64,000 nucleotides of DNA from the NCBI RefSeq assembly GCF_018613195.1, contig NZ_JAGGQQ010000011.1:186001-250000 (forward strand), given 5' to 3'. This DNA comes from Bacillus sp. ISL-45 (lineage in GTDB: Bacteria > Bacillota > Bacilli > Bacillales > Cytobacillaceae). The position numbers and the translations under genes are program-made. Of this stretch, positions 1-64,000 are shown piece after piece; the first letter of the stretch is position 1; every line of letters begins with the position of its first letter. Under the pieces are notes generated by a model that was given only the letters and a program-made list of their open reading frames with translations, was not told the DNA's origin and did not search any database.

Positions 1-65
1 CACACATTGGTGTAGGCCATGTGGCAACAGGCAACTACTGGACACAAATGTTCATTGGAAAATAA
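1..65 (+). CDS. C-terminal end of a CAP/SCP-domain-like protein (partial)
   Basis: The window opens inside a gene whose last 20 codons end in TAA at 63-65. The tail reads HIGVGHVATGNYWTQMFIGK, which resembles the final strand of CAP/SCP (YkwD-like) secreted proteins, where a His, a Tyr/Trp and an aromatic strand end the domain. Only this tail is visible, so the assignment is a weak family match. A Rho-independent terminator follows directly. Confidence 0.45.
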   Translation, partial: HIGVGHVATGNYWTQMFIGK

Positions 66-74
66 TAAATTGAA

Positions 75-104
75 AAGAGCAGCCATCAGGCTGTTCTTTT
101 TTTA
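75..104 (+). terminator. Rho-independent terminator
   Basis: Stem GAGCAGCC / GGCTGTTC with a 4-nt loop is followed by a T-rich run; it closes the partial gene at the window start. Confidence 0.8.
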
Positions 105-234
105 TTTTTCGTAAACAATATTGGGGTGTATGCCGATTCCTGTCTGGTCGCTTCTTGATTTCTTCCAGATGTAATGCGAACACGAAATGTTCAAAAGCCA
201 ACATTCCATGAAAAAATCCAAGTTTTTAGGATGA

Positions 235-708
235 TCAGGTTGAAATGTCGATTTCAGCATATTGCATATCAACAATTTTTTGCAGTCTTAGTTCCAGAAC
301 ACCATCCCGGTAGTTTGCTGCTGCTCCCTTACGCTTGACGGTTGCTGGCAATACTAGTGTGTGTTTATCTGATAGATCAGGAATGTGTTCAATGATTACC
401 TGGTTCGAGGTATAGAACAGTTTCATTTGTTTTAACAGGTCTTCATCTTTTAGCGGTATCCTTACAAAAACAAAATCATGAGTTTCAAACATTTCCGCTT
501 TTAGTCCAGTGTTCGGTTTGGCTGGTTCAGATGGAGGTTGCTGCTGCATCCCTTTGAGCCATTCTTCAGGCTTTAACATCCCTTGCATATTTGGCTGGAG
601 CATTTTGCCCATCATTTGCTGGACATAATTTTCGATTTCATCTGGTTTCATTTCCAAAAACTTTTTCTGTGTATTTCGATCAAACGGCAATAGATTCCAA
701 GGAAACAA
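235..708 (-). CDS. Hsp20/alpha-crystallin-like small protein
   Basis: 157 residues. The N-terminal part (about 1-65) is Met/Gln/Pro-rich with helices, and the C-terminal part (about 70-157) has the beta-strand pattern of an alpha-crystallin domain, including a late strand DGVLELRL where small heat-shock proteins have their G-V/I-L motif. The start is TTG at 708, chosen because an AAAGGCGGG Shine-Dalgarno lies four bases upstream; no ATG fits as well. In Bacillus, proteins of this size and type include spore-associated small Hsp20 members (CotM/GerT class), but I cannot separate coat from chaperone function. It stands alone, convergent with the preceding gene and divergent from the SDR gene. 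Confidence 0.7.
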   Translation of the reverse strand: MFPWNLLPFDRNTQKKFLEMKPDEIENYVQQMMGKMLQPNMQGMLKPEEWLKGMQQQPPSEPAKPNTGLKAEMFETHDFVFVRIPLKDEDLLKQMKLFYTSNQVIIEHIPDLSDKHTLVLPATVKRKGAAANYRDGVLELRLQKIVDMQYAEIDIST

Positions 709-878
709 TTATATCCCGCCTTTCAAGCAGACCATCTTCGATATGAATATTATATGCAGGCACCGGCCCAGCGGTTAAAGTCCACTTGGTGTGTGTGTAT
801 AAAGGTTAAAAGTTGCAAAACAGCTAACTTCTTTTTAGTATAGGGATAAGCAATCTAACGAAGATGAGGGGTACAGTT

Positions 879-1658
879 GTGGAAAATAAAACTGCTTTGA
901 TTACCGGAGGTGCCACCGGTTTAGGAAGGCGAACAGCACTGCAGCTTGCTGCCGAAGGAACAAATATAATTATTAATTATCGTAACAGTAAAACAGAGGC
1001 TGAACAGCTTGCTGAAGAATTATCGAATCGGTTCAACACAAAGAATCTTTGTGTTCAGGGAGATATCACCATCTATGATGACTGTAAGAAAATTGTATCG
1101 CAGGCCTTGAAGGAATTCACTGCGGTTGATATAGTCGTTCATAATGCAGGACCATACATTTCTGAAAGGAAAAAAATGGCTGATTATCATGTTGATGAAT
1201 GGAGTTACTTAATTAATGGCAACTTAAATGCAGTTTTCTATTTATCTAATTTGCTAATACCATCGATGAGGGAACGGAAGTGGGGAAGAATCATTACAGT
1301 TGGTTTCGACAGAGTCGAGTCGGCTCCCGGGTGGATTTACAGGTCTGCTTTCGCGGCAGCAAAGTCAGGATTAGCTTCTTTGACAAAGACACTCGCACTG
1401 GAAGAAGCGGAAAACGGGATTACTGCCAATATGGTCTGTCCCGGTGACATTACAGGGGAGTGGAAAGAGAGAGCAATCAGCGAATCCTTAGACTCCATCG
1501 ACACTTCAGTACCGGTAGGCAGACCGGGGACCGGGGAGGATATATCGAGAGTTATAAGCTTCCTTGCGAATGATGATTCAAGTTTCATAACCGGCAGTAT
1601 CATCCCTATTACAGGAGGAAAAGATGTGCTGGGAAAAGCTTTTCGTGAAAATCCATAG
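879..1658 (+). CDS. SDR-family oxidoreductase, FabG-like, with atypical active site
   Basis: About 259 residues. The N-terminal Rossmann motif TGGATGLG and the NAG motif (in HNAGPY) identify a classical short-chain dehydrogenase/reductase. I start at GTG 879, seven bases after GAGGGG, rather than ATG 864, because SDR proteins usually begin just before the ALITGG strand. The catalytic YxxxK position reads F-A-A-A-K in this gene, and the preceding catalytic Ser region reads TVGFDRVE, so both Ser and Tyr of the tetrad appear absent while Lys and Asn remain. This suggests an altered or non-catalytic dinucleotide-binding role. It resembles Bacillus YtkK-type proteins, but I do not assign that name firmly. 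A strong terminator follows. Confidence 0.8.
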   Translation: MENKTALITGGATGLGRRTALQLAAEGTNIIINYRNSKTEAEQLAEELSNRFNTKNLCVQGDITIYDDCKKIVSQALKEFTAVDIVVHNAGPYISERKKMADYHVDEWSYLINGNLNAVFYLSNLLIPSMRERKWGRIITVGFDRVESAPGWIYRSAFAAAKSGLASLTKTLALEEAENGITANMVCPGDITGEWKERAISESLDSIDTSVPVGRPGTGEDISRVISFLANDDSSFITGSIIPITGGKDVLGKAFRENP

Positions 1659-1668
1659 AATGGACCGC

Positions 1669-1701
1669 AAAAACGCCAGCTGGCGTTTTTTTTTTTTTTT
1701 T
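1669..1701 (+). terminator. Rho-independent terminator
   Basis: Perfect stem AAACGCCA / TGGCGTTT with a 2-base centre is followed by a run of about 13 further T residues, right after the SDR gene. Confidence 0.9.
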
Positions 1702-1854
1702 GAAACGGGCTATCAATATGCTGAAAGTTAATGAATAAAACCTGATTGAATAACATGAAACAGGATGGGAAAACTACTAGCAATTAGCAATAAAAATGAA
1801 TGGAATTATCTAATTATTATTAGTATTTAGTTTAATCGAGCGGGGGTGGTTAAA

Positions 1855-2019
1855 ATGGGAATAGGGTTTAACATGAATAGGATAAACCCAAACCAGACGC
1901 AGGTTTTCTTTGAGGATGGACGGTATGAAACAATGACAGATGCCGAACTAGAAAAATTCCTGTCTGAAGCTTCCTTATCGGAACGGGAAGAAGAAACAGG
2001 GCAGGATCTGCTCCATTAG
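1855..2019 (+). CDS. Small hypothetical protein (54 aa)
   Basis: ATG at 1855 follows a GGGGGTGG Shine-Dalgarno at 1842-1849. The 54-residue product begins MGIGFNMNRINPNQTQVFF and is acidic towards its C-terminus (an EREEET stretch). It has no Cys and no membrane segment. The good ribosome site and a private terminator directly after the stop codon argue that it is real. I recognise no family. Confidence 0.6.
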   Translation: MGIGFNMNRINPNQTQVFFEDGRYETMTDAELEKFLSEASLSEREEETGQDLLH

Positions 2020-2052
2020 AAAACGCCCTGTTCATTTTTCAGGGCGTTTTTA
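2020..2052 (+). terminator. Rho-independent terminator
   Basis: Stem AAACGCCCTG / CAGGGCGTTT with a T-rich tail starts one base after the stop codon of the 54-aa gene. Confidence 0.85.
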
Positions 2053-2064
2053 TATGGTATTAAA

Positions 2065-2625
2065 TTATGCCTCCAGCAATTGGGCAGCTCCCTCTTCCTG
2101 GATGCCAGACCGTTTCAGGTATAGAGTATATTGATCTTTTGGAATTTCATATAAATCGTAAATCTCTCCATTAGCATTTAACTGGTCATAAATGTGCTTG
2201 CGCGTTTCGTTCGCTTTTACTACAAAAGGCAGTTTTTCTGCCGCTTTAATGGAACGGATATTCACTTTCCTGATGCGCATAAAAATCGTTTCGATCCCTA
2301 GTTCATAAAATAATTCCTGGAAGAAAGCATCCTTGGCCAATGTATTGTACCCTTTTCCATGGAATGGTTTCCCGAGCCATGTACCTAAGAATCCGGCTCC
2401 TTCCTGGATATCAAAAAGATTGATCGTGCCGATTGGAGCTCCCCACTCATCAAGGATGGTACGGGAAATCAGTTCCCCTTGCTCTTCGGCTTCAATTGTT
2501 TGCTTTGTGACAAATACGAATTCTTCATATGAATGTGCCTTCTGGCGCACAAAAGGGAAGACCTCCGGATGCGCCATCAGCTCAAATAATTCATGGCAAT
2601 CATGCAGATCGCGTTTCTTGAGCAT
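2065..2625 (-). CDS. GNAT-family N-acetyltransferase
   Basis: 186 residues. The order of elements fits a RimJ/RimL-like GNAT: an N-terminal LKKRDLHDC strand-helix, a central IGTINLFDI strand, an acetyl-CoA loop region with GKPFHGKGYNTLAKDAF, and a closing helix NIRSIKAAEKLPF. The frame is open for 52 more codons upstream, but GGAGGG seven bases before the ATG at 2625 fixes the start there. The upstream open stretch is explained by a tRNA-like element and hairpin. Substrate unknown; a protein N-terminus or small amine is typical for the family. Confidence 0.8.
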   Translation of the reverse strand: MLKKRDLHDCHELFELMAHPEVFPFVRQKAHSYEEFVFVTKQTIEAEEQGELISRTILDEWGAPIGTINLFDIQEGAGFLGTWLGKPFHGKGYNTLAKDAFFQELFYELGIETIFMRIRKVNIRSIKAAEKLPFVVKANETRKHIYDQLNANGEIYDLYEIPKDQYTLYLKRSGIQEEGAAQLLEA

Positions 2626-2681
2626 TTTGTATCCCTCCATGCAGGGCAGTCCTATCTCGTGCGAATGTAACTGCACGGCCA

Positions 2682-2720
2682 CCCTCGAAATTTTTTGTAA
2701 GTTGCTAAAAAATTTCGGGG
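2682..2720 (-). other. Strong hairpin in the leader of the GNAT gene
   Basis: On the minus strand CCCCGAAATTTTTT, a 10-base loop and AAAAAATTTCGAGGG form 11 perfect pairs (CGAAATTTTTT / AAAAAATTTCG) plus CCC/GGG beyond a bulged A. Its 5' arm overlaps the 3' acceptor strand of the tRNA-like element, so the two folds exclude each other. Confidence 0.6.
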
Positions 2721-2778
2721 TGGGAATCGAACCCACTAGAACCAGGATACTGGTGGCGCACCATTTGCCTTCCCTAAT
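2713..2778 (-). other. Degenerate tRNA-like cloverleaf (possible tRNA pseudogene)
   Basis: Read on the minus strand the element has a T-arm GTGGG-TTCGATT-CCCAC with a perfect consensus loop, a variable segment TTCTA, an anticodon-arm-like CCAG-TATC-CTGG with only a 4-nt loop, a D-arm-like GGC-AAATGGTGC-GCC, and an acceptor ATTAGGG/CCCGAAA with one or two mismatches. No 3' CCA is encoded. The short anticodon loop rules out a normal tRNA, so this is either a decayed tRNA gene or a tRNA-mimicking leader of the GNAT gene. Confidence 0.45.
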
Positions 2779-2899
2779 CACTTTGCTTTATGAAATTTTA
2801 TTTCCAAAGAGTATAATACAGGATATTTTCAAAAAAGAAAATAGGTTTTTCACCCTTTTTTTCTGTGTTTTTTTGGCAAGAATCTACACCGGATTTCGA

Positions 2900-4024
2900 C
2901 TAATTTTGATAAACGATCTTACCATTGACCATTGTCCACATTGGCTTTGCGCTGAAGTGGAATGGATGTTGGTTCCAAAGGACCAGATCAGCATCTTTCC
3001 CATGCTCGATACTGCCGACACGATCATCAACCCGCAGATTCCTTGCTGGCAAAATTGTAATTCCTTCGAGTGCTTTTTGTTCGGATAATCCTTCCCTTAC
3101 TGCGATGGACGCACAAAGATTTAAGTACTGGATGGGGGTGTATGGGTGATCAGTCGTGACAGATACTTCAACACCATGGTCAGTCAGTTCCTGATAGGTT
3201 TTCCAGCTCTTATTCTTAAGTTCCACCTTAGAGCGGCGGGTAAGTGTTGGACCTACCGAAACTTTCAAATTAAGGCCTGCCAGCTCTTCTGCAATCAAGT
3301 GGCCTTCCGTACAATGCTCAATTCGCAAATCCAGGTTGAATTCATCCGCAAACCTGATCGCAGACATGATATCATCTGCTCGATGTGCATGGATCCGGAC
3401 AGGGATTTCCCTGTTCAATGCTTTAATGATCGGCTTAATCCTCAAGGAGTCAGGATTTTCGGCATTCATCGCCTCGTAAAAAGCTTCCCTCAGCATCCCC
3501 ATGATTCCCATTCGGGTGATGGAATCTTTATTCCCCATACTATGGATTCGTTTTGGGTTCTCACCCAGAGCAATTTTAAGTCCTGCTGTTTCCTGAATGA
3601 TCATATTCTTAATGTTTTTTCCAGCCGTTTTAATGACAGATGTCGTTCCCCCAATTACATTCGCACTCCCTGGCATAACATGTGCAGTGGTTATACCATA
3701 TTTAAGGGCATCGCCAAATGCGGGATCGAGCGGGTAAACACCGTCAATCGCCCGAACATGGGGACTCATCGGTTCAATCGTTTCGTTGGCATCATTTCCG
3801 GCCCAGCCTGTACCTTCATCATAAAGGCCGAGATGAGTATGGACATCGATGAAGCCTGGCAGCAAAAAGTTATTATCGCACTCAATAAGCTCGTCACCAG
3901 GCTCAATCGCAATATCAGTTTCGATTTTGCTTATTATTCCATCCTCTATGAGAACATCACAATTTGAGCTTGGCTCAGAGGTAATTGGCATTACATTCGC
4001 ATTCCTAAGTAGTATCCTGTTCAT
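2900..4024 (-). CDS. Amidohydrolase-family metal-dependent hydrolase (imidazolonepropionase-like)
   Basis: 374 residues. Metal-binding motif PGFIDVHTHLG near residue 55 and later conserved His (RIHAHRADD, RIEHCTEGH) and Asp (TTDHPY) mark the amidohydrolase TIM barrel; the C-terminal LVLWNQHPF...VNGKIVYQN is the small composite beta domain. ATG 4024 was taken instead of an upstream in-frame Met because GGATGG precedes it. Members act on cyclic amide or dipeptide-like substrates in the cytoplasm; the substrate cannot be read from sequence. The single gene has no visible partner. Confidence 0.85.
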   Translation of the reverse strand: MNRILLRNANVMPITSEPSSNCDVLIEDGIISKIETDIAIEPGDELIECDNNFLLPGFIDVHTHLGLYDEGTGWAGNDANETIEPMSPHVRAIDGVYPLDPAFGDALKYGITTAHVMPGSANVIGGTTSVIKTAGKNIKNMIIQETAGLKIALGENPKRIHSMGNKDSITRMGIMGMLREAFYEAMNAENPDSLRIKPIIKALNREIPVRIHAHRADDIMSAIRFADEFNLDLRIEHCTEGHLIAEELAGLNLKVSVGPTLTRRSKVELKNKSWKTYQELTDHGVEVSVTTDHPYTPIQYLNLCASIAVREGLSEQKALEGITILPARNLRVDDRVGSIEHGKDADLVLWNQHPFHFSAKPMWTMVNGKIVYQN

Positions 4025-4186
4025 TTTCCATCCTATCCTGTATTTATTTTTTTGCACACTGGCATGGATCAAGGGTGTAAAAAGTACACATTATTTTTCA
4101 TTATAAAGAAAAAATACGCTAATTATGAAACTTTTTTACACCTTCTCCGTAAATTTAACTATAAGAGTATTGGAGGGAGAAAGACA

Positions 4187-4507
4187 ATGCCGAAAAATGA
4201 TGAAAGACTTATTGCAGCAGGCATTTATGTTATAAGCTTTTTTACTGCATTTCTTGGGCCGCTGATTATCTGGCTGATTAAAAAGGATGATTCCAGCTAT
4301 ATTGATTACCATGGAAGGGAATATATGAACTTCTTTATTTCTTATACTATTTATGGCATCGTCAGCGGAATTCTTGTCATCCTGTTGATTGGGATCTTCA
4401 TGTTATGGATCATCGGGATTTTAGCGATGGTATTTACCATAGTAGGTGCAATAAAAGCGTATGAAGGACAGGAATATCGAATCCCATTCATTTTCAGGAT
4501 TCTTTAA
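4187..4507 (+). CDS. DUF4870-type small membrane protein
   Basis: 106 residues with a strong GGAGGGAG ribosome site. The layout fits DUF4870: a short cytosolic start (MPKNDERLIAA), a first hydrophobic segment ending in WLIKKDDS, the conserved YIDYHGREYMNFFISY stretch, then two closely spaced membrane helices and a basic tail KAYEGQEYRIPF. Function of the family is unknown. It is monocistronic, with its own terminator. Confidence 0.8.
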   Translation: MPKNDERLIAAGIYVISFFTAFLGPLIIWLIKKDDSSYIDYHGREYMNFFISYTIYGIVSGILVILLIGIFMLWIIGILAMVFTIVGAIKAYEGQEYRIPFIFRIL

Positions 4508-4524
4508 TATGGCTTTTAAAAATG

Positions 4525-4553
4525 TCCGGCAGTTAGTTGCCGGATTTTTTTTG
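4525..4553 (+). terminator. Rho-independent terminator
   Basis: Stem TCCGGCA / TGCCGGA followed by eight T residues. Confidence 0.9.
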
Positions 4554-4682
4554 TTGATAGATTTTTTACATATTAGGTCTCGCTTTCCGAAAGCTTAATA
4601 TAAAATTTTTTTTTGAAAATGTTTGAACGATTTTTCCCTTCAGCCGTCTTATGGGTGTAAAACAAATGAGGGGGTTGTCAGA

Positions 4683-4883
4683 ATGGAATTATTCTTTGAT
4701 TTAAATTGGGCTTTACTTGCACCTATATTGATCATTCAGGTGATTTTATTAATTGTTGCACTGGTTGATCTTATAAAGATAGAAAAAACAAATGGTCCTA
4801 AATGGGTGTGGGCTATTGTTATATTAGTGGTTAACATCATCGGGCCTATCCTGTATTTCGTGATTGGAAGGAGAAATCAATAA
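4683..4883 (+). CDS. yxlE: PLDc_N-domain small membrane protein (YxlE-like)
   Basis: 66 residues with two hydrophobic helices separated by a LVDLIKIEKTNGPKWVWAI loop and the end ILYFVIGRRNQ, the pattern of phospholipase-D N-terminal-like (PLDc_N) membrane proteins. GAGGGGG eight bases upstream sets the start at 4683. The stop overlaps the start of the ABC ATPase (TAATG), and the order small PLDc_N protein - ATPase - permease matches yxlE-yxlF-yxlG of B. subtilis, where YxlE takes part in negative control of SigY. No sigY, yxlC or yxlD is next to it here. Confidence 0.75.
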   Translation: MELFFDLNWALLAPILIIQVILLIVALVDLIKIEKTNGPKWVWAIVILVVNIIGPILYFVIGRRNQ

Positions 4884-5791
4884 TGCCCTTAGTCCGAGTT
4901 GAAAATTTGGAGAAGAGTTTTAAAGACTTGCAGGTGATCAAGGGATTGGATTTCGAGCTCGAAAATGGGAAATGTGTAGCGTTAATCGGAGCAAATGGTG
5001 CAGGGAAAACGACCACTCTTAAAATGCTCTCCGGGCTTCTTGAGCCAAGCAATGGGGTGATTTCATTTGTGGGACAAAAGCAGGGCGGTGACCATCGACG
5101 ATTGATCGGTTATCTTCCGCAACATCCTGTATTCCATGACTGGATGACGGCGAAAGAGTTTCTTGAGTATGTTGGGAAGCTATCAGGATTGAATTCAAAG
5201 GAATCGAAGGAACGGTCCGCTGAACTTCTCGAGCTTGTGGGCATTGCAGATGCAAAAAACAGGAGGATCGGCAAGTTTTCTGGCGGGATGAAGCAGCGGC
5301 TGGGGATTGCCCAGGCAATCATACACAGGCCGAAACTGATCATGCTGGATGAGCCAGTTTCCGCCCTGGATCCATTTGGAAGAAGAGAGGTCCTAGAACT
5401 GCTGGAGAAGCTAAAGAAGGAGGCGACTGTATTATTTTCCACCCATATTCTTAATGATGCGGAAGAAGTGTGTGAAAGCATTCTGTTTCTCCACAATGGT
5501 CAAATTATTGAATCTGGAACAATGGATGAATTCAGGGAGAAATATCACCAGTCAAAAATCGATCTTGTTTTCAGCCAGAATGCCTCGAGCTTTTTAAAAC
5601 ATCTTTCAGAACATCCACAAATCGATTCCATCCAAATTGAAGTCAATAAAGCGAGTATTTACACGGAAGACCTTGAAGCAGTCAAAGAGGTTATACTGAG
5701 CCAGGCAGCCAGAGAGAACTGGCCGCTTACTAAATATGAAATTGGTTCAATCAGTCTGGAAGATGTGTTCATGAAGGTGGTGGGAAAATGA
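4883..5791 (+). CDS. yxlF: ABC transporter ATP-binding protein (YxlF-like)
   Basis: 302 residues. Walker A GANGAGKT near residue 36, signature FSGGMKQRLG, Walker B LIMLDEPVSALDP and switch His in FSTHIL are all intact. The approximately 80-residue C-terminal extension is usual for ABC-2 drug/antibiotic-type ATPases. It is coupled to the small upstream membrane protein (TAATG) and to the permease downstream (ATGA), so the three make one translationally coupled unit. It energises the permease; substrate unknown. Confidence 0.9.
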   Translation: MPLVRVENLEKSFKDLQVIKGLDFELENGKCVALIGANGAGKTTTLKMLSGLLEPSNGVISFVGQKQGGDHRRLIGYLPQHPVFHDWMTAKEFLEYVGKLSGLNSKESKERSAELLELVGIADAKNRRIGKFSGGMKQRLGIAQAIIHRPKLIMLDEPVSALDPFGRREVLELLEKLKKEATVLFSTHILNDAEEVCESILFLHNGQIIESGTMDEFREKYHQSKIDLVFSQNASSFLKHLSEHPQIDSIQIEVNKASIYTEDLEAVKEVILSQAARENWPLTKYEIGSISLEDVFMKVVGK

Positions 5792-6567
5792 AGCAGTGGT
5801 TCACTTTACTAAACAAAGAATTCCTTGAGATGGCAAGGAACTACAAATGGATCTGGATGCCAATCACTTTTATTTTGCTTGGGGTGATGGACCCGCTAAC
5901 CACCTATTACTTGCCAGAGATTCTTAATTCCGTCGGCGGTCTTCCGGAAGGTGCAGTATTCGAAATGCCCGAACCTTCCGCTCAGGAGGTGTTTATCATG
6001 AGCTTGGGAGAGTTCCAGATGATTGGAATACTGGTAATCGTCCTTTCCATGATGGGAACAATTGCAGGTGAGAGAAAGAGCGGTGTCGCACAGCTGATCC
6101 TCGTAAAGCCAGTTTCCTATTTCTCTTATATTACTTCAAAATGGGCAGCGGCACTTATATTAATACTCCTATCATTGTTCCTGGGTATGCTGGCAAGCTG
6201 GTATTATACTGGCGTTCTGTTTGAGTTTATTCCATTTGGCTCTTTCATGGAATCGTTCGGACTATATGCATTATGGCTAGTACTTGTATTGTCCTTCGTA
6301 ATCCTTTGCAGTGCTTTGTTCATGCAGCCAGTCGCAGCTGGTATGGCAGCCCTTGTTACAGTCTTTATTTTTACGATAATAGGAGGCTCCTTCCAGCATC
6401 TGCTAGAATGGAGCCCGACACAGCTCCTTACCTATGTTTCTGAGAGATTGATTACCGAAAAGTGGCCAGAGCATGTCTGGCCAGCGACAGGGGTCACTTT
6501 ATCAATGACAATTTTATTTGTTGTATTGGCAATATATATTTTTAAAAGAAAAGAACTTGCAGATTGA
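5788..6567 (+). CDS. yxlG: ABC-2 type permease (YxlG-like)
   Basis: 259 residues with about six membrane helices; the first begins in KWIWMPITFILLGVMDPLT, and a central GTIAGERKSGVAQLILVKPV stretch is typical of ABC-2 permeases of the NosY/YxlG type. The start overlaps the ATPase stop by four bases. It ends at a strong hairpin terminator, closing the yxlEFG unit. Confidence 0.85.
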   Translation: MKQWFTLLNKEFLEMARNYKWIWMPITFILLGVMDPLTTYYLPEILNSVGGLPEGAVFEMPEPSAQEVFIMSLGEFQMIGILVIVLSMMGTIAGERKSGVAQLILVKPVSYFSYITSKWAAALILILLSLFLGMLASWYYTGVLFEFIPFGSFMESFGLYALWLVLVLSFVILCSALFMQPVAAGMAALVTVFIFTIIGGSFQHLLEWSPTQLLTYVSERLITEKWPEHVWPATGVTLSMTILFVVLAIYIFKRKELAD

Positions 6568-6598
6568 GATCTGGTCAATGACCAGATCTTATTTTTTT
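6567..6598 (+). terminator. Rho-independent terminator
   Basis: Perfect 10-bp stem AGATCTGGTC / GACCAGATCT with a T-rich tail, beginning at the last base of the permease stop codon. Confidence 0.9.
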
Positions 6599-6830
6599 GC
6601 TAGTACGGAAGAACTGTTTTTACTAAATTTATGTCGAATTATTTAGATAATTAAATTGTTAAATTGATTCTTTAAACATATTTAAATGGATATTAGTTTC
6701 AAAAACAGACTTATGAATAATAAAATATACCTAATTTTCTGGATAAATACTGGTTTTAGATGTCGAATTCATTATATTGCTAAAGTTTGATTTTTAAATA
6801 TAATGAAAATTAAGAAAAAGGAGGGGTAAT

Positions 6831-8222
6831 ATGTCGACAAGAAAAAAACTTTATGCAGGAACACTCGCTGTCCTTTTGGGAGCCGCTACCATTTTTAATG
6901 CAGGCGTAACAAAAGGAGAAGCAGAAACAAATACAGAAAATACATACCTTGTCATTTTTAAGGACCAGCAGGGGCTTCCAGCTGGGTATGCGGATGCGAT
7001 CAAAAAAGCCGGCGGCCAAGTGGAAGATAAATTGGACAAGCTTGGTGCTGTAGAGGTTACCTCTAAAAATGCCAACTTCCTGAATGAAGTGAAGAAATCA
7101 TCTCTTGTTTTAGAGGCTGGTGTAGAGAATACTGTTTATCCTGAACAAACGATTGAAGGAGAGACAGTAGCAGTTGAAGACCTCACTGAAGGTGCAGATT
7201 TCTATAATCAGTTTATGTGGGATATTAAGCAAGTAACAAATAATGGTGAATCATGGAACCTTCCAGGGGGAACTGGATTATCTGTTGATGGTGAAGATAT
7301 CGTTGTAGGCGTAATCGACACAGGCATTGACTATAATCACCCTGATTTAAAAGATAATTACGCAGGCGGTAAATCATTTGTACCTGGATATTCTGACCCA
7401 ATTGACCAGAACAGCCACGGAACCCATGTTGCTGGATCAATTGCGGCAAAAGGTGAAGCGCTTGGTGTAGGACCTGATCTTAAAGTAGCCTCATACAGAG
7501 TATTTGGTCCAACTGGCGGAGCAGCTACTTCCCATATTGCCGAAGCTCTAATGACAGCAGCAGACGATAACGTCGACGTTGTCAACATGTCTCTTGGCGG
7601 GTATGACTGGTTCCAGGATCCAGCGTATGCAACGAACGACATCGTCGCTGATGTTCAATTGTTCAATCGTGCAATCCAGTACGCAATCAAGAAGGGTGTA
7701 ACAGTTGTCGGCTCTGCAGGAAACAACGGTGTCGATCTTAGCAGCCCAGGAAAATTGTCAGGTGATGACACTGGTGCTACTCACAGAAGCCCTAGCAGCC
7801 AGACGATGATCAGAGTTTCCGCTGGCGGTGCTTTAAAGAATCTTGCATTCTACTCCAACTATGGCGTTGGTAAAATCGATGTAATGGCTCCTGGCGGCGA
7901 CCTAGGACCGAATTATGATCCTGTTACTCGTACTGGAAGAGATAATAGTTACCTTGCTTACAGCACTGTACCTGTACTTGATCCAGATACAAAGGAAGTC
8001 ATTGGTCATGGATACGGCGCAAAAGGCGGAACTTCAATGGCAGCACCAAAAACTGCAGCTCTTGCAGGTGTGGTAATCGCCAAACACGGTAAGGACAAAT
8101 TGACTCCAGCTCAAGTCAAGGCAATCATCCAAAACTCAGCTGAAGATCTTTTCAAACCGGGTTATGATGAGCAAACTGGCTATGGTCTGATCAATGCAGT
8201 AAATGCGCTGAAAATGAAATAA
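6831..8222 (+). CDS. Secreted S8-family serine peptidase (subtilisin-like)
   Basis: 463 residues. A signal peptide (STRKK, then hydrophobic TLAVLLGAATIF) runs to about residue 32; residues 38-107 look like an inhibitor I9 prodomain (TYLVIFKDQ). The catalytic triad is D163 in VIDTGIDYNHPDL, H196 in NSHGTHVAG and S402 in GTSMAAP, with the oxyanion Asn in SAGNNG. The mature enzyme of about 340 residues would act outside the cell on proteins or peptides. An AAGGAGGGG ribosome site precedes the start, after an AT-rich 230-bp upstream region. It is a stand-alone gene with its own terminator. Confidence 0.92.
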   Translation: MSTRKKLYAGTLAVLLGAATIFNAGVTKGEAETNTENTYLVIFKDQQGLPAGYADAIKKAGGQVEDKLDKLGAVEVTSKNANFLNEVKKSSLVLEAGVENTVYPEQTIEGETVAVEDLTEGADFYNQFMWDIKQVTNNGESWNLPGGTGLSVDGEDIVVGVIDTGIDYNHPDLKDNYAGGKSFVPGYSDPIDQNSHGTHVAGSIAAKGEALGVGPDLKVASYRVFGPTGGAATSHIAEALMTAADDNVDVVNMSLGGYDWFQDPAYATNDIVADVQLFNRAIQYAIKKGVTVVGSAGNNGVDLSSPGKLSGDDTGATHRSPSSQTMIRVSAGGALKNLAFYSNYGVGKIDVMAPGGDLGPNYDPVTRTGRDNSYLAYSTVPVLDPDTKEVIGHGYGAKGGTSMAAPKTAALAGVVIAKHGKDKLTPAQVKAIIQNSAEDLFKPGYDEQTGYGLINAVNALKMK

Positions 8223-8235
8223 TCTAATGCAAAAC

Positions 8236-8266
8236 CGGATGGGATGGACTCCTGTCCGTTTTTTTA
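8236..8266 (+). terminator. Rho-independent terminator
   Basis: Stem CGGATGGGA / CTCCTGTCCG (with two G-T pairs) followed by seven T residues. Confidence 0.7.
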
Positions 8267-8493
8267 TGGTTAAGGAAATTATAAAGTTATTGAGTTGTAG
8301 ATAATTCTATGAACTTTTCTTCTGAGTCGTCTCTAAAAATGCCACGATACCTATTAGAATGGCGAAGCAAGGACATGTTCGAACACTATGATTAATCGAA
8401 AACAGCCTTAGCCGAAAAAAGGCAGAATGATTATGCACTTCGATTAATAGACTTAGAGTGACGAAATAGATTTTCTTCGAGGAGATAATAGAT

Positions 8494-9282
8494 ATGAGTA
8501 TACGGCAATATTATCAGCAGACAGCCTATATCAGCTTAAACGGTTCCATTATATCAGCAGGTATTCTTACATTGATTTTGGCGGCAAGCCTGCTGTTTTC
8601 ATGGAATATACCTCTGTTCCTGGTAGCAGTACCGTTCTTGCTTTTAGTCTTCCTCCACTACAATCACTTTATATTATATAAACAAAAATCAGAAGAGAGC
8701 GAGGAAGCATTCCACCGGTATGATGATAAACAACTATTTGAGCAAAACCACCTTCTCATCGCCTTTTCTCCTGCGCCTGCAATAAGGCTGCTCTTTTTTA
8801 CTCCCGACGGAATGCTGGCCGGAGAATTAAGAGAACTCACTATTAGAAGGTTCCGTTGGTTTATCCCTTATTTTGCAGATAAAAGAATAATGAAAGAAAT
8901 TGGAATCTATGACTCCAAAGGAAATCTGCAAGGAAAGCTGAAACAAGAGCGATATAGATATAAAATGCTAAATGCACAAAATGATGTAATTGGTATGTTT
9001 TTTCCAAAGAAGAACACCAAAGTGACTATTGGTTCGGCTGTCTTGGGTGGAGAGCAGTTGAAAATCGAAAAAACCCCTGGTCTGACTCATGATTATAAAT
9101 TTGTCCGGGAAGACGGCAACACAACAGCCAGGCTGCAAAAAGGGTGGATGCCATTGGAATGGACCAGGTTCTTTAAAGAAGCCAATATCCCTGTGTTAAC
9201 TTTGGACTATACGATGGGTGAGGAAGAGCGGATGGCTGTATTTGCTGCTCTCGCAAATCTTTATATGTATTACAACCATTAG
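8494..9282 (+). CDS. Membrane-anchored protein of unknown function, possible LURP/tubby-like fold
   Basis: 262 residues with an AGGAGA ribosome site. Two hydrophobic helices lie at about 20-60, followed by a cytosolic domain rich in short beta-strands and turns (IGIYDSKGNLQGKL, YKMLNAQNDVIGMFF, YKFVREDGNTTARL). That strand pattern recalls scramblase/LURP-one/tubby-like barrels, but this is only a visual resemblance. No catalytic motif is seen. The 270-bp gap before it holds an inverted repeat ATTAATCGA / TCGATTAAT (about 8391-8447) and no gene. Confidence 0.6.
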   Translation: MSIRQYYQQTAYISLNGSIISAGILTLILAASLLFSWNIPLFLVAVPFLLLVFLHYNHFILYKQKSEESEEAFHRYDDKQLFEQNHLLIAFSPAPAIRLLFFTPDGMLAGELRELTIRRFRWFIPYFADKRIMKEIGIYDSKGNLQGKLKQERYRYKMLNAQNDVIGMFFPKKNTKVTIGSAVLGGEQLKIEKTPGLTHDYKFVREDGNTTARLQKGWMPLEWTRFFKEANIPVLTLDYTMGEEERMAVFAALANLYMYYNH

Positions 9283-9370
9283 TTTGAAAATTATTCCATT
9301 TTTGAAAGTTTCGTTTATTTTGGACTCCAAGAGGTTAACAAATAGATAGAAACTAGAAGGAGGCTGGGAC

Positions 9371-9700
9371 ATGGTAAACCAACAATATCAGGATTGTATC
9401 CAGGCATGCATAGAATGTATTGAAGCCTGTAATGTATGTTTTGATTCCTGTTTAAAGGAAGAGAATGTAAAAATGATGGCAGAATGTATCAGAATGGACA
9501 GGGAATGTGCAGAAATTTGCGGTATGGCAGTCACTGCAATGCAGACAAACAGCCACTTTGTGAACCAGATTTGCGGTTTGTGTGCAGAAATTTGCGAAGC
9601 TTGCGGCAATGAATGCAAAAAGCATGACCATGATCATTGCCAAAAATGTGCCGAAGCCTGCTTTAAATGTGCGGAAGAATGCAGACGAATGGCATCATAA
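9371..9700 (+). CDS. Four-helix-bundle copper-storage-type Cys-rich protein (Csp/YhjQ-like)
   Basis: 109 residues with 19 Cys, spaced mainly CxxxC and CxxC along predicted helices (Cys 9, 13, 16, 20, 23, 27, 39, 46, 50, 68, 71, 75, 78, 82, 90, 93, 97, 100, 104), plus a KKHDHDHC metal-binding turn. This is the pattern of cytosolic Csp3-type copper-storage proteins, which bind many Cu(I) ions inside a four-helix bundle. There is no signal peptide, so it should be cytoplasmic. AGAAGGAGG lies just upstream of the ATG. No copper pump or chaperone gene is adjacent. Confidence 0.88.
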   Translation: MVNQQYQDCIQACIECIEACNVCFDSCLKEENVKMMAECIRMDRECAEICGMAVTAMQTNSHFVNQICGLCAEICEACGNECKKHDHDHCQKCAEACFKCAEECRRMAS

Positions 9701-9707
9701 AACAAGA

Positions 9708-9737
9708 AGAACCAGCAACCCAAGCTGGTTCTTTTTA
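9708..9737 (+). terminator. Rho-independent terminator
   Basis: Perfect stem AGAACCAGC / GCTGGTTCT with a T tail. Confidence 0.9.
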
Positions 9738-9926
9738 TGTATGAAAAAGGGAATAGGCTAAACTGAAAATGAGGGAATCTGCATTGCCCGAAATCCGCTC
9801 GGGAAGTCTAAAACAGTAAGCAGAAGCTCAGCCAAAAGAAAAATAATCTCTGACGACTTTCAATATTGAACAATTCGAGCTTTTATGGCATCTTGTAATA
9901 TAACGAAGGTTTTTGGGGGCGTAAGT

Positions 9927-10907
9927 ATGTTAATTGATTTGATTAAATGTCATGGATCAAATAATGATTTTTTATTGATAGATGAAACCGACCGTAATTA
10001 TAAATTTGATGATTTTAAAAGGCGTGATCTAGCGCTGGCGCTTTGTGACAGGGAATCGTCACTGGGTGCGGATGGAATTCTGTTCATCCGTCCAAGCAAG
10101 GTTGCAGACGCCCAGTATCGGATTTTTAATTCTGACGGTACAGAGGCATCCATGTGCGGCAATGGCCTTCGCTGTGCAGGACGTTATGTCTGTGAGAAGC
10201 TTGGCGTGGATGAAGCCGTGATTGAAACGATGAAAGCCAACCTCAAGGTGAAGAAGCATGAGGAAATTTTCAGTGATATCCCAACTTACCAGGTGGAAAT
10301 ATCACCGGTAACTTTTGACCTGAAGGATTTGCCGTTAGTGCTCAATCAGGAAAAACTGATTCAGGAGAAGATTCCGCAGTTATCTGAGGAATTGACGTTT
10401 ACAGCTCTTGCAGTGCCAAATCCTCACCTGACAGCTGTAGTCAGCAAAGAGCAATTGGAATCCGATTTGCAGACGAGGTTGAGTGAAAAGGTAAACAATC
10501 CTAATGATTTATTTCCTGATGGTGTTAATGTCAGCTTCATAAGGCTCCTTGAAAAGGGGAGTATCTTTGTCAGGACATATGAAAGAGGCGTTGGCTATAC
10601 GAATGCTTGTGGAACAGCGATGTCGGCCTCCACACTTGTCACTTGCCTGATGGGTGAGAATGACCTTGGCCAGCCAATCAATGTCTATAATAATGGCGGA
10701 ATGGTTCAATGCGCTGTCCATAAAGAAAATGATACTTATACCATCGAATTGATCGGCAATGCGACTTTTGTATATTCTGCTCAAATTGAAGTTGATTTTT
10801 CAAATAAGGGATTACTTGAGGAAATACTGGAACAGGAAGATTTCAACGAAGATATCCTGTACGGCAGACTGCAGGAGCATGCTAAAAAGTATCTAAGCCA
10901 ATTTTAA
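9927..10907 (+). CDS. dapF: Diaminopimelate epimerase, long form
   Basis: 326 residues. It interconverts LL- and meso-diaminopimelate in lysine and peptidoglycan precursor synthesis. Both catalytic Cys are present: C77 in MCGNGLRCAG and C228 in YTNACGTAMS; the N-terminal KCHGSNNDFLLID is the substrate-loop motif. The start at 9927 follows GGGGGC; an earlier in-frame ATG at 9885 lacks a ribosome site. It is about 40 residues longer than the usual 275-285 residue enzyme because of a C-terminal extension (after VDFSNKG) rich in Glu/Asp. No lysine riboswitch is visible upstream. Confidence 0.9.
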   Translation: MLIDLIKCHGSNNDFLLIDETDRNYKFDDFKRRDLALALCDRESSLGADGILFIRPSKVADAQYRIFNSDGTEASMCGNGLRCAGRYVCEKLGVDEAVIETMKANLKVKKHEEIFSDIPTYQVEISPVTFDLKDLPLVLNQEKLIQEKIPQLSEELTFTALAVPNPHLTAVVSKEQLESDLQTRLSEKVNNPNDLFPDGVNVSFIRLLEKGSIFVRTYERGVGYTNACGTAMSASTLVTCLMGENDLGQPINVYNNGGMVQCAVHKENDTYTIELIGNATFVYSAQIEVDFSNKGLLEEILEQEDFNEDILYGRLQEHAKKYLSQF

Positions 10908-10910
10908 ACG

Positions 10911-10946
10911 AAAAAAATCCTGAGGAGCTTCCTCAGGATTTTTTTG
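10911..10946. terminator. Bidirectional terminator between dapF and ligD
   Basis: Stem AATCCTGAGGA / TCCTCAGGATT with A-run on one side and T-run on the other; it serves both convergent genes and overlaps the end of ligD. Confidence 0.9.
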
Positions 10947-12768
10947 ACTTCAAAACATTCAGGACCGGTTCGAAATTCTGCGCTGTTTTTGCAGCAAAAT
11001 AAGTCCTGAACGGACAGCCTGACTTTTGCACACGCTCGATGATTGTGCCTAGATGGAAATCCTCAAGTCTTAAATTCTCATTCACTTCTTCCCAAAATAA
11101 CGGAGTGGCCACACCTGCATGTGATTTTCCGCGAGCGGAATAGGGGCTGACAATCGTTTTGCCTTCAGAATGCTGGATGTAATCCACATATAATCGGTTG
11201 CCCCTGTTTTTCTTCAGCCGTTCGATCGTAAACGATTCCGGCTCTTTAGATACCAGGTAGTTCGCGATAAAGGAGGTGAACAACCTTGTATCATCGTAGC
11301 TATAACGGTTATCCGGGAGCGGGATATACACCTGGAGTCCTTTGTTCCCTGAAGTTTTTATAAAGCTGATCAGCTTTAATTCATCCAGGACCTCTTTGAT
11401 ATAAACGGCAGCTTTAATCGCTAAATGGAAATCGTCCCTCGATGGCGGGTCAAGGTCAAAGACGATTTCATCAGGCCCTTTGCTGTTGATTGTCTGGAAG
11501 GGAATATGAAACTCAATGGCAATTTGATTACCGAGCCAAAGCAAGGTTTTCATATTATTGCAGACAATATATTCAATTCCTTCAGATTTTGCAGTCTGGA
11601 CAAAAGCCGGTGCATAATCAGGGACGTTTTTTTGGTAAAAGGCTTCGCCAAACATCCCGTGAGGATAGCGGATCACTGTTAACAGCCGGTCCTCCAGGAA
11701 TGGAAGCATATAGGGGGAAATCTCCCTTAAATAATGGATGTAATCCATCTTTTGGATCGGCGGTTCTTCCCAAATCGGCTTATCGGGATGGGTGACTTCA
11801 ATATCCGGAGGCAGATTCTTTTGTTGGAAAACAAACTTTTCATAAGTGCAGGTATCTGGACTTAAATCGAAACGAAACTGATGAAAATGAGGCTCACGAA
11901 GTTGGTCCTCATAGATTTCCAGATACTTTACATCAAGGCAAATGCCTGGTTCCACATAAATGAACTGAGTATCTTCATCACTTTTATTTTGTTTGATGAT
12001 TTGATGGAGGGCATTTTTTTCCTCGGGCTTGAATCCGAAGATTACCAGGCCAATTTGATGTATTTTTGAATCCCTGTAAACTGAGATATAAAAGTAACCG
12101 TTTGATTTCTCATAAGCCGTGACAAAGCAGGAAACATACTTCCAGTTCTTCGATTTAATCCATGTTTCTGTCCGTTTTCCTTCCTCCCATCTGCTGTTGT
12201 ATTGCTTGGCAATGATCCCCTCTCCATCGTAAATGACGATTTTTTCCCATAAGCTTTTCAAATCCGTTTCACTCGGAATAAGCTGGACCAAGTCTGGGTT
12301 TTGATGATTGGGAGAGAGAGGCAGCCCAATCTCGGAAAACAGGGATTGAAGGTTTGTCCGCCTGTGGTTGTAACTCTCAGATGCTATATTTTTTCCTTTT
12401 ACCTTCAAAAGGTCGAAAACCATCAGCCTGCATGGATTCCTGTCAGCTTCGGCTTTGATTTTTTCCTTTGATCTCATTCTTCCCCTGATTTGGATTGCCC
12501 CGAAATTGGCTTTATAAGGGTTCTCTAAATAAACTAGCTCAGCGTCTAATGTCAGAGGCAGATATGGCTGGAACTTTTCCTTGTTGGCAGTAAGGAACAC
12601 TTCTAATTCTGGGAACAAAGGAAGCAGCGGTTTTCCATTGCGGCTTGTCAATTCAATTTCTGAATCCCATGTCAACAAGGCACGAAAGCCGTCAAATTTG
12701 ATCTCATAACGCCATTCATTCCCCTGCGGCGTTTCAAATGCCAGTGTAGGGAGCATTGGTTTCAGCAT
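10933..12768 (-). CDS. ligD: NHEJ ATP-dependent DNA ligase/polymerase
   Basis: 611 residues. The N-terminal half is an ATP-dependent ligase: adenylation Lys24 in YEIKFDGF, then GEGIIAK and WIKSK motifs and an OB domain. The C-terminal half (from about 315) is the LigD primase/polymerase domain, with VTHPDKPIW, VIRYPHGM and the metal-binding DEIVFDLDP. The LIG-POL order without a nuclease domain matches Bacillus YkoU. ATG 12768 is preceded by GGATGGGG. It is divergent from ku, the usual partner in non-homologous end joining. Confidence 0.93.
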   Translation of the reverse strand: MLKPMLPTLAFETPQGNEWRYEIKFDGFRALLTWDSEIELTSRNGKPLLPLFPELEVFLTANKEKFQPYLPLTLDAELVYLENPYKANFGAIQIRGRMRSKEKIKAEADRNPCRLMVFDLLKVKGKNIASESYNHRRTNLQSLFSEIGLPLSPNHQNPDLVQLIPSETDLKSLWEKIVIYDGEGIIAKQYNSRWEEGKRTETWIKSKNWKYVSCFVTAYEKSNGYFYISVYRDSKIHQIGLVIFGFKPEEKNALHQIIKQNKSDEDTQFIYVEPGICLDVKYLEIYEDQLREPHFHQFRFDLSPDTCTYEKFVFQQKNLPPDIEVTHPDKPIWEEPPIQKMDYIHYLREISPYMLPFLEDRLLTVIRYPHGMFGEAFYQKNVPDYAPAFVQTAKSEGIEYIVCNNMKTLLWLGNQIAIEFHIPFQTINSKGPDEIVFDLDPPSRDDFHLAIKAAVYIKEVLDELKLISFIKTSGNKGLQVYIPLPDNRYSYDDTRLFTSFIANYLVSKEPESFTIERLKKNRGNRLYVDYIQHSEGKTIVSPYSARGKSHAGVATPLFWEEVNENLRLEDFHLGTIIERVQKSGCPFRTYFAAKTAQNFEPVLNVLKSKKS

Positions 12769-12906
12769 TTTTCCCCATCCTTTCACACCAGTGACTATTT
12801 ATATTGTTCCTGTTTGGCTCCATCCTAGTACACTGGGAAATGTTTTAATGCATGATAAAACAATTATTAAGCAAATTAGTATTAAAACGATAAGGTGGAG
12901 AATGTA

Positions 12907-13767
12907 ATGCATACAATCTGGAAAGGGAGCATCAGCTTCGGGCTTGTCAATATCCCGGTCAAGCTTCATGCTGCGACTGAGGATCGGGACATCAAGCTGA
13001 GAACTCTTCATAAAGAATGCCACTCGCCAATAAAATATGAGAAAACTTGTCCAGTGTGCGATGTTGAAGTGAAAAACGAAGACATCGTTAAGGCTTATGA
13101 ATACACAAAAGGTAAGTTTGTCGTTCTTGAAAATGAGGATCTTGAAGCGTTAAGGAAAGAAAATGAAGATAAAGCCGTGGAAATAATCGACTTTGTAAAA
13201 ATTACGGAAATAGATCCGATTTATTTTCAGCGCAGCTATTTCATGTCTCCGAACGAGGGCGGCGGTAAGGCCTATTCTCTACTCAGGAAAGCTCTTGAAG
13301 AATCGCAGAAGGTGGGAATTGCCAAAATAATCATTCGGGCAAAGGAACAACTTGCAGTTGTACGCGTCTATAACAATACACTCGTCATGGAGACCATCCA
13401 TTTCCCGGATGAAGTCAGAAACGCAGTAGATGTCCCGAATGTACCAGAAGAAGATAAAGTGACGGAAAAGGAGCTGGCTACTGCCATCATGCTCATTGAT
13501 CAGCTGACAACCGAGTTTGATGCAGAAAAGTACAAGGATGATTATCGTACCGCTTTATTGGAACTTATCGAAGCAAAGCGTACGGGCAAAGAAATGGTCA
13601 CTCCTACCGAAAAAGAGCCAGTCTCCAATGTTACAGATCTTATGGCAGCGCTTCAGGCTTCTATCGACCGTACCAAGCCTGAGAAAAAGAAAGAGCCAGC
13701 GCCAGCCTCAGCAAAGAAGAAGAAAACAGCCGCTAAACCAAAGGCTAAGGAAAAGAAACAAGCTTAA
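12907..13767 (+). CDS. ku: NHEJ DNA-end-binding protein Ku
   Basis: 286 residues. MHTIWKGSISFGLVNIPVKL is the characteristic Ku N-terminus, and KTCPVCDVEV and YFMSPNEGGGKAYSLLR are further family signatures. The C-terminal 40 residues are Lys/Ala/Pro-rich, the DNA-binding tail typical of bacterial Ku. The start at 12907 follows GGTGGAG. Ku encircles double-strand break ends and recruits LigD, encoded divergently across about 140 bp. In Bacillus this pair is linked to spore and germination DNA repair; I did not recognise a forespore promoter. Confidence 0.95.
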   Translation: MHTIWKGSISFGLVNIPVKLHAATEDRDIKLRTLHKECHSPIKYEKTCPVCDVEVKNEDIVKAYEYTKGKFVVLENEDLEALRKENEDKAVEIIDFVKITEIDPIYFQRSYFMSPNEGGGKAYSLLRKALEESQKVGIAKIIIRAKEQLAVVRVYNNTLVMETIHFPDEVRNAVDVPNVPEEDKVTEKELATAIMLIDQLTTEFDAEKYKDDYRTALLELIEAKRTGKEMVTPTEKEPVSNVTDLMAALQASIDRTKPEKKKEPAPASAKKKKTAAKPKAKEKKQA

Positions 13768-13788
13768 AGAAACAAGCACAGATTACAC

Positions 13789-13818
13789 AGCCGGCCATCA
13801 CTATGTGGCCGGTTTTTG
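13789..13818 (+). terminator. Rho-independent terminator
   Basis: Perfect stem CCGGCCA / TGGCCGG followed by five T residues. Confidence 0.85.
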
Positions 13819-13886
13819 TTTGGATTATTTTTAAAGGAGAATCCGGAGCTTAAGAAGAATAAATTTATAGTGAAGGGGGATTATCG

Positions 13887-14783
13887 ATGAGAAAAATTCT
13901 TGTACTTGGAGGAACCCAGTATTTTGGAAAAAAGCTGGTGCAAAAGCTGATAAAGAATGGTGATGAGGTAACGATTGCTACCAGGGGAATGAAAAATGAC
14001 CCTTTTGGTGAAAATGTTAAGCGGCTGGTAATTGATCGGGAAAAGAAAGAGACGATGGCAGCAGCCTTCGAAGGAAAAGAATGGGACCTTGTGTATGACC
14101 AATCCTGTTTTTCGCCAATGGAGGCGAGAGATACAGTAGAGGCATTGAAGGGGAAAGCGGCCCGCTATATTTTCACCTCTACTCAAGCTGTATATGACTT
14201 TGGCACGCTTCATACAGAAGGCAATTTTAATGCTTTTACATATCCAATAGAATACAAAAGCCGAAAGGAATACCCAGGGTATGAAGGCTACAAAGAGGCA
14301 AAAAGAGCCTCAGAAGCGGTATTCAATCAGCTTGGTTATTTTGAGGTCGTTTCCGTCCGGTTCCCAATTGTCGTTTCGGAAGACGATTACACAGAACGCC
14401 TGAAGTTCCATGTAGATAAAATACTTTCAGGACAACCAATAGGCATGCCAGACCCTGATTTGCGCTACAGTTTCATCCACGCTGATGAAGCCGCAGATTT
14501 TTTGTTGGATATCGGGAAGTCAAATTTTGAGGGACCAATCAATCCTGGATCTTCCGGAGATATTAGTTTGAAAGAATTGGTTGATAAAATAGCTTTGCTG
14601 GCCAATAAAGAAGCAATCGTGAAGGATACCACTGAAAACGGAACGGTCTCTCCGTATGCATTGCCTGGATCCTGGTCGATCGACACTGCACTTGCAGCTG
14701 GTCTGGGCTTTAAATTTACCGAACTAAATCAATTATTGGATCAATTGTTCATCTATTATATTGAACTGAATGATATGCATTAA
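13887..14783 (+). CDS. NAD-dependent epimerase/dehydratase (extended SDR)
   Basis: 298 residues. The Rossmann motif is KILVLGGTQYFG, and the YxxxK pair is in GYEGYKEAKRASE. The middle VVSVRFPIVVSEDDYT and RYSFIHADEAADFLL segments fit nucleotide-sugar epimerase-like and plant chloroplast RNA-binding-like extended SDRs. The ribosome site GAAGGGGG precedes ATG 13887. The substrate is unknown; it stands alone between ku and a convergent molybdoenzyme gene, so context gives no help. Confidence 0.82.
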   Translation: MRKILVLGGTQYFGKKLVQKLIKNGDEVTIATRGMKNDPFGENVKRLVIDREKKETMAAAFEGKEWDLVYDQSCFSPMEARDTVEALKGKAARYIFTSTQAVYDFGTLHTEGNFNAFTYPIEYKSRKEYPGYEGYKEAKRASEAVFNQLGYFEVVSVRFPIVVSEDDYTERLKFHVDKILSGQPIGMPDPDLRYSFIHADEAADFLLDIGKSNFEGPINPGSSGDISLKELVDKIALLANKEAIVKDTTENGTVSPYALPGSWSIDTALAAGLGFKFTELNQLLDQLFIYYIELNDMH

Positions 14784-14824
14784 AATAAACCAAGGCGCAA
14801 AGATACTCTGCACCTGGGTTTTCT

Positions 14825-15877
14825 TCATTCTGCCTTTACAGTAATTTGCATAACTGCATTGTATCCATACCCTTTCTCGTTCCAGACAGCTTCTGAAGGC
14901 TGGGTTTTACCTTCGGTATCGGTTGCCCGGACTGATATATGATATGAATTTCCATATTTAAAAAACTTCGCGTAACTCCATGAAACAGTTTGATGTTCCA
15001 CAGTGGGGGTATCCAGTCTGGCTTGCTCCCAATTAGCTCCATTATCAAAGCTTATTTCCACCTTTGCGATGACCCCGGAACCTGTCCAGGCGATCCCTCT
15101 GATTTCGCAGGTTCCGCTTTTAACTAACTGTCTATCAAGTGGCTGCTGGATTGTTGAATTCACTCTGTTTATAGTGACTGGCTCAGTTGTGCCGTTTTTA
15201 TAATAATAAACATAATCATCACTCTGAAAGGGCCCTTTAAATTTGTCTTTAATCAATATGATTTCATTTAGCCATTTAACAGACGCCATCCCGTACCACC
15301 CTGGAACAATCAGCCGGAAAGGAAAACCGTGTTTATGGGGGATGGGTTTCCCGTTGTACTCATATGCGATCATTACTTCAGGATCTAGGGCCTTGGCAAT
15401 TGGTAAACTTCTTTCAAAGTGGATCCACTTGCTGTTCTTGATGCCTGCGTCTCTTCCTCTAAAAACAACATCAGATACACCTTCTTTAATTCCGGTGTAC
15501 TCAAGCAAGGTTTTCAAAGGAACTCCCTTCCAAATTCCCTCACCCATCGCACCATCTTCCCACTGCTCTCCAAAGACTTTTTCTTTGAAGTATGCCCTCT
15601 TATTACCTGAACATTCAATGAGCACCCTATTGGATTTAGATGCCAGCTTCAAAAATTCAGAGTAATTGAATTGTAAAGTGTGATCAACTGAGCCGGAAAT
15701 TGTCAGCGTGAATGACTCTGGTGTTAAAATCGGATAAGAAAAGTGATTCCGGCGGTAAAATAGAGGCTCAGCAACCGGCTGAAGAAAAGAAACAAAGTTA
15801 ATCAGAGTTTCCTGATTTTCAGGGATAAGGCTTCTTGTTGTTAAGTAAGGACGCACCTTTCCAAAATTCAAGTACAT
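14825..15877 (-). CDS. Sulfite-oxidase-type molybdopterin-dependent oxidoreductase
   Basis: About 350 residues. The molybdopterin ligand Cys is in VLIECSGNKRAYF; further family motifs are IWKGVPLKTLLEY, KPIPHKHGFPFRLIVPGWYGMASVKWL, and a C-terminal Mo-co dimerisation domain (IRGIAWTGSGVIAKVEISFDNG, split here at WTG). No signal peptide or heme domain is seen, unlike secreted SorA/YedY proteins, so it may work in the cytoplasm. AGGAGG lies seven bases before ATG 15877 and overlaps a second ATG two codons upstream. Likely activity is oxidation of sulfite or reduction of an S/N-oxide; the donor/acceptor is not visible. Confidence 0.82.
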   Translation of the reverse strand: MYLNFGKVRPYLTTRSLIPENQETLINFVSFLQPVAEPLFYRRNHFSYPILTPESFTLTISGSVDHTLQFNYSEFLKLASKSNRVLIECSGNKRAYFKEKVFGEQWEDGAMGEGIWKGVPLKTLLEYTGIKEGVSDVVFRGRDAGIKNSKWIHFERSLPIAKALDPEVMIAYEYNGKPIPHKHGFPFRLIVPGWYGMASVKWLNEIILIKDKFKGPFQSDDYVYYYKNGTTEPVTINRVNSTIQQPLDRQLVKSGTCEIRGIAWTGSGVIAKVEISFDNGANWEQARLDTPTVEHQTVSWSYAKFFKYGNSYHISVRATDTEGKTQPSEAVWNEKGYGYNAVMQITVKAE

Positions 15878-16020
15878 ATTCATTCCTCCTCATCGTTAAT
15901 TTATTGCTGGGACGCAAATGGAAGAACATTAAAAAGGTTTTTCGGGATGGGTGTCAAATAATATTAATAATAGGTTCAGTGGCGGAATATAAACGACGAG
16001 TTCTAACAGGGGGCAGGCAA

Positions 16021-16545
16021 ATGGAGAAAAAAAGCACATGGAAACTTATGGTTCTACCTGTAAGTCTGTTCTTACTGGCGTTTGGGTTATATGCAGGTTA
16101 TACAATGTGGGAGAAAAGGAGTCATCATGAAGCCAGGGATGAAAGCAACCTTAAAAACGGAGGTCAGACTGTCGCGTTATTTCAGGAGAATTCAGAGCAT
16201 GAAAACTACTCAACAGTTGGCGGCTTCATTCGTGAATTTCATACTAAATATAATGATACTCTTGGTTGGGGAAGGATAGATACGGTTGAATGGGAGGAGC
16301 AAAGGGAGATCGCTTCTGAAATCATCTCAGTTTTGGCAACTGTCGAAACTGACAATACTGCCCTCCAGGCTGATTTTGATACGATATCCAATTATTCAAG
16401 AACCATTGAAGATGGGATAAAAGATAAGAAAATCTTACTTCAGCTTCACCGATATTTTCATGACCTCGATATCGAGTTCAATAGTTATAATGATACGAAA
16501 GATTATTTTAATGTGACAAAATATAAAGATCCTGAAAAAGGTTAA
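16021..16545 (+). CDS. Membrane-anchored hypothetical protein
   Basis: 174 residues. An N-terminal signal-anchor (KLMVLPVSLFLLAFGLYAGY) is followed by a polar, mainly helical extracytoplasmic domain (residues about 35-174) with no Cys. An AGGGGGCAGG ribosome site precedes ATG 16021. No lipobox is present. I recognise no family. Confidence 0.6.
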   Translation: MEKKSTWKLMVLPVSLFLLAFGLYAGYTMWEKRSHHEARDESNLKNGGQTVALFQENSEHENYSTVGGFIREFHTKYNDTLGWGRIDTVEWEEQREIASEIISVLATVETDNTALQADFDTISNYSRTIEDGIKDKKILLQLHRYFHDLDIEFNSYNDTKDYFNVTKYKDPEKG

Positions 16546-16564
16546 TCCATTCTCACCAGGGTAC
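16540..16564 (+). promoter_or_regulatory. Possible SigB-type promoter
   Basis: GGTTAA, 13 bases, GGGTAC resembles the general-stress consensus GTTTAA-N12-14-GGGTAT with one mismatch in each box. It overlaps the stop of the preceding gene and lies about 40 bp before the phosphoesterase start. Confidence 0.25.
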
Positions 16565-16603
16565 CATAAAAGGGGATGGCAGGCGAAGGGAGTGTGTCGA
16601 GCC

Positions 16604-17089
16604 ATGAAAATAGTTGTCATTTCTGACACTCATATGCCAAAAAAAGCAAAGCAGCTGCCTGAGAAACTGCTCAATGACCTGCAAGATAGTGACTATATTA
16701 TTCATGCTGGCGATTGGCAGACCGTGGAGCTATATAGCGAGTTAAAACAGTTTGGCCCGGTTATCGGCGTGACCGGCAATGTAGATGGACCCGAACTGAA
16801 AAAACTGCTCAAAACAAAAGAAATCCTCGTGGCAGGTGATTTCCATATAGGGATAGTCCATGGACACGGCACCGGGAAAACTACCGAAAAAAGGGCAATT
16901 GAAACATTCGCAGCCGATGAGGTAGATTGCATAGTATATGGTCATTCGCATATCCCCGTCCTCAAGGAAATCGGTGGTGTGATTGTCTTTAACCCAGGAT
17001 CACCGACTGATAAAAGGAGACAGCAGCAATTCTCTTATGGTATCCTGACTGTCGAAGAAAGAATTATCGCAAAGCATATCTTTTTTTAG
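16604..17089 (+). CDS. YfcE-type calcineurin-like phosphoesterase
   Basis: 161 residues. All metal-binding motifs of the YfcE/MJ0936 family are visible: SDTHMP, HAGDWQ, GVTGNVDG, GIVHGHG and VYGHSH, followed by FNPGSPTDKR. Such enzymes are small cytosolic Mn-dependent phosphodiesterases. A GTG start at 16592 is possible, but ATG 16604 sits at a better distance from GAAGGGAG and begins directly with the first beta strand (MKIVVISD). Confidence 0.85.
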   Translation: MKIVVISDTHMPKKAKQLPEKLLNDLQDSDYIIHAGDWQTVELYSELKQFGPVIGVTGNVDGPELKKLLKTKEILVAGDFHIGIVHGHGTGKTTEKRAIETFAADEVDCIVYGHSHIPVLKEIGGVIVFNPGSPTDKRRQQQFSYGILTVEERIIAKHIFF

Positions 17090-17127
17090 ATCCACTATGT
17101 AAATTCGAGACAGGAGGTAATTCAACA

Positions 17128-17523
17128 ATGAAAACCTTTGATGTGAAATTTCACGCAGAAGATCAAGTAGAAACAATGAAGGTTCAAAAATTAAGCAGCG
17201 AGGATTATGAGCAGGCTACAGAGGGCGGTACACGCCATTTATTTGACCTTGATACGAATATTGGTTTCTTTGTCTTTTTTGATGCGGAAGATAAAGATGG
17301 CAAGGTCTATTATTTAATGCTCCAATATGAGGAGCAGAAGGAAGAACCATCGAATTGCTACGGCTTCGAACTGAAGGATTTCTATGAGTTTTCAGCATTA
17401 TACTTGAATGATCTGGAATTTACTGAAGAACTTAACGAAGAAGAGGGGGAGCTTGGACCTGTTCAGCATCTTGCTCATCTCCTTTATCACATCGTTGAGG
17501 AAGGAAAGGCAGTAGAAGTATAA
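17128..17523 (+). CDS. Acidic hypothetical protein
   Basis: 131 residues with an AGGAGG ribosome site. Strongly acidic (EELNEEEGELG near the C-terminus), no membrane segment, a single Cys. It starts with a strand-like MKTFDVKFHAEDQVETMKVQ, split by short acidic turns. Downstream of the phosphoesterase with about 40 bp between them, possibly co-transcribed. No recognised family. Confidence 0.6.
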   Translation: MKTFDVKFHAEDQVETMKVQKLSSEDYEQATEGGTRHLFDLDTNIGFFVFFDAEDKDGKVYYLMLQYEEQKEEPSNCYGFELKDFYEFSALYLNDLEFTEELNEEEGELGPVQHLAHLLYHIVEEGKAVEV

Positions 17524-17529
17524 GTAAAA

Positions 17530-17557
17530 TAAAAAAGAGCAGGAATCTGCTCTTTTT
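17530..17557. terminator. Bidirectional terminator
   Basis: Symmetric stem AAAAAAGAGCAG / CTGCTCTTTTTT with a 4-nt loop between two convergent small genes. Confidence 0.9.
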
Positions 17558-17868
17558 TATTTTGTTTCCTCTTCATTTTCTTCCTCAGCGGGCAAGTTTT
17601 CCTCACAATACTTTTTCACTTGCAGCACTTCATCTTCCTCAAGTTCAAAATCAAGAACCTTTTCCGTTTCCTGTTCAATAAAATAGCTCTGCAGGATCCG
17701 TCTCTCTTCGCCGTTCACCAAAAAAAGCACCTTCAAAAGTAAGCCTTTTTCAGTATAGAGCTCGTCTTCTTCGTCTACCTCGATATTTAGGAAATATTCA
17801 TATCTGCTCCCTGACAGAAGTCCAAATGGATCCTCAAGAAGCTCGACAGTATGTCCGGTAATATTCAT
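17557..17868 (-). CDS. DUF6509-like acidic protein
   Basis: 103 residues. The N-terminus MNITGHTVELLEDPFGLLSG followed by a RYEYFLNIEVDEEDELY segment matches what I remember of the DUF6509 family in Bacillaceae, a small cytosolic protein of unknown role. The C-terminal third is very acidic (EEDEVLQVKKYCEENLPAEEE). The gene shares the terminator with the convergent 131-aa gene. Confidence 0.65.
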   Translation of the reverse strand: MNITGHTVELLEDPFGLLSGSRYEYFLNIEVDEEDELYTEKGLLLKVLFLVNGEERRILQSYFIEQETEKVLDFELEEDEVLQVKKYCEENLPAEEENEEETK

Positions 17869-18099
17869 GAATGCTCATCCTTTTAATTTTGTCACCTCTA
17901 TTATATATCGAAAACATCAAAAACAATCAAGGAATTCGAAGCAAAGGGAAGATTGCCGGATAAAAGGCAGCTTTCAGGACTTAATGAAAACGGAGCAGTA
18001 TGTGGAAATCGCAACCTGGAACAAAACAGGTGTTTATTAGCCCATTGCAAGTACTGGAACGGAGACCGGTGACATACCAGCGATTTAAAAACAAAGAAA

Positions 18100-18378
18100 T
18101 TATTGTGACAGCTTTTAAGGGGACGCAGTCAAAGCTGTCAAGAAACCTCCGTTATTGAGACAGCTTTTCAGGAAACGTAGTCAAAGATGTCAAGAAACAG
18201 CCTTTATTGAGACAGCTTTTCAGAAAACGTAGTCAAAGCTGTCAAGAACCAGCCTTTATTGTGACAGCTTTTCAGGAAACGCAATCAAAGCTGTCAAGAA
18301 ACATCCGTTATTGTGACAGCTTTATAGGAAACCCGGTCAAAGCTGTCAAGAACCAGCTGTTATTGTGACAGCTTTACA
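18100..18378. repeat. 52-bp tandem repeat array 1 (five full units plus a partial sixth)
   Basis: Units start at 18100, 18152, 18204, 18256, 18308 and (partial) 18360, exactly 52 bp apart. Each contains TGACAGCTTTTC, a 12-base middle, then CAAAGCTGTCAA, so each unit can form a hairpin with a 9-bp stem GACAGCTTT / AAAGCTGTC and a 15-nt loop. Units differ by a few substitutions but never in length. The array lies between the start side of the DUF6509 gene and the 3' end of a LysE gene. The remaining gap 17869-18099 holds only degenerate repeat-like bits and no gene. Confidence 0.95.
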
Positions 18379-18406
18379 GTATGTGAGATGCATTGGGCAC
18401 TCTTTT

Positions 18407-19027
18407 TTAAAGAAAAAGCTTCAACGCCTGATATCCGAAGAATAAGGCAAAGCCAATTAGTGATATTCCTGATAGGAGGGAAATAATCGTAAGCAACCTT
18501 GTGGTAAGCAGCTTTCGGAAGCTGCTGGAAATTGCGGCCATAACGATATCCCAGAGAATAAGGCCGAGAATGATCCCAAAGCTGTAAATGACTAGTTCGC
18601 CAGTGCCGTACGAGGAAGCAGTCTTGGCAAGGACTGATCCGTAAATTCCGAGCCAAAATAAGATGGTGAGCGGGTTAGAAATGGACATGATAAAGCCGGA
18701 TAAAAAAGACTTAAAACCGGATTCCTCACTTCGATTATCCATGACGATTTTGCCAGAGCCGATAATTGTCTCAATGCCTGTATACATCAAGACAAAGAAT
18801 CCGAACAGCCAGAGAAATGATTGCATGAACGGTGTCTCGAGGTATTTAACTACACCCAGATAGACAGTCAGCATGTAAATGATATCAGCTGTCAGTGCGC
18901 CCAGGCCAAGAAGCCATGCCTGAAAAAAACCACTCTTGATCCCTTTGTCCATCTGTGCGGCATTAACAGGGCCAATCGGGGCGGCCAGTGATAATCCAAG
19001 GAAAATATAACCCAAGAAAACATTCAC
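18407..19027 (-). CDS. LysE-family translocator, paralogue 1
   Basis: 206 residues with six predicted membrane helices. The N-terminal GLSLAAPIGPVNAAQMDKGI motif (PIGPVN) and the central FLSGFIMSISNPLTILFWLG motif are hallmarks of LysE/RhtB exporters of amino acids. It is about 60 percent identical by eye to a second copy 1 kb away in the opposite orientation. ATG 19027 has a GGAGG ribosome site. Its 3' end runs straight into the 52-bp array, which may double as its terminator region. Confidence 0.85.
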   Translation of the reverse strand: MNVFLGYIFLGLSLAAPIGPVNAAQMDKGIKSGFFQAWLLGLGALTADIIYMLTVYLGVVKYLETPFMQSFLWLFGFFVLMYTGIETIIGSGKIVMDNRSEESGFKSFLSGFIMSISNPLTILFWLGIYGSVLAKTASSYGTGELVIYSFGIILGLILWDIVMAAISSSFRKLLTTRLLTIISLLSGISLIGFALFFGYQALKLFL

Positions 19028-19258
19028 TTTTTAATCCTCCAATAGTCAAATCGTAATTTGCTTGTACTATTTCTATTCATACTTATGGAGGCGTACAACC
19101 TATTTTTACAAAAATAATTTCTTTTTTTAGGGCAGTCTTAATAAATTTAAAATGAAAAGAATATACTAGTAACTGTTGCGCAGGCTACTGCAGATGTGTC
19201 ACTTTTGGTAAAAATAAGAAAGTGTGGTAAAATGGAATAGATATCAACTTTCGGATCA

Positions 19259-19314
19259 TTCATTTATTATAAAAAGTTTCATTTGCCGGCTTTTTATAAT
19301 AAATGAATTTTTTT
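19259..19314 (+). promoter_or_regulatory. Leader hairpin (attenuator-like) upstream of ydjO
   Basis: Perfect 18-bp stem: TTCATTTATTATAAAAAG at 19259-19276 pairs with CTTTTTATAATAAATGAA at 19290-19307, followed by seven T. A TGnTAAAAT-like -10 lies just upstream near 19225-19234, so the hairpin should fall in the 5' leader of the cold-inducible ydjO gene, about 130 bp before its start. The rest of the 19028-19443 gap shows no gene. Confidence 0.6.
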
Positions 19315-19443
19315 ATCAATCGAACGATGATAAGGTCTTTTCGAATGTTTTGCTGCTTTATAAAGTCCAGAATAAACTGGGATTATTATTGAAAGCCTGC
19401 AAAAATGAAAAGGGCCATTATTAAACTATAGGAGCGTGAGGAA

Positions 19444-19650
19444 ATGGCATTTGGAAGAAAACCGCCTGAAGAGATCGTAACCGCTGAAACGAAAATATGG
19501 GTATGTACTTCTGATGATTGCAATTGCTGGGTTCGCGACAACTTTAAAAGCAGCAATGTCCCCGCATGCCCAATTTGTCAAAGTGATATGGAGCAGGAGA
19601 CTAAGGTTCTTGAAGTAGTCAACAACCATAGTCAGAATTTAATTGGATAA
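19444..19650 (+). CDS. ydjO: Cold-inducible protein YdjO-like
   Basis: 68 residues. The motif ETKIWVCTSDDCNCWVRDNF, then CPICQSDM, forms a small two-Cys-pair zinc-ribbon-like protein as in YdjO of B. subtilis, reported as cold-inducible. AGGAGCGTGAGG precedes the ATG. A long 5' leader with a strong hairpin suggests post-transcriptional or temperature control. Confidence 0.85.
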   Translation: MAFGRKPPEEIVTAETKIWVCTSDDCNCWVRDNFKSSNVPACPICQSDMEQETKVLEVVNNHSQNLIG

Positions 19651-19660
19651 TATTGTAGTC

Positions 19661-19695
19661 AAAACAGTCTGGATGGATATCCAGGCTGTTTTTTT
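19661..19695 (+). terminator. Rho-independent terminator of ydjO
   Basis: Stem ACAGTCTGGAT / ATCCAGGCTGT with T-run. Confidence 0.9.
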
Positions 19696-19699
19696 GCAC

Positions 19700-19730
19700 A
19701 AAAAAAGTGCCCAATGTATAGGCACCTTTT
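19700..19730 (-). terminator. Rho-independent terminator of tRNA-Leu
   Basis: Minus-strand stem GGTGCC / GGGCAC region with a run of seven T, immediately 3' of the tRNA. Confidence 0.75.
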
Positions 19731-19735
19731 CTGTA

Positions 19736-19819
19736 TGCGGATGAGAGGACTTGAACCTCCACGGTGTTGCCACCACTAGAACCTGAATCTAGCGCGTCTG
19801 CCGATTCCGCCACACCCGC
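19736..19819 (-). tRNA. tRNA-Leu (anticodon CAG)
   Basis: 84 nt on the minus strand with acceptor GCGGGTG/CATCCGC, D-arm GGCGGAATCGGCAGACGC, anticodon stem CTAGA/TCTAG around loop TTCAGGT (anticodon CAG), a long class II variable arm (TGGTGGCAACACCG) and T-arm GAGG-TTCAAGT-CCTC. No 3' CCA is encoded; the discriminator is A. A terminator follows. Confidence 0.95.
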
Positions 19820-20006
19820 GTATTTATACCAGAATTATAGCACAGAAACTATAGATTACAATGAAAAAAATTTTGTGCAGTGCAGTAAGGATCATGCTGT
19901 TTAAACAAAGCTGCAAATTGTATTTTAAAAAATTGGACAGGTAGTATTAGGATTGAAATTTCCAACATACAATGTACAAAGTTTTTGTATGTTGGGGGAC
20001 GAAGCC

Positions 20007-20639
20007 TTGAGTGTAAGTGTACTAGTCAGTTATATATTCCTTGGGTTAACGCTGGCTGCACCAATCGGCCCGGTAAATTCAGCCAGGTTGGATAAGGGGA
20101 TCAAAAATGGTTTCTGGCATGCCTGGATTGTAGGGACAGGTTCGATGATTGCCGACGCCATTTTTATGCTGTTAATCTATTTGGGTCTTGTGAATTTTTT
20201 GGACATGCCTATCATTCAAATATTCCTCTGGCTGTTTGGCGGATTCGTCATGATTTACTCGGGGATAGAGTGTATTATAAAGGCCAATACCATTGATCTC
20301 GCTTTCAGCCGCGGTAAAGAATCGTTGCTCAAATGTTTCCTTACGGGTTTTATCATGTCGATCAGCAGCCCTTTATCCATTCTTTTCTGGCTGGGAATCT
20401 ATGGTTCTGTGCTTGCAAAAACCGCCAGCAACTATGGACGGACAGACCTGCTGATATACAGCAGTATGATTTTTCTCGGCCTGGCATTGTGGGACATTTT
20501 TGTAGCAGCGATTACCACCGGTTTCAGGAAGTTTTTGAATTATGGCAGCTTGAGGGCTATTTCAATATTGTCCGGCCTTTCCTTGCTCGGATTTGGCTTC
20601 TATTTTGGCTACCAGGGTATCAAGGCTTTATTATTTTAG
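20007..20639 (+). CDS. LysE-family translocator, paralogue 2
   Basis: 210 residues from TTG 20007, which is seven bases after GGGGGA and makes the N-terminus (MSVSVLVSYIFLGLTLAAP) line up with paralogue 1 (MNVFLGYIFLGLSLAAP). PIGPVNSARLDKGI and FIMSISSPLSILFWLGIYG are the LysE motifs. Six membrane helices are predicted. The upstream in-frame ATGs lack ribosome sites. The two paralogues flank ydjO and tRNA-Leu, which suggests an inverted local duplication. Confidence 0.85.
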   Translation: MSVSVLVSYIFLGLTLAAPIGPVNSARLDKGIKNGFWHAWIVGTGSMIADAIFMLLIYLGLVNFLDMPIIQIFLWLFGGFVMIYSGIECIIKANTIDLAFSRGKESLLKCFLTGFIMSISSPLSILFWLGIYGSVLAKTASNYGRTDLLIYSSMIFLGLALWDIFVAAITTGFRKFLNYGSLRAISILSGLSLLGFGFYFGYQGIKALLF

Positions 20640-20651
20640 TAGTTCTATTAG

Positions 20652-20678
20652 AAAACCTCCATTTCGGAGGTTTTTTTA
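20652..20678 (+). terminator. Rho-independent terminator
   Basis: Stem AAACCTCC / GGAGGTTT followed by T-run. Confidence 0.9.
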
Positions 20679-20761
20679 TTTTCTGATAACTGTCATAAAC
20701 GTTCATATTTATTTAAAATTTGACTTAAAATGATTGTTTTTGAAAGAAAATGATTGATTTC

Positions 20762-20775
20762 TGAAATCGATTACA
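20762..20775 (+). promoter_or_regulatory. cre site (CcpA) of the fructose operon
   Basis: TGAAATCGATTACA matches every fixed position of the consensus TGWNANCGNTNWCA. It lies just upstream of a GATAAT -10-like box (20783-20788), about 40 bp before fruR, consistent with catabolite control of the operon. Confidence 0.7.
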
Positions 20776-20813
20776 TTATGATGATAATACGAAGCAATTA
20801 GGAGGAATGGCTC

Positions 20814-21566
20814 ATGTTGACACCTGAGCGCCACCAGCTCATTTTACAATTAATAAAAGAAAAACCAATAGTGAAGATACAGGAACTAGTTGATCTGACT
20901 GAGGCTTCGGAATCGACCATCCGCCGGGACCTGACCATCCTTGAGGAAGGGAAGTTCCTGAAAAGAGTGCATGGCGGAGCAGCAAGGTTAAGGGGCAAAC
21001 TCCAGGAGCCAAGCATGATTGAAAAATCCACCAAATTCCTTCAGGAAAAAAGACAAATCGCTCAATATGCAGCAAGTCTTGTGGAAGAAGGGGATAGCAT
21101 CTATCTTGATGCCGGTTCGACTATTTTGGAAATGGTTAGTTTCCTTCCGGTAAAAGATATTGTCGTAGTTACTAATGGACTCATGCACTTACCGCAGCTG
21201 CTTGAAAGAAATATAGAATCGTATGTGATCGGCGGATATGCCAAGCCGAAAACGAATGCGGTCATTGGAAGAGGAGCTCTGGCAAGCCTTGAACAGTACC
21301 GCTTCGATAAATGCTTCCTCGGAGTTAATGGAATTCATCCACATTCTGGCTATACGACGCCGGACCAGGAAGAAGCGCTGATCAAGCAAAAAGCAATGAC
21401 ATTGTCCCGAGAGGTATTTGTCCTTGCTGATGACACAAAATTCTCTGAGATCACCTTCGCAAAAATTGCAGATCTCCATGAGGCTGCGATCATTACCAAT
21501 ACCATTGATGAGGATCATAAAGGACAATATACGAGCAAAACTTCAATAAAGGTTGTGACATCATGA
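20814..21566 (+). CDS. fruR: DeoR-family repressor of the fructose operon
   Basis: 250 residues. The N-terminal DeoR winged helix (TPERHQLILQLI, ASESTIRRDLTILEEGKFL, RVHGGA) is followed by a DeoR C-terminal sugar-phosphate sensor domain with YLDAGSTILEM and DDTKFSE. AGGAGGAATGGCTC precedes the ATG. The stop overlaps fruK (ATGA). It is expected to repress the operon until fructose-1-phosphate appears. Confidence 0.92.
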   Translation: MLTPERHQLILQLIKEKPIVKIQELVDLTEASESTIRRDLTILEEGKFLKRVHGGAARLRGKLQEPSMIEKSTKFLQEKRQIAQYAASLVEEGDSIYLDAGSTILEMVSFLPVKDIVVVTNGLMHLPQLLERNIESYVIGGYAKPKTNAVIGRGALASLEQYRFDKCFLGVNGIHPHSGYTTPDQEEALIKQKAMTLSREVFVLADDTKFSEITFAKIADLHEAAIITNTIDEDHKGQYTSKTSIKVVTS

Positions 21567-22474
21567 TATACACACTGACTCTTAATCCATCTGTTGATTA
21601 CCTCGTTGAAGCAGATGAAATTCATTTAGGCAGTTTGAATAGAAGTTCGAATGAAACAAAACTTCCTGGCGGTAAAGGCATCAATGTTTCAAGGGTACTT
21701 CGCTCCCTTGGAGTTGACAGCAAGGCTACAGGTTTTATCGGAGGTTTCACTGGCAGGTATGTCGAGGAGTTTCTTAACAGGGAAGGCGTGCAAACCAGAT
21801 TTGTCAATGTTGAGGGTGATACTCGAATCAATATTAAGCTTAAGGCCGGAACAGAAACAGAAATAAATGCCAGTGGCCCGGAAATATCCACACTGGCAAT
21901 AGGAACATTGAAGGAGCAAATCAAGCAGCTTGGACTCGGTGATTATCTGATCCTCGCGGGAAGCATTCCCTCCAGCATGCCTGATTCCATATATGAAGAG
22001 ATAGTCCAAATCTGCAAGGATACAGGAGCAGAAGTGATCGTGGATGCAGAAGGTGATTTGCTGAAAAACATCCTTGTCCACAGGCCTTTCCTGATTAAAC
22101 CGAATCATCATGAGTTGGGGCAGTTCTTCAACAAGGAAATTACCGAAGCTGATGAAGCCATTATTTATGGAAAAAAACTTGTTGAAGCTGGTGCTAAAAA
22201 TGTCATCGTTTCATTGGCTGAGAAAGGTGCCGTCTATATCAATGAAAACGACGCCTATAAAGCTGATGTTCCTCAAGGTGAAGTCAAAAGCTCAGTGGGT
22301 GCAGGCGATTCAATGGTGGCTGGTTTCCTGGCTCAGTATTTAAAGACCGGTGACCGCAAAGAAGCTTTCCGCTATAGTGTTGCATCCGGAAGCGCAACTG
22401 CGTTTTCAATCGGATTATGCACACCTGAGAAAGTTGAACAACTTCTTCAAGAAGTAAAAATATTAAACAGCTAG
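21563..22474 (+). CDS. fruK: 1-phosphofructokinase
   Basis: 303 residues. PfkB-family motifs: LNPSVDYLVEAD at the N-terminus, GGKGINVSRVL, and the C-terminal VKSSVGAGDSMVAGFLAQYL with the catalytic Asp in GAGDS. It phosphorylates fructose-1-phosphate, made by the PTS permease downstream, to fructose-1,6-bisphosphate. Translationally coupled to fruR by a 4-bp overlap and 15 bp from fruA. Confidence 0.95.
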   Translation: MIYTLTLNPSVDYLVEADEIHLGSLNRSSNETKLPGGKGINVSRVLRSLGVDSKATGFIGGFTGRYVEEFLNREGVQTRFVNVEGDTRINIKLKAGTETEINASGPEISTLAIGTLKEQIKQLGLGDYLILAGSIPSSMPDSIYEEIVQICKDTGAEVIVDAEGDLLKNILVHRPFLIKPNHHELGQFFNKEITEADEAIIYGKKLVEAGAKNVIVSLAEKGAVYINENDAYKADVPQGEVKSSVGAGDSMVAGFLAQYLKTGDRKEAFRYSVASGSATAFSIGLCTPEKVEQLLQEVKILNS

Positions 22475-22489
22475 TAAGGGGGAGAAAAC

Positions 22490-24349
22490 ATGAGAATCAC
22501 AGAACTGCTGACTAGAGAGACTATTTTATTATCAATGAGTGCTGCATCAAAGCAGGATGCTGTAAATGAGCTTGTAGGAGTGCTAGAGCGGGCTGGGAAA
22601 ATCACGGACCGTAATGCTTTTAAGGAAGCCATTCTAAAACGGGAAGAACAGAGCACAACAGGCGTAGGCGATGGGATCGCCATTCCACATGCAAAAACTT
22701 CAGTTGTAAAGGAAGCGGCAATTGTATTCGGAAGATCTGAGGCTGGAATCGATTATGAATCATTGGACGGACAGCCTGCACATCTATTCTTTATGATTGC
22801 AGCACCAGAAGGGGCAAACAATACCCACCTTGAAGCCCTTGCGCGACTTTCTTCCATTTTGATGAAAGCTGATGCACGTGAAAAGCTGCTTGGAGCAAAG
22901 ACTGCAGATGATGTCATTAGAATCATTAACAGCTACGACAAGGATGAAAGCGAAGAGAAGGTTGAGAGGAACAATAAAAAGTTTATCGTTGCAGTAACTG
23001 CATGCCCTACGGGTATTGCCCATACTTACATGGCCGCAGATTCCTTAAAAGCGAAAGCTGCCGAAATGGGCGTAGATATCAAGGTTGAAACGAATGGCTC
23101 GGGTGGGGCGAAAAATGTCCTTACGAAAGAAGACATTGAAAACGCTGAAGCAGTCATCATTGCAGCCGACACAAAGGTGGATATGGACCGCTTTGCTGGC
23201 AAGCCTCTAATTGATGTTCCTGTTGCGGATGGAATCCGAAAACCAAAGGACTTGATTGAAAAGGCTGTTAAAAAGGACGCACCACTATATAAGGCATCAG
23301 GCAATGCAACTGCAGAAAAGAAGGAAAGCCGCGGCGGAATATATAAGCATTTAATGAATGGCGTATCGAATATGCTTCCTTTCGTAGTCGGCGGCGGTAT
23401 TCTAATCGCAATTTCGTTCATGTTCGGATATAACGCGTTTAATCCAGATGATCCTTCCTATCACCCAATTGCCAAGGCATTGATGGACATTGGCGGAGGC
23501 GGCGGTGCCTTTGGATTGTTAGTGCCAATTCTTGCCGGCTTTATTGCACTAAGTATTGCTGACAGGCCAGGTTTTGCACCGGGTATGGTCGGCGGATTAC
23601 TCGCAGCAACTGGCGGCGGCGGATTCCTTGGCGGTTTGGTTGCCGGATTCCTCGCTGGCTATCTAGTATTGGGACTGAAGAAATTGTTCGCTGGACTTCC
23701 TGCTTCACTTGAGGGTATTAAAACCATTCTCTTGTATCCATTGTTCGGTATTGCTTCAACAGGGTTCATTATGCTGTTTTTAGTAAACAAACCAGTCGGT
23801 GCCTTGAATCAGGCAATCACTGATTGGCTCTCGGGACTAGGGACTGGCAATGCTGTAGTGCTTGGTATTGTCCTCGGTTTAATGATGGCATTCGACATGG
23901 GCGGTCCGGTTAATAAAGCAGCTTATGTTTTCGGAACAGGCTTGCTTGCTAACGGTGTTTATGAGCCAATGGCTGCAATCATGGCAGCCGGTATGGTTCC
24001 TCCGCTTGGAATTGCACTGGCAACTACGATCTTTAAAAATAAGTTTTCCAAGGAAGACCAGGATGCAGGAAAGGCAAATTATATCATGGGACTTTCCTTC
24101 ATCACTGAAGGTGCCATTCCGTTTGCAGCCGCAGATCCGCTCCGTGTAATCCCTTCTGTAATGGCTGGATCAGCTGTTGCCGGCGGATTGACTATGATGT
24201 TTAACATTGGGCTGAGAGCTCCTCACGGCGGATTGTTCGTAGTACCGCTAGTCGAGGGAGGCTGGCTGTTATACCTGGCTGCAATTCTCATCGGTTCAGT
24301 CGTCACAGCCATCTTGCTTGGAATATTGAAGAAACCAGTTGCAAAATAA
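22490..24349 (+). CDS. fruA: PTS fructose transporter EIIABC
   Basis: 619 residues in the order EIIA (1-145, phospho-His67 in GIAIPHAKTS), EIIB (about 163-260, phospho-Cys172 in VTACPTGIAHTYMAA), and EIIC membrane domain (about 285-619, GGIYKHLMNGVSNMLPFVVG, then Gly-rich GGGGAFG loops). It imports fructose as fructose-1-phosphate using phosphate from HPr. AAGGGGGAG precedes the ATG. Last gene of the operon, followed by a strong terminator. Confidence 0.96.
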   Translation: MRITELLTRETILLSMSAASKQDAVNELVGVLERAGKITDRNAFKEAILKREEQSTTGVGDGIAIPHAKTSVVKEAAIVFGRSEAGIDYESLDGQPAHLFFMIAAPEGANNTHLEALARLSSILMKADAREKLLGAKTADDVIRIINSYDKDESEEKVERNNKKFIVAVTACPTGIAHTYMAADSLKAKAAEMGVDIKVETNGSGGAKNVLTKEDIENAEAVIIAADTKVDMDRFAGKPLIDVPVADGIRKPKDLIEKAVKKDAPLYKASGNATAEKKESRGGIYKHLMNGVSNMLPFVVGGGILIAISFMFGYNAFNPDDPSYHPIAKALMDIGGGGGAFGLLVPILAGFIALSIADRPGFAPGMVGGLLAATGGGGFLGGLVAGFLAGYLVLGLKKLFAGLPASLEGIKTILLYPLFGIASTGFIMLFLVNKPVGALNQAITDWLSGLGTGNAVVLGIVLGLMMAFDMGGPVNKAAYVFGTGLLANGVYEPMAAIMAAGMVPPLGIALATTIFKNKFSKEDQDAGKANYIMGLSFITEGAIPFAAADPLRVIPSVMAGSAVAGGLTMMFNIGLRAPHGGLFVVPLVEGGWLLYLAAILIGSVVTAILLGILKKPVAK

Positions 24350-24355
24350 AACCAA

Positions 24356-24388
24356 AGGCCTGCAGGCTTAAAGTCTGCAGGCTTTTTG
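24356..24388 (+). terminator. Rho-independent terminator of the fru operon
   Basis: Stem GCCTGCAG / CTGCAGGC with T-run. Confidence 0.9.
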
Positions 24389-24477
24389 TATAAAATTTTA
24401 TAGTAGTGGACATATGAATATTTCCCCCGCTTAGCCTATAAGCTTTTATGAAGTGATTTGTAAAGGGGGAAAAGAGG

Positions 24478-25278
24478 ATGGAGAGGGATTTTAAAGCGGC
24501 TGCCTTGTATGAACACCGGTTTTGGCTTCAGGTTCTTGGTGACCATGGGCGATTCCTGCACGAGGCTCTTGTACCTGTAGAGCAGGAAGAAATAGAAACG
24601 GCGAAGTACTTCATTAATACCTTTGACAGGCTGCTGCAAAGGGTAGAAACGACCAATCTCATTCATTTGAGCCTGAGAGCAGATGAAGAAGCAAAGAAAA
24701 TTCGGCAATTTAAGCTGGATCTGATAGAAAAAATGCTGACTGGCAATGTCAAAATCCATTTCGGCCCAACCTTTTTAAACCATATGGTAAATGAGGTTGA
24801 GGAGTATATCAGAGTTCTTGGATATCTAAAAAGAGGAGAGGTTCCGCCGGTATTCCACGAATTGCACCATCATACTGTCTGGCTGCTTGATGCGGCTGGT
24901 CATGCCGGTGCCATTCAAAGTAATCTTGACCAGGTTGAAAAAAGTTTAAAGGCCAAGAGTGAAAAATACAAGAAGCATTTTGAGGATTTTTACTTAAAAG
25001 CAGTCGAAATGACGGGTTACCTGCGAACAAATTTAAGTTCATTTCCAGCTCTGCAAAGGATGAATCGAGAGGTATCGCTGGAAATTCAGCTGTTCATGAA
25101 GTTTCTTGATGAACTAAAGGAACTCGAGTTGACTGAACAGGCACTGGGCAGCTTTGCTCCGCTAATGGCTGACCATATGTTCAGGGAGGAGTGCTATTAT
25201 TTATCCAAAGTTGCTGAAGCAGCCTCAATGAATAAGCCGGAATGCGATCCCGGGAAGCCAAGATTGAAGACAGACTGA
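24478..25278 (+). CDS. DUF2935 helical-bundle protein
   Basis: 266 residues, almost entirely helical, with two similar halves: first half has LYEHRFWLQVLGDHGRFLHEAL and a later conserved Glu/His helix; second half has EVSLEIQLFMKFLDEL and MADHMFREECYYL. The repeated EHxFW...HxxF and D-H-M-x-R-E-E motifs are those of DUF2935, a ferritin-like metal-binding fold found in Bacillaceae. AAAGGGGGAAAAGAGG precedes the start. Function is not established. Confidence 0.82.
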   Translation: MERDFKAAALYEHRFWLQVLGDHGRFLHEALVPVEQEEIETAKYFINTFDRLLQRVETTNLIHLSLRADEEAKKIRQFKLDLIEKMLTGNVKIHFGPTFLNHMVNEVEEYIRVLGYLKRGEVPPVFHELHHHTVWLLDAAGHAGAIQSNLDQVEKSLKAKSEKYKKHFEDFYLKAVEMTGYLRTNLSSFPALQRMNREVSLEIQLFMKFLDELKELELTEQALGSFAPLMADHMFREECYYLSKVAEAASMNKPECDPGKPRLKTD

Positions 25279-25437
25279 AGGAGGGGGATACTAGATAGAA
25301 TTCATTCCGTCTAGTATCTTAGCCCTAATTTTGTTCTAATATAGAACGGATGTTCTTATTTTGGACAAGGTTATGTTATACTTGAGTAGCAATAGTCACT
25401 CTCAAGGTGGTCGGCTAAGCCCCGGAGGAAGGGGGTG

Positions 25438-25527
25438 ATGCCTTTGACGGTATTCGAAACCTTTATGGCTATGTTTTCATTTGCCAGTCTAATCCTCGCA
25501 ATCCTAACGTTAAGCCAAAAAAAATAG
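25438..25527 (+). CDS. Putative holin-like type I toxin (29 aa)
   Basis: ATG 25438 follows a strong GGAGGAAGGGGG site inside a structured leader. The 29-residue product starts MPLTVFETFMAMFSFASLIL and ends with a short basic tail (LSQKK), i.e. one membrane helix. This is the standard form of the putative holin-like toxins of Bacillus (TxpA/BsrG-like class, the short PF16935 type). An antisense RNA promoter and terminator on the opposite strand overlap its 3' end, completing a type I toxin-antitoxin locus. Confidence 0.8.
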   Translation: MPLTVFETFMAMFSFASLILAILTLSQKK

Positions 25528-25649
25528 ACCTCACTTTACTGTAATACAGTGAGAGGTCCATCTGCTTATCTTGCCGAACCTCAGGCGGGAACGGCTATTG
25601 CGGAGACTGCTGGTGGGCCAACACCGGCAGTCATTCTTTACATTCATAC
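25515..25649 (-). ncRNA. Predicted antisense RNA antitoxin
   Basis: Minus-strand transcript of about 135 nt predicted from a consensus-like promoter (25656-25684) to a stem GACCTCTCACT / AAGTGAGGTC (GACCTC/GAGGTC closing pairs) followed by TATTTTTTTT. Its 3' end overlaps the last codons and 3' untranslated region of the toxin mRNA, as in txpA/ratA-type pairs. Ends are inferred. Confidence 0.6.
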
Positions 25650-25655
25650 AATACA

Positions 25656-25684
25656 AGAATACCATAGGAGACGGTCATTGTCAC
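25656..25684 (-). promoter_or_regulatory. Promoter of the antisense RNA
   Basis: On the minus strand: -35 GTGACA, 17-bp spacer, extended -10 TGGTATTCT. Confidence 0.6.
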
Positions 25685-25770
25685 GGTTATAAGGGTTTTA
25701 TGCATGAGATGTTTTGCGATTTGGCTATACTAATGAAGTTGTATAATCCATGCATAGGAGTGAATAACGG

Positions 25771-26541
25771 ATGCCTAGATGCACATTAGAATATGGGGAT
25801 CTCTTTTACGAAGAGATTGGGCAGGGAAATCCAATTATCTTTCTGCATCCACCTGGTATGGGTAGGAAGGTATTTCAATTTCAGAAGCCGCTGAGCGAAC
25901 GTTATAAGCTAATTTTACCCGACTTAAGCGGTCATGGGGAGTCTTCTGTTTTATTAAAAAACGTTACCATCCAAAAGTATGCAAAAGAAGTGTTGGAGCT
26001 GGCTGACTTTATTGGCCAGGACAAGGTGACGTTATGCGGTTATTCCTCAGGAGGCAGCATCGCTCAGGAATTCGCCTTGGCCTATCCGGAACGAACTGAA
26101 TCAATTATCTTGTGCGGAGGCTTTGCTGAGGTACAATCGCCCTCATTGAAATATGAACATATGCTGGGGATGTATTTCGTCAGGAATTCACCAAAAACCC
26201 TGGCCAAGGTGATTGCAACCGCTCACACATTCGATAAAAACTACAGGACCGAACTGATTGAACATATGTTGAAGACCGATTTAAATACATGGTTCCATTT
26301 TTACCATGAGTCATTGAATTATTCTTGTATCGGCCGGCTGAAGAATTTGAATATCCCTCTATTGCTTATTTATGGGGCGAGGGATTTTATCAATCAGCAT
26401 CTAAGGGCGTATGAACGAGAGCTTGAAGATTTCCGGACAGCGATCATCCCTAAAGTCTCACATCAGGTACCTGTAAAGAAATGGCAGGAGTTCAATAGTG
26501 AAGTGGCTAAATTTTTGGAAGAGCAATCAGCCAGGCGTTAA
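25771..26541 (+). CDS. Alpha/beta hydrolase
   Basis: 256 residues. Nucleophile elbow GYSSGG, oxyanion strand FLHPPGMGR, acid Asp in YGARDFIN and His in KVSHQVP give a complete catalytic triad. Other landmarks are LPDLSGHGES and LAYPERTESIIL. No signal peptide. The substrate (ester, lactone or similar) is unknown. The gene is monocistronic and shares a bidirectional terminator with the MFS gene. Confidence 0.85.
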   Translation: MPRCTLEYGDLFYEEIGQGNPIIFLHPPGMGRKVFQFQKPLSERYKLILPDLSGHGESSVLLKNVTIQKYAKEVLELADFIGQDKVTLCGYSSGGSIAQEFALAYPERTESIILCGGFAEVQSPSLKYEHMLGMYFVRNSPKTLAKVIATAHTFDKNYRTELIEHMLKTDLNTWFHFYHESLNYSCIGRLKNLNIPLLLIYGARDFINQHLRAYERELEDFRTAIIPKVSHQVPVKKWQEFNSEVAKFLEEQSARR

Positions 26542-26575
26542 AAAAACGCATTGTTCGAAAAACAATGCGTTTTTA
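26541..26575. terminator. Bidirectional terminator
   Basis: Stem AAACGCATTGTT / AACAATGCGTTT with A- and T-runs between convergent genes. Confidence 0.92.
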
Positions 26576-27841
26576 CGCCTCTTGTTTATCTGGTTTTATA
26601 GCGAGAAATGTGGCTAGGGCTGCAGAAATGCTTAATACCGTCAGAATTATGAACATTAGCTTATTAGAATTTTTCATCATTAAAGCGATGACAGGCGGAC
26701 CTGCAGCTACCCCGATGAATCTCATTGAGCTGTATAAGGATGTAATGGTCCCTCGTTCTTCTTGTTCAATACTTTCAGTAATCAATGCATCCAGTGGAGG
26801 CAGGCTTGCTCCAATACCAATGCCGGCAACGAGGAACATGGAGATTAGAAACCATAGCTCTCTTGAAAAACTCAAGAGGGCCACTGCTATACCAAGCAGA
26901 ACCAAGCTCGAGAACGTAATCCACTTCATAAGGATCATGTTCTTCTTAATTAATTTTCCAGTAATAAATGATGAAAGGCACAGAGCCCCTAAAGGCAGGG
27001 CAAGAAACAATCCTTTTTTCAAATCCTTTATTCCATATTTGTTCTCCAGAATATCGGACAGGTAAAATAAGACTCCAAACAACACGAACATGACAATGGC
27101 ACCAATAAAAAAGATGGCATAGAGCCACCGCCCATTCTCGGTGAAAGTCAGTTTGATTTTCTTGAGGAAATCCTTAAAAGGTAATGGTTTTTCTTTCTTT
27201 TTTGGACTTTTTACAAGGAAAATCATCATTATGATCGATAGTGCACAGAACACTGGTATTGAAAAAAATGGGATAAACCAGATGAATCCTGCCAGGAAAG
27301 AGCCTAAAACCGGGCTGAGCACCTTTCCCAGCGTGTTTGCGGTTTCAATCTCTCCAAGGGCACCGCTCACTTCATCATCGTTTTTAAACATATCTCCAAC
27401 CAGGGGCAAAACGATTGGAAAAGCTCCAGCTGCTCCCACACCCTGCAAAGCTCTCCCGATTAAGACAACCCAGTATCCATCGTTCATTTGCCATGATGCC
27501 CACCCAGATATAGTTCCTCCAATTCCAGTTATGATCAGGCTTGGGATGATGACTTTTTTTCGGCCAATATGATCAGATAAATACCCGGCTATCGGGATTA
27601 AAAATATGGCTACTATTGAATATACAGTTATGATCAGGCTTGATTGGAAGGAAGAAATGCCCATTTTCTTTTCCATGACAGGCAAAACAGGAATCAGCAT
27701 CGAATTACCAAGTGTCATCACAAGCGGAATGGATGCGAGAGAGACAATTGCCCATTTTTGATTATTGACATTATCCTTTTTCGTATCTTTTTTATCCGAA
27801 ACTCCACCAGATTTTGGAAACAAGCTTTCAATATAATTCAT
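26573..27841 (-). CDS. MFS multidrug-type exporter (DHA1-like, 12 TM)
   Basis: 422 residues with about 12 hydrophobic segments. The loop 2-3 motif is GYLSDHIGRKKVII, and motif C-like GRALQGVGAAGAFPIVLPLVGD is in helix 5 of the drug:H+ antiporter family. A 28-residue polar N-terminal extension (PKSGGVSDKKDTKKD) precedes helix 1. Substrate unknown. No adjacent regulator gene; it converges with the hydrolase gene. Confidence 0.85.
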   Translation of the reverse strand: MNYIESLFPKSGGVSDKKDTKKDNVNNQKWAIVSLASIPLVMTLGNSMLIPVLPVMEKKMGISSFQSSLIITVYSIVAIFLIPIAGYLSDHIGRKKVIIPSLIITGIGGTISGWASWQMNDGYWVVLIGRALQGVGAAGAFPIVLPLVGDMFKNDDEVSGALGEIETANTLGKVLSPVLGSFLAGFIWFIPFFSIPVFCALSIIMMIFLVKSPKKKEKPLPFKDFLKKIKLTFTENGRWLYAIFFIGAIVMFVLFGVLFYLSDILENKYGIKDLKKGLFLALPLGALCLSSFITGKLIKKNMILMKWITFSSLVLLGIAVALLSFSRELWFLISMFLVAGIGIGASLPPLDALITESIEQEERGTITSLYSSMRFIGVAAGPPVIALMMKNSNKLMFIILTVLSISAALATFLAIKPDKQEA

Positions 27842-28004
27842 GATATTAACCTGCCTTTTTTCATACTATTTTTAGTGTGGACATAAACAACAGAAAAAAC
27901 AGATGTCTTTTTATGGGAAAGATATTTGCTGTGTAAATTCCTTATGGAGATTTTAGGGCGAAAAGGATAAAATAATTGGAAAAGGCTTGAAGGTTGGTGG
28001 AATC

Positions 28005-28646
28005 ATGACACAAATATTGTACCTGAATATAGGGAAGCCGGAGCTTAAGAACTGGAACGGCAAAGAAGAACTTTCAGCAATAGGAAAAAAAAGAGTGACA
28101 CAAGCGTTACTTACAAAAGAATCTTTTCAGGGAGATGGCGTGGCGGCAACAGAATTTCATGGAGGACCTGACAGAGCGGTTTGTTTTTATCCCGCAGAGC
28201 ATTATTCAAAATGGTCTGTTGAATTCGGAAAGGAATTTGACCCTCCAACCTTTGGGGAGAATATTTCAGCCCCGGGCATGTTGGAAGCCGATATCTATAT
28301 CGGTGATACATACAAGCTTGGAGAATCTGTGATCCAGGTGACACAGGGAAGGATTCCGTGTTCAAAAATATCGAAGAATAACCAAATTGACCGTCTGCTG
28401 AAAAGGGTAGTCGAGACTGGCTATACCGGCTATTTTTTCCGTGTTCTTCAAGAGGGAATGGTCTACGAAGACTCCGAAATCACTTTTTTGGAGAGGATAC
28501 AAAATGACTTTTCGATTTTAAGGGCAAATGAAATTTATTTTCACCAGAGGAAGGACTATCAAGCGATTGAAGGACTGTTAGAAATCGAGGAACTGGCAGA
28601 AGACTGGAAGAGAAATCTAGAGAAATTTTTAATGCAGAAAAATTAA
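28005..28646 (+). CDS. MOSC-domain protein (YiiM-like)
   Basis: 213 residues. FHGGPDRAVCFYPAEHY and FGENISAPGMLEADIYIGD are MOSC signatures, and GRIPCSKIS carries the conserved Cys that binds molybdenum cofactor-bound sulfur in this family. The C-terminal 3-alpha domain (from about 160) makes it YiiM-like; YiiM reduces N-hydroxylated compounds. The ATG at 28005 with GGTGGA nearby was preferred to TTG 27987. A molybdoenzyme gene exists elsewhere in the window, but no adjacent partner is seen. Confidence 0.85.
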   Translation: MTQILYLNIGKPELKNWNGKEELSAIGKKRVTQALLTKESFQGDGVAATEFHGGPDRAVCFYPAEHYSKWSVEFGKEFDPPTFGENISAPGMLEADIYIGDTYKLGESVIQVTQGRIPCSKISKNNQIDRLLKRVVETGYTGYFFRVLQEGMVYEDSEITFLERIQNDFSILRANEIYFHQRKDYQAIEGLLEIEELAEDWKRNLEKFLMQKN

Positions 28647-28663
28647 AATATTTCATTTTTTGT

Positions 28664-28692
28664 TTGACATTTGTGAATCACCGCTTTATTAT
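28664..28692 (+). promoter_or_regulatory. SigA promoter of the trp operon
   Basis: -35 TTGACA, 17-bp spacer, -10 TATTAT, placed just before the first T-box leader. Confidence 0.7.
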
Positions 28693-28699
28693 AATGATT

Positions 28700-28985
28700 A
28701 ATATAATGAATGAGCGATGACGAAGAGTAGTAACTGGATCAGGTACTTCAGAGAGCTGATGGTTGGTGGGAATCAGTGTAACTGTTGCAGCGAATGGACT
28801 TCCGAGCTTCCGGACCGAACCCTTACGGCAGTAGGCTCTGGCGAAATGGCCTTATCGTTATAAAAGGCAGGCATTAAGCATTCAATGCTCGATGCTGTTA
28901 AGTGAGCTGTTTTACAGCTAATTAAGGTGGCACCACGGGTCTCTCGTCCTTATTGTATTCAATAAGGATGGGGGACCCTTTTTGT
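28700..28985 (+). promoter_or_regulatory. Tryptophan T-box leader 1
   Basis: Stem I region with AGAGAG and GGTTGGTG motifs, specifier UGG (Trp) at 28795-28797 in GAATGG, then the T-box antiterminator sequence AGGTGGCACCACGG at 28925-28938, and a terminator GGGTCTCTCGTCC.../...GATGGGGGACCC with T-run (28936-28985). Uncharged tRNA-Trp should stabilise the antiterminator and allow read-through. Confidence 0.9.
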
Positions 28986-29014
28986 CTGCTGTTTGATATT
29001 GATAATAATATTAT

Positions 29015-29310
29015 GTAAACTCGATGAACAAGAAGAGTACGCAGGATATTTCTGTTGCAGAGAGCCGGGTATGGTGTGAACCGGCACAGAAATACTTGCC
29101 GAATGGCCTTGTGAGAGGCAGCCTGAAGTAACAGTAGGGCTTGCCCGGGATTCCTCCGTTAAAAGGATAGGGTATATCGAAAGCTTTTTTGGTTTTCCTG
29201 TACTTGAAGAGAGGGAGCTATTAAAGCTCCAATTTGAGGTGGCACCGCGGTCCTATCGTAATCGTCCTCTATACAGCACAATCATTGTGCATGTATAGGG
29301 GACTTTTTTA
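29015..29310 (+). promoter_or_regulatory. Tryptophan T-box leader 2
   Basis: Second complete T-box: AGAGAG, GGTATGGTGTGAACC, specifier UGG at 29104-29106 in GAATGG, T-box GAGGTGGCACCGCGG at 29236-29250, and terminator GTCCTCTATACA / TGTATAGGGGAC with T-run. It lies directly between leader 1 and trpE, so transcription must pass two tryptophan-sensing terminators. Confidence 0.92.
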
Positions 29311-29330
29311 TTTCTAAGGAGGATTTTTAT

Positions 29331-30725
29331 ATGAATGTAGAAGCACCAGAGGTTTATATTGAGGAAATTGAGGGAGATACATTAACCCCTATATCTGTAT
29401 TTCAAATGATTTCCGGAAAGAAAAAATTTCTGCTGGAAAGTTCCCATAAATATAATGATTCTGGCCGTTTTTCCTTTATTGGCTGTGATCCCGTTTACGA
29501 GCTTTTGAATGAAAAGGGCGAGACGTATCTGTCAAGGAACGGGGTTAAGGAGCGTGTAAATGGCCCATTTTCCAAGGCACTGAAAGAAATGCTTCCTAAA
29601 TTAAATACTGAATTTGATATTCCTTTTATAGGAGGCGGGGTAGGTTTTGTCAGCTATGACTTCATTCGCGATTTTGAAGAGATTGGGCCGCTGAAGGAAG
29701 ATCCACTCGATATGCCGGAAGCGCACTTGATGTTCTTCAATGAAGTCATCGTGTTTGACCATCTTAAACAAAAGATCAACCTGATTGGCATTCCGTTTCC
29801 AGGGTACAGCAATGACGATCTTATAAAGAAAATAAAGAAACGAAAAGAAGAGCTTGATACGTCAGTCAAAAAACATCCTGTCAATCGATTTTCACTATCA
29901 GACTTTAGAACATCGCAAAACAGGGAGGAGTTTGAAAAATCGGTAAGGACCGCAAAGAGCCTGATTGAAGAGGGAGAAATCTTTCAGGTTGTGTTATCAA
30001 GAAGGCTTTCAGCGAATGCAAAAGGAGATCCATTTTCGTTCTATCGAAAGCTGAGAGTGGATAATCCCTCCCCTTATATGTACTTCATTGACTTTGAAGG
30101 ATATGTTGTTGCCGGTACCTCCCCTGAAAGCCTCGTAAAGTACAGGGATGGAACGATGATTACAAACCCGATTGCAGGAACAAGGCCAAGAGGAAAAACA
30201 GCTGAGGAAGACATAAAAATGGAATTGGAATTAAACGAGGATGAAAAAGAATTGGCCGAACATAAGATGCTAGTCGACCTGTCAAGGAATGATTTAGGGA
30301 GGATCTGTGAGATTGGCAGTGTAAAGGTTGATAAATTCCTGGCTGTTGAGAGGTATCAGTTTGTCATGCATCTCGTATCAGAGGTGAGCGGGAGACTCTT
30401 GCCGGAAGCTCATCCTGTTGATGGATTGGCGGCATGCCTGCCTGCAGGAACAGTGTCCGGAGCTCCAAAAATTCGGGCGATGCAAATCATCAACGAGCTT
30501 GAAGCTGAAAAAAGAGGTGTTTATTCAGGAGCAGTCGGTTACTTCTCTGCCTGTGGAAGCATGGATTTTGCCCTTGCGATCAGAACATTAGTTGTCAAGG
30601 ATGGCAAAGGATATCTACAGGCAGGTGCCGGTATTGTATATGACTCTGATCCTGCAAAAGAATTCGATGAAACCAACCATAAATTAAAAGCATTGATGGA
30701 GGCAGCCAATGATTCTACTCATTGA
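29331..30725 (+). CDS. trpE: Anthranilate synthase component I
   Basis: 464 residues. The LLESS element (KKKFLLESSHKY) for tryptophan feedback inhibition is at the N-terminus. Chorismate-binding domain motifs are TSPESLV, PIAGTRPRGKTAEED, LVDLSRNDLGRIC and CLPAGTVSGAPKIRAM. It makes anthranilate from chorismate using ammonia supplied by TrpG. AAGGAGG sits before the ATG. First gene of trpEGDCFBA; overlaps trpG by 17 bp. Confidence 0.97.
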   Translation: MNVEAPEVYIEEIEGDTLTPISVFQMISGKKKFLLESSHKYNDSGRFSFIGCDPVYELLNEKGETYLSRNGVKERVNGPFSKALKEMLPKLNTEFDIPFIGGGVGFVSYDFIRDFEEIGPLKEDPLDMPEAHLMFFNEVIVFDHLKQKINLIGIPFPGYSNDDLIKKIKKRKEELDTSVKKHPVNRFSLSDFRTSQNREEFEKSVRTAKSLIEEGEIFQVVLSRRLSANAKGDPFSFYRKLRVDNPSPYMYFIDFEGYVVAGTSPESLVKYRDGTMITNPIAGTRPRGKTAEEDIKMELELNEDEKELAEHKMLVDLSRNDLGRICEIGSVKVDKFLAVERYQFVMHLVSEVSGRLLPEAHPVDGLAACLPAGTVSGAPKIRAMQIINELEAEKRGVYSGAVGYFSACGSMDFALAIRTLVVKDGKGYLQAGAGIVYDSDPAKEFDETNHKLKALMEAANDSTH

Positions 30726-31311
30726 TAATTACGATTCATTTACCTATAACCTTTACCAGTATCTAAGCGAACTTGGGGCTGAAGTGAAAACGATCAGGAA
30801 CGATAAAATAACGGTTAAGGAAATCTTGAAAATGGAACCTGAAGCTATCGTCCTTTCTCCCGGTCCAGGTAGGCCAGAACAGGCTGGGATCTGTGTTGAA
30901 ACTGTTAAACAATTGGCTCCAGCTATCCCGATCCTGGGGATATGTCTTGGCCACCAGGCGATAGCCCATGCTTTTGGCAGCTCGATCATCAAGGCAAAAA
31001 AAATCAGGCACGGCAAGCAATCGAAGCTCAGACATACAGGAACTTCACTAATGATTAATCTGGAGGAACATCCTGAGGTCATGAGGTATCACTCCTTGGT
31101 GATCGACCGCATGACGCTGAATGAAGATTTTCAGGTGTTGGCGGAAGCAGCTGATGACAAGGAAATCATGGCAATCAAGCATCATCATTATCCTTTATAT
31201 GGACTTCAGTTTCATCCGGAATCCATAGGAACGAACAGCGGAAAGCAGATTTTATCGAATTTTCTTACTGAAATCAGAGAGGAGATTTTAACTTATGAAA
31301 CATTATCTTGA
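30709..31311 (+). CDS. trpG: Anthranilate synthase glutamine amidotransferase
   Basis: 200 residues. Class I amidotransferase triad: Cys in ILGICLGHQAIAHAFG, and His-Glu in LQFHPESIG. It releases ammonia from glutamine for TrpE. In B. subtilis the equivalent gene is shared with folate synthesis and lies outside the trp operon; here it is inside, overlapping both trpE and trpD. Whether it also serves PabB cannot be read from this window. Confidence 0.95.
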   Translation: MILLIDNYDSFTYNLYQYLSELGAEVKTIRNDKITVKEILKMEPEAIVLSPGPGRPEQAGICVETVKQLAPAIPILGICLGHQAIAHAFGSSIIKAKKIRHGKQSKLRHTGTSLMINLEEHPEVMRYHSLVIDRMTLNEDFQVLAEAADDKEIMAIKHHHYPLYGLQFHPESIGTNSGKQILSNFLTEIREEILTYETLS

Positions 31312-32320
31312 AATGGTTGTCGAAGGAACATCGCTTTTGGAGCATGAAATGGAAGAAGCAGTCCAGGAAATTTTCACACAAGATACGACAGACAGCGAGA
31401 TTGCATCTTTTTTAACAGGGCTTAAATTAAAAGGTGAAACGGCTGAGGAAGTATCTGGATTAGTAAAGGCGATCAGGAAGCATGCGTTGCATTTCACAAA
31501 GAAAATACCGAATGTTCTGGATAATTGTGGAACAGGAGGGGATGGTTCCAAAAGCTTCAATATTAGCACCACTTCCGCATTTGTCATTGCAGGCGCCGGA
31601 ATTACTGTAGCAAAGCATGGGAACAGAAGTGTATCGAGCAAGACCGGCAGTGCGGATGTTTTGGAGGCTCTCGGTGTAAGTCTGGACTTATCTCCGGAAG
31701 CAACAGAAGAAATCCTTGAACAGAATGGAATTGCATTTCTTTTTGCCCCCCATGTCCATCCGAAACTAAAACAAATCATGAAGGTAAGAAGGGACCTGAA
31801 AATCCCTACGATCTTTAATTTAATCGGGCCATTGACAAATCCAGTACAGCTTGACTACCAGCTGCTGGGCATCTACCGCAGGGATATGCTCGATAAGTTT
31901 GCCCATGTGCTGGAAAACCTGAACCGGAAGCGGGCCATCGTTATCAACGGAGCGGGTGGAATGGACGAAGCTTCTCTAGCGGGTGAGAATGAAATGGTCA
32001 TCGTTTCAGGAGGGGAAACCAAGCCAATCAAGCTCAATCCTGAAGAAGTGAACCTGCCAGTATACGATAATACCAGTATCAAGGGCGGGGATGCACGGGA
32101 TAATGCTGATATATTGCGCCAAGTCCTTCAAGGCAAAAAAGGAGCACACCGGGATACAGTGCTGCTGAATGCAGGTCTGGGAATTTATACTGCCGGGAAG
32201 GCGGAATCGATTCTGCAGGGTGTGAATCTGGCAGCGGAAAGCATCGATTCAGGCAGGGCAATGGCCAAACTGGAGAACTTAATTAGCATCAGTAATCAAA
32301 ACAAAAAGGCGGTAGGATGA
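31295..32320 (+). CDS. trpD: Anthranilate phosphoribosyltransferase
   Basis: 341 residues. PRPP-binding GTGGDGSKSFNIST and the KHGNRSVSSKTGSADVLEALG motif are intact, as is the later NGAGGMDEAS. Transfers phosphoribosyl to anthranilate. Start overlaps trpG by 17 bp (AGGAGATTTTAACTT then ATG), implying coupled translation. Confidence 0.96.
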   Translation: MKHYLEMVVEGTSLLEHEMEEAVQEIFTQDTTDSEIASFLTGLKLKGETAEEVSGLVKAIRKHALHFTKKIPNVLDNCGTGGDGSKSFNISTTSAFVIAGAGITVAKHGNRSVSSKTGSADVLEALGVSLDLSPEATEEILEQNGIAFLFAPHVHPKLKQIMKVRRDLKIPTIFNLIGPLTNPVQLDYQLLGIYRRDMLDKFAHVLENLNRKRAIVINGAGGMDEASLAGENEMVIVSGGETKPIKLNPEEVNLPVYDNTSIKGGDARDNADILRQVLQGKKGAHRDTVLLNAGLGIYTAGKAESILQGVNLAAESIDSGRAMAKLENLISISNQNKKAVG

Positions 32321-32321
32321 G

Positions 32322-33116
32322 ATGGGTACTATTCTTGATTCAATCATAGAAAGAAAAATTGTTGAGGTGGAAGAGCTGAGGAAATCAGCAAAGGAAATAC
32401 CTGAAATTTCTTCGAAGCCCCGATCTCTGCTGAAAGTCTTAAGCGAGGCAAAAAATGTCGCCATTATTTCAGAATTTAAAAGGGCTTCACCTTCGAAAGG
32501 GGACATTAATCTTTCTTTGGACCCTGCTCAGCAGGCAAAACTTTATGCCCTGTCTGGTGCATCGGCAATATCTGTGTTAACCGATGAAAAGGGGTTCAAG
32601 GGATCTTTCAGCGATTTGAAACAAGTCAGAGAAGCCGTGGAGCTTCCTGTTCTTTGCAAGGATTTTATCGTTGATCCAATCCAAATAGACCTGGCTCATT
32701 CCGCAGGAGCAGAAGTCATCTTGCTCATCGCATCAGCATTGCCCCTGGAAAAACTGGCAGAGCTATACGAGTATGCCTCTGAAAAGGGGCTTGAGTGCCT
32801 TGTTGAAATCCACGACGATAAAGATTTGGAAAAGGCACTTCTTATAAAAGCTCAAATCATCGGAATCAATAACCGTGATTTGAAAACATTCGAAGTCAAT
32901 CTTGAAAATACCGAAAAACTAGGACCTCTAGTCAAAAAGGCAGGCGCCTTTCTGATCAGCGAAAGCGGTATAAGAACAAGGGAGGATGTAATCCGTGCAG
33001 CAGCTGCAGGTGCAAGCGGCGTATTGATTGGAGAAACTTTTATGACTTCCTCAGATCTCCAAAATACTTTCAGCCAGTTCACTGTTCCAATTGTGAGGGA
33101 ATTTCATGAAGGTTAA
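32322..33116 (+). CDS. trpC: Indole-3-glycerol-phosphate synthase
   Basis: 264 residues. Conserved EFKRASPSKGDI, VLTDEKGFKGS, VLCKDFIVDPIQI, GINNRDLKTFEVN and SESGIRTREDV segments form the TIM barrel with catalytic Lys and Glu. Converts carboxyphenylamino-deoxyribulose-phosphate to indole-glycerol-phosphate. Its end overlaps trpF by 11 bp. Confidence 0.96.
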   Translation: MGTILDSIIERKIVEVEELRKSAKEIPEISSKPRSLLKVLSEAKNVAIISEFKRASPSKGDINLSLDPAQQAKLYALSGASAISVLTDEKGFKGSFSDLKQVREAVELPVLCKDFIVDPIQIDLAHSAGAEVILLIASALPLEKLAELYEYASEKGLECLVEIHDDKDLEKALLIKAQIIGINNRDLKTFEVNLENTEKLGPLVKKAGAFLISESGIRTREDVIRAAAAGASGVLIGETFMTSSDLQNTFSQFTVPIVREFHEG

Positions 33117-33744
33117 GATTTGCGGAATTAAAACGGTTGAGGCAGCAAGCCATGCTGTAGAGAATGGTGCAGATGCTCTTGGATTCGTCTTTGCAGAAAG
33201 TAAAAGGCAAATAACAGTTCTGCAGGCACAACAAATCATTGCCGAAACACCAGCACATGTCTGGAAGGTAGGGGTTTTTGTAAATGAGGATGCGGCAAAA
33301 ATACAGCAAATCGCCGCAACTGCCGGCCTTACACATATTCAGCTTCATGGTGATGAGGTTCCAGGTGACTATCGATCAGTTGGGCTGCCGTTAATAAAAG
33401 CTGTTTCGGTTAAGTCACCGGGAGATCTTGAGAAAATTGGTGAAATAGAAGCAGATTTTATCCTTCTTGACAGCCCTCAAGCGGAATATCGGGGAGGAAA
33501 CGGGTTGAGTTTCGAGTGGGATCTGGCAAATGCCTTAAAAAATTCAAGCACCAATGTAATACTGGCAGGTGGCTTGGATTCTGTAAATGTCAGGGAAGCA
33601 ATCGCAAAGGTTAATCCTTTGATGGTTGATGTAAGCAGCGGTGTTGAAACAAATGGAGAAAAGGATCTTGTAAAAATAAAAGGATTTATCAATAACGCAA
33701 AAAAATCAGGGGAGGAAATGCAGGATGAGTTCAATTACTTATAA
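33106..33744 (+). CDS. trpF: Phosphoribosylanthranilate isomerase
   Basis: 212 residues. N-terminal KICGIKT carries the catalytic Cys; [19 protein letters not shown] and [10 protein letters not shown] follow, and the Asp in [14 protein letters not shown] is the second catalytic residue. Overlaps trpC at its start and trpB at its end (20 bp), so the whole operon is tightly coupled. Confidence 0.95.
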
Positions 33745-34930
33745 TTTACCAGACGAAAAGGGACATTTTGGGAATTACGGGGGCCGGTTCGTACCAGAAA
33801 CATTGATGCAGGCTGTACTCGAATTGGAGAAGGAATACAACAGGGCGCAGGAAGACGAGGAATTCCATAACGAATTGCAAAAATTAATGAAGGATTATGT
33901 AGGGAGGGAAACGCCATTATATCTAGCCGGAAATCTCACGGAACATGCCGGCGGAGCGAAAATATACCTGAAGCGGGAGGATCTCAACCATACAGGGGCA
34001 CATAAAATCAACAATACAGTCGGTCAGGCCTTGCTTGCGGTAAGAATGGGCAAGCGTAAGATAGTGGCTGAAACAGGGGCTGGACAGCATGGAGTTGCTA
34101 CTGCAACAGTCTGTGCCCTGCTTAATTTGGAATGTGTGATATTTATGGGCAAAGAGGATATAAGACGACAGCAATTAAATGTTTTCCGGATGGAACTCCT
34201 GGGGGCAAAAGTGATCAGTGTTGATGCAGGCAGCGGGACATTGAAGGATGCGGTCAATGAAGCTCTTCGCTACTGGGTTACTAATGTCCGTGATACTCAT
34301 TATATTCTAGGATCTGTAATGGGTCCTCATCCGTTTCCAAAAATGGTTCGTGACTTTCAAAGTGTCATCGGCAAAGAAACGAAACAGCAATTTTTCGAAA
34401 AGGAAGGCAAGCTGCCTGATGCTCTTGTAGCTTGCATTGGTGGGGGCAGCAATTCGATAGGTTTATTTTATCCGTTTATTGAGGATGAAAGTGTGTCAAT
34501 TTATGGTGTAGAAGCTGCCGGTCTGGGTTTGGCAACTGACAAGCATGCCGCTTCACTAACCAAGGGCAAACCAGGGGTGCTGCATGGCGCAATGATGTAT
34601 CTTCTGCAGGATGAGGACGGTCAAATTCAGGAAGCACACTCGATATCAGCTGGCCTGGACTATCCTGGCATTGGCCCTGAGCACAGCCACCTGCATGACA
34701 TAAATAGAATCACATATGAATCCATAACGGATGACGAAGCACTTCATTCATTTCAATTGCTTTCAAAATTAGAAGGAATCATCCCTGCTCTGGAGAGCGC
34801 ACATGCCATTGCTTACGCGGTCAAGCTAGCCGCTGGGATGGATAAAGACGAGAGTATCGTTGTCTGCTTATCTGGCCGTGGTGATAAAGATGTTCAGACA
34901 ATTAAGGACAGGATCGGAGGACTGGAATGA
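33725..34930 (+). CDS. trpB: Tryptophan synthase beta subunit
   Basis: 401 residues. PLP Lys94 in HTGAHKINN, phosphate loop [10 protein letters not shown], catalytic Glu in AETGAGQHG. Joins indole and serine. The ribosome site GGGGAGG is inside trpF. The C-terminal [11 protein letters not shown] is the usual family ending. Confidence 0.97.
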
Positions 34931-35712
34931 TGGATAAAATTCAGAAGGCTCTTACTGAAAAAGAAAAAAAGGCTTTTGTTCCATATATAATGGCTGGGGA
35001 TGGAGGGCTTGAAACCCTCAAGGAGAAGCTGTTGTTTTTACAGGAATGTGGTGCCGATGCGGTAGAACTTGGCATCCCCTTTTCTGATCCAGTTGCGGAT
35101 GGGCCCACAATCCAGGAAGCTGGTATCCGGTCGCTTAGCAATGGAACTACCTTGAGAAAGGTATTGGAGACGATACAAACCTTCCAAACTGAAATCTCAA
35201 TTCCTCTAATTCTAATGACTTATCTGAATCCCCTTGTAGCATACGGGATCCAAAGGTTTGCTAAGGATGCTGCGAACGCTGGTATATCAGGATGCATCAT
35301 CCCCGACCTCCCGCTTGAGGAGGAAGATTTCATTCTTCCGGCGCTCGAGCAGCAGGAAATCGCCTTAATCAGGCTAGTGACACTCACAACACCAGTTGAG
35401 AGAATAAAAGAAATCGGCTCCAGGGCAACAGGTTTCATTTATGCTGTAACCGTAACAGGTATCACAGGTGCAAGAAACAATTTCAGCGAGGATCTTGCTG
35501 CTTTCCTAAGTTCAGTTAAAAGTGTCAGTTCAGTCCCGGTGCTTGCAGGGTTCGGGGTTTCAAATGCTGAACAAGTAAGAGAAGTGTGCAAGCATTGTGA
35601 TGGAGTGATTGTTGGAAGTAAAATTATTGATTTATTTGAACAAGGAGATCTTGATGGAATAAAACAGCTCGTTCGTACTGCCGAAGAGGTTGGCTTACAA
35701 GCTTACAAGTAA
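34927..35712 (+). CDS. trpA: Tryptophan synthase alpha subunit
   Basis: 261 residues. Catalytic Glu and Asp are in [29 protein letters not shown] and [13 protein letters not shown] are further signatures. Cleaves indole-glycerol-phosphate to indole for TrpB. ATG 34927 overlaps trpB by 4 bp; a second ATG follows immediately. Last gene of the operon. Confidence 0.97.
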
Positions 35713-35753
35713 TGATATTAATTTGAGAATCGTTAATCTCCAAAAACGGCAAA

Positions 35754-35792
35754 AAATAGCCGCTGCCTTCCAAGCAGCGGCTATTTCTTTTC
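35754..35792. terminator. Terminator of the trp operon, shared with the convergent methyltransferase
   Basis: Stem AAATAGCCGCTGC / GCAGCGGCTATTT followed by CTTTT. Confidence 0.9.
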
Positions 35793-36380
35793 CGCGGTGA
35801 CACATGCTGTCAAAACAGGTCTTACCTGAAGATATGATATCTCCGGGTTTTTGAATCCGGCATTCATCAAATCTCTTTTCATGCGTTCTCCCAAGTGCTT
35901 AGTTGTCTCTGCAGTCGATCCTTCTTCTCGAGGCTGGACAGTCAGGACGATTCTGCCTCCTTGCTTCAACAATCGAAATAAATGCCTTAAGGAAGTGTGC
36001 GGTTGGTCCCAAAGTGGGTAATTATTAACCGAAATGATCTTATTGTAACGATGATCGGGTTGGAAGTCGACAACATCCCCTATAGTCAGTTGTACTTTCC
36101 CTGTTTCGATCCATTCTTTATTTCTCTTTGCCGCTTCATCCTTCATTTTTGCAGATAAGTCAATTCCATCCACTTCAATTCCGCGAAAATTTGACATTAA
36201 AGTCTTTATGCCATAACCGGGACCGAAGCCAACCTCCAAGATACGATCATTCTTATTTACTTGAAGTTTGTTTATACTCCATCTATTGATTTTGCGATTC
36301 TCAAAATACATTATAGTTCCTGCCAGCTTCCCGAGTATGCCTTTAGGCTTCTCGAATTGTTTCGCCATCGAATCTATCAT
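35781..36380 (-). CDS. Class I SAM-dependent methyltransferase
   Basis: 199 residues. SAM-binding motif ILEVGFGPGYG, acidic loop VDGIDLSAKM, and motif post-I DVVDFQ, then VNNYPLWDQP in place of the usual NPPY-like motif. An amphipathic N-terminal helix with MYFENRKIN precedes the fold. AGGAG eight bases before ATG 36380 sets the start. The small-molecule or lipid substrate cannot be inferred. Confidence 0.82.
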   Translation of the reverse strand: MIDSMAKQFEKPKGILGKLAGTIMYFENRKINRWSINKLQVNKNDRILEVGFGPGYGIKTLMSNFRGIEVDGIDLSAKMKDEAAKRNKEWIETGKVQLTIGDVVDFQPDHRYNKIISVNNYPLWDQPHTSLRHLFRLLKQGGRIVLTVQPREEGSTAETTKHLGERMKRDLMNAGFKNPEISYLQVRPVLTACVTAEKK

Positions 36381-36772
36381 ATTCGTCACTCCTGATTTTT
36401 TTACCCGGATTTATTCCTGGTTGTTCTTTTATACCAGTTATCTCATATTTTTAAACTTCCCAACCTTTTAATACCTCTCATTTTATCTTCATAAGACAAC
36501 ACAGGGCGGAAATAAAGACAGTCTATTCTGAAAATTATTTCTCGGGAAAGCGCAGAAATGGACAAATTACAACATTAAAAGATAGTTAAATGAAAAAAAT
36601 GACTGAATTTGTCAAATGTGCTAACTTATTTTTTTCTTAAAGCGTGCCATTTGTTACAGTACATTCAATTATTTGTTGTATATACTTTACTTAAAGTTTT
36701 TCACGGCAGGAATTAACGGCTGGAAATAGAAGAGACGAAATATTTAGTTTTTAATAAAGGACGTTGAACGAG
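36381..36772. other. Intergenic region without recognised gene
   Basis: About 390 bp between divergent genes. It is AT-rich with several possible promoter boxes but no clear ORF, RNA or repeat. A modest ribosome site AAAGGA near its end serves the next gene. Confidence 0.5.
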
Positions 36773-37348
36773 ATGAAAATGTATGAAGCGATTCTCGATA
36801 TTTTAGGTAAAAAGGGAAATGCGACGATACCAGTGATTTGCCAGGAAATGAGTGAACATGATCAAAGCGTAGTAAGTAAGAGTGATATAGTAGAACCTTC
36901 TTATATAAAAACAATTGTCAGCAGAAATAGTGAATTATTTCTATTAAAAGATGACATCGTTTCAATAAGGCCTGATAAAGAGCCGCTTTTAATGACAGTG
37001 GTATTGCATGGATATCCTGGACCTGAAATGAGGGTGAGAATAGACTTTAAAAGGAACAGCTTCACGTACTTTGAATGGCATCTTGATTCTAAAGCTTCCG
37101 AGCCGCTTGAAGTCGGTACATTTGGAAACGTGGAGGATTTTAAAAAGAAGCTGTATCCTTTGAAGTTATGGGAGTGGGAAGAAGATTACCAAACAGAAGG
37201 TATTGTAGTGGATGGAACCAGCTGGTCAGTAAAACTAAAAACAAATGGCAGGACCTATGAAAGCAGGGGCCTTGATTCCTTTCCGGAAAATTGGAAGGGA
37301 TTCTGCCAGGCAGTCAGTATACTCGTAGGAAAAAAGTTTTCATGTTAA
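36773..37348 (+). CDS. Hypothetical protein with an N-terminal winged-helix-like region
   Basis: 191 residues. The first 70 residues (MKMYEAILDILGKKGNATIP, YIKTIVSRNSELFLLKDDIVSIRP) look like the HARE-HTH/RpoE-delta type winged helix; the rest (75-190) is a beta-rich domain rich in Trp (EWHLDSK, LWEWEEDYQT, TSWSVKL). ATG 36773 was chosen over TTG 36764 for spacing to AAAGGA. No known family was recognised for the second half. Confidence 0.6.
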   Translation: MKMYEAILDILGKKGNATIPVICQEMSEHDQSVVSKSDIVEPSYIKTIVSRNSELFLLKDDIVSIRPDKEPLLMTVVLHGYPGPEMRVRIDFKRNSFTYFEWHLDSKASEPLEVGTFGNVEDFKKKLYPLKLWEWEEDYQTEGIVVDGTSWSVKLKTNGRTYESRGLDSFPENWKGFCQAVSILVGKKFSC

Positions 37349-37373
37349 CCGCAGGTCCTCTGCGGTTTTTTCT
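37347..37373 (+). terminator. Rho-independent terminator
   Basis: Stem AACCGCAG / CTGCGGTT followed by T-run. Confidence 0.88.
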
Positions 37374-37490
37374 TTTCAATATATGACAGAATTAAGCTGT
37401 TTTAAGGGAATAATGGTGAAAAATCTGCTTATTTTAGGTACAATAAGTAGATGTAGTTTTAAACATGCGACCATGGAGGTCAATAGAGAA

Positions 37491-38549
37491 ATGAAAGATA
37501 TATCAGTACAACAATTAATCAGCTCAAAGGAATATATACCAGTCGATGTCAGGGCGCCAATCGAGCATTGTGAATCGGCAATACCCGGGTCGGTCAATAT
37601 ACCATTATTCACAGACGATGAAAGACAAGAAATCGGCAGGCTTTATAAGCGGTCTGGTGAGGAGGCGGCAAAATGGCGGGCAATGGAGATTGTTTCCCCG
37701 AAGCTTCCTCGCTTGCTCGGTGAGATAAAAGATCTCAAAAAGACAGGCGCTGAACCGGTGATCCATTGTTGGAGAGGCGGGATGCGGAGCAGGTCTGTAG
37801 CCTCCTTCCTTGAATACGCTGGAATCCCCGCAATGCGTCTGGAAGGCGGTTATCGGGCGTACAGGGAATATATTTTGGAGAAAACTCCTCAGTTGCTGCC
37901 CGAAAAAGCCATCGTTATGCATGGAATGACAGGTACTGGAAAAACGGATATCTTGCAGGCTCTACAGGATAAGGGATACCCTGTAGTCGATCTGGAAAAA
38001 ATCGCAAACCACAGAGGATCCATTTTTGGAATGATTGGCAAGGGAGAGGCGCACAATCAGAAAACATTTGACGCTTTACTGTTTGAAAGGCTCAATGAGC
38101 TAAAAGGTTCCAGCTACTTTATCATTGAAGCGGAGAGCAAAAGAATCGGGCGATCAGCGCAGCCGGAAGAACTGCTATTAAAAAAAAATAATGGAATTCA
38201 TTTCCTGGTTAAAAGCTCTATACCTACTAGAGTTGAACGCATATACAATGAATATGTTCAGCCTTTTATGGGAAAAGCCTGGTTTGAAGAAGAAGTCAGA
38301 GAGAAGGTAACAAAGCTGATAAGGCGAATCAATCATGAAATATCACCCTCTTTGGCTGCAGCTCTGGAAGAAAAAAATTATAAAGATTTGATTGAGATTT
38401 TACTGGTCCATTATTATGATCCCCGGTATAACCATGCACTGCTAGAGTATGATGGTCCTTTTGTGGAAATTGATGCAGACGCCCCAGACGTCATACAAAA
38501 TATAGAAAAAGAAATACAAAAGACACTTTCTGGCTCAACTGCGGTTTAA
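37491..38549 (+). CDS. mnmH: tRNA 2-selenouridine synthase
   Basis: 352 residues (also called SelU/YbbB). The N-terminal rhodanese domain has the catalytic Cys93 in HCWRGGMRSRS; the C-terminal P-loop domain has GMTGTGKT at 145-152. It replaces sulfur by selenium at the wobble 2-thiouridine of some tRNAs, using selenophosphate from SelD. Start ATG 37491 follows GGAGG; upstream in-frame codons lack a site. Its presence suggests the organism has a selenium pathway, though selD is not in the window. Confidence 0.93.
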   Translation: MKDISVQQLISSKEYIPVDVRAPIEHCESAIPGSVNIPLFTDDERQEIGRLYKRSGEEAAKWRAMEIVSPKLPRLLGEIKDLKKTGAEPVIHCWRGGMRSRSVASFLEYAGIPAMRLEGGYRAYREYILEKTPQLLPEKAIVMHGMTGTGKTDILQALQDKGYPVVDLEKIANHRGSIFGMIGKGEAHNQKTFDALLFERLNELKGSSYFIIEAESKRIGRSAQPEELLLKKNNGIHFLVKSSIPTRVERIYNEYVQPFMGKAWFEEEVREKVTKLIRRINHEISPSLAAALEEKNYKDLIEILLVHYYDPRYNHALLEYDGPFVEIDADAPDVIQNIEKEIQKTLSGSTAV

Positions 38550-38575
38550 AAAGACTGATAAAAGGTAATTAAGTA

Positions 38576-38608
38576 GGGAAGGCATTAAAATGCTTTCCCT
38601 TTTCTTTT
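38576..38608 (+). terminator. Rho-independent terminator of mnmH
   Basis: Stem GGGAAGGCAT / ATGCTTTCCC with T-rich tail. Confidence 0.85.
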
Positions 38609-38741
38609 TGCCTGGGAGTAAGCCCTTAATTTGGCAGGCTGAAATTATTTTGCAGTTTGGACTATAGTTATGATATTTGTCACGCAAAATTCTGAATATT
38701 TGATATATAATTTGAAGAGGAACATTAACAGGAGGGTGAAT

Positions 38742-38978
38742 ATGCGCGAATCAAAAAATTGCCACCACCGTTTTTCTTTGCACGAGGAACATGTTGGGTT
38801 TACAACCAATGATGGTGTAGACATTTTCACAGCCGGATCCAGATTTCAGAAGTGCATCACATGCGGGCATATTGAAATGCCTGTAGAACATAGTGAAATG
38901 ATAGAGCCGAGTCAGATAGAAAAAAGAAATAATCTTTTTGCACCCAAAAACATGTTTGCTACAATGATGAGTTTATAG
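38742..38978 (+). CDS. Small His/Cys-containing hypothetical protein (78 aa)
   Basis: ATG 38742 follows AGGAGGGTG. The 78 residues include CHHRFSLHEEHVGF and KCITCGHIEMPVEH, i.e. one CxxC and several His that could form a single zinc site. No membrane segment. It has its own terminator. Family unknown to me. Confidence 0.65.
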   Translation: MRESKNCHHRFSLHEEHVGFTTNDGVDIFTAGSRFQKCITCGHIEMPVEHSEMIEPSQIEKRNNLFAPKNMFATMMSL

Positions 38979-38997
38979 ATAATAAAGCAACAAACTC

Positions 38998-39023
38998 AAA
39001 AACCGGTATAACCGGTTTTTTTT
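38998..39023 (+). terminator. Rho-independent terminator
   Basis: Stem AAAACCGGT / ACCGGTTTT with T-run. Confidence 0.9.
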
Positions 39024-39251
39024 ATTGTCCTTTTTAAAAGGAATAGTTTTTCCGAAATAATAAAAGTGTGAATTGAATTAACACTATCGACATAGTCAAA
39101 ACCTTTGGTTAAAAGAAAATATCATGGTAAAATATTAATGTAAGCGATTGATATCTGAATTATAATATTATTCTTTGAAATAACAGTTAGAAATAAGCAC
39201 GACAGGGTAACAGATAATTAGCGAATATAGTATTGGCAAGGGGGTTTTTTT

Positions 39252-42107
39252 GTGAAAAAGCCAGTTACAGGGAACAAGGCAATATGGCCGGGATTTCATG
39301 GGCCAAACCAGGGATATGTCGAAGAATTATACGAAATGTACCTTAGTGATCCTGATTCCGTTGATGCTGATATCAAGGAATATTTTGAACAGCATTCTAG
39401 TCTTCAATTTAAAGGACCTGAAAAGCGTGATAAAGAATCATTTGTGGAAAGACCAGCGGGGTCTCCAGCGAAAATCGCAGCTGCATTGAGATATGCTGAT
39501 TATATTCGTTCTTATGGTCATTTATCTGCAAATATTTATCCATTGCAGTTTGGCAGCAAGGATCCTCAACTTGACGACTATGCGAAATGGGGATTGACTG
39601 ATGCTGATTTGGCGGACATTCCAGTAGATCTCATATGTCCGAGTGCCCCTTCTTCTATAAAGAATGGAAAAGAGGCTTTTCAATTCCTTAAGCAGGTGTA
39701 CTCCGATACGATTGCTTACGAATTTGAACATGTAAATGAAATGGCTGAAAAGGAATGGCTGAGGCAAAAGGTTGAATCTGGTGAACTAATTCCTAAAGTT
39801 GAAGCAGAAAGAAAAATCAGATTATATGAACGTCTTACAGAAGTCGAGAATTTTGAAAAGTACCTGCACCGGACTTTTGTCGGGCAAAAGAGGTTTTCAA
39901 TTGAAGGCCTCGATTCGATGGTTCCTCTTCTTGATGAGGTTATCGCTGGTGCAGTGAATAATGGTGTTGAAACAATTAACATAGGTATGGCACACAGGGG
40001 GAGACTCAATGTCCTTGCCCATGTTCTCGGTAAACCGTATGAAATGATTTTTGCTGAATTCCAGCATGCACCAAATAAAGAGCTGGTTCCATCAGAAGGA
40101 TCTATTGGAATTAATTTCGGCTGGACCGGCGATGTTAAATATCACCTTGGCCTTGACCGTAAGATAAAGTCAGACAATACAGCGAATGCAAGACTGACTC
40201 TGGCCAATAATCCGAGCCACCTGGAATTTGCAGGTGCTGTGGTTGAGGGCTTTACGCGTGCCGCTCAGGATGACAGGAACGAACCTGGTTACGCAAAATA
40301 TGATCCAGTGAAAGCGATGGCGATCCTGATCCATGGAGATGCTGCTTTCCCTGGGCAGGGAATTGTGGCTGAAACATTGAACCTGAGCCGTTTACACGGA
40401 TATAAAACAGGCGGAACCATTCACGTTATCGCCAATAACACCATTGGCTTCACTACCGAATCAATGGATTCACGTTCCACTCGTTATGCCAGCGACCTTG
40501 CGAAGGGATATGAAATTCCAATCATTCATGTCAATGCTGATGATCCTGAGGCTTGCTTGATGGCGGCCGGGCTGGCATTTGAATACAGAAAGACTTTCGG
40601 GAAGGATTTCTTGATTGACTTGATTGGGTATCGACGATTTGGCCATAACGAAATGGATGAGCCAATGACTACAAATCCTGAAATGTATGTACTGGTCCAC
40701 AAACATCCGACAGTTAAGAAACTCTATGGCAATAAACTTGTAGATCAGGGCTCCATGTCTGAAGAGAAAAGAAACGAGATTGAGCAAAGAGTCACGAACA
40801 TGCTGACAGAGGCATATGAAAAAGTTCCGAAGAAAGAAAAGGAAGTAACTAACGAACCCGATATTCCAGAAGTAGTGGAAATGGGAATACCAGAGATAGA
40901 AACTGGGGTGCCAATCGAAGCATTAAGAAAAATAAATAGTGATCTGCTTAACTGGCCTGAAGGGTTCAATGTTTTTAATAAGTTGGAGAAAATTCTTCAG
41001 AGAAGGAAAGAGGCCTTATCTGCGAGCGGTAAAATCGACTGGGGACTGGCTGAAACATTGGCGTTTGCTTCAATAATTATAGACGGCACACCAGTAAGAC
41101 TTACAGGACAGGATTCCGAGAGAGGAACCTTCGCCCAGAGGAATCTGGTTTTGCATGACAGTGAAACTGGAGACCAATTTTCACCACTCCATGTATTGCC
41201 TGATGCCAAAGCATCCTTCTCTATCCATAACAGCCCGCTTTCTGAAGCCGCTGTAGTGGGCTTTGAATATGGTTATAACGTATTCGCCCCGGAAACCTTA
41301 GTCCTCTGGGAAGCGCAATATGGTGATTTTGCCAACGCTGCCCAAGTATTGTTCGACCAGTTCGTGGCGGCAGGGAGAGCAAAGTGGGGACAGAAATCCG
41401 GTCTGGTTATGCTTCTGCCTCATGGTTATGAAGGCCAGGGTCCAGAGCATTCAAGTGGTAGAGTAGAAAGATTTTTAACACTCGCAGCTGAGAACAACTG
41501 GACTGTTGCAAACCTTTCCTCTGCGGCTCAATACTTCCATATCCTAAGGAGACAGGCGGCGATTTTAAGGCAGGAGGCAGTACGACCGCTGGTGTTGATG
41601 ACACCTAAGAGCCTGCTGAGAAATCCTACGGTTGCAGCGGAACCACAACAATTGGCCGAAGGCAGCTTCAAGCCGATCATTGAGCAGCCAGGACTTGGCG
41701 GCCAGCCTGAAAATGTGGAGCGCGTGGTACTGTGCACTGGAAAAGTGAGCATAGATATTGCTGAAAAGATAAAGCCGGAAGAGCATGGATGGCTGCATGT
41801 ATTAAGAATCGAGGAAATCTATCCTTTCCCGCTTGAACTTTTAAAAGCGAAGTTAGGGCGTTATCCGAACTTAAAAGAAATCGTCTGGGTCCAGGAAGAA
41901 CCAAAGAATATGGGTGCATGGACCTTCGTCGAGCCGAGAATCAATGAAGCAGCACCAAAAGGGCTGGAAGCTTCGTATATTGGCAGAAGAAGGCGATCAA
42001 GCCCGGCAGAAGGAGATCCAAACATCCACAAGTTGGAGCAGGCAAGAATTATAAGAGATGCACTGACAAGGACAAATGGAGGAGGAATTAAAAATGGCAG
42101 AGATTAA
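39252..42107 (+). CDS. odhA: 2-oxoglutarate dehydrogenase E1 component
   Basis: 951 residues from GTG 39252 (AAGGGGG upstream). N-terminal [20 protein letters not shown] is the E1o lead segment; the thiamine diphosphate site includes [36 protein letters not shown] and [13 protein letters not shown]; the transketolase-like C-terminal half has [13 protein letters not shown] and [16 protein letters not shown]. It decarboxylates 2-oxoglutarate in the TCA cycle. Overlaps odhB by 14 bp. The 270 bp upstream hold an imperfect cre-like TGTAAGCGATTGATA but no gene. Confidence 0.97.
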
Positions 42108-43404
42108 AGTTCCTGAATTGGCCGAATCAATCACCGAGGGAACGATTGCCCAATGGCTGAAAAAAAAGGGTGATCAAGTCGCGAAAGGTGAATATGTCCT
42201 CGAACTGGAGACCGATAAAGTTAATGTTGAAATTATCTCTGACTATGATGGAGTATTAACAGAGCTGCTCGCCGAAGAAGGAGATACAGTGAAGGTTGGA
42301 GAAGCAATCGCAATTGTTGGTGAACAGGGGAGCGCAGGAAGCGAACAGAATACGGCAGAAGCAGGAAGGGAGACTGAGTCACCTGATGAACCTGCTGGTG
42401 GTTCTTCTGAAGCGAAAAAAACCGATACCAGTATATCGGGTGACCAGTCTGGTGCCGAGGAAGCGGGGGAGCGAATCATTGCATCACCTGCTGCAAGAAA
42501 GCTGGCCAGGGAAAAGGGCATAGATTTGAGCAAGGTAACCTCTCAGGATCCGCTTGGCCGAGTAAGAAAACAGGATGTTGAGTCATTCACTCCGGGGCAA
42601 GGAAATGTTCAAAGTCCAGCTGGAGAAAAAGCTTCACAAAAGCCAGCGGGTGAAAAAGCTGCTGCGCCAAAGGCTGCTCCTGCCGGCAATTCTGCTGATG
42701 ACAGCCGGGTCGAACGTATCAAGATGTCACGAAGACGCCAGACTATCGCGAACAGGCTGGTAGAGGTTCAACAGACAGCAGCGATGCTTACGACCTTCAA
42801 TGAAGTCGATATGACGGCTGTTATGGAATTGAGGAAGAAATGGAAGGATCGTTTCTATGAGGAGAACGATGTTCGTTTAGGATTTATGTCGTTTTTCACG
42901 AAAGCTGTTGTGGCAGCGTTGAAAAAGACTCCTTACCTGAATGCTGAAATCCAGGGAGACGAAATCGTCCTCAAAAAGTTTTATGATATTGGAGTCGCTG
43001 TTGCCGCAGATGAAGGACTTGTAGTGCCTGTCATCAGGGATGCAGACAGAAAAAACTTTGCCGAAATCGAAAACGATATAAACGAATTGGCAGAAAAGGC
43101 TCGAACAAACAAACTTTCCTTGAAGGACCTTCAGGGAGGAAGCTTTACGATTACAAACGGAGGCGTATTTGGTTCATTGCTGTCCACACCGATCATCAAT
43201 GGCCCGCAGGTAGGTATTCTCGGAATGCATACCATCCAGCTTCGTCCCGTAGCAATCGATAAAGACCGAATGGAAAACAGGCCGATGATGTACATTGCTT
43301 TATCCTATGACCACAGGATTGTCGATGGAAAAGAAGCCGTTACCTTCCTGAAGCGTATCAAGGAACTGATGGAAGATCCAGAATCGTTGCTGTTACAGGG
43401 TTAA
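42094..43404 (+). CDS. odhB: 2-oxoglutarate dehydrogenase E2 (dihydrolipoamide succinyltransferase)
   Basis: 436 residues: lipoyl domain 1-78 with lipoyl Lys in [10 protein letters not shown]; a Ser/Glu/Ala linker; peripheral subunit-binding domain ([18 protein letters not shown]) near 133; a second Lys/Pro/Ala linker; catalytic domain from about 200 with [12 protein letters not shown] and active-site [21 protein letters not shown] precedes ATG 42094 inside odhA. The shared E3 subunit is not in the window, as usual in Bacillus. Confidence 0.97.
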
Positions 43405-43411
43405 ATTTTGG

Positions 43412-43446
43412 AAGCACTGCCGGAATTCTTTTGGCAGTGCTTTTTA
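43412..43446 (+). terminator. Rho-independent terminator of odhAB
   Basis: Stem AAGCACTGCC / GGCAGTGCTT with T-run. Confidence 0.9.
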
Positions 43447-43530
43447 TTACGGTTTGGAGGTACGTATGGGAACAGAGATGGGAGAAGAAGAGCAATGTTA
43501 GCCAAGGGGAATTCAAAAGGTAGGGAAGAA

Positions 43531-44122
43531 GAAAAGCTGTCAAAAGAAAGCTCAACTTAAGACAGGTTTGGAGGGAAGAGCAGAAAAGCTGTCAAAAGAA
43601 AGCCCAACTTAAGACAGGTTTGGCGGGTGAAGAAGAAAAGCTGTCAAAAGAAAGCCCAACTTAAGACAGGTTTGGTGGGAAAAGAAGAAAAGCTGTCAAA
43701 AGAAAGCCTAACTTAAGACAGGTTTAACTGGAAAAGAAGAAAAGCTGTCAAAAGAAAGCTCAACTTAAGACAGGTTTGGAGGGTGAAGAAGAAAAGCTGT
43801 CAAAAGAAAGCCCAACTTAAGACAGGTTTGGTGGGAAAAGAAGAAAAGCTGTCAAAAGAAAGCCTAACTTAAGACAGGTTTAACTGGAAAAGAAGAAAAG
43901 CTGTCAAAAGAAAGCTCAACTTAAACAGGTTTGGAGGGAAGAGCAGAAAAGCTGTCAAAAGAAAGCCCAACTTAAGACAGGTTTGGCGGGAAAAGAAGAA
44001 AAGCTGTCAAAAGAAGGAGCAACTTAAGACAGATTTGGCGGGTGAAGAAGAAAAGCTGTCAAAAGAAAGCCCAACTTAAGACAGGTTTGACTGGAAAAGA
44101 AGAAAAGCTGTCAGAAGAAAGC
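43531..44122. repeat. 52-bp tandem repeat array 2 (eleven units plus a truncated twelfth)
   Basis: The motif GAAAAGCTGTC starts at 43531, 43583, 43635, 43687, 43739, 43791, 43843, 43895, 43946, 43998, 44050 and 44102: every step is 52 bp except one of 51 caused by a single lost G. Each unit pairs AAAGCTGTC with GACAGGTTT (one mismatch) over a 19-nt loop. Unit variants recur in order, and units 3-5 match units 6-8, showing block duplication. It fills the gap between the convergent odhB and NERD genes. Confidence 0.97.
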
Positions 44123-44224
44123 ATCATGCAGGTACATCTGTTAAAAAAGAAAACCTGCCCGAACACTGACACTTAGTCAGCGACAGACAGGATTGACATG
44201 TAAAAGCACCTTTGATAGACCATC

Positions 44225-45133
44225 TTACTTAAAATAACTATCACTAGTCTTTCCTACTAAAACATAATGTTTCTTCAACACCCTCAAAAACGTCCGTCTG
44301 CTAACCTTCCGATTACACCACTCATAAACGATTTGCGTGGTGATTTTCTTTTCAGGAAACAGCACTTTGATTTCCTCGATATGCCGCACAATCGCGTCTT
44401 CAATTCTTTCATGGGTTCCGCATTTTCCGCAAACGAGATCATAATCATTGACTTCGGTATTTAAGGATCCGCACTCCCGGCAATACATCCCTTTTTCCAG
44501 TTGGTCATATTGGTAGGCAGGCTGAGTTGCGAATGGGTTTTTAACCTGATGTAATGATAGCAATGTTTGGGCGAGTTTCTTGTGGCTATTATCCAATTTG
44601 GAGGGGGTGCAGTTTAACTCCTTTAGGAAACGATTAACTTGTGTTGGTAAAATGATCGGTTGATCCATAGGGGCCTGGTATAGGGTGAATTCAGGATTGT
44701 TGAAGATGACGGAGGCACGAACAAGGTGATTCATCTTGAGGTTTTGCAGGAGCTGCCGGAAAAGAGTCTCACTTCGTGTCAACTGAATGACAGGGTTTTT
44801 GTATTCTCGGCTCGTCCGGACGGAATATAATTTGTCCCCATCGAGATAATAATCGCCTTCGTGATATTTGACATCGATAAGATAAACTCCATCCTGCGCA
44901 ATGATGACTTTATCCAGCTGAAAATAGGAGTTATTCACTTGGAGTAGGAGATCATCAATGATATACCTTTCTTCTGCGAGATTTTCGGTCATCCGGTCGA
45001 AGATCATTTCTCCGGTAAAACCCTTTTCCATCGTCCAAAGCTGGAACTTATCCTGCGGAGATAATTCCGTTCTTCTGCTTAAGTGCCGTAATGTGATTAA
45101 TTCCTTTGGCTCAGTGCGTGCTTTTAGTAGCAT
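44225..45133 (-). CDS. NERD-domain protein with C-terminal zinc ribbon
   Basis: 302 residues. Residues about 38-150 form a NERD (nuclease-related) domain: EKGFTGEMIFDRM, LLLQVNNSYFQLDKVII, VYLIDVKYHEGDYYLD with the D-V-K triad expected for a PD-(D/E)XK-like fold. Residues about 210-240 have two CxxC pairs, YCRECGSLN and VCGKCGTHE, and the C-terminus holds a helix-turn-helix-like segment (IVYEWCNRKVSRRTFLRVLKK, 20 residues or fewer per half). Possible DNA-processing protein; role unknown. Its 3' end faces array 2. Confidence 0.82.
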   Translation of the reverse strand: MLLKARTEPKELITLRHLSRRTELSPQDKFQLWTMEKGFTGEMIFDRMTENLAEERYIIDDLLLQVNNSYFQLDKVIIAQDGVYLIDVKYHEGDYYLDGDKLYSVRTSREYKNPVIQLTRSETLFRQLLQNLKMNHLVRASVIFNNPEFTLYQAPMDQPIILPTQVNRFLKELNCTPSKLDNSHKKLAQTLLSLHQVKNPFATQPAYQYDQLEKGMYCRECGSLNTEVNDYDLVCGKCGTHERIEDAIVRHIEEIKVLFPEKKITTQIVYEWCNRKVSRRTFLRVLKKHYVLVGKTSDSYFK

Positions 45134-45301
45134 GGTCCACTTCCTTTCTATAAGCTCAGTTTAATCTATACAGGCATGCAATTTTGTGAATTTTTTGTTA
45201 ACTTTTCAGCAAGCTGAAGAATGATTAAGCAGTTTAACTTCACACAAATAACGATCGGCCACTAATGCGGCAGCAAACCAGTTTCAATCTCCCCGAAAAA
45301 A

Positions 45302-45344
45302 TAAAAAAACCGCTCAACTGCCAATATGGCAACAAGCGGCTTTT
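45302..45344 (-). terminator. Terminator of sda
   Basis: Minus-strand stem CCGCTTGTTGCC / GGCAGTTGAGCGG (imperfect) followed by TTTTTTTATTTTTT. Confidence 0.7.
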
Positions 45345-45378
45345 GTCACAAGGCGACAAATGTTTTTCTTGATTCAGA

Positions 45379-45513
45379 TTAACGGTTTTTAAATGGCTTT
45401 AGTCCTCTTTTGGAGATTTCTGTTTTAAGTATTTTTGCCCATTCTTTATCATGTTCCGACTTTAATGCATCACGATACGAGACCACCAACTGTTCATTGC
45501 TCATAATTTTCAT
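45379..45513 (-). CDS. sda: Sporulation histidine-kinase inhibitor Sda
   Basis: 44 residues beginning MKIMSNEQLVVSYRDAL and containing EISKRGLKPF; this aligns with B. subtilis Sda (LSDELLIESYFKA ... ENEIKRRSLG), the helical hairpin that binds KinA and blocks phosphorelay entry into sporulation when replication is disturbed. AGGAGG lies seven bases before ATG 45513. Too short for many gene callers. A terminator follows. In B. subtilis sda is driven by DnaA and LexA-linked signals; I did not find clear DnaA boxes here. Confidence 0.82.
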   Translation of the reverse strand: MKIMSNEQLVVSYRDALKSEHDKEWAKILKTEISKRGLKPFKNR

Positions 45514-45759
45514 TTGCATTCCTCCTCGGTAAGAATGGATTGAATTTTCAAACTATATTGTATAGTTTCATTCATTGTAAAGGTTTATTAAGGATTTGAA
45601 AACCCATTATGAAGATTTTTTATTAGAAATTTTTTCATGTTTTGAAAAGCTGTCAAAACCTGTTTTATAATGGGAAACCGCTTCAGAATCTGGACAAAGC
45701 ACCATAGTCACATTATTAAACGAAAAAAGCTTGCAATTTATCATTCATAATTATATTAT

Positions 45760-45775
45760 ATACCCATAAGGGTAT
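45760..45775 (+). promoter_or_regulatory. CsoR/CstR-type operator
   Basis: Palindrome ATACCCATAAGGGTAT matches the ATACCC-N4-GGGTAT form bound by CsoR-family repressors, including the persulfide sensor CstR. It sits 55 bp before the persulfide dioxygenase gene. The rest of the 45514-45829 gap holds a lone copy of the GAAAAGCTGTCAAAA repeat core near 45647 and no gene. Confidence 0.65.
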
Positions 45776-45829
45776 TAAATGGGGATTTGATACTCGACAT
45801 AATCATTTTTTACAACGGGAGGAATTTTA

Positions 45830-46963
45830 ATGGGAATGCAAGCAATAACTGTTGAAAAATTAAATGAATGGGTAGTAAACAAAAATGAATTTTTTATTTT
45901 TGACGTAAGGAATGTTAAAGACTTTGAAGACTGGAAGGTTGAAGGTGAAAAAATTAACTACCTTAATATCCCTTACTTTGACTTGATCGATGGAGTTGAC
46001 GAAGTAGTTGACCAGCTTCCGAAGGATAAAGACATCGTGGTCATCTGTGCTAAGGAAGGTTCTTCAGTAATGGTTGCTGAGATGCTTTCTGATGCAGGTT
46101 TTGATGTTTCCTATCTTTCTGGCGGGATGAAATCCTGGAGTGAATACCTTTATCCAGTTGAAGTATATAAGGATGAAAAAGTCAAAGTCCTTCAGTTCAT
46201 CCGTGTTGGGAAAGGCTGTCTTTCATACATGGTTCTTTCTGAAAATGAGGCACTTGTTGTGGATCCTTCAAGGTTCACGAACCGTTATACTGAAGTTGCA
46301 CAAAGGGAAAGTGTGAAAATCACACATATCGTAGATTCTCACCTTCATGCTGACCACCTATCCGGCGGCAAGGAGCTGGCTGAGGTCACAGGAGCGAAAT
46401 ATTACCTGATGAAGAGTGAAGGCGCAGTATTTGGCTTTGAAGCGCTGGAGCAGCATGATAAAATTGAATTCGAGAACATTACACTTGAAGTCTTGGCGGT
46501 TAAGACACCTGGTCATACCCCGGGTAGTGTTTCTTTCTTTGTGAATAATAAACTTCTTTTCTCAGGCGATACTATCTTTGTCAATGGGCTTGGCCGGCCT
46601 GACCTTGGCGGAAAAGCTGCAGAGTGGGCAAAAGATTTGTATGATACTGTTTATAGCAAAGTATCCCAAATTGCAGATGACGTTATTGTATTGCCGGGCC
46701 ACTATGCTGCCTTTGATGACGAAGTAAATGAAGAAGGGTTCATTGGAAGCCAATTAGGTTTGATCCGCGAGCAAAATGAAATTATGGCCGGTAAAACAGT
46801 TGATGAATTTGTCGACCATGTAGCTCAATCTGCATCAAGTGAGACACCGCCAAATTTTGAAGAGATTGTTGCGATCAACCGCGGTGTAAAAGAAGTGACA
46901 GCAGAAGAAGCGATGGAGCTGGAAATCGGCCCTAACCGCTGCGCTGTACACCACACTCACTAA
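45830..46963 (+). CDS. Rhodanese - metallo-beta-lactamase fusion (persulfide dioxygenase-type)
   Basis: 377 residues. N-terminal rhodanese domain (1-105) with the sulfur-carrying Cys in VVICAKEGSS; then an ETHE1-like metallo-beta-lactamase domain with THIVDSHLHADHLSGG, GHTPGS, LFSGDTIFVNGLGRPDL and LPGHYAAF. Such fusions (CstB/YrkH-like) oxidise persulfides to sulfite or thiosulfate in sulfide detoxification. GGGAGGA precedes the ATG. A CsoR/CstR-type palindrome lies in the promoter region, agreeing with induction by sulfane sulfur. A clean terminator follows. Confidence 0.9.
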   Translation: MGMQAITVEKLNEWVVNKNEFFIFDVRNVKDFEDWKVEGEKINYLNIPYFDLIDGVDEVVDQLPKDKDIVVICAKEGSSVMVAEMLSDAGFDVSYLSGGMKSWSEYLYPVEVYKDEKVKVLQFIRVGKGCLSYMVLSENEALVVDPSRFTNRYTEVAQRESVKITHIVDSHLHADHLSGGKELAEVTGAKYYLMKSEGAVFGFEALEQHDKIEFENITLEVLAVKTPGHTPGSVSFFVNNKLLFSGDTIFVNGLGRPDLGGKAAEWAKDLYDTVYSKVSQIADDVIVLPGHYAAFDDEVNEEGFIGSQLGLIREQNEIMAGKTVDEFVDHVAQSASSETPPNFEEIVAINRGVKEVTAEEAMELEIGPNRCAVHHTH

Positions 46964-46970
46964 AAACATA

Positions 46971-46998
46971 AAGAGGAAAGCACAGCTTTCCTCTTTTT
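46971..46998 (+). terminator. Rho-independent terminator
   Basis: Stem AAGAGGAAAGC / GCTTTCCTCTT with a 3-nt loop and T-run. Confidence 0.92.
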
Positions 46999-47028
46999 AA
47001 GTATAATGATTGCTTATGAGGTGAGGAT

Positions 47029-47199
47029 TTGGAAGAAAATAAGAAAAATAACCATTGTGCAGGCGGTTCCTGAGGAATCGGACCAAAGCGTACAGCTGAT
47101 GAAGGGCAAGGGAAGTTTTCTGGCTTTCCGCCCATATGACCAGCCACGTACGTATGGCTCCTGGCAGGAGTCATTTATTTGATTTCTAAGTTATTCTAA
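47029..47199 (+). CDS. Candidate two-UGA selenoprotein, or decayed Cys protein (56 codons)
   Basis: From TTG 47029 (GAGGTGAGG just upstream, TATAAT at 47002-47007) the frame stays open to TAA 47197-47199 except for two TGA codons at 47071-47073 and 47137-47139. With U for TGA the protein reads MEENKKNNHCAGGSUGIG at the N-terminus, then PKRTADEGQGKFSGFPPIU, then PATYVWLLAGVIYLISKLF, a single C-terminal membrane helix. The first U follows a CAGGS stretch, like a CxxxxU redox motif. No other stop types occur. It sits between a persulfide dioxygenase and a flavoprotein, and mnmH elsewhere implies selenophosphate. The alternative is a pseudogene with two nonsense changes from Cys/Trp codons; the neighbouring frameshift supports that view. 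Confidence 0.45.
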
Positions 47200-47256
47200 A
47201 GATAGCCTCCCTTTAGATAAGGGGAGGGTACATAAGTTCAGGAGGGAAACTTTTAA

Positions 47257-47825
47257 ATGCTAGATGTAATAGTGATTGGAGGCGGGATTTCAGGTGGATC
47301 AGCTGCAATTTATACTTCCAGGGGCGGATTGAAAACTTCAGTCATCGATTCAGGAAAATCCCAAATCAAACAAGTTTCAAAGCTTTTTAATTATCCGGGA
47401 ATCAAAGGAATTACCGGTTCAGAACTTCTGGATAACATTAAAGACCAGGCTATTGATGGGGGTACTGAATGGCTTGAGGGTTCGGTTGAAACAGTCACAC
47501 GGAACGACCATGGCTATTCAGTCAAATTGGCTGATGGCAATGAAAGATTTGCAAAGTACCTGATTATTGCCACGAACCTTCAAACCTCGTTGCTTGAAAG
47601 CCTTGGATTCGAGCTGGCAGTTAATGAGAAGGTACCTAGCGGTAAAATAAAAAAGGTCTTTGGGGTTGAGCACGATGGAACTACAAAACTCCCGAATCTT
47701 TTATCACGAGTCTGTTGGCAGGTCTTTCAAGTCAATCCGTCATAGCTGCGGGACATGGCGCCTCTATCGGAATTTCGATTGTGTCCAAGGAAACTGGAAA
47801 ATCCTATATGTGGCATGACAAGTAA
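47257..47825 (+). pseudogene. Half-size FAD-dependent oxidoreductase, frameshifted near its C-terminus
   Basis: Starts MLDVIVIGGGISGGSAAIY (dinucleotide-binding GxGxxG) and resembles the FAD half of thioredoxin-reductase-like proteins without the NADP domain or CxxC. The frame ends early at 47745, but after one lost base in the T-run near 47699-47703 another frame continues with the expected LLAGLSSQSVIAAGHGASIG ending and stops at 47825; the restored protein is 189 residues. AGGAGGG precedes the ATG. The shift may be real, a sequencing slip, or programmed; the first two are likelier. Confidence 0.75.
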
Positions 47826-47830
47826 CATTT

Positions 47831-47858
47831 GAAGCGGGGAAATTTCCCTGCTTTTTTA
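47831..47858 (+). terminator. Rho-independent terminator
   Basis: Stem AGCGGGGAAA / TTTCCCTGCT (one mismatch) followed by T-run. Confidence 0.8.
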
Positions 47859-47932
47859 TTTATATTTTTAGTAAAAAGGGAGGAATATATTTTTAAAATA
47901 TTGAATATTCAAACTAGAGTGTTATAGTTATT

Positions 47933-47946
47933 GGTAAACGCTTACA
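47933..47946 (+). promoter_or_regulatory. cre-like site upstream of the acyl-CoA synthetase gene
   Basis: GGTAAACGCTTACA matches the CcpA consensus TGWNANCGNTNWCA at all fixed positions but the first. It lies about 30 bp before the start codon, downstream of any likely promoter, a typical roadblock position for catabolite repression. Confidence 0.5.
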
Positions 47947-47975
47947 TAATTTAACTTGTTTAGGAGGCTGATTGA

Positions 47976-49625
47976 ATGGAGAATCTGCTGCCATACACAG
48001 TGGGTGAATTACTGGAAGTACAAGCTAAGAAGTACCCTGAGCACGAAGCGGTTGTCTATGCAGACCGTGACTTGAGGATGAATTACAAGGAATTTAACAT
48101 GCTATGCCGCAAAGCTGCCAGAGGTTTAATGAAGCTGGGGGTGAAGAAAGGAGAGCACATTGCTGCCTGGTCTTCTAATACGCCGGAATGGGTCGTTTCC
48201 CAGTTTGCCACAGGAAAGATGGGGGCAGTGCTTGTTACTGTCAACACAAATTATCGGACGGCGGAATTGGAGTATCTATTAAAACAGTCAGATTCCACGA
48301 CCATCATATTGATGGAACAATACAAAGACGCATCTTACATTGACATGGTGTACGAGATTGTTCCAGAGTTGAAAACGAGTGAGCCAGGCAAGCTTGAAAG
48401 CAGCACTCTTCCATACTTAAAAAATGTGATTGTAATGGGAGAAAAGCGTTTCCCGGGGACATACAGCTGGCAGGATATCCTGGATATGGCCGATGGTGTG
48501 ACAGAGGAAGAACTCGACGCGCAAATGGCAACATTGAAGCAAAGGGAAGTCATTAATATGCAATATACTTCAGGTACGACTGGTTTTCCTAAGGGAGTTA
48601 TGCTGACTCACAGTAATATTGTCAATAACGCGTATAATGTTGCATCTGCAATGAAGCTTACTGATCAAGATAGACTGTGTATTCCAGTGCCGTTTTTCCA
48701 TTGCTTCGGCTGTGTTATGGGTACCCTTGCTTGTGCCACTGTTGGCGCAACGATGGTTCCTGTCCAGGAGTTCAGTCCAAAAGCAGTTCTTGAGACCGTC
48801 GAAAAAGAAAAGTGTACGGCCCTTCACGGTGTACCAACCATGTTCATCGCCGAGCTGAATGACCCTGAATTTGAAAAATATGACCTTTCTTCCTTGAGAA
48901 CGGGGATTATGGCTGGATCCAATTGTCCGATTGAAGTGATGAAAGCTGTAAATGACAAAATGGGAGCTACGGAAATAACAATTGCCTATGGTCAAACAGA
49001 ATCGTCTCCAGTCATTACGCAGACGAGGACGAACGATCCACTAGAATTGAGGGTGGAAACTGTAGGAAAAGCCCTTCCTGAGGTCGAGGTGAAAATCGTC
49101 AAGCCAGGCACGATGGAGGAAGTTCCAAGGGGAGTCCAGGGAGAACTTTGCACACGCGGCTACCATGTTATGGACGGGTATTATAAAAATCCTGACGCGA
49201 CGAGGGAAGCAATTGACGCAGAAGGCTGGCTACACACAGGGGATTTGGCTGTCATGGATGAAAATGGCTATTGCCGCGTAACCGGCAGACTAAAGGATAT
49301 GATTATCAGGGGCGGGGAAAACATCTACCCACGCGAAATCGAAGAATTCCTATACAGACATCCGAAAGTCCTTGATGTCCAGGTTGTAGGAATCCCAGAC
49401 AGTGTGTATGGAGAGGAAGTTATGGCATGGATTATTTTAAAAGATGGAGAATCTGCCAGAGCTGAAGAAATCAAAGAATATTGCAAAGGCAAAATCTCCA
49501 AGCACAAAATTCCAAAATATATCGAATTCACCGAAAACTACCCAATGACAGCTTCTGGAAAAATTCAAAAGTTCAAGCTAAGAGCACAGGCGATGGAAGC
49601 TGTGGAAGAGCTCAAGAATGTATAA
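47976..49625 (+). CDS. yngI: AMP-binding acyl-CoA synthetase (YngI-like)
   Basis: 549 residues, the same length as B. subtilis YngI. AMP-binding signature YTSGTTGFPKGVMLTH, then YGQTESSPV, WLHTGDLA, RLKDMIIRGGENIYP, and C-terminal catalytic Lys in MTASGKIQKFKL. Activates a carboxylic acid (probably medium or branched fatty acid) to its CoA ester. AGGAGG precedes the ATG. A cre-like sequence in the leader suggests carbon catabolite control. Monocistronic with a strong terminator. Confidence 0.9.
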   Translation: MENLLPYTVGELLEVQAKKYPEHEAVVYADRDLRMNYKEFNMLCRKAARGLMKLGVKKGEHIAAWSSNTPEWVVSQFATGKMGAVLVTVNTNYRTAELEYLLKQSDSTTIILMEQYKDASYIDMVYEIVPELKTSEPGKLESSTLPYLKNVIVMGEKRFPGTYSWQDILDMADGVTEEELDAQMATLKQREVINMQYTSGTTGFPKGVMLTHSNIVNNAYNVASAMKLTDQDRLCIPVPFFHCFGCVMGTLACATVGATMVPVQEFSPKAVLETVEKEKCTALHGVPTMFIAELNDPEFEKYDLSSLRTGIMAGSNCPIEVMKAVNDKMGATEITIAYGQTESSPVITQTRTNDPLELRVETVGKALPEVEVKIVKPGTMEEVPRGVQGELCTRGYHVMDGYYKNPDATREAIDAEGWLHTGDLAVMDENGYCRVTGRLKDMIIRGGENIYPREIEEFLYRHPKVLDVQVVGIPDSVYGEEVMAWIILKDGESARAEEIKEYCKGKISKHKIPKYIEFTENYPMTASGKIQKFKLRAQAMEAVEELKNV

Positions 49626-49629
49626 AAAA

Positions 49630-49661
49630 GAGGATGGAATCGTCGGATTCCATCCTTTTTA
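49630..49661 (+). terminator. Rho-independent terminator
   Basis: Stem AGGATGGAATC / GATTCCATCCT with T-run. Confidence 0.92.
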
Positions 49662-49762
49662 TGTTGTTGTAAGCAGTTTGGACATTGCTATGATAAATTG
49701 AACTATACAGAAGTGTTCTCAATGTCTAAAATTAAGCTAAGGGATATTTTGGAGGAAATTCG

Positions 49763-50320
49763 ATGCTGATAAGTGAAAAGGGTTTTAATATTAAGGGTTT
49801 GAATTATAAAATTCGATCGGCAGTTGAGTCAGATGCGGAGGCTTTGTCAGAATTAAGGCTGCAAATTGACGGGGAGACTGAAAATCTTGACCGGGAACAA
49901 GGCGAGGCATTCATTGATCAGAAAGGTTTTCAGTCAATAATAAAAGCAGATACGGAGAGTCCTAGAAACATATTTCTGGTCGCAGAAACGAATGGAAGGC
50001 TTATCGGGTTTTCAAGGTGTGCTGGAAATGAATTGAAGAGGTTCCGGCATAAAGTAGAATTCGGGGTAGGTATTTTAAAAGAATTCTGGGGCTATGGTAT
50101 CGGCAAAAACTTGTTACTTGAATCCATTTCCTGGGCAGATGAAAACGAAATTAAGAAAATCACTCTGCATGTGATGGAAACTAATGAAAGTGCCAGGAGG
50201 CTCTATGAAAAGCTTGGCTTCGAAGTCGAAGGTGTTTTGAAGAATGATAAACTCCTGTCTGATGGCAATTTTTATAATATGGTTGTGATGGGCCGATTAA
50301 AGAACGGAATGGAGGGATGA
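49763..50320 (+). CDS. GNAT-family N-acetyltransferase
   Basis: 185 residues. The acetyl-CoA loop is GVGILKEFWGYGIGKNLL and the late strand/helix is VMETNESARRLYEKLGFEVEG, both standard GNAT (RimI-like) elements. GGAGG precedes the ATG. It is followed after 3 bp by the aldolase-like gene, suggesting an operon of two. Substrate unknown. Confidence 0.87.
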   Translation: MLISEKGFNIKGLNYKIRSAVESDAEALSELRLQIDGETENLDREQGEAFIDQKGFQSIIKADTESPRNIFLVAETNGRLIGFSRCAGNELKRFRHKVEFGVGILKEFWGYGIGKNLLLESISWADENEIKKITLHVMETNESARRLYEKLGFEVEGVLKNDKLLSDGNFYNMVVMGRLKNGMEG

Positions 50321-50323
50321 TTC

Positions 50324-51418
50324 ATGGTTAATACATTGCAGGAAGCTTTTAATCGATCGACATACCAATTGACCGGCCACGGCAAAAGAAATGTCCAGGT
50401 ATTAAAGGATGCTTTTGAAAAAATCGACGGACAGCTGGATAGTGATATTTATGGAACTGGAAAAGTTATAGAAGACTTTCAGGACAAAATGGCTGCGTTC
50501 CTGGGCAAGGAAAAGGCTGTTTTCTTTCCGAGCGGAACGATGGCCCAGCAAATCGCTTTGCGTATTTGGTGTGATGAGAAAGGGTTGCAGAAAGTCGCAT
50601 ACCATCCGTTAAGCCACCTGGAAATCCACGAGGAGGATGGGTTAAAAGAATTACATAATATCAAGACAGTAGTGCTTGCAGACGAAACCCGTGTGATCGA
50701 GCTTGAAGACGTGTCATCCATGGAGGAGTCTGTTGCTTGCCTATTGCTGGAATTGCCCCAAAGGGAGATTGGCGGGCAGCTGCCAAGCTTTGAGACTCTT
50801 GAAAACATATCTAGGTATTGCCGAAAGAATGGTATCAAGCTGCACCTTGATGGAGCGAGACTCCTCGAAGTGCTGCCCTATTATGAGAAGAAAGCTTCAG
50901 AAGTGTGCGAGCTTTTTGACAGTGTCTATCTCTCTTTTTACAAGGGAATAGGAGGGATCGCCGGTGCAATCCTGGCGGGCGAGGAAGAATTTGTATCTAA
51001 ATCAAAGGTCTGGAAAAGGCGGTATGGCGGAGATTTGATTAGCCTTTATCCATATATTCTATCAGCAGATCACTATTTCAATCAGAAATCTCACAAAATG
51101 GCACTGTATTACGAAAATGCAAAGGAACTGGCTGGCTTTTATAACTCGTGCCATTCGATTACTACACTGCCCGAGATTCCGGTTTCAAACATGTTTCATG
51201 TCCATTTTCCTCATCCGAAAGAGGAAATAGAAACAGTTTTAATAGAAGTGATACGAAAAACAGGTGTAGGATTCATCAATCACCTAAAGTCAACTGGAGA
51301 ACACTCGTGTTATTTTGAAGTAAGTATTGGGGATCGTTATGAAGAAGTTCCTCAAGAAACAGTAAAAAACGCTTTTTTACAGCTGGATCACTTGATGAAG
51401 AGTAAATTACCATTATGA
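50324..51418 (+). CDS. Low-specificity L-threonine aldolase-like PLP enzyme
   Basis: 364 residues. Fold-type I PLP enzyme of the beta-eliminating lyase/threonine aldolase family: FFPSGTMAQQIAL near the N-terminus, LHLDGARLLE with the PLP Asp, and PLP Lys in LSFYKGIGGIAGA. Such enzymes cleave L-threonine or related beta-hydroxy amino acids to glycine and aldehyde. AGGGATG-type site precedes ATG 50324, just after the GNAT gene. The specificity is not certain; a beta-eliminating role is possible. Confidence 0.83.
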   Translation: MVNTLQEAFNRSTYQLTGHGKRNVQVLKDAFEKIDGQLDSDIYGTGKVIEDFQDKMAAFLGKEKAVFFPSGTMAQQIALRIWCDEKGLQKVAYHPLSHLEIHEEDGLKELHNIKTVVLADETRVIELEDVSSMEESVACLLLELPQREIGGQLPSFETLENISRYCRKNGIKLHLDGARLLEVLPYYEKKASEVCELFDSVYLSFYKGIGGIAGAILAGEEEFVSKSKVWKRRYGGDLISLYPYILSADHYFNQKSHKMALYYENAKELAGFYNSCHSITTLPEIPVSNMFHVHFPHPKEEIETVLIEVIRKTGVGFINHLKSTGEHSCYFEVSIGDRYEEVPQETVKNAFLQLDHLMKSKLPL

Positions 51419-51588
51419 TTGTTTTGAATTTAGCAAATAAAACACACTGAATTGAACAAATTTTGAACATCATTTTGAACATTTTGTTACAACTGTACCA
51501 GCATTATATTAATTAATACCATATCTCCCTATAATATAGTGTATATACCCGAACCTTATCATGGTTTGGGCTTAGGGGGGATGGTCGA

Positions 51589-51858
51589 ATGAAGTGGCTT
51601 TGGGTGTTAGTGCTGTCGATCATAAGTGTTTTATTCCTTATTAAAGGGATTGAGCTTTGGTCGGTCATTGACCATGTGGATGGGGATGGCATTGGTATTA
51701 CGTTTCTAGGGTTCAGCATAAACGATAGAGTTTTGAATGAAGGTATATCGGGTTATGCGCTAGGTTTTACGATTGCGTCGATCATACCATTGCTGGTTGC
51801 AGCAAATATTGCTCTCAGGGCAAAAATAAAAAAGAATTTGGATGCGGAAAAGATATAG
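51589..51858 (+). CDS. Small two-helix membrane protein
   Basis: 89 residues with two hydrophobic segments (LWVLVLSIISVLFLIKG and YALGFTIASIIPLLVAANI) joined by a polar loop containing HVDGDGIG. Basic C-terminus (KIKKNL). TAGGGGGG precedes the start. Unknown family; own terminator. Confidence 0.6.
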   Translation: MKWLWVLVLSIISVLFLIKGIELWSVIDHVDGDGIGITFLGFSINDRVLNEGISGYALGFTIASIIPLLVAANIALRAKIKKNLDAEKI

Positions 51859-51896
51859 ATAAGCCAGGCTAAAAAGGAGCAGGCTTATTTTTTTTG
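51859..51896 (+). terminator. Rho-independent terminator
   Basis: Stem ATAAGCC / GGCTTAT around a 16-nt loop, followed by nine T. Confidence 0.8.
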
Positions 51897-51964
51897 ACTG
51901 AAAATGTTACTTCCCGAAGAGGACGGGAAGTATAGTAAAAAACCATGTGATGGAGGAAAGAAAA

Positions 51965-52633
51965 ATGTGCGGACGGTTTTCACTATTCGAGGACATTGGC
52001 TCTCTGAAGGAACAATTTCAGTTCGACTTCGCGGACGATATCGATGCCAGGTACAATATCGCACCCGGGCAGGACATAATGACAGTAATTGATAGTGGAG
52101 AAGGCAGGATTGGGACAAAAATGAGGTGGGGATTGATTCCCTTCTGGGCGGATGATGAAAAGATTGGCTATAGAATGATCAATGCACGCGCAGAGACGGT
52201 CGATGAAAAAGCGAGCTTTAAGCATGCTCTTAAACAAAGGCGCTGCCTGATTCTTACTGATGGTTTTTACGAATGGAAAAAAGACGGCAAGCAAAAACAG
52301 CCATACCGTTTTGGTATGAAAAATAAAAAACCGTTCGCGTTAGCAGGGCTTTGGGAACACTGGAATAAGGGTGGGAAGAATATTACTTCCTGTACGATCA
52401 TCACGACAAGTCCAAATGAAGTTACCGAAAAAATCCATGACAGGATGCCTGTGATTCTGCCAGAGGATAAGCTTGATATGTGGCTTGACCATTCTTTTGG
52501 CCAAGCTGAAAAACTAAAAAAACTGCTGATTCCGTATGATGGAGATTTCATGGAATCCTACCCTGTTTCAACCGCAATAAATTCTGCCAGAAATGAAGGA
52601 AAAGAACTAATTGCTCCGATTAACAGTCTATAG
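51965..52633 (+). CDS. SRAP/HMCES-type abasic-site processing protein (YedK-like)
   Basis: 222 residues. Cys2 is the catalytic residue in MCGRFSLF; start 51965 is fixed by GGAGG and by the need for Cys at position 2. Further SRAP motifs are RYNIAPGQDI, MRWGLIPFWA, MINARAETV, RRCLILTDGFYEWKK and HDRMPVIL (the conserved His). These proteins form a thiazolidine crosslink with abasic sites in single-stranded DNA. Often called SOS-response-associated peptidase. No LexA box was identified. Confidence 0.92.
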   Translation: MCGRFSLFEDIGSLKEQFQFDFADDIDARYNIAPGQDIMTVIDSGEGRIGTKMRWGLIPFWADDEKIGYRMINARAETVDEKASFKHALKQRRCLILTDGFYEWKKDGKQKQPYRFGMKNKKPFALAGLWEHWNKGGKNITSCTIITTSPNEVTEKIHDRMPVILPEDKLDMWLDHSFGQAEKLKKLLIPYDGDFMESYPVSTAINSARNEGKELIAPINSL

Positions 52634-52738
52634 AAAAAATTTCCTTTAGTTCCGGGATGTTTAATACAAGTCTTGATTGTGGTAAAGAAAGACACAGCCA
52701 AACACCAAGATGAAAACATCCTGGAAAGAGGGGTTAAC

Positions 52739-52942
52739 ATGAATGGATTTACTAAAAACGGATTTTATGAACTGATTTATAAAAATGAACGTTTTTCTTT
52801 TTTACAATATATTCGCAAAGATGTAATATGTGATGTTTGCTATATAACTTTAAAAAATGTTATTACTGGTGAAACAATGACTTTTGATAAAGCGGACGTA
52901 CGTGGCCTGAAAATAGCAGGTGAAGAAGCGAGTGCCAGCTAA
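52739..52942 (+). CDS. Small hypothetical protein (67 aa)
   Basis: ATG 52739 follows AGAGGGG. The product starts MNGFTKNGFYELIYKNERF, has two Cys in VICDVCYI, and is otherwise beta-like. No membrane helix. Unknown family; a good ribosome site supports it. Confidence 0.55.
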   Translation: MNGFTKNGFYELIYKNERFSFLQYIRKDVICDVCYITLKNVITGETMTFDKADVRGLKIAGEEASAS

Positions 52943-53015
52943 CTATTGCTTATTCGATCATCTTTTCTTTATACTATACTATAGTATAAGAAACTTACTT
53001 AAAGGAAGTGCAGAG

Positions 53016-53222
53016 ATGATCCACACGAACTGGAACGAACGCGAAACGATCAAGACGCTAAAATGCGTCCACACAGATGCAAAAAAATATATTGTAAATA
53101 ACAAGCTGACATCTGGAAAGGTATATGAAGTCAAAAACGAGACTGATGAATTTTTCTTCATTATTGATAATTCCGGCAAGGTTGGCGGTTATTACAAAGA
53201 ATATTTTGAAGAGGTAAAGTAA
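53016..53222 (+). CDS. Small hypothetical protein, DUF6501-like
   Basis: 68 residues from ATG 53016 (AAAGGAAG upstream). The run MIHTNWNERETIKTLKCVH, then KLTSGKVYEVKNETDEFFF and DNSGKVGGYYKEYFEEV, fits the DUF6501 family as I remember it: an SH3-like small beta-barrel of unknown role found across Bacillaceae. Its promoter region contains a 14-bp palindrome TATACTATAGTATA (52975-52988). Confidence 0.65.
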   Translation: MIHTNWNERETIKTLKCVHTDAKKYIVNNKLTSGKVYEVKNETDEFFFIIDNSGKVGGYYKEYFEEVK

Positions 53223-53227
53223 GTTCG

Positions 53228-53264
53228 CAGGCTGCCCGGAAGACCGTGCAGCCTGTTTTTTTTT
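53228..53264 (+). terminator. Rho-independent terminator
   Basis: Stem CAGGCTGC / GCAGCCTG with nine T. Confidence 0.88.
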
Positions 53265-53446
53265 TAGTGGCCAACTAAAATTTCCATTTTTGAAGGCACT
53301 TTTCGTCCTGTTGCCTTTAAGTATGCAGAATTACATATAAAAAGCGGGAATCCAAGTGAGAAAGCAGCCTTATCAATTAGGGCATTCCCAGACTATATTC
53401 GCCGGTGGTATGATAAGGGTTATACGACGAAATGGGAGTTGGGAAG

Positions 53447-54031
53447 ATGGATAAGAAGGTCACTCTGGAAGGTAATACAGTAAACCTGATGCCTATGGAA
53501 TCCAGTCAGCTTGATGGTTTGTGGGGAGCTGGGCAAGACCAGTCAATCTGGGAATTTACATCTTCGAAGGTCAGGAATAAAGACGAGATGGAAAAAGTCA
53601 TTGAAGCAGCGATGGCAGAGAGAAAGAAAGGAACGCAAATACCATTTACCGTCCTTAATAAGAAAATAGGTAAAATAGTAGGCAGTTCAAGATTTCTTGA
53701 TATTTCAGAACCACATAGATCACTTGAGATAGGCTGGACCTGGTACAGTCCTGAATACTGGAGAACAAGCGTTAATACAGAAACGAAAATGCTCATGCTC
53801 CAATATGCTTTTGAAGAAATGGGAGTGAACAGGGTGCAATTTTGTACAGATTCCAGGAATGTACGCTCGCAAACGGCAATCGCCCGTCTCGGTGCCCAAA
53901 AAGAAGGGGTGCTGCGGAAACATCGAATAATCGCTGACGGCTATGTAAGAGATACAGTCGTCTTTAGCATTCTGAAAGAAGAATGGCCTAAGGTTAAAAC
54001 AGGTTTACAGGAAAAATTGAATCGAGTATAG
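53447..54031 (+). CDS. GNAT-family N-acetyltransferase (RimL-like)
   Basis: 194 residues. RimL-type layout: GNTVNLMPMESSQLDGL at the start, IGWTWYSPEYWRTSVNTETKML and RVQFCTDSRNVRSQTAIARLGA with the conserved N-x-x-S helix, then EGVLRKHRI. ATG 53447, eight bases after GGGAG, was preferred to ATG 53432. Probably acetylates a small amine or ribosomal protein. Confidence 0.87.
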   Translation: MDKKVTLEGNTVNLMPMESSQLDGLWGAGQDQSIWEFTSSKVRNKDEMEKVIEAAMAERKKGTQIPFTVLNKKIGKIVGSSRFLDISEPHRSLEIGWTWYSPEYWRTSVNTETKMLMLQYAFEEMGVNRVQFCTDSRNVRSQTAIARLGAQKEGVLRKHRIIADGYVRDTVVFSILKEEWPKVKTGLQEKLNRV

Positions 54032-54055
54032 CGGTGCAAAAGGAAGGTTATTTTT

Positions 54056-54445
54056 TTGGTATATCTAGGAGTAGGACTTGGGGGAATGATCGGAAGCCTC
54101 CTGCGTTACTTAGTCAGTCTTATCACAAGCAATTTCTTAAATAATGGGTTTCCCACGGGCACATTGATTGCCAATTTAGCAGGCTCATTGTTTTTAGGGT
54201 GGTTCACGGCCCGTATTTTAACTAGAAGTAATCTAAATCCTGTACTGACGGCAACAATTGGTACTGGTATAACAGGATCATTCACGACTTTTTCAACCTT
54301 CAGTATGGAAACCCTGTTAATGGTAGAGAACGGCAGTATAGGGGTGGCAATCTTCTATGTGCTTTTAAGTGCTGTTGGCGGGTTGTTCCTTGCAGCAGCA
54401 GGCTATAAGCTTGGCGGAGGACCTCACGGGGAGGCGGGAAAATGA
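54056..54445 (+). CDS. crcB: Fluoride channel subunit CrcB/Fluc 1
   Basis: 129 residues from TTG 54056 (AAGGAAGG upstream). Four membrane helices with GLGGMIGSLLRYLVS, GTLIANLAGSLFLGW and TGSFTTFSTFSMET, the Fluc family motifs including the conserved Asn and Phe box. Two adjacent crcB genes suggest a heterodimeric channel of opposed subunits that lets fluoride leave the cell. No fluoride riboswitch is visible upstream. Confidence 0.92.
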   Translation: MVYLGVGLGGMIGSLLRYLVSLITSNFLNNGFPTGTLIANLAGSLFLGWFTARILTRSNLNPVLTATIGTGITGSFTTFSTFSMETLLMVENGSIGVAIFYVLLSAVGGLFLAAAGYKLGGGPHGEAGK

Positions 54446-54792
54446 TTGGGTTCTTATTGGTAGCTTTAGGCGGAATGGCCGGAGCCCTCTCAAGATTCGG
54501 TGTCCAAAAGTTAATGCCCCAAACCGTTTTGCCGGTTGCTACGCTCACGGTGAACCTTATTGGATCTTTTTTGCTCGGATGGATTGTTGGTCATGGAATC
54601 CAGGGGAATCTATACCTTTTTGCTGCAACAGGTTTTATGGGGTCATTTACTACCTTTTCCACCCTGAATGTTGATGTAGTAAAACTTATCAACAACAAAC
54701 AAAGTAAAGCCGTGGTGGTATATGTTGCAAGTACATATATCGGCGGTCTCCTAAGTGCAGCGGCAGGTTTGTTTATTGGCAGATTATTTTAA
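54442..54792 (+). CDS. crcB: Fluoride channel subunit CrcB/Fluc 2
   Basis: 116 residues, overlapping the first crcB by 4 bp (ATGA). Motifs GGMAGALSRFGV, TLTVNLIGSFLLGW and GFMGSFTTFSTLNVDVV mark the second Fluc subunit. Terminator follows. Confidence 0.93.
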   Translation: MIGFLLVALGGMAGALSRFGVQKLMPQTVLPVATLTVNLIGSFLLGWIVGHGIQGNLYLFAATGFMGSFTTFSTLNVDVVKLINNKQSKAVVVYVASTYIGGLLSAAAGLFIGRLF

Positions 54793-54796
54793 ATGG

Positions 54797-54827
54797 AAAA
54801 ACACCAGTTCAAATTCTGGTGTTTTTT
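54797..54827 (+). terminator. Rho-independent terminator
   Basis: Stem AAAACACCAG / CTGGTGTTTT with T-run. Confidence 0.9.
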
Positions 54828-54840
54828 CATGAATTATAGG

Positions 54841-56562
54841 TTATTCTAATTCTCTTTTCTTTTTCAATAGCTCGGAAAGCTCCTTGTCGAGCTGCTCATA
54901 ACCAGGTTCATCCCTAGTCATGAAAGACAGCCTGCCAATGATGGCATTGATTTCATATTGGAGAACCATCATTCGCTCGGCTCTTTCCTTACTGCCTTGA
55001 TCAGGCCTGGATTTCCGGGTGTTATATTCTTTCATGCCAAATTCTTTCCTGCTAATTTTTCCGTCATCGATCAATAAAAGTTTATCACTGATTTTCTCTT
55101 GAAAATAAACATCGTGTGAGACCACCAGTATCGAACCCCGGAAATTCAACAAAGTTTTTTCGAGACTTTCCCTGCTGGCCAAGTCGAGATGGTTGGTGGG
55201 TTCGTCTAGAATCAGCAAATCGATTTCATCCAAGAGCATCATCACAAGCTTCACTCTCGTCCTCTCGCCAAGGCTTAGGTGGCTGAATGGGACCATTAGT
55301 TTTTCTTCTGTGAGTCCAATATTAGCAAAAATCGTCCTCACTCTGCCGATCGATTCTCTATCTGTAAGTCCAGTATACTCCAGTGCCGTTTTATCGGGAG
55401 GGAGGTCTGATACATCCTGGCTGAGATAACCGATCCTTATGGTTTCGCTGACCCAAACCTCACCAGATGAAGCTGTTTCTTCACCAAGCAGTATCTTGAC
55501 AAGGGTTGTTTTTCCGCTGCCGTTTTTACCCAACAGGGCCATTCTTTCTCCGTGGTTCATATAAAAATGGCTCTTATCAAATAAACAGCGGCTGCCGAAG
55601 GATTTTGAGAGCTCGCTGGCTTCTAAGATGCGTTTCCCTTTCTTGCGGCTTTTCTGAAACTCGAAACGGACGGTAGCTTCTTCCTTAGGTTGCTTAATTT
55701 CATTCTTTTCAAGTTCCTGAGTCAGTCGTTTCATCTTCGACTTTACTTGATTATCCATCTTCTTTGCTTTCATACGATGGTATTCCTTGAATCCAATTTG
55801 TCTTCTTTCAGAGGCAGAACCCTGTTTCGTCGAATCGCGATGGGCTTTTTCCGACCAGTTTTTAAGATTAGCCATTTGCTGTTCGATTTGTTGTTTATGT
55901 TTTTGCTGTATTTCATAACGGTGAAGCTGAATTTCATACAGTCTTTCTTTTTCCTTGCGGTAAGAAGTGTAGTTGCCTTTAAATAACTTTGTTGTACCAT
56001 CCTCGATTTCAATAATTTCTGTCACGGTCCGGTCAAGGAAATATCGATCATGGGAAATAATGATCACGGCGCCTTTAAAAGTTTTCAATTCGTCTATCAG
56101 CCACTCTACACCCTGCAAGTCCAAGTGGTTTGTGGGCTCATCGAGTATGAGAAGTTCCGGCCTGCTTGCCCATACACTTGAAAGTGAAATTTTCAACTTT
56201 TCGCCGCCGCTTAACTTACTCCAATCAGGATCAGCCCAATCAATATCCTTGTTAAGCCCTAACTGTCTTGAAATCTGAAATAGATCATTACCCGTCAGAG
56301 AATCAATATTCTCAAGTTCATGAATGGAATATTCCGTTGATTGTTTTAGATATCCGATGTTTAAGGTTCTGTTAAAAGTATCGATGAAACCTTTATCAGG
56401 TAAAAGACCTCCTGACATAATATTCGCCAATGTAGTCTTACCGGCGCCATTATTGCCGACCAGTCCAATACGGCTGTCTTGTTTTAAATCAATTTCCGCA
56501 TTTATTAATATTTGCTTTTCATTAAAGCTCTTCTGAATACCTCTTATTTTCATGATCGTCAT
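54841..56562 (-). CDS. ABC-F family ATPase, probable ribosome-protection type
   Basis: 573 residues with two ABC domains and no membrane part: Walker A GNNGAGKTTL and GKNGSGKTTL, signatures LSGGEKLKIS and LSLGERTRVK, Walker B LLILDEPTNHLDL twice. A charged linker of about 80 residues (PtIM region) joins them. Start ATG 56562 follows GGTGG by eight bases. Its size and the attenuator-like leader fit antibiotic-resistance ABC-F proteins of the VmlR/Vga/Msr kind, which remove drugs from the ribosome; the drug class cannot be told. Confidence 0.85.
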   Translation of the reverse strand: MTIMKIRGIQKSFNEKQILINAEIDLKQDSRIGLVGNNGAGKTTLANIMSGGLLPDKGFIDTFNRTLNIGYLKQSTEYSIHELENIDSLTGNDLFQISRQLGLNKDIDWADPDWSKLSGGEKLKISLSSVWASRPELLILDEPTNHLDLQGVEWLIDELKTFKGAVIIISHDRYFLDRTVTEIIEIEDGTTKLFKGNYTSYRKEKERLYEIQLHRYEIQQKHKQQIEQQMANLKNWSEKAHRDSTKQGSASERRQIGFKEYHRMKAKKMDNQVKSKMKRLTQELEKNEIKQPKEEATVRFEFQKSRKKGKRILEASELSKSFGSRCLFDKSHFYMNHGERMALLGKNGSGKTTLVKILLGEETASSGEVWVSETIRIGYLSQDVSDLPPDKTALEYTGLTDRESIGRVRTIFANIGLTEEKLMVPFSHLSLGERTRVKLVMMLLDEIDLLILDEPTNHLDLASRESLEKTLLNFRGSILVVSHDVYFQEKISDKLLLIDDGKISRKEFGMKEYNTRKSRPDQGSKERAERMMVLQYEINAIIGRLSFMTRDEPGYEQLDKELSELLKKKRELE

Positions 56563-56619
56563 AAAAATTTCCACCTTTCGTTTAATGACTATTGAATGAA
56601 GGCGAGTATTTTATCCATC

Positions 56620-56653
56620 AAAAAAACCTCCCAGGTGATTTCCCGGAAGGTTC
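56620..56653 (-). promoter_or_regulatory. Attenuator terminator in the ABC-F leader
   Basis: Minus-strand stem AACCTTCCGGG / CCTGGGAGGTT (two mismatches) with seven T lies about 60 bp before the ABC-F start codon, i.e. inside the 5' leader. It is placed like the transcription attenuators of vmlR-type genes. Confidence 0.7.
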
Positions 56654-56663
56654 TGCAATGCAC

Positions 56664-56678
56664 TCACAATAGATTCAA
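56664..56678 (-). CDS. Possible leader peptide uORF (MNLL)
   Basis: TTG AAT CTA TTG TGA preceded by GGTGGCGTT; it would give a four-residue peptide directly before the attenuator stem. A stalled ribosome here could affect the hairpin. The case rests on position and a fair ribosome site only. Confidence 0.25.
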   Translation of the reverse strand: MNLL

Positions 56679-56828
56679 AACGCCACCAAACAAGCATTAT
56701 ATTGCCTAATGGCAACATGCTTTCGTTGAAAGGCTATAAATCGACTTGGAATGGCTAAAAGGGCAGACTAATCCTATTTCCGGGCAACACGTTTTTTCCA
56801 TATTAGAAAAATCGGGCAGAAAATAAGA

Positions 56829-56996
56829 TTAGTATTTCATCGGCTCTTTACCATTCCCTTCGAATATCATTAATTCACAGTATAACTTGATGAAAAGTTC
56901 GATGTCAACCATAATATTCCACTTGGAAATGCCATGCGTTTTGGTTAGCTCCGATAAGCGCTGCTCCTGATTCTCGCAGTTATTATAAACTTTCAT
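56829..56996 (-). CDS. Doubtful small ORF (55 aa)
   Basis: Frame from ATG 56996 encodes MKVYNNCENQEQRLSEL and ends in EGNGKEPMKY. The start sits immediately behind the yidC2 terminator with no clear ribosome site, so it may be chance. Composition is protein-like, and it could be a translated relic. Confidence 0.25.
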   Translation of the reverse strand: MKVYNNCENQEQRLSELTKTHGISKWNIMVDIELFIKLYCELMIFEGNGKEPMKY

Positions 56997-57026
56997 TAAA
57001 AAACCTGGGAAGCAAACTCCCAGGTT
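56995..57026 (-). terminator. Terminator of yidC2
   Basis: Minus-strand stem AACCTGGGA / TCCCAGGTT with six T. Confidence 0.9.
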
Positions 57027-57795
57027 AAGCTTGGTTTTCAACTTTGATTGGACCTTTTTTTTGTACATAGACCCTTTTTGCCAGTAATGTCTGTGCAATC
57101 AAGAAAATCCCGCCAACAGTCCAGTAAAGCGGAAGGGCTGAGGGGGCATTCAATGAAAATATGACAATCATCACTGGTGACAGCAGTCCCATCAGTTTCA
57201 TTTGCTTTTTCTGTTCCGCTGTTACGTTAGACATTGAAACTTTAAACTGCAGATAGTAAATCAGGCCGGCAGCAGCAGTGATCCATATATCAGGATGTCC
57301 CAGGTTGAACCAGAGGAAGGTGTGGCTGGCAATGTCGGCAGAGCCGCTAATCGCATAGTAAAGGCCCATCAAAATCGGCATTTGTACAAGCATCGGCAGG
57401 CAGCCTGCAGAAAGGGGGTTGACCCCATGCTTCTGATAGAGCCCCATCATTTCCTGCTGCAATTTCCTTTGCTCAGCTGCATCTTTTGTTCCTTTGAGCT
57501 GCTTCTGGATCTCATCCATTTCAGACTTGAGTAATTCCATCTTCTCTTTCATATTCTGCTGGTTCTTATATTGTTTTAACATCAAAGGCATTAACACAAG
57601 CCTGATGAGCATTGTGATCAAAATAATCGCCAGGCCATAGCTATCGCCTGTAATGCCGGCGAACAGCTTGATGAGCCAGGTAAAGGGATCAATGAATGTT
57701 GTCTGGAAGAAGGATCCCTCGTTTGTCAATGCCTGGCATCCAGTTAATAATCCTGGTATAAATAGAATAATAATCATGGTGAAAAGCTTCTTCAT
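57025..57795 (-). CDS. yidC2: YidC/Oxa1-family membrane insertase (YidC2/YqjG-like)
   Basis: 256 residues. Lipoprotein signal with lipobox LLTGC (Cys20), then five membrane helices of the YidC core: FTWLIKLFAGITGDSYGLAI, IRLVLMPLMLKQYKNQQNM, a cytosolic helical hairpin, and NPLSAGCLPMLVQMPILMGLY; the Arg in MLIRLVLMP is the conserved hydrophilic-groove residue. Inserts membrane proteins. Preceded by a 95-codon MifM-like ORF whose 3' end pairs with its ribosome site, which points to the inducible YidC2 rather than the housekeeping SpoIIIJ. Confidence 0.92.
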   Translation of the reverse strand: MKKLFTMIIILFIPGLLTGCQALTNEGSFFQTTFIDPFTWLIKLFAGITGDSYGLAIILITMLIRLVLMPLMLKQYKNQQNMKEKMELLKSEMDEIQKQLKGTKDAAEQRKLQQEMMGLYQKHGVNPLSAGCLPMLVQMPILMGLYYAISGSADIASHTFLWFNLGHPDIWITAAAGLIYYLQFKVSMSNVTAEQKKQMKLMGLLSPVMIVIFSLNAPSALPLYWTVGGIFLIAQTLLAKRVYVQKKGPIKVENQA

Positions 57796-57844
57796 TTTTC
57801 TCCTCCTAAAATATAGCTTAGTAATTAACTAAAGGAGAAAAATG
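57793..57844 (-). promoter_or_regulatory. Stem-loop hiding the yidC2 ribosome site and start codon
   Basis: On the minus strand CATTTTTCTCCT (inside the last codons of the mifM-like gene) is perfectly complementary to AGGAGAAAAATG, which holds the yidC2 Shine-Dalgarno and ATG; 28-nt loop. A ribosome stalled near the end of the leader gene would keep the first arm from pairing. Confidence 0.8.
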
Positions 57845-58105
57845 GTTGTCTTCATCACCAGGATCGATTTTTATTTTTATTCGTTTAAGGAGTTGAAGGT
57901 GAAACCTCATTCCAAGCTCAGCTTTATTTTTAAAAGCTGTTTGAGAAACGGATGGCTTTAGCCTGAGCCGCAATAAACACGACCGGATAATGGGGGCGTC
58001 ACGCAAAATCCAGAAGGCGGACATCGACATGCTGATGAGCAAAGTTAAATAAGCAGTATAAACAGCTGTTGCATCGACGGACTGAGCATAAAGTTCCAAA
58101 AGCAT
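57818..58105 (-). CDS. mifM: MifM-like translation-arrest sensor of YidC activity
   Basis: 95 residues, the same length as B. subtilis MifM. Start ATG 58105 follows AGAGGTG; an earlier in-frame Met lacks a site. One N-terminal membrane segment (AYLTLLISMSMSAFWIL) is followed by a basic stretch and a C-terminal KRIKIKIDPGDEDNH. MifM stalls at an acidic DEED with an upstream Arg-Ile; here RI...DED keeps that arrangement although the Trp/Met/Asn residues differ. Directly upstream of yidC2, with the SD-hiding stem at its end. When insertion activity is low, arrest should open the yidC2 site. Confidence 0.8.
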   Translation of the reverse strand: MLLELYAQSVDATAVYTAYLTLLISMSMSAFWILRDAPIIRSCLLRLRLKPSVSQTAFKNKAELGMRFHLQLLKRIKIKIDPGDEDNHFSPLVNY

Positions 58106-58285
58106 GTCATCACCTCTTTTCATGCATTGATCAATTATATTTGAAAAATCGACTGCGAGCAACTCTACAATATATACGGAATTAAATTGAAAAAGTTTCA
58201 ATTCCCAAATAGTGGGGGTTTCAAAAAATAGAATAATGGCTATGTATATAAAACAAACTTCCCAATCCGAAAAGGGGTGGAAATC

Positions 58286-58606
58286 TTGAAAAAAGTAGTA
58301 TACGGATTAATGATCAATTCAGGTGACGCTGACGAAATGCTGTGGGACCATGGTATATGGGAAACAGAAGAAGCAGCGAATGAATACATTGAAAATGAAA
58401 TGTCTGCGATCAGCGGGGTTTGGGCAGGAGAGCTGAAGGTCAACGATCCTATCCCAGAAGTGGCGGAATATGACGAGGAAAAAATGGTAGAGTGTTCACT
58501 TTGTGGGATCGAGTATAACCCAGAGGACGTAAACACCGATGATTACGACGAAGCGGTTTGCATCAACTGTGAGCCGGGATACAAGGAAAATATGAATATA
58601 GCCTAA
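58286..58606 (+). CDS. Small acidic protein with C-terminal zinc ribbon
   Basis: 106 residues from TTG 58286, five bases after GGGGTGG; GTG 58277 is the alternative but lies inside that site. The N-terminal part is KKVVYGLMINSGDADEML; the C-terminal ECSLCGIEYNPEDVN and AVCINCEPGY give a CxxC...CxxC zinc site. Family unknown. Confidence 0.65.
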   Translation: MKKVVYGLMINSGDADEMLWDHGIWETEEAANEYIENEMSAISGVWAGELKVNDPIPEVAEYDEEKMVECSLCGIEYNPEDVNTDDYDEAVCINCEPGYKENMNIA

Positions 58607-58610
58607 GTCG

Positions 58611-58645
58611 AATAGCCATGGACTCAAGGTTCATGGCTATTTAGT
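58611..58645 (+). terminator. Rho-independent terminator
   Basis: Stem AATAGCCATG / CATGGCTATT with a modest T-rich tail. Confidence 0.7.
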
Positions 58646-58778
58646 TATGAAAAAGATATTGTTATCTTCATTTCATAGTTAGTTTGCTTTTCCTGAACAG
58701 GAAATCGCTCAGTCATATACAATAGTTAAGCAAACAACAAAGCTACGACATGGCTTATTATGAAACTGCTTGTATATT

Positions 58779-58850
58779 GACAGCTTATCAGGGATACGAA
58801 GGCAAAGCTGTCAAGAAAAGCGCGTTATTGTGACAGCTTTTCAGAGAAAC
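58779..58850. repeat. 52-bp-type repeat, site 3 (one and a half units)
   Basis: GACAGC starts at 58779 and again at 58832 (53 bp apart), with GGCAAAGCTGTCAAGAAA between them; the second copy begins TTATTGTGACAGCTTTTCAG exactly like array 1. It lies between the convergent zinc-ribbon and CcdA-like genes, ending 5 bp from the stop codon of the latter. Confidence 0.9.
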
Positions 58851-58854
58851 AAAT

Positions 58855-59589
58855 TTACACCCCCCAGTATGTGACTGTATCAAAAATTCCAACAATAATT
58901 AAAATGTATCCTGCTATTTTCTGTACAAATGACCCCAGCTTGCGACCTTTTTTCAATAATGACCCATTCAGGCCGATATATGAAATTATAACTGCAAAGA
59001 TAATCAGCGGGATGGATGTGCCAATGGCAAAAACAGACGGAAGGACTGCTCCGTATGAGGTACTCAGGACAATCGGCATAAGTGTAAAGAAGAATAAGGA
59101 AAACATCGTAGGACAGAATGCGATTGAAAAGCTTACCCCCATTAAAAAAGATCCTGTTTTTCCGCTGCCAGTCCATTGTGGCAAAATTGAAGTGAAACGA
59201 TTGATCCAATTAAATGTGAAGAGCCCGATAAGTGACAGACCGATCAGGATGAATAGGGGGCCCATAAGTTTACGGAACCAGGAAAAGAAGCCTGGCAAGG
59301 CCTGCTGGAAGCTCTGGCCTACTATCCAGACTGCAAGTCCGAGAAGTGTGAAAACGAGTATTTTGCCAAAGATGAAAAAGGCAATTTCGATCCACTGGTT
59401 TTTTGTCTGCAGACTCCGGTTGCCATAATAGGTGATTGCACCGAGATTTCCTGTCAGCTGGCAAGGAGCAAGAGCCCCGACAAGTCCTAAGAGGAAGCTT
59501 GCCAATAAGGGGATTTGTTCAGTCTGGTTCACAAGGGTGAAAAATGGTCCGCTCAAAAAATTGCTGATCTCTGTAAATAGTTGATACAT
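58855..59589 (-). CDS. CcdA/DsbD-like membrane protein (sulfite-exporter/thiol transporter type)
   Basis: 244 residues, six hydrophobic helices. One Cys lies in GALAPCQLTGNLGAITYYGNR and one in FSIAFCPTMFSLFFF, the two positions used for transmembrane thiol transfer in CcdA/DsbD and in the related heavy-metal/urease-accessory-like proteins. GGAGG precedes ATG 59589. It may move reducing power or a metal across the membrane; no thioredoxin-like partner is adjacent. Confidence 0.75.
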   Translation of the reverse strand: MYQLFTEISNFLSGPFFTLVNQTEQIPLLASFLLGLVGALAPCQLTGNLGAITYYGNRSLQTKNQWIEIAFFIFGKILVFTLLGLAVWIVGQSFQQALPGFFSWFRKLMGPLFILIGLSLIGLFTFNWINRFTSILPQWTGSGKTGSFLMGVSFSIAFCPTMFSLFFFTLMPIVLSTSYGAVLPSVFAIGTSIPLIIFAVIISYIGLNGSLLKKGRKLGSFVQKIAGYILIIVGIFDTVTYWGV

Positions 59590-59679
59590 AAAGAACCTCC
59601 ACAAAAACTATTACCACTATGATACTAGAAAATTATCAAAATAGTATGCAGGAAAAAACAGCAGGAATGAATCCTGCTG

Positions 59680-60420
59680 TTAATTCACTGCAATATGGGC
59701 TGTCAATAGCTTATAGGCATTTTCCACTTCATCGTCGGACGGAGGTTCGACATCTTTAAGGGGATACTCAAGCCCTAATGCTTCCCATTTATAAACGCCA
59801 AGCTTATGATACGGCAATACCTCAAGCTTTTTTACGTTTTCCAGTGTGCCGATAAACTCACCTAATTTGGTAAGGTCCTCAATTTCATTTGTGACTCCAG
59901 GGACCAGTACATGGCGAACCCAAATTGGAACTTCATGGTCAGATAAAAAACGGGCGAAATCCAAAATGTGATCATTGGCCATTCCTGTCAGTTTAATATG
60001 TTTTTTCCTATTGATATGTTTTAAATCTAATAGAATCAGGTCAGTGTAATTTAAAAGCTCTGTCAGCTGCTGCTGAAAAAGGGGAGCAGTTGAATAACAT
60101 CCTCCTGAAGAATCAATAGTGGTGTGCACTCCGAGTTTTTTGCACTCCTTGAAAAGCTCAGTAATAAAAGGAATCTGTAAAAGCGGTTCACCGCCGCTTA
60201 CTGTGATGCCGCCGCCAGAAGCTTCAATAAAAGGCAGATAGGCTTTCAAATCATCAACAATTTCGGAAACAGACATCTGTTTGCCCGTGCCGATCTCCCA
60301 GGTGTCTGCATTATGGCAAAATTGGCACCGCAGCAGGCACCCCTGTGTAAAGATGACATAGCGAATCCCAGGTCCGTCTACGGTTCCAAAGGTTTCAATA
60401 GAATGGATGTTTCCGATCAT
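59680..60420 (-). CDS. pflA: Pyruvate formate-lyase activating enzyme
   Basis: 246 residues. Radical-SAM cluster CxxxCxxC is in TQGCLLRCQFCHNADTW; GTVDGPGIRYVIF and GGGITVSGGEPLLQ are family motifs. It makes the glycyl radical on PflB. ATG 60420 follows AAAGGAG. Downstream of pflB in the same orientation, across a hairpin. Confidence 0.95.
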   Translation of the reverse strand: MIGNIHSIETFGTVDGPGIRYVIFTQGCLLRCQFCHNADTWEIGTGKQMSVSEIVDDLKAYLPFIEASGGGITVSGGEPLLQIPFITELFKECKKLGVHTTIDSSGGCYSTAPLFQQQLTELLNYTDLILLDLKHINRKKHIKLTGMANDHILDFARFLSDHEVPIWVRHVLVPGVTNEIEDLTKLGEFIGTLENVKKLEVLPYHKLGVYKWEALGLEYPLKDVEPPSDDEVENAYKLLTAHIAVN

Positions 60421-60439
60421 GATGATTTCTCCTTTCATT

Positions 60440-60481
60440 AAAACAGGAGTTCCCGCCATGGGAGAGGGGCAACTCCTGTTT
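60440..60481 (-). terminator. Hairpin between pflB and pflA (partial terminator)
   Basis: Minus-strand stem AACAGGAGTT / AACTCCTGTT followed by TTTAATG. The weak T-run suggests partial read-through, lowering pflA relative to pflB. Confidence 0.6.
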
Positions 60482-60498
60482 CGGTACACTTGAATTAT

Positions 60499-62724
60499 TT
60501 ACATTGTTTCATGGAAAGTACGGTTAATGACATCCATCTGCTGCTCACGTGTAAGCTTGATGAAGTTGACTGCATATCCAGATACACGGATTGTCAGCTG
60601 CGGATATTCTTCAGGATGCTCCATAGCATTTAATAGAGTTTCACGGTTAAACACGTTGACGTTTAAGTGGTGGCCGTCTTTGATCGCATAGCCATCAAGG
60701 ATGGAAACAAGGTTATTTGTACGGCTGTCTTCATCTTTTCCAAGTGCTTTTGGCACGATGGAGAATGTGTTTGAAATCCCGTCAAGTGCATAGCTGTATG
60801 GAAGCTTTGCTACAGATGACAGGGAAGCGAGAGTTCCTTTAGTGTCGCGTCCATGCATTGGGTTAGCACCTGGAGCGAATGGTTCGCCAGCGCGTCTTCC
60901 ATCCGGTGTATTACCTGTCTTTTTTCCATATACGACATTTGAAGTAATGGTTAAGATTGACATTGTATGGACAGAGTTGCGATATGTCGGGTGTTTGCGC
61001 AGCTTAGTCATGAAGTTTTTCACAAGTTCAACTGCGATGCTGTCAACACGATCATCGTTGTTTCCGTATTTAGGGAAGTCGCCTTCTGTTTCAAAATCTA
61101 CGGCAATTCCGTTTTCGTCACGGATTACTTTGACCTTTGCATGCTTGATTGCACTTAATGAATCCGCTACTACACTTAAGCCTGCAATTCCAGTTGCCAT
61201 TGTGCGAAGGACTTCTGTATCATGCAGCGCCATTTCGATTCTTTCGTAGCTGTACTTATCATGCATATAGTGAATGACATTCAATGTATTGATGTATAGG
61301 CCGGCAAGCCATTCCATCACATTGTCGAATTTGGCCATCACTTCTTTATAGTCAAGCACATCGGAAGTAATCGGGCTGAAACCTGGAGCTATCTGCACCT
61401 TGAGTTTTTCATCGACTCCGCCATTGATTGCGTAAAGCAACGCTTTCGCCAGGTTGGCGCGTGCTCCGAAGAACTGCATTTGCTTGCCGATTTCCATTGC
61501 TGATACGCAGCATGCAATTCCGTAGTCATCACCGTATTCGCAGCGCATCAAATCGTCATTTTCATATTGGATAGAGCTCGTTTTGATTGACATCTCTGCA
61601 CAATACTTTTTGAAGTTCTCAGGCAGCGCAGGTGACCATAACACTGTCAGGTTTGGCTCTGGAGCCGGTCCGAGATTATCAAGTGTATGAAGGAAGCGGA
61701 AAGAGTTCTTCGTTACAAGCGATTGCCCATTATGTGCCATACCGCCGATTGATTCAGTTACCCAGGTTGGGTCACCACTGAATAACTCGTTATAGTCAGG
61801 AGTACGCGCAAATTTCACGAGGCGAAGCTTCATGACGAAATGATCGACAATCTCCTGTGCTTCTTTTTCAGTAAGTGTTCCATTTTGCAAGTCTCTTTCA
61901 ATATAGATATCAAGGAAAGTTGCGACACGGCCAAGGCTCATTGCTGCACCATTCTGTTCTTTGATTGCAGCAAGGTATGCGAAGTAGACCCACTGGAAGG
62001 CTTCAACTGCATTGGATGCTGGCTTGGAAATATCATAGCCATAGCTCATGGCAAGCTGCTTCAATTCATTCAATGAACGGTATTGCTCAGAAATTTCTTC
62101 CCTTAGGCGCATTGTGTCCTCTGTCATGACACTGCTGGTCATTCCATGATCTTTCTTCTTTTGCTCCATCAGGAAGTCTACACCATAAAGAGCTACACGG
62201 CGGTAGTCGCCAATGATGCGGCCGCGTCCATAAGCATCCGGCAGGCCAGTGATGATCCCGGCTTTACGAGCCTGGAGCATTTCTTTTGTATAAACATCGA
62301 ATACACCCTGGTTATGAGTTTTACGGAAGTCAGTAAAGATTTTTTCTACTTCTTTATCCAATTCATAACCATATGCCTCGCATGCTGCTTTCGCCATACG
62401 AATGCCGCCAAAAGGCTGCATAGAACGTTTAAATGGCTGATCAGTCTGGAAGCCTACGACTTTTTCTTTGGTCTGGTCAAGATAGCCCGGCCCATGGGAT
62501 GTAATAGTGGATACGACTTTCGTATCCATATCAAAAACACCGCCGTTGTCACGTTCCTGCTTTGTCAATTCCATTACCTGCTGCCATAATTGAAGCGTTT
62601 CATCTGTTGCACCTTCAAGGAAACTGGAATCACCGGTATATTCAGAGAAGTTTTTTAGAATAAAGTCCCTAACATTGATATCTTCCTGCCAAGCACCATT
62701 TTTAAAGCCTTTCCATTGTTCCAT
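60499..62724 (-). CDS. pflB: Formate C-acetyltransferase (pyruvate formate-lyase)
   Basis: 741 residues. Glycyl radical Gly716 in [10 protein letters not shown], adjacent catalytic Cys pair in [12 protein letters not shown], and the N-terminal [20 protein letters not shown]. Splits pyruvate plus CoA to acetyl-CoA and formate in anaerobic metabolism, so the organism can probably ferment. GAGGTG-type site precedes ATG 62724. The upstream region holds a Rex-like sequence. Confidence 0.97.
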
Positions 62725-62810
62725 TTTAATTCACCTCTAAAGTAGATGTTTATATAACAGTTACCACACTTTTATCATACTACGGATATAACAGATTGAG
62801 TGTGACATAT

Positions 62811-62828
62811 TTGTGAAATTATGAACAA
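62811..62828. promoter_or_regulatory. Rex-like operator half-site upstream of pflB
   Basis: TTGTGAAATTATGAACAA has a perfect TTGTGAA half and a partial second half of the Rex consensus TTGTGAAnnnnTTCACAA. Redox (NADH) control of pflB is typical in Gram-positives. The remaining 62829-63014 stretch shows no gene. Confidence 0.4.
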
Positions 62829-63014
62829 TACAATATTAATATGTGTTTCACTCTTGAATATGGATCTGAATTTAAAAACTGTTCTATAATTGTGCGGAGG
62901 TTTTCTGGCGCTGTTATATATGAATTTCTTTATTATAATTCTATCAGGAAATTTAGTACCGTGTTTATAGTGTTATGGATGTTTTGTGTCAATTTCAGAA
63001 GTGGAACCAAAAGA

Positions 63015-63040
63015 AAAAACAGGATGCAATATCCTGTTTC
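63015..63040 (-). terminator. Terminator of the cupredoxin gene
   Basis: Minus-strand stem AAACAGGAT / ATCCTGTTT followed by T-run. Confidence 0.88.
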
Positions 63041-63050
63041 ACCGTTTGGC

Positions 63051-63500
63051 TTAATCGACGACGATATAGGCGATCATAGGTCCGTTATGCTCAGCTGAAG
63101 GATGAGTCAGACAAATCAGCCTGTATGTCCCTTCTTTTTCAAATTGTAAAGGGACAACTGTTTCTTCCCCATTCTTTACCACACCTTTAATATCGGTTCC
63201 TTCAATGATGAAAGGATGTTCCTTTCCGTTGACCCCCAGTATCTTCAAATGAACCTTTTCTCCTTTTTCCAAAAAGATTGTTCCTGGGTCCCATCGGTAT
63301 GCTTCAATTTCCTTGCCATCATCTGTAGTAGACTTGAACTCGCCGGTCACCATATGGATTTCGCGGATTTGTTCATTCTGTCCGCCAATTGCCGGAGTGG
63401 CATCAGGCTTTAGGCTCAACCATAGAGTACCGACGATGGCAATAAATACGATTAGTCCCAAAAAATATAATGTTCTTCTTTTAAACACAAAGAAATGCAT
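63051..63500 (-). CDS. Membrane-anchored cupredoxin-domain protein
   Basis: 149 residues. N-terminal anchor (LYFLGLIVFIAIVGTLWLSL), then a cupredoxin beta-barrel with likely copper ligands H95 (GKEHPFII), C130 and H133/H138 (YRLICLTHPSAEHNG) and M142 (PMIAY). It would face outside and carry electrons or bind copper, like nitrosocyanin/CoxII-like small cupredoxins. AGGAGGTG precedes the ATG. No oxidase gene is adjacent. Confidence 0.8.
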   Translation of the reverse strand: MHFFVFKRRTLYFLGLIVFIAIVGTLWLSLKPDATPAIGGQNEQIREIHMVTGEFKSTTDDGKEIEAYRWDPGTIFLEKGEKVHLKILGVNGKEHPFIIEGTDIKGVVKNGEETVVPLQFEKEGTYRLICLTHPSAEHNGPMIAYIVVD

Positions 63501-63641
63501 GTTTTCACCTCCTTACGATCCTCTTTAAATATCTATGCTCGTCCCCTAGCTGAACTTGTCTAATTTTTTTTTGAATTTCTCTTGTATAGATTAACTGGAC
63601 AACAACAAACTATAGATTAGATACGAACCAAGGAGGAAAGT

Positions 63642-64000
63642 ATGTACCGTTTATTTACGCATAATGACTTAGATGGAGTGGCCTGCGGGATTTTATTCAG
63701 GCTTGCGTTTGGTGAAAAGGCCGATGTCCGTTATAATTCTGTCTCTGGACTTAACTTCCAGGTGGAGAAATATTTTGACAGAATGAATGAGCGCATGAAA
63801 AAGGAGGACCACCTTTACATAACCGATTTATCTGTTAACCATGAAAACACTGAAAAAATCAATCAGTTTGTTAATGAAGGTGGAAAGGCGAAGTTGATTG
63901 ACCACCACAAAACTGCCATGCATTTCAATGAATACAGCTGGGGCAGGGTAAAAGTGGAGGATGAATCCGGGACGCTGACTAGTGCAGCATCACTCGTATA
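63642..64000 (+). CDS. nrnB: DHH-family oligoribonuclease NrnB-like (partial, runs off the window)
   Basis: 119 codons are visible from ATG 63642 (AGGAGG upstream). MYRLFTHNDLDGVACGI has the DHH motif I (NDLDG), LYITDLSVN is motif II, and LIDHHKTAMHFNEY is motif III (DHH). Sequence closely matches my recollection of B. subtilis NrnB (YngD), a nanoRNase that degrades short RNAs. The C-terminal DHHA1 part is beyond the window. Confidence 0.88.
   Translation, partial: MYRLFTHNDLDGVACGILFRLAFGEKADVRYNSVSGLNFQVEKYFDRMNERMKKEDHLYITDLSVNHENTEKINQFVNEGGKAKLIDHHKTAMHFNEYSWGRVKVEDESGTLTSAASLV

Follow-up and report, generated by a model that had tools for sequence, protein, structure and literature searches.

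SECIS elements of Archaea and eukaryotes reside in the 3' UTR, where they can serve more than one UGA. For bacteria, the bSECIS model set out in the accessible parts of PMC13188914 comprises an apical loop of 3-9 nt with a G in one of its first two places, a stem of 4-16 bp, a distance of 16-37 nt from the UGA for most elements, and an MFE of <= -7.5. Table 1 of PMC13188914, an inventory of 119 selenoprotein families from 2026, includes several multi-Sec proteins (MbdU, TsoB, UXX-star family 1, VhuD and others) and cites Haft and Tolstoy 2025 and Haft and Gwadz 2023 for some families.

Here we describe a small gene of Bacillus sp. ISL-45 (assembly GCF_018613195.1; 4.6 Mb, 99.84% complete, placed in the genus of Mesobacillus). 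It lies in a window of 64,000 nucleotides, by which we mean the whole stretch of DNA that was analysed (contig NZ_JAGGQQ010000011.1, positions 186,001 to 250,000); all features are listed in Table 1. With TGA read as U, the gene encodes LEENKKNNHCAGGSUGIGPKRTADEGQGKFSGFPPIUPATYVWLLAGVIYLISKLF, followed by a stop. An earlier sequence-only reading had noted a 56-codon frame interrupted by TGA alone, twice, with the motifs CAGGSU and PPIUPA, and translation confirmed this, the two UGAs being codons 15 (UGA1) and 37 (UGA2). The C-terminal membrane helix that it had named is also predicted by hydropathy, with a 17-residue mean of 1.95 in the window protein and values of at least 1.6 in all 74 family places read (see below). 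As for expression signals, a ribosome site and a TATAAT had been named; both are present in the sequence, whereas the promoter scan reported no -35/-10 pair at the TATAAT, so that this promoter is unproven. The best explanation, which we consider likely, is a functional selenoprotein gene in which both UGAs would be read as Sec to give 56 residues, with a hairpin presumably shared through a long-range helix and a putative part in a sulfur or electron relay. As established by sequence comparison, both UGAs are conserved, coding constraint continues past each of them, a hairpin of SECIS type follows UGA2, and the stretch behind UGA1 stays complementary, despite sequence change, to the stretch preceding that hairpin.

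Table 1. Features of the dual-Sec gene and its surroundings (window coordinates)
Feature	Position	Strand	Basis or remark
mnmH, tRNA 2-selenouridine synthase	37383..38549	+	NCBIfam NF008750, 340 bits, cut-off 241
Rhodanese + metallo-beta-lactamase protein, upstream of the Sec gene	45830..46963	+	Pfam PF00753, PF00581
TATAAT, possible -10 element without matching -35	47002..47007	+	sequence
Ribosome-binding-site-like GAGGTGAGG, ahead of TTG start	47018..47026	+	sequence
Putative dual-Sec small membrane protein gene	47029..47199	+	56 codons, TTG start, TAA stop; translation, relatives, alignment
Conserved Cys ahead of UGA1	47056..47058	+	Cys in 72/74 family places
UGA1, predicted Sec codon in C-x4-U-G	47071..47073	+	TGA in 74/74 family places read; TGT in Halalkalibacter oceani (L199)
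Predicted long-range helix, 5' arm GCGUAC (UGA1 +17 to +22)	47088..47093	+	permutation tests; codons nearly frozen in genus
Predicted C-terminal membrane helix	47134..47184	+	hydropathy
UGA2, predicted Sec codon in P-x-I-U-P-[AG], edge of membrane helix	47137..47139	+	TGA in 74/74 family places read; TGT in G500
Predicted long-range helix, 3' arm GUACGU (UGA2 +11 to +16), directly ahead of hairpin	47148..47153	+	folds and permutation tests
SECIS-type hairpin UGGCUCCU-GGC-AGGAGUCA (UGA2 +18 to +36), apical loop GGY	47155..47173	+	family pairing; stem also in scan
Terminal stop TAA	47197-47199	+	translation
Thioredoxin-reductase-like N-half protein, downstream; frame broken in this strain	47257..47745	+	sequence/family matches

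The Sec-decoding set of the genome is complete. We found selA (560 bits, cut-off 268), selB (365.6 bits, cut-off 242), selD (395 bits, cut-off 125) and the tRNA-Sec gene selC (58.3 bits, cut-off 47), the latter also called as SeC by ARAGORN. The selD gene itself contains one in-frame TGA, as does each of two homologues of FdhA (formate dehydrogenase) above cut-off, and hairpins are predicted 3' of the UGA in SelD and in both FdhA. The four genes that the sequence-only reading had proposed to look for are thus present, and so is mnmH, which needs selenophosphate and which that reading had named within the window. Unlike the archaeal and eukaryotic SECIS systems, the genome has the bacterial selA and selB.

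A search with the read-through protein identified 75 places in 73 of the 193 genomes of the family; one partial match with a single TGA (in G051) was left out, and 74 places were read. While the inner sites are constant, the terminal stop drifts (52 TAA, 14 TGA and 8 TAG), which provides an internal control for the conservation of the inner UGAs. Among 397 genomes sampled from the order, profile A1 detected 53 places in 52 carriers. Profile A5 found members in further families of the class, in eight of 398 sampled genomes, four of the eight lying outside the order and one of these being a relic; beyond the class, four of 398 sampled genomes were matched, with one member (in G917) and one chance match. 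Two matches were dropped: that in G872 (L293) as a chance match, and that in G1133 (L299), probably a relic, because it has Ser at site 2 and lacks site 1. Invariant columns of A5 are Cys10, both Sec sites, Pro38, Trp43, Leu45 and Gly47. The gap between the Cys and the Sec at UGA1 is four residues in the window protein and usually four or five in relatives.

Would two nonsense mutations in a former Cys protein account for these data, as the competing view in the sequence-only reading had it? A few copies are indeed decaying, with an extra in-frame TAA in G059 and in the second copy of G182, and an extra TAG in G495 and in the second copy of G452. The same two TGA codons are, however, present in members of many genera down to 33% identity to the window protein, with conserved RNA structure, and relatives do not show random stop types at these positions. 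The natural sense codon is Cys, found once per site: in L199 a TGT replaces the first TGA and the second is kept, whereas G500 keeps the first and has TGT in place of the second. The only other sense codon was the Ser in the relic of G1133, and the places read contained neither Trp codons at the two sites nor a form with Cys at both. Among 20 members of the genus, differences per site at codon positions 1/2/3 amounted to 0.103/0.068/0.414 upstream of UGA1, 0.102/0.052/0.383 from UGA1 to UGA2 and 0.045/0.011/0.147 downstream of UGA2. Third positions vary most in all three segments, a protein-like pattern indicating coding constraint past each UGA. Together with the co-occurrence with selA described below, these observations leave a pseudogene with virtually no probability, and the dual-Sec reading came through the refutation tests that were run.

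A locus search with the TGA pattern retrieved 103 stretches, 80 of which were read as members or decayed copies (among 80 listed, 59 that fit a strict motif and 7 that are variant or decayed; of the other 23, 14). The remaining 23 stretches, without the upstream motif and from unrelated taxa including streptococci, were discarded. No hit to the TGA pattern was found in viral contigs. The corresponding search with Cys in place of Sec returned nothing, because its pattern demands a Cys codon at site 2. Some records deserve separate mention. Two loci of Halalkalibacter nanhaiisediminis (L184, L267) have a third in-frame TGA near the N-terminus (MSAKUKEDHC), which could mark an additional Sec, a start that has decayed or a stop lying upstream. 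In L230 (MAG RSA8), PIUPGTIVWLL is preceded by an in-frame TGA without adjacent Cys; this frame may be remotely related or match by chance. Records under the titles Chryseobacterium sp. ISL-80 (L163) and Pseudomonas sp. ISL-84 (L203) hold members of Bacillaceae type and are probably mislabelled or contaminated assemblies.

The gene is essentially confined to Sec-decoding genomes. In the order it occurs in 50 of 181 genomes with selA versus 2 of 216 without (p 6.5e-17), and in the family in 71 of 172 versus 2 of 21 (p 0.004), so that 50/52 and 71/73 carriers, respectively, possess selA; a carrier's selA status was taken from the E-value where no cut-off row was printed, and no carrier was borderline. 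The four carriers lacking selA are G171, G175, G452 and G523, and in the two of them that were scanned (G171 and G175) no tRNA-Sec exceeded the cut-off. All four share one related cassette with plasmid pBO1 of Cytobacillus oceanisediminis 2691: identity to pBO1 is 99.99% across 10,138 bp for the loci of G171 and G175, and 93.6% (G452) and 92.8% (G523) across about 8 kb for the other two. We infer that these four represent cassette transfers into hosts unable to decode the gene.

The cassette itself (L079, L080, L081, L192) comprises 10 kb of sulfur-carrier genes together with the Sec gene, in pBO1 and two genomes at 99.99% identity, and appears to be a case of a selenoprotein gene moving into hosts seemingly unable to read UGA as Sec. 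The published gene order of pBO1 is TusA, glutaredoxin, DsrE, MBL, TusA, TauE, DsrE, a "peroxiredoxin family" protein and rhodanese, then a gap, which is the site of the Sec gene, and then a hypothetical protein, CcdA and redoxin. The PLSDB gene table of pBO1, itself incomplete, has no feature at the Sec gene, an example of how gene finders can miss it entirely.

The sequence-only reading had suggested looking for a SECIS 3' of each TGA. This expectation held for UGA2, where positions +18 to +36 read UGGCUCCU-GGY-AGGAGUCA or a variant across the family, and failed for UGA1, which has no common hairpin. In 65 of 69 unique segments all seven core pairs of the UGA2 hairpin are formed; 99% of core cells are paired, versus 23-61% with one side slid, and the C-G pair at 21-33 is swapped to G-C in three of the 69 segments. 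Synonymous choice within the hairpin is nearly frozen: all 109 unique genes counted use CTG for the second Leu of WLL, whereas the other Leu codons of the same ORFs are distributed over TTA (101), TTG (58), CTT (52), CTG (31), CTA (29) and CTC (15). In 14 held-out genes (see below) the hairpin core is always complete and the Leu codon is CTG in 13, the exception being L217 with CTA and the loop AGC. Against synonymous shuffles the hairpin reached a mean z of -2.30 (n=101), with 91% in the top 5%. In the window it has a 3-nt apical loop with G first, an 8-bp stem, 23 nt from UGA to loop and -10.7 kcal/mol when folded alone. Like described bacterial elements, it thus falls within the consensus for loop, stem, spacing and energy, and within every limit of the bSECIS model as given in the accessible parts of PMC13188914. 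An Rfam search returned nothing relevant.

Two further readings can be weighed at this point. Since the scan scored the hairpin and the U-rich sequence behind it as terminator-like, and since strong structure is predicted for the window mRNA between UGA1 and the stop (z -3.71 against dinucleotide shuffles), the gene might be a short regulatory leader peptide that ends at UGA1, with a terminator or a structured regulatory RNA behind it and the remainder untranslated. Amino-acid conservation and third-position bias carry on past both UGAs, however, and it is the terminal stop that drifts and not the inner ones; we regard a leader peptide as very improbable. The same low probability is assigned to near-cognate readthrough, by which the UGAs would be decoded as Trp or Cys instead of Sec. 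Reading of UGA by Trp-tRNA is known in Bacillus, but the tie to selA is strong, Cys and never Trp codons appear at the sites in the places read, and the hairpin after UGA2 has the form and spacing of a SECIS. Both readings were set aside.

How UGA1 would be decoded is less straightforward. In 109 unique segments, synonymous shuffles revealed no common hairpin 3' of UGA1 (mean z +0.11). The conserved loop lies 65-89 nt away in linear sequence, unlike the 16-37 nt of the bSECIS model as described in the accessible parts of PMC13188914. Because of this lack of a common hairpin, Sec at UGA1 rests on conservation and on the idea of a long-range helix. Such a helix was first seen in single-sequence folds and then put to a permutation test: UGA1 +12 to +29 is predicted to pair with UGA2 +3 to +17, the arms being GCGUAC/GUACGU in Mesobacillus, ACUAAUGU/ACAUUAGU in G126, CAAAACCCCAG/CUGGGGUUUUG in G314 and GCAAACGUCU/GGACGUUUGC in G007. 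The arm sequences change between lineages, yet remain complementary as predicted duplexes. For 44 genes, dereplicated at 75% from 114, the duplex with the own partner averaged -11.63 kcal/mol versus -6.64 kcal/mol with other partners (z -12.6, 0/20000 permutations), and z was still -9.9 when permutation was restricted to linker-length classes. A held-out set of 14 out of 82 further candidates, less than 80% identical to the 114 and to each other, gave -12.26 versus -7.49 (z -7.4, 0/20000); three of these genes (L292, L297, L298) had been inspected singly beforehand, and the windows were left unchanged for the test. The control window pairs yielded z values of 0.3 (upstream of UGA1), 0.1 (downstream of the hairpin), -0.6 (both displaced), 1.5 (UGA1 +3 to +11), -1.0 (hairpin 5' arm) and, for the adjacent window UGA1 +30 to +41, -3.2.

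Fixed-register analyses support the helix less strongly than the free-register permutation test. With 16-codon linkers 62.9% of cells are paired (40-61% when slid) and with 21-codon linkers 69.8% (33-48% when slid). Covariation in the 21-codon group is modest: 47/500 shuffles reach its score, 301/500 reach its count of pairs with changes on both sides, and its pair types do not exceed those of shuffles (reached in 465/500). RNAalifold runs on same-linker groups recovered the UGA2 hairpin and not the long-range helix, save for a partly related fold in one genus run. A contiguous helix scoring at least 13 is absent in 9 of the 44 genes, and 37.6% of mismatched pairs also reach 13. The fold from UGA1 to the stop has a mean z of only -1.22 against synonymous shuffles, or -0.90 once the hairpin is left out (n=114). 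Within the window's genus there is no covariation, because the arms hardly vary; its support for the helix consists in frozen codons, with Arg CGT, Thr ACG and Tyr TAC each conserved in 20/20 members.

We lean towards the view that one SECIS hairpin decodes the two Sec codons in turn, by way of a long-range helix that would be maintained by compensatory changes and unwound by the ribosome. With the ribosome at UGA1, the helix would loop out the linker with UGA2 inside, so that the one hairpin bound by SelB would come to lie about 25 nt (median) from UGA1, near the 23 nt of UGA2; the ribosome would then melt the helix and meet the same hairpin again at UGA2. A helix score of at least 15 is reached in 27 of the 44 genes, for which the predicted spacing with the linker looped out has a median of 25 nt (IQR 23-28) and lies within 16-37 nt in 23, below in two and above in two; strong mismatched pairs also show a median of 28 (IQR 23-34), so this argument is partly set by the choice of windows. 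G500, whose only UGA is UGA1, keeps the hairpin and a duplex of -10.5, and G043 and G020, with a poor helix (ranks 0.89 and 0.98), have a private hairpin 25-28 nt after UGA1; these cases fit one shared SECIS. L199 is awkward, as its -9.4 duplex is still there without a UGA1, although its change to Cys is perhaps recent. Alternatively, both UGAs would specify Sec, with UGA1 decoded independently of the helix through weak private hairpins or the distant UGA2 hairpin acting through space, and the helix would have another role, e.g. in pausing or mRNA stability. L199 speaks for this alternative, and so do the hairpins with a loop near +25 to +28 of UGA1 in six genomes (G043, G057, G060, G018, G020, G021; shuffle fractions 0.00-0.17). 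We consider it unlikely given that UGA1 has no common hairpin and that matched pairs stand out specifically in the windows under test.

A shared hairpin would resemble the archaeal and eukaryotic SECIS in that one element serves more than one UGA from a distance, but differ in lying inside the coding sequence and in being drawn towards UGA1 through base pairing. Selenoprotein families and SECIS elements as such are already known; the proposed new part is the shared-SECIS mechanism. The lack of a common hairpin at UGA1, its proposed link to the UGA2 hairpin by a long-range helix, the large family and the sulfur islands of relatives go beyond the sequence-only reading.

The family itself seems to have escaped description. 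The window protein had no match at E up to 1 in Pfam, NCBIfam or PHROG, a PDB search found none, and 43 A1 members gave only scattered weak matches to curated models (lowest E 0.014 for Pfam and 0.11 for NCBIfam). Having two Sec residues is a trait shared with the multi-Sec proteins in Table 1 of PMC13188914, but the motif of our family matches no row of that table. No such family appears in the accessible parts of PMC9312934, PMC12013277, PMC5322559 and PMC5029168, and the matches listed from the wider literature, with thin coverage of subscription papers, include no recognisable account of it. A search that relies on Cys homologues would probably overlook the family, because Cys replaces Sec at one site in one gene each and an all-Cys form was not encountered in the places read. 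The accessible parts of the deep-Sep paper state that families lacking a Cys homologue may escape its method, and that known selenoproteins all seemed to have such homologues. If our interpretation is correct, a common dual-Sec membrane family is added in Bacillus relatives, selenium becomes tied to persulfide handling in these bacteria, and RNA looping allows a SECIS in bacteria to serve a UGA far away, an option that would relax a rule of UGA-recoding searches.

Persulfide operons of the cst type comprise CstR, TauE, CstA, CstB and Sqr; we know of no Sec membrane protein in them. The protein encoded directly upstream of the Sec gene in the window is one that we take to be a CstB-like persulfide dioxygenase. 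Neighbours of the relatives are similar to such operons and include a CsoR-type repressor, TauE, MBL-rhodanese, rhodanese, TusA and DsrE. Among 101 loci (not dereplicated), counting genes that start within 3 kb and naming clusters after one representative each (Pfam), we found rhodanese at 38, TusA at 36, MBL-rhodanese at 32, TauE at 29, DsrE at 28, thioredoxin-like proteins (AhpC-TSA/Redoxin) at 27, glutaredoxin at 18, the CsoR-type repressor at 12, a presumably CoA-disulfide-reductase-like cluster at 11, CcdA-like proteins at 9 and TrxR-like proteins at 8. At least one of the five core genes (rhodanese, TusA, MBL-rhodanese, TauE, DsrE) is present in 63/101 loci and in 26/45 loci of dereplicated genomes; none of them is present in 38/101, and gene order varies. 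The sulfur-gene setting noticed in the sequence-only reading therefore recurs in relatives, whose copies often lie in TusA/DsrE/TauE/rhodanese islands. Judged by this neighbourhood only, the gene co-locates with, and may belong to, cst-type persulfide operons.

From the same neighbours we infer that the product may be tethered to the membrane and relay sulfane sulfur or electrons through its Cys and Sec residues. Its N-terminal part would contain the Cys and the first Sec, and the other Sec would sit at the entrance to the single C-terminal membrane helix. The N-terminal part would face the cytosol, as suggested by a mean net charge of +2.8 before and +0.1 after the helix, and the protein might pass sulfane sulfur or electrons between neighbouring sulfur carriers and a membrane partner. 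Candidate soluble partners are rhodanese, TusA, DsrE, glutaredoxin and thioredoxin-like proteins.

Elsewhere in the window, a SorA/SoxC sulfite dehydrogenase-like gene at 14825-15883 (-) scores below the cut-offs of those families. The frame of the thioredoxin-reductase-like gene downstream of the Sec gene is broken near 47690, whereas copies of relatives at the same place have about 189 residues. The gene for a 220-residue membrane-like protein without Pfam match starts within 3 kb of the Sec gene in 15/101 loci, about 200 bases downstream of it in G523_L280 and its relatives, and the protein is a candidate for the membrane partner.
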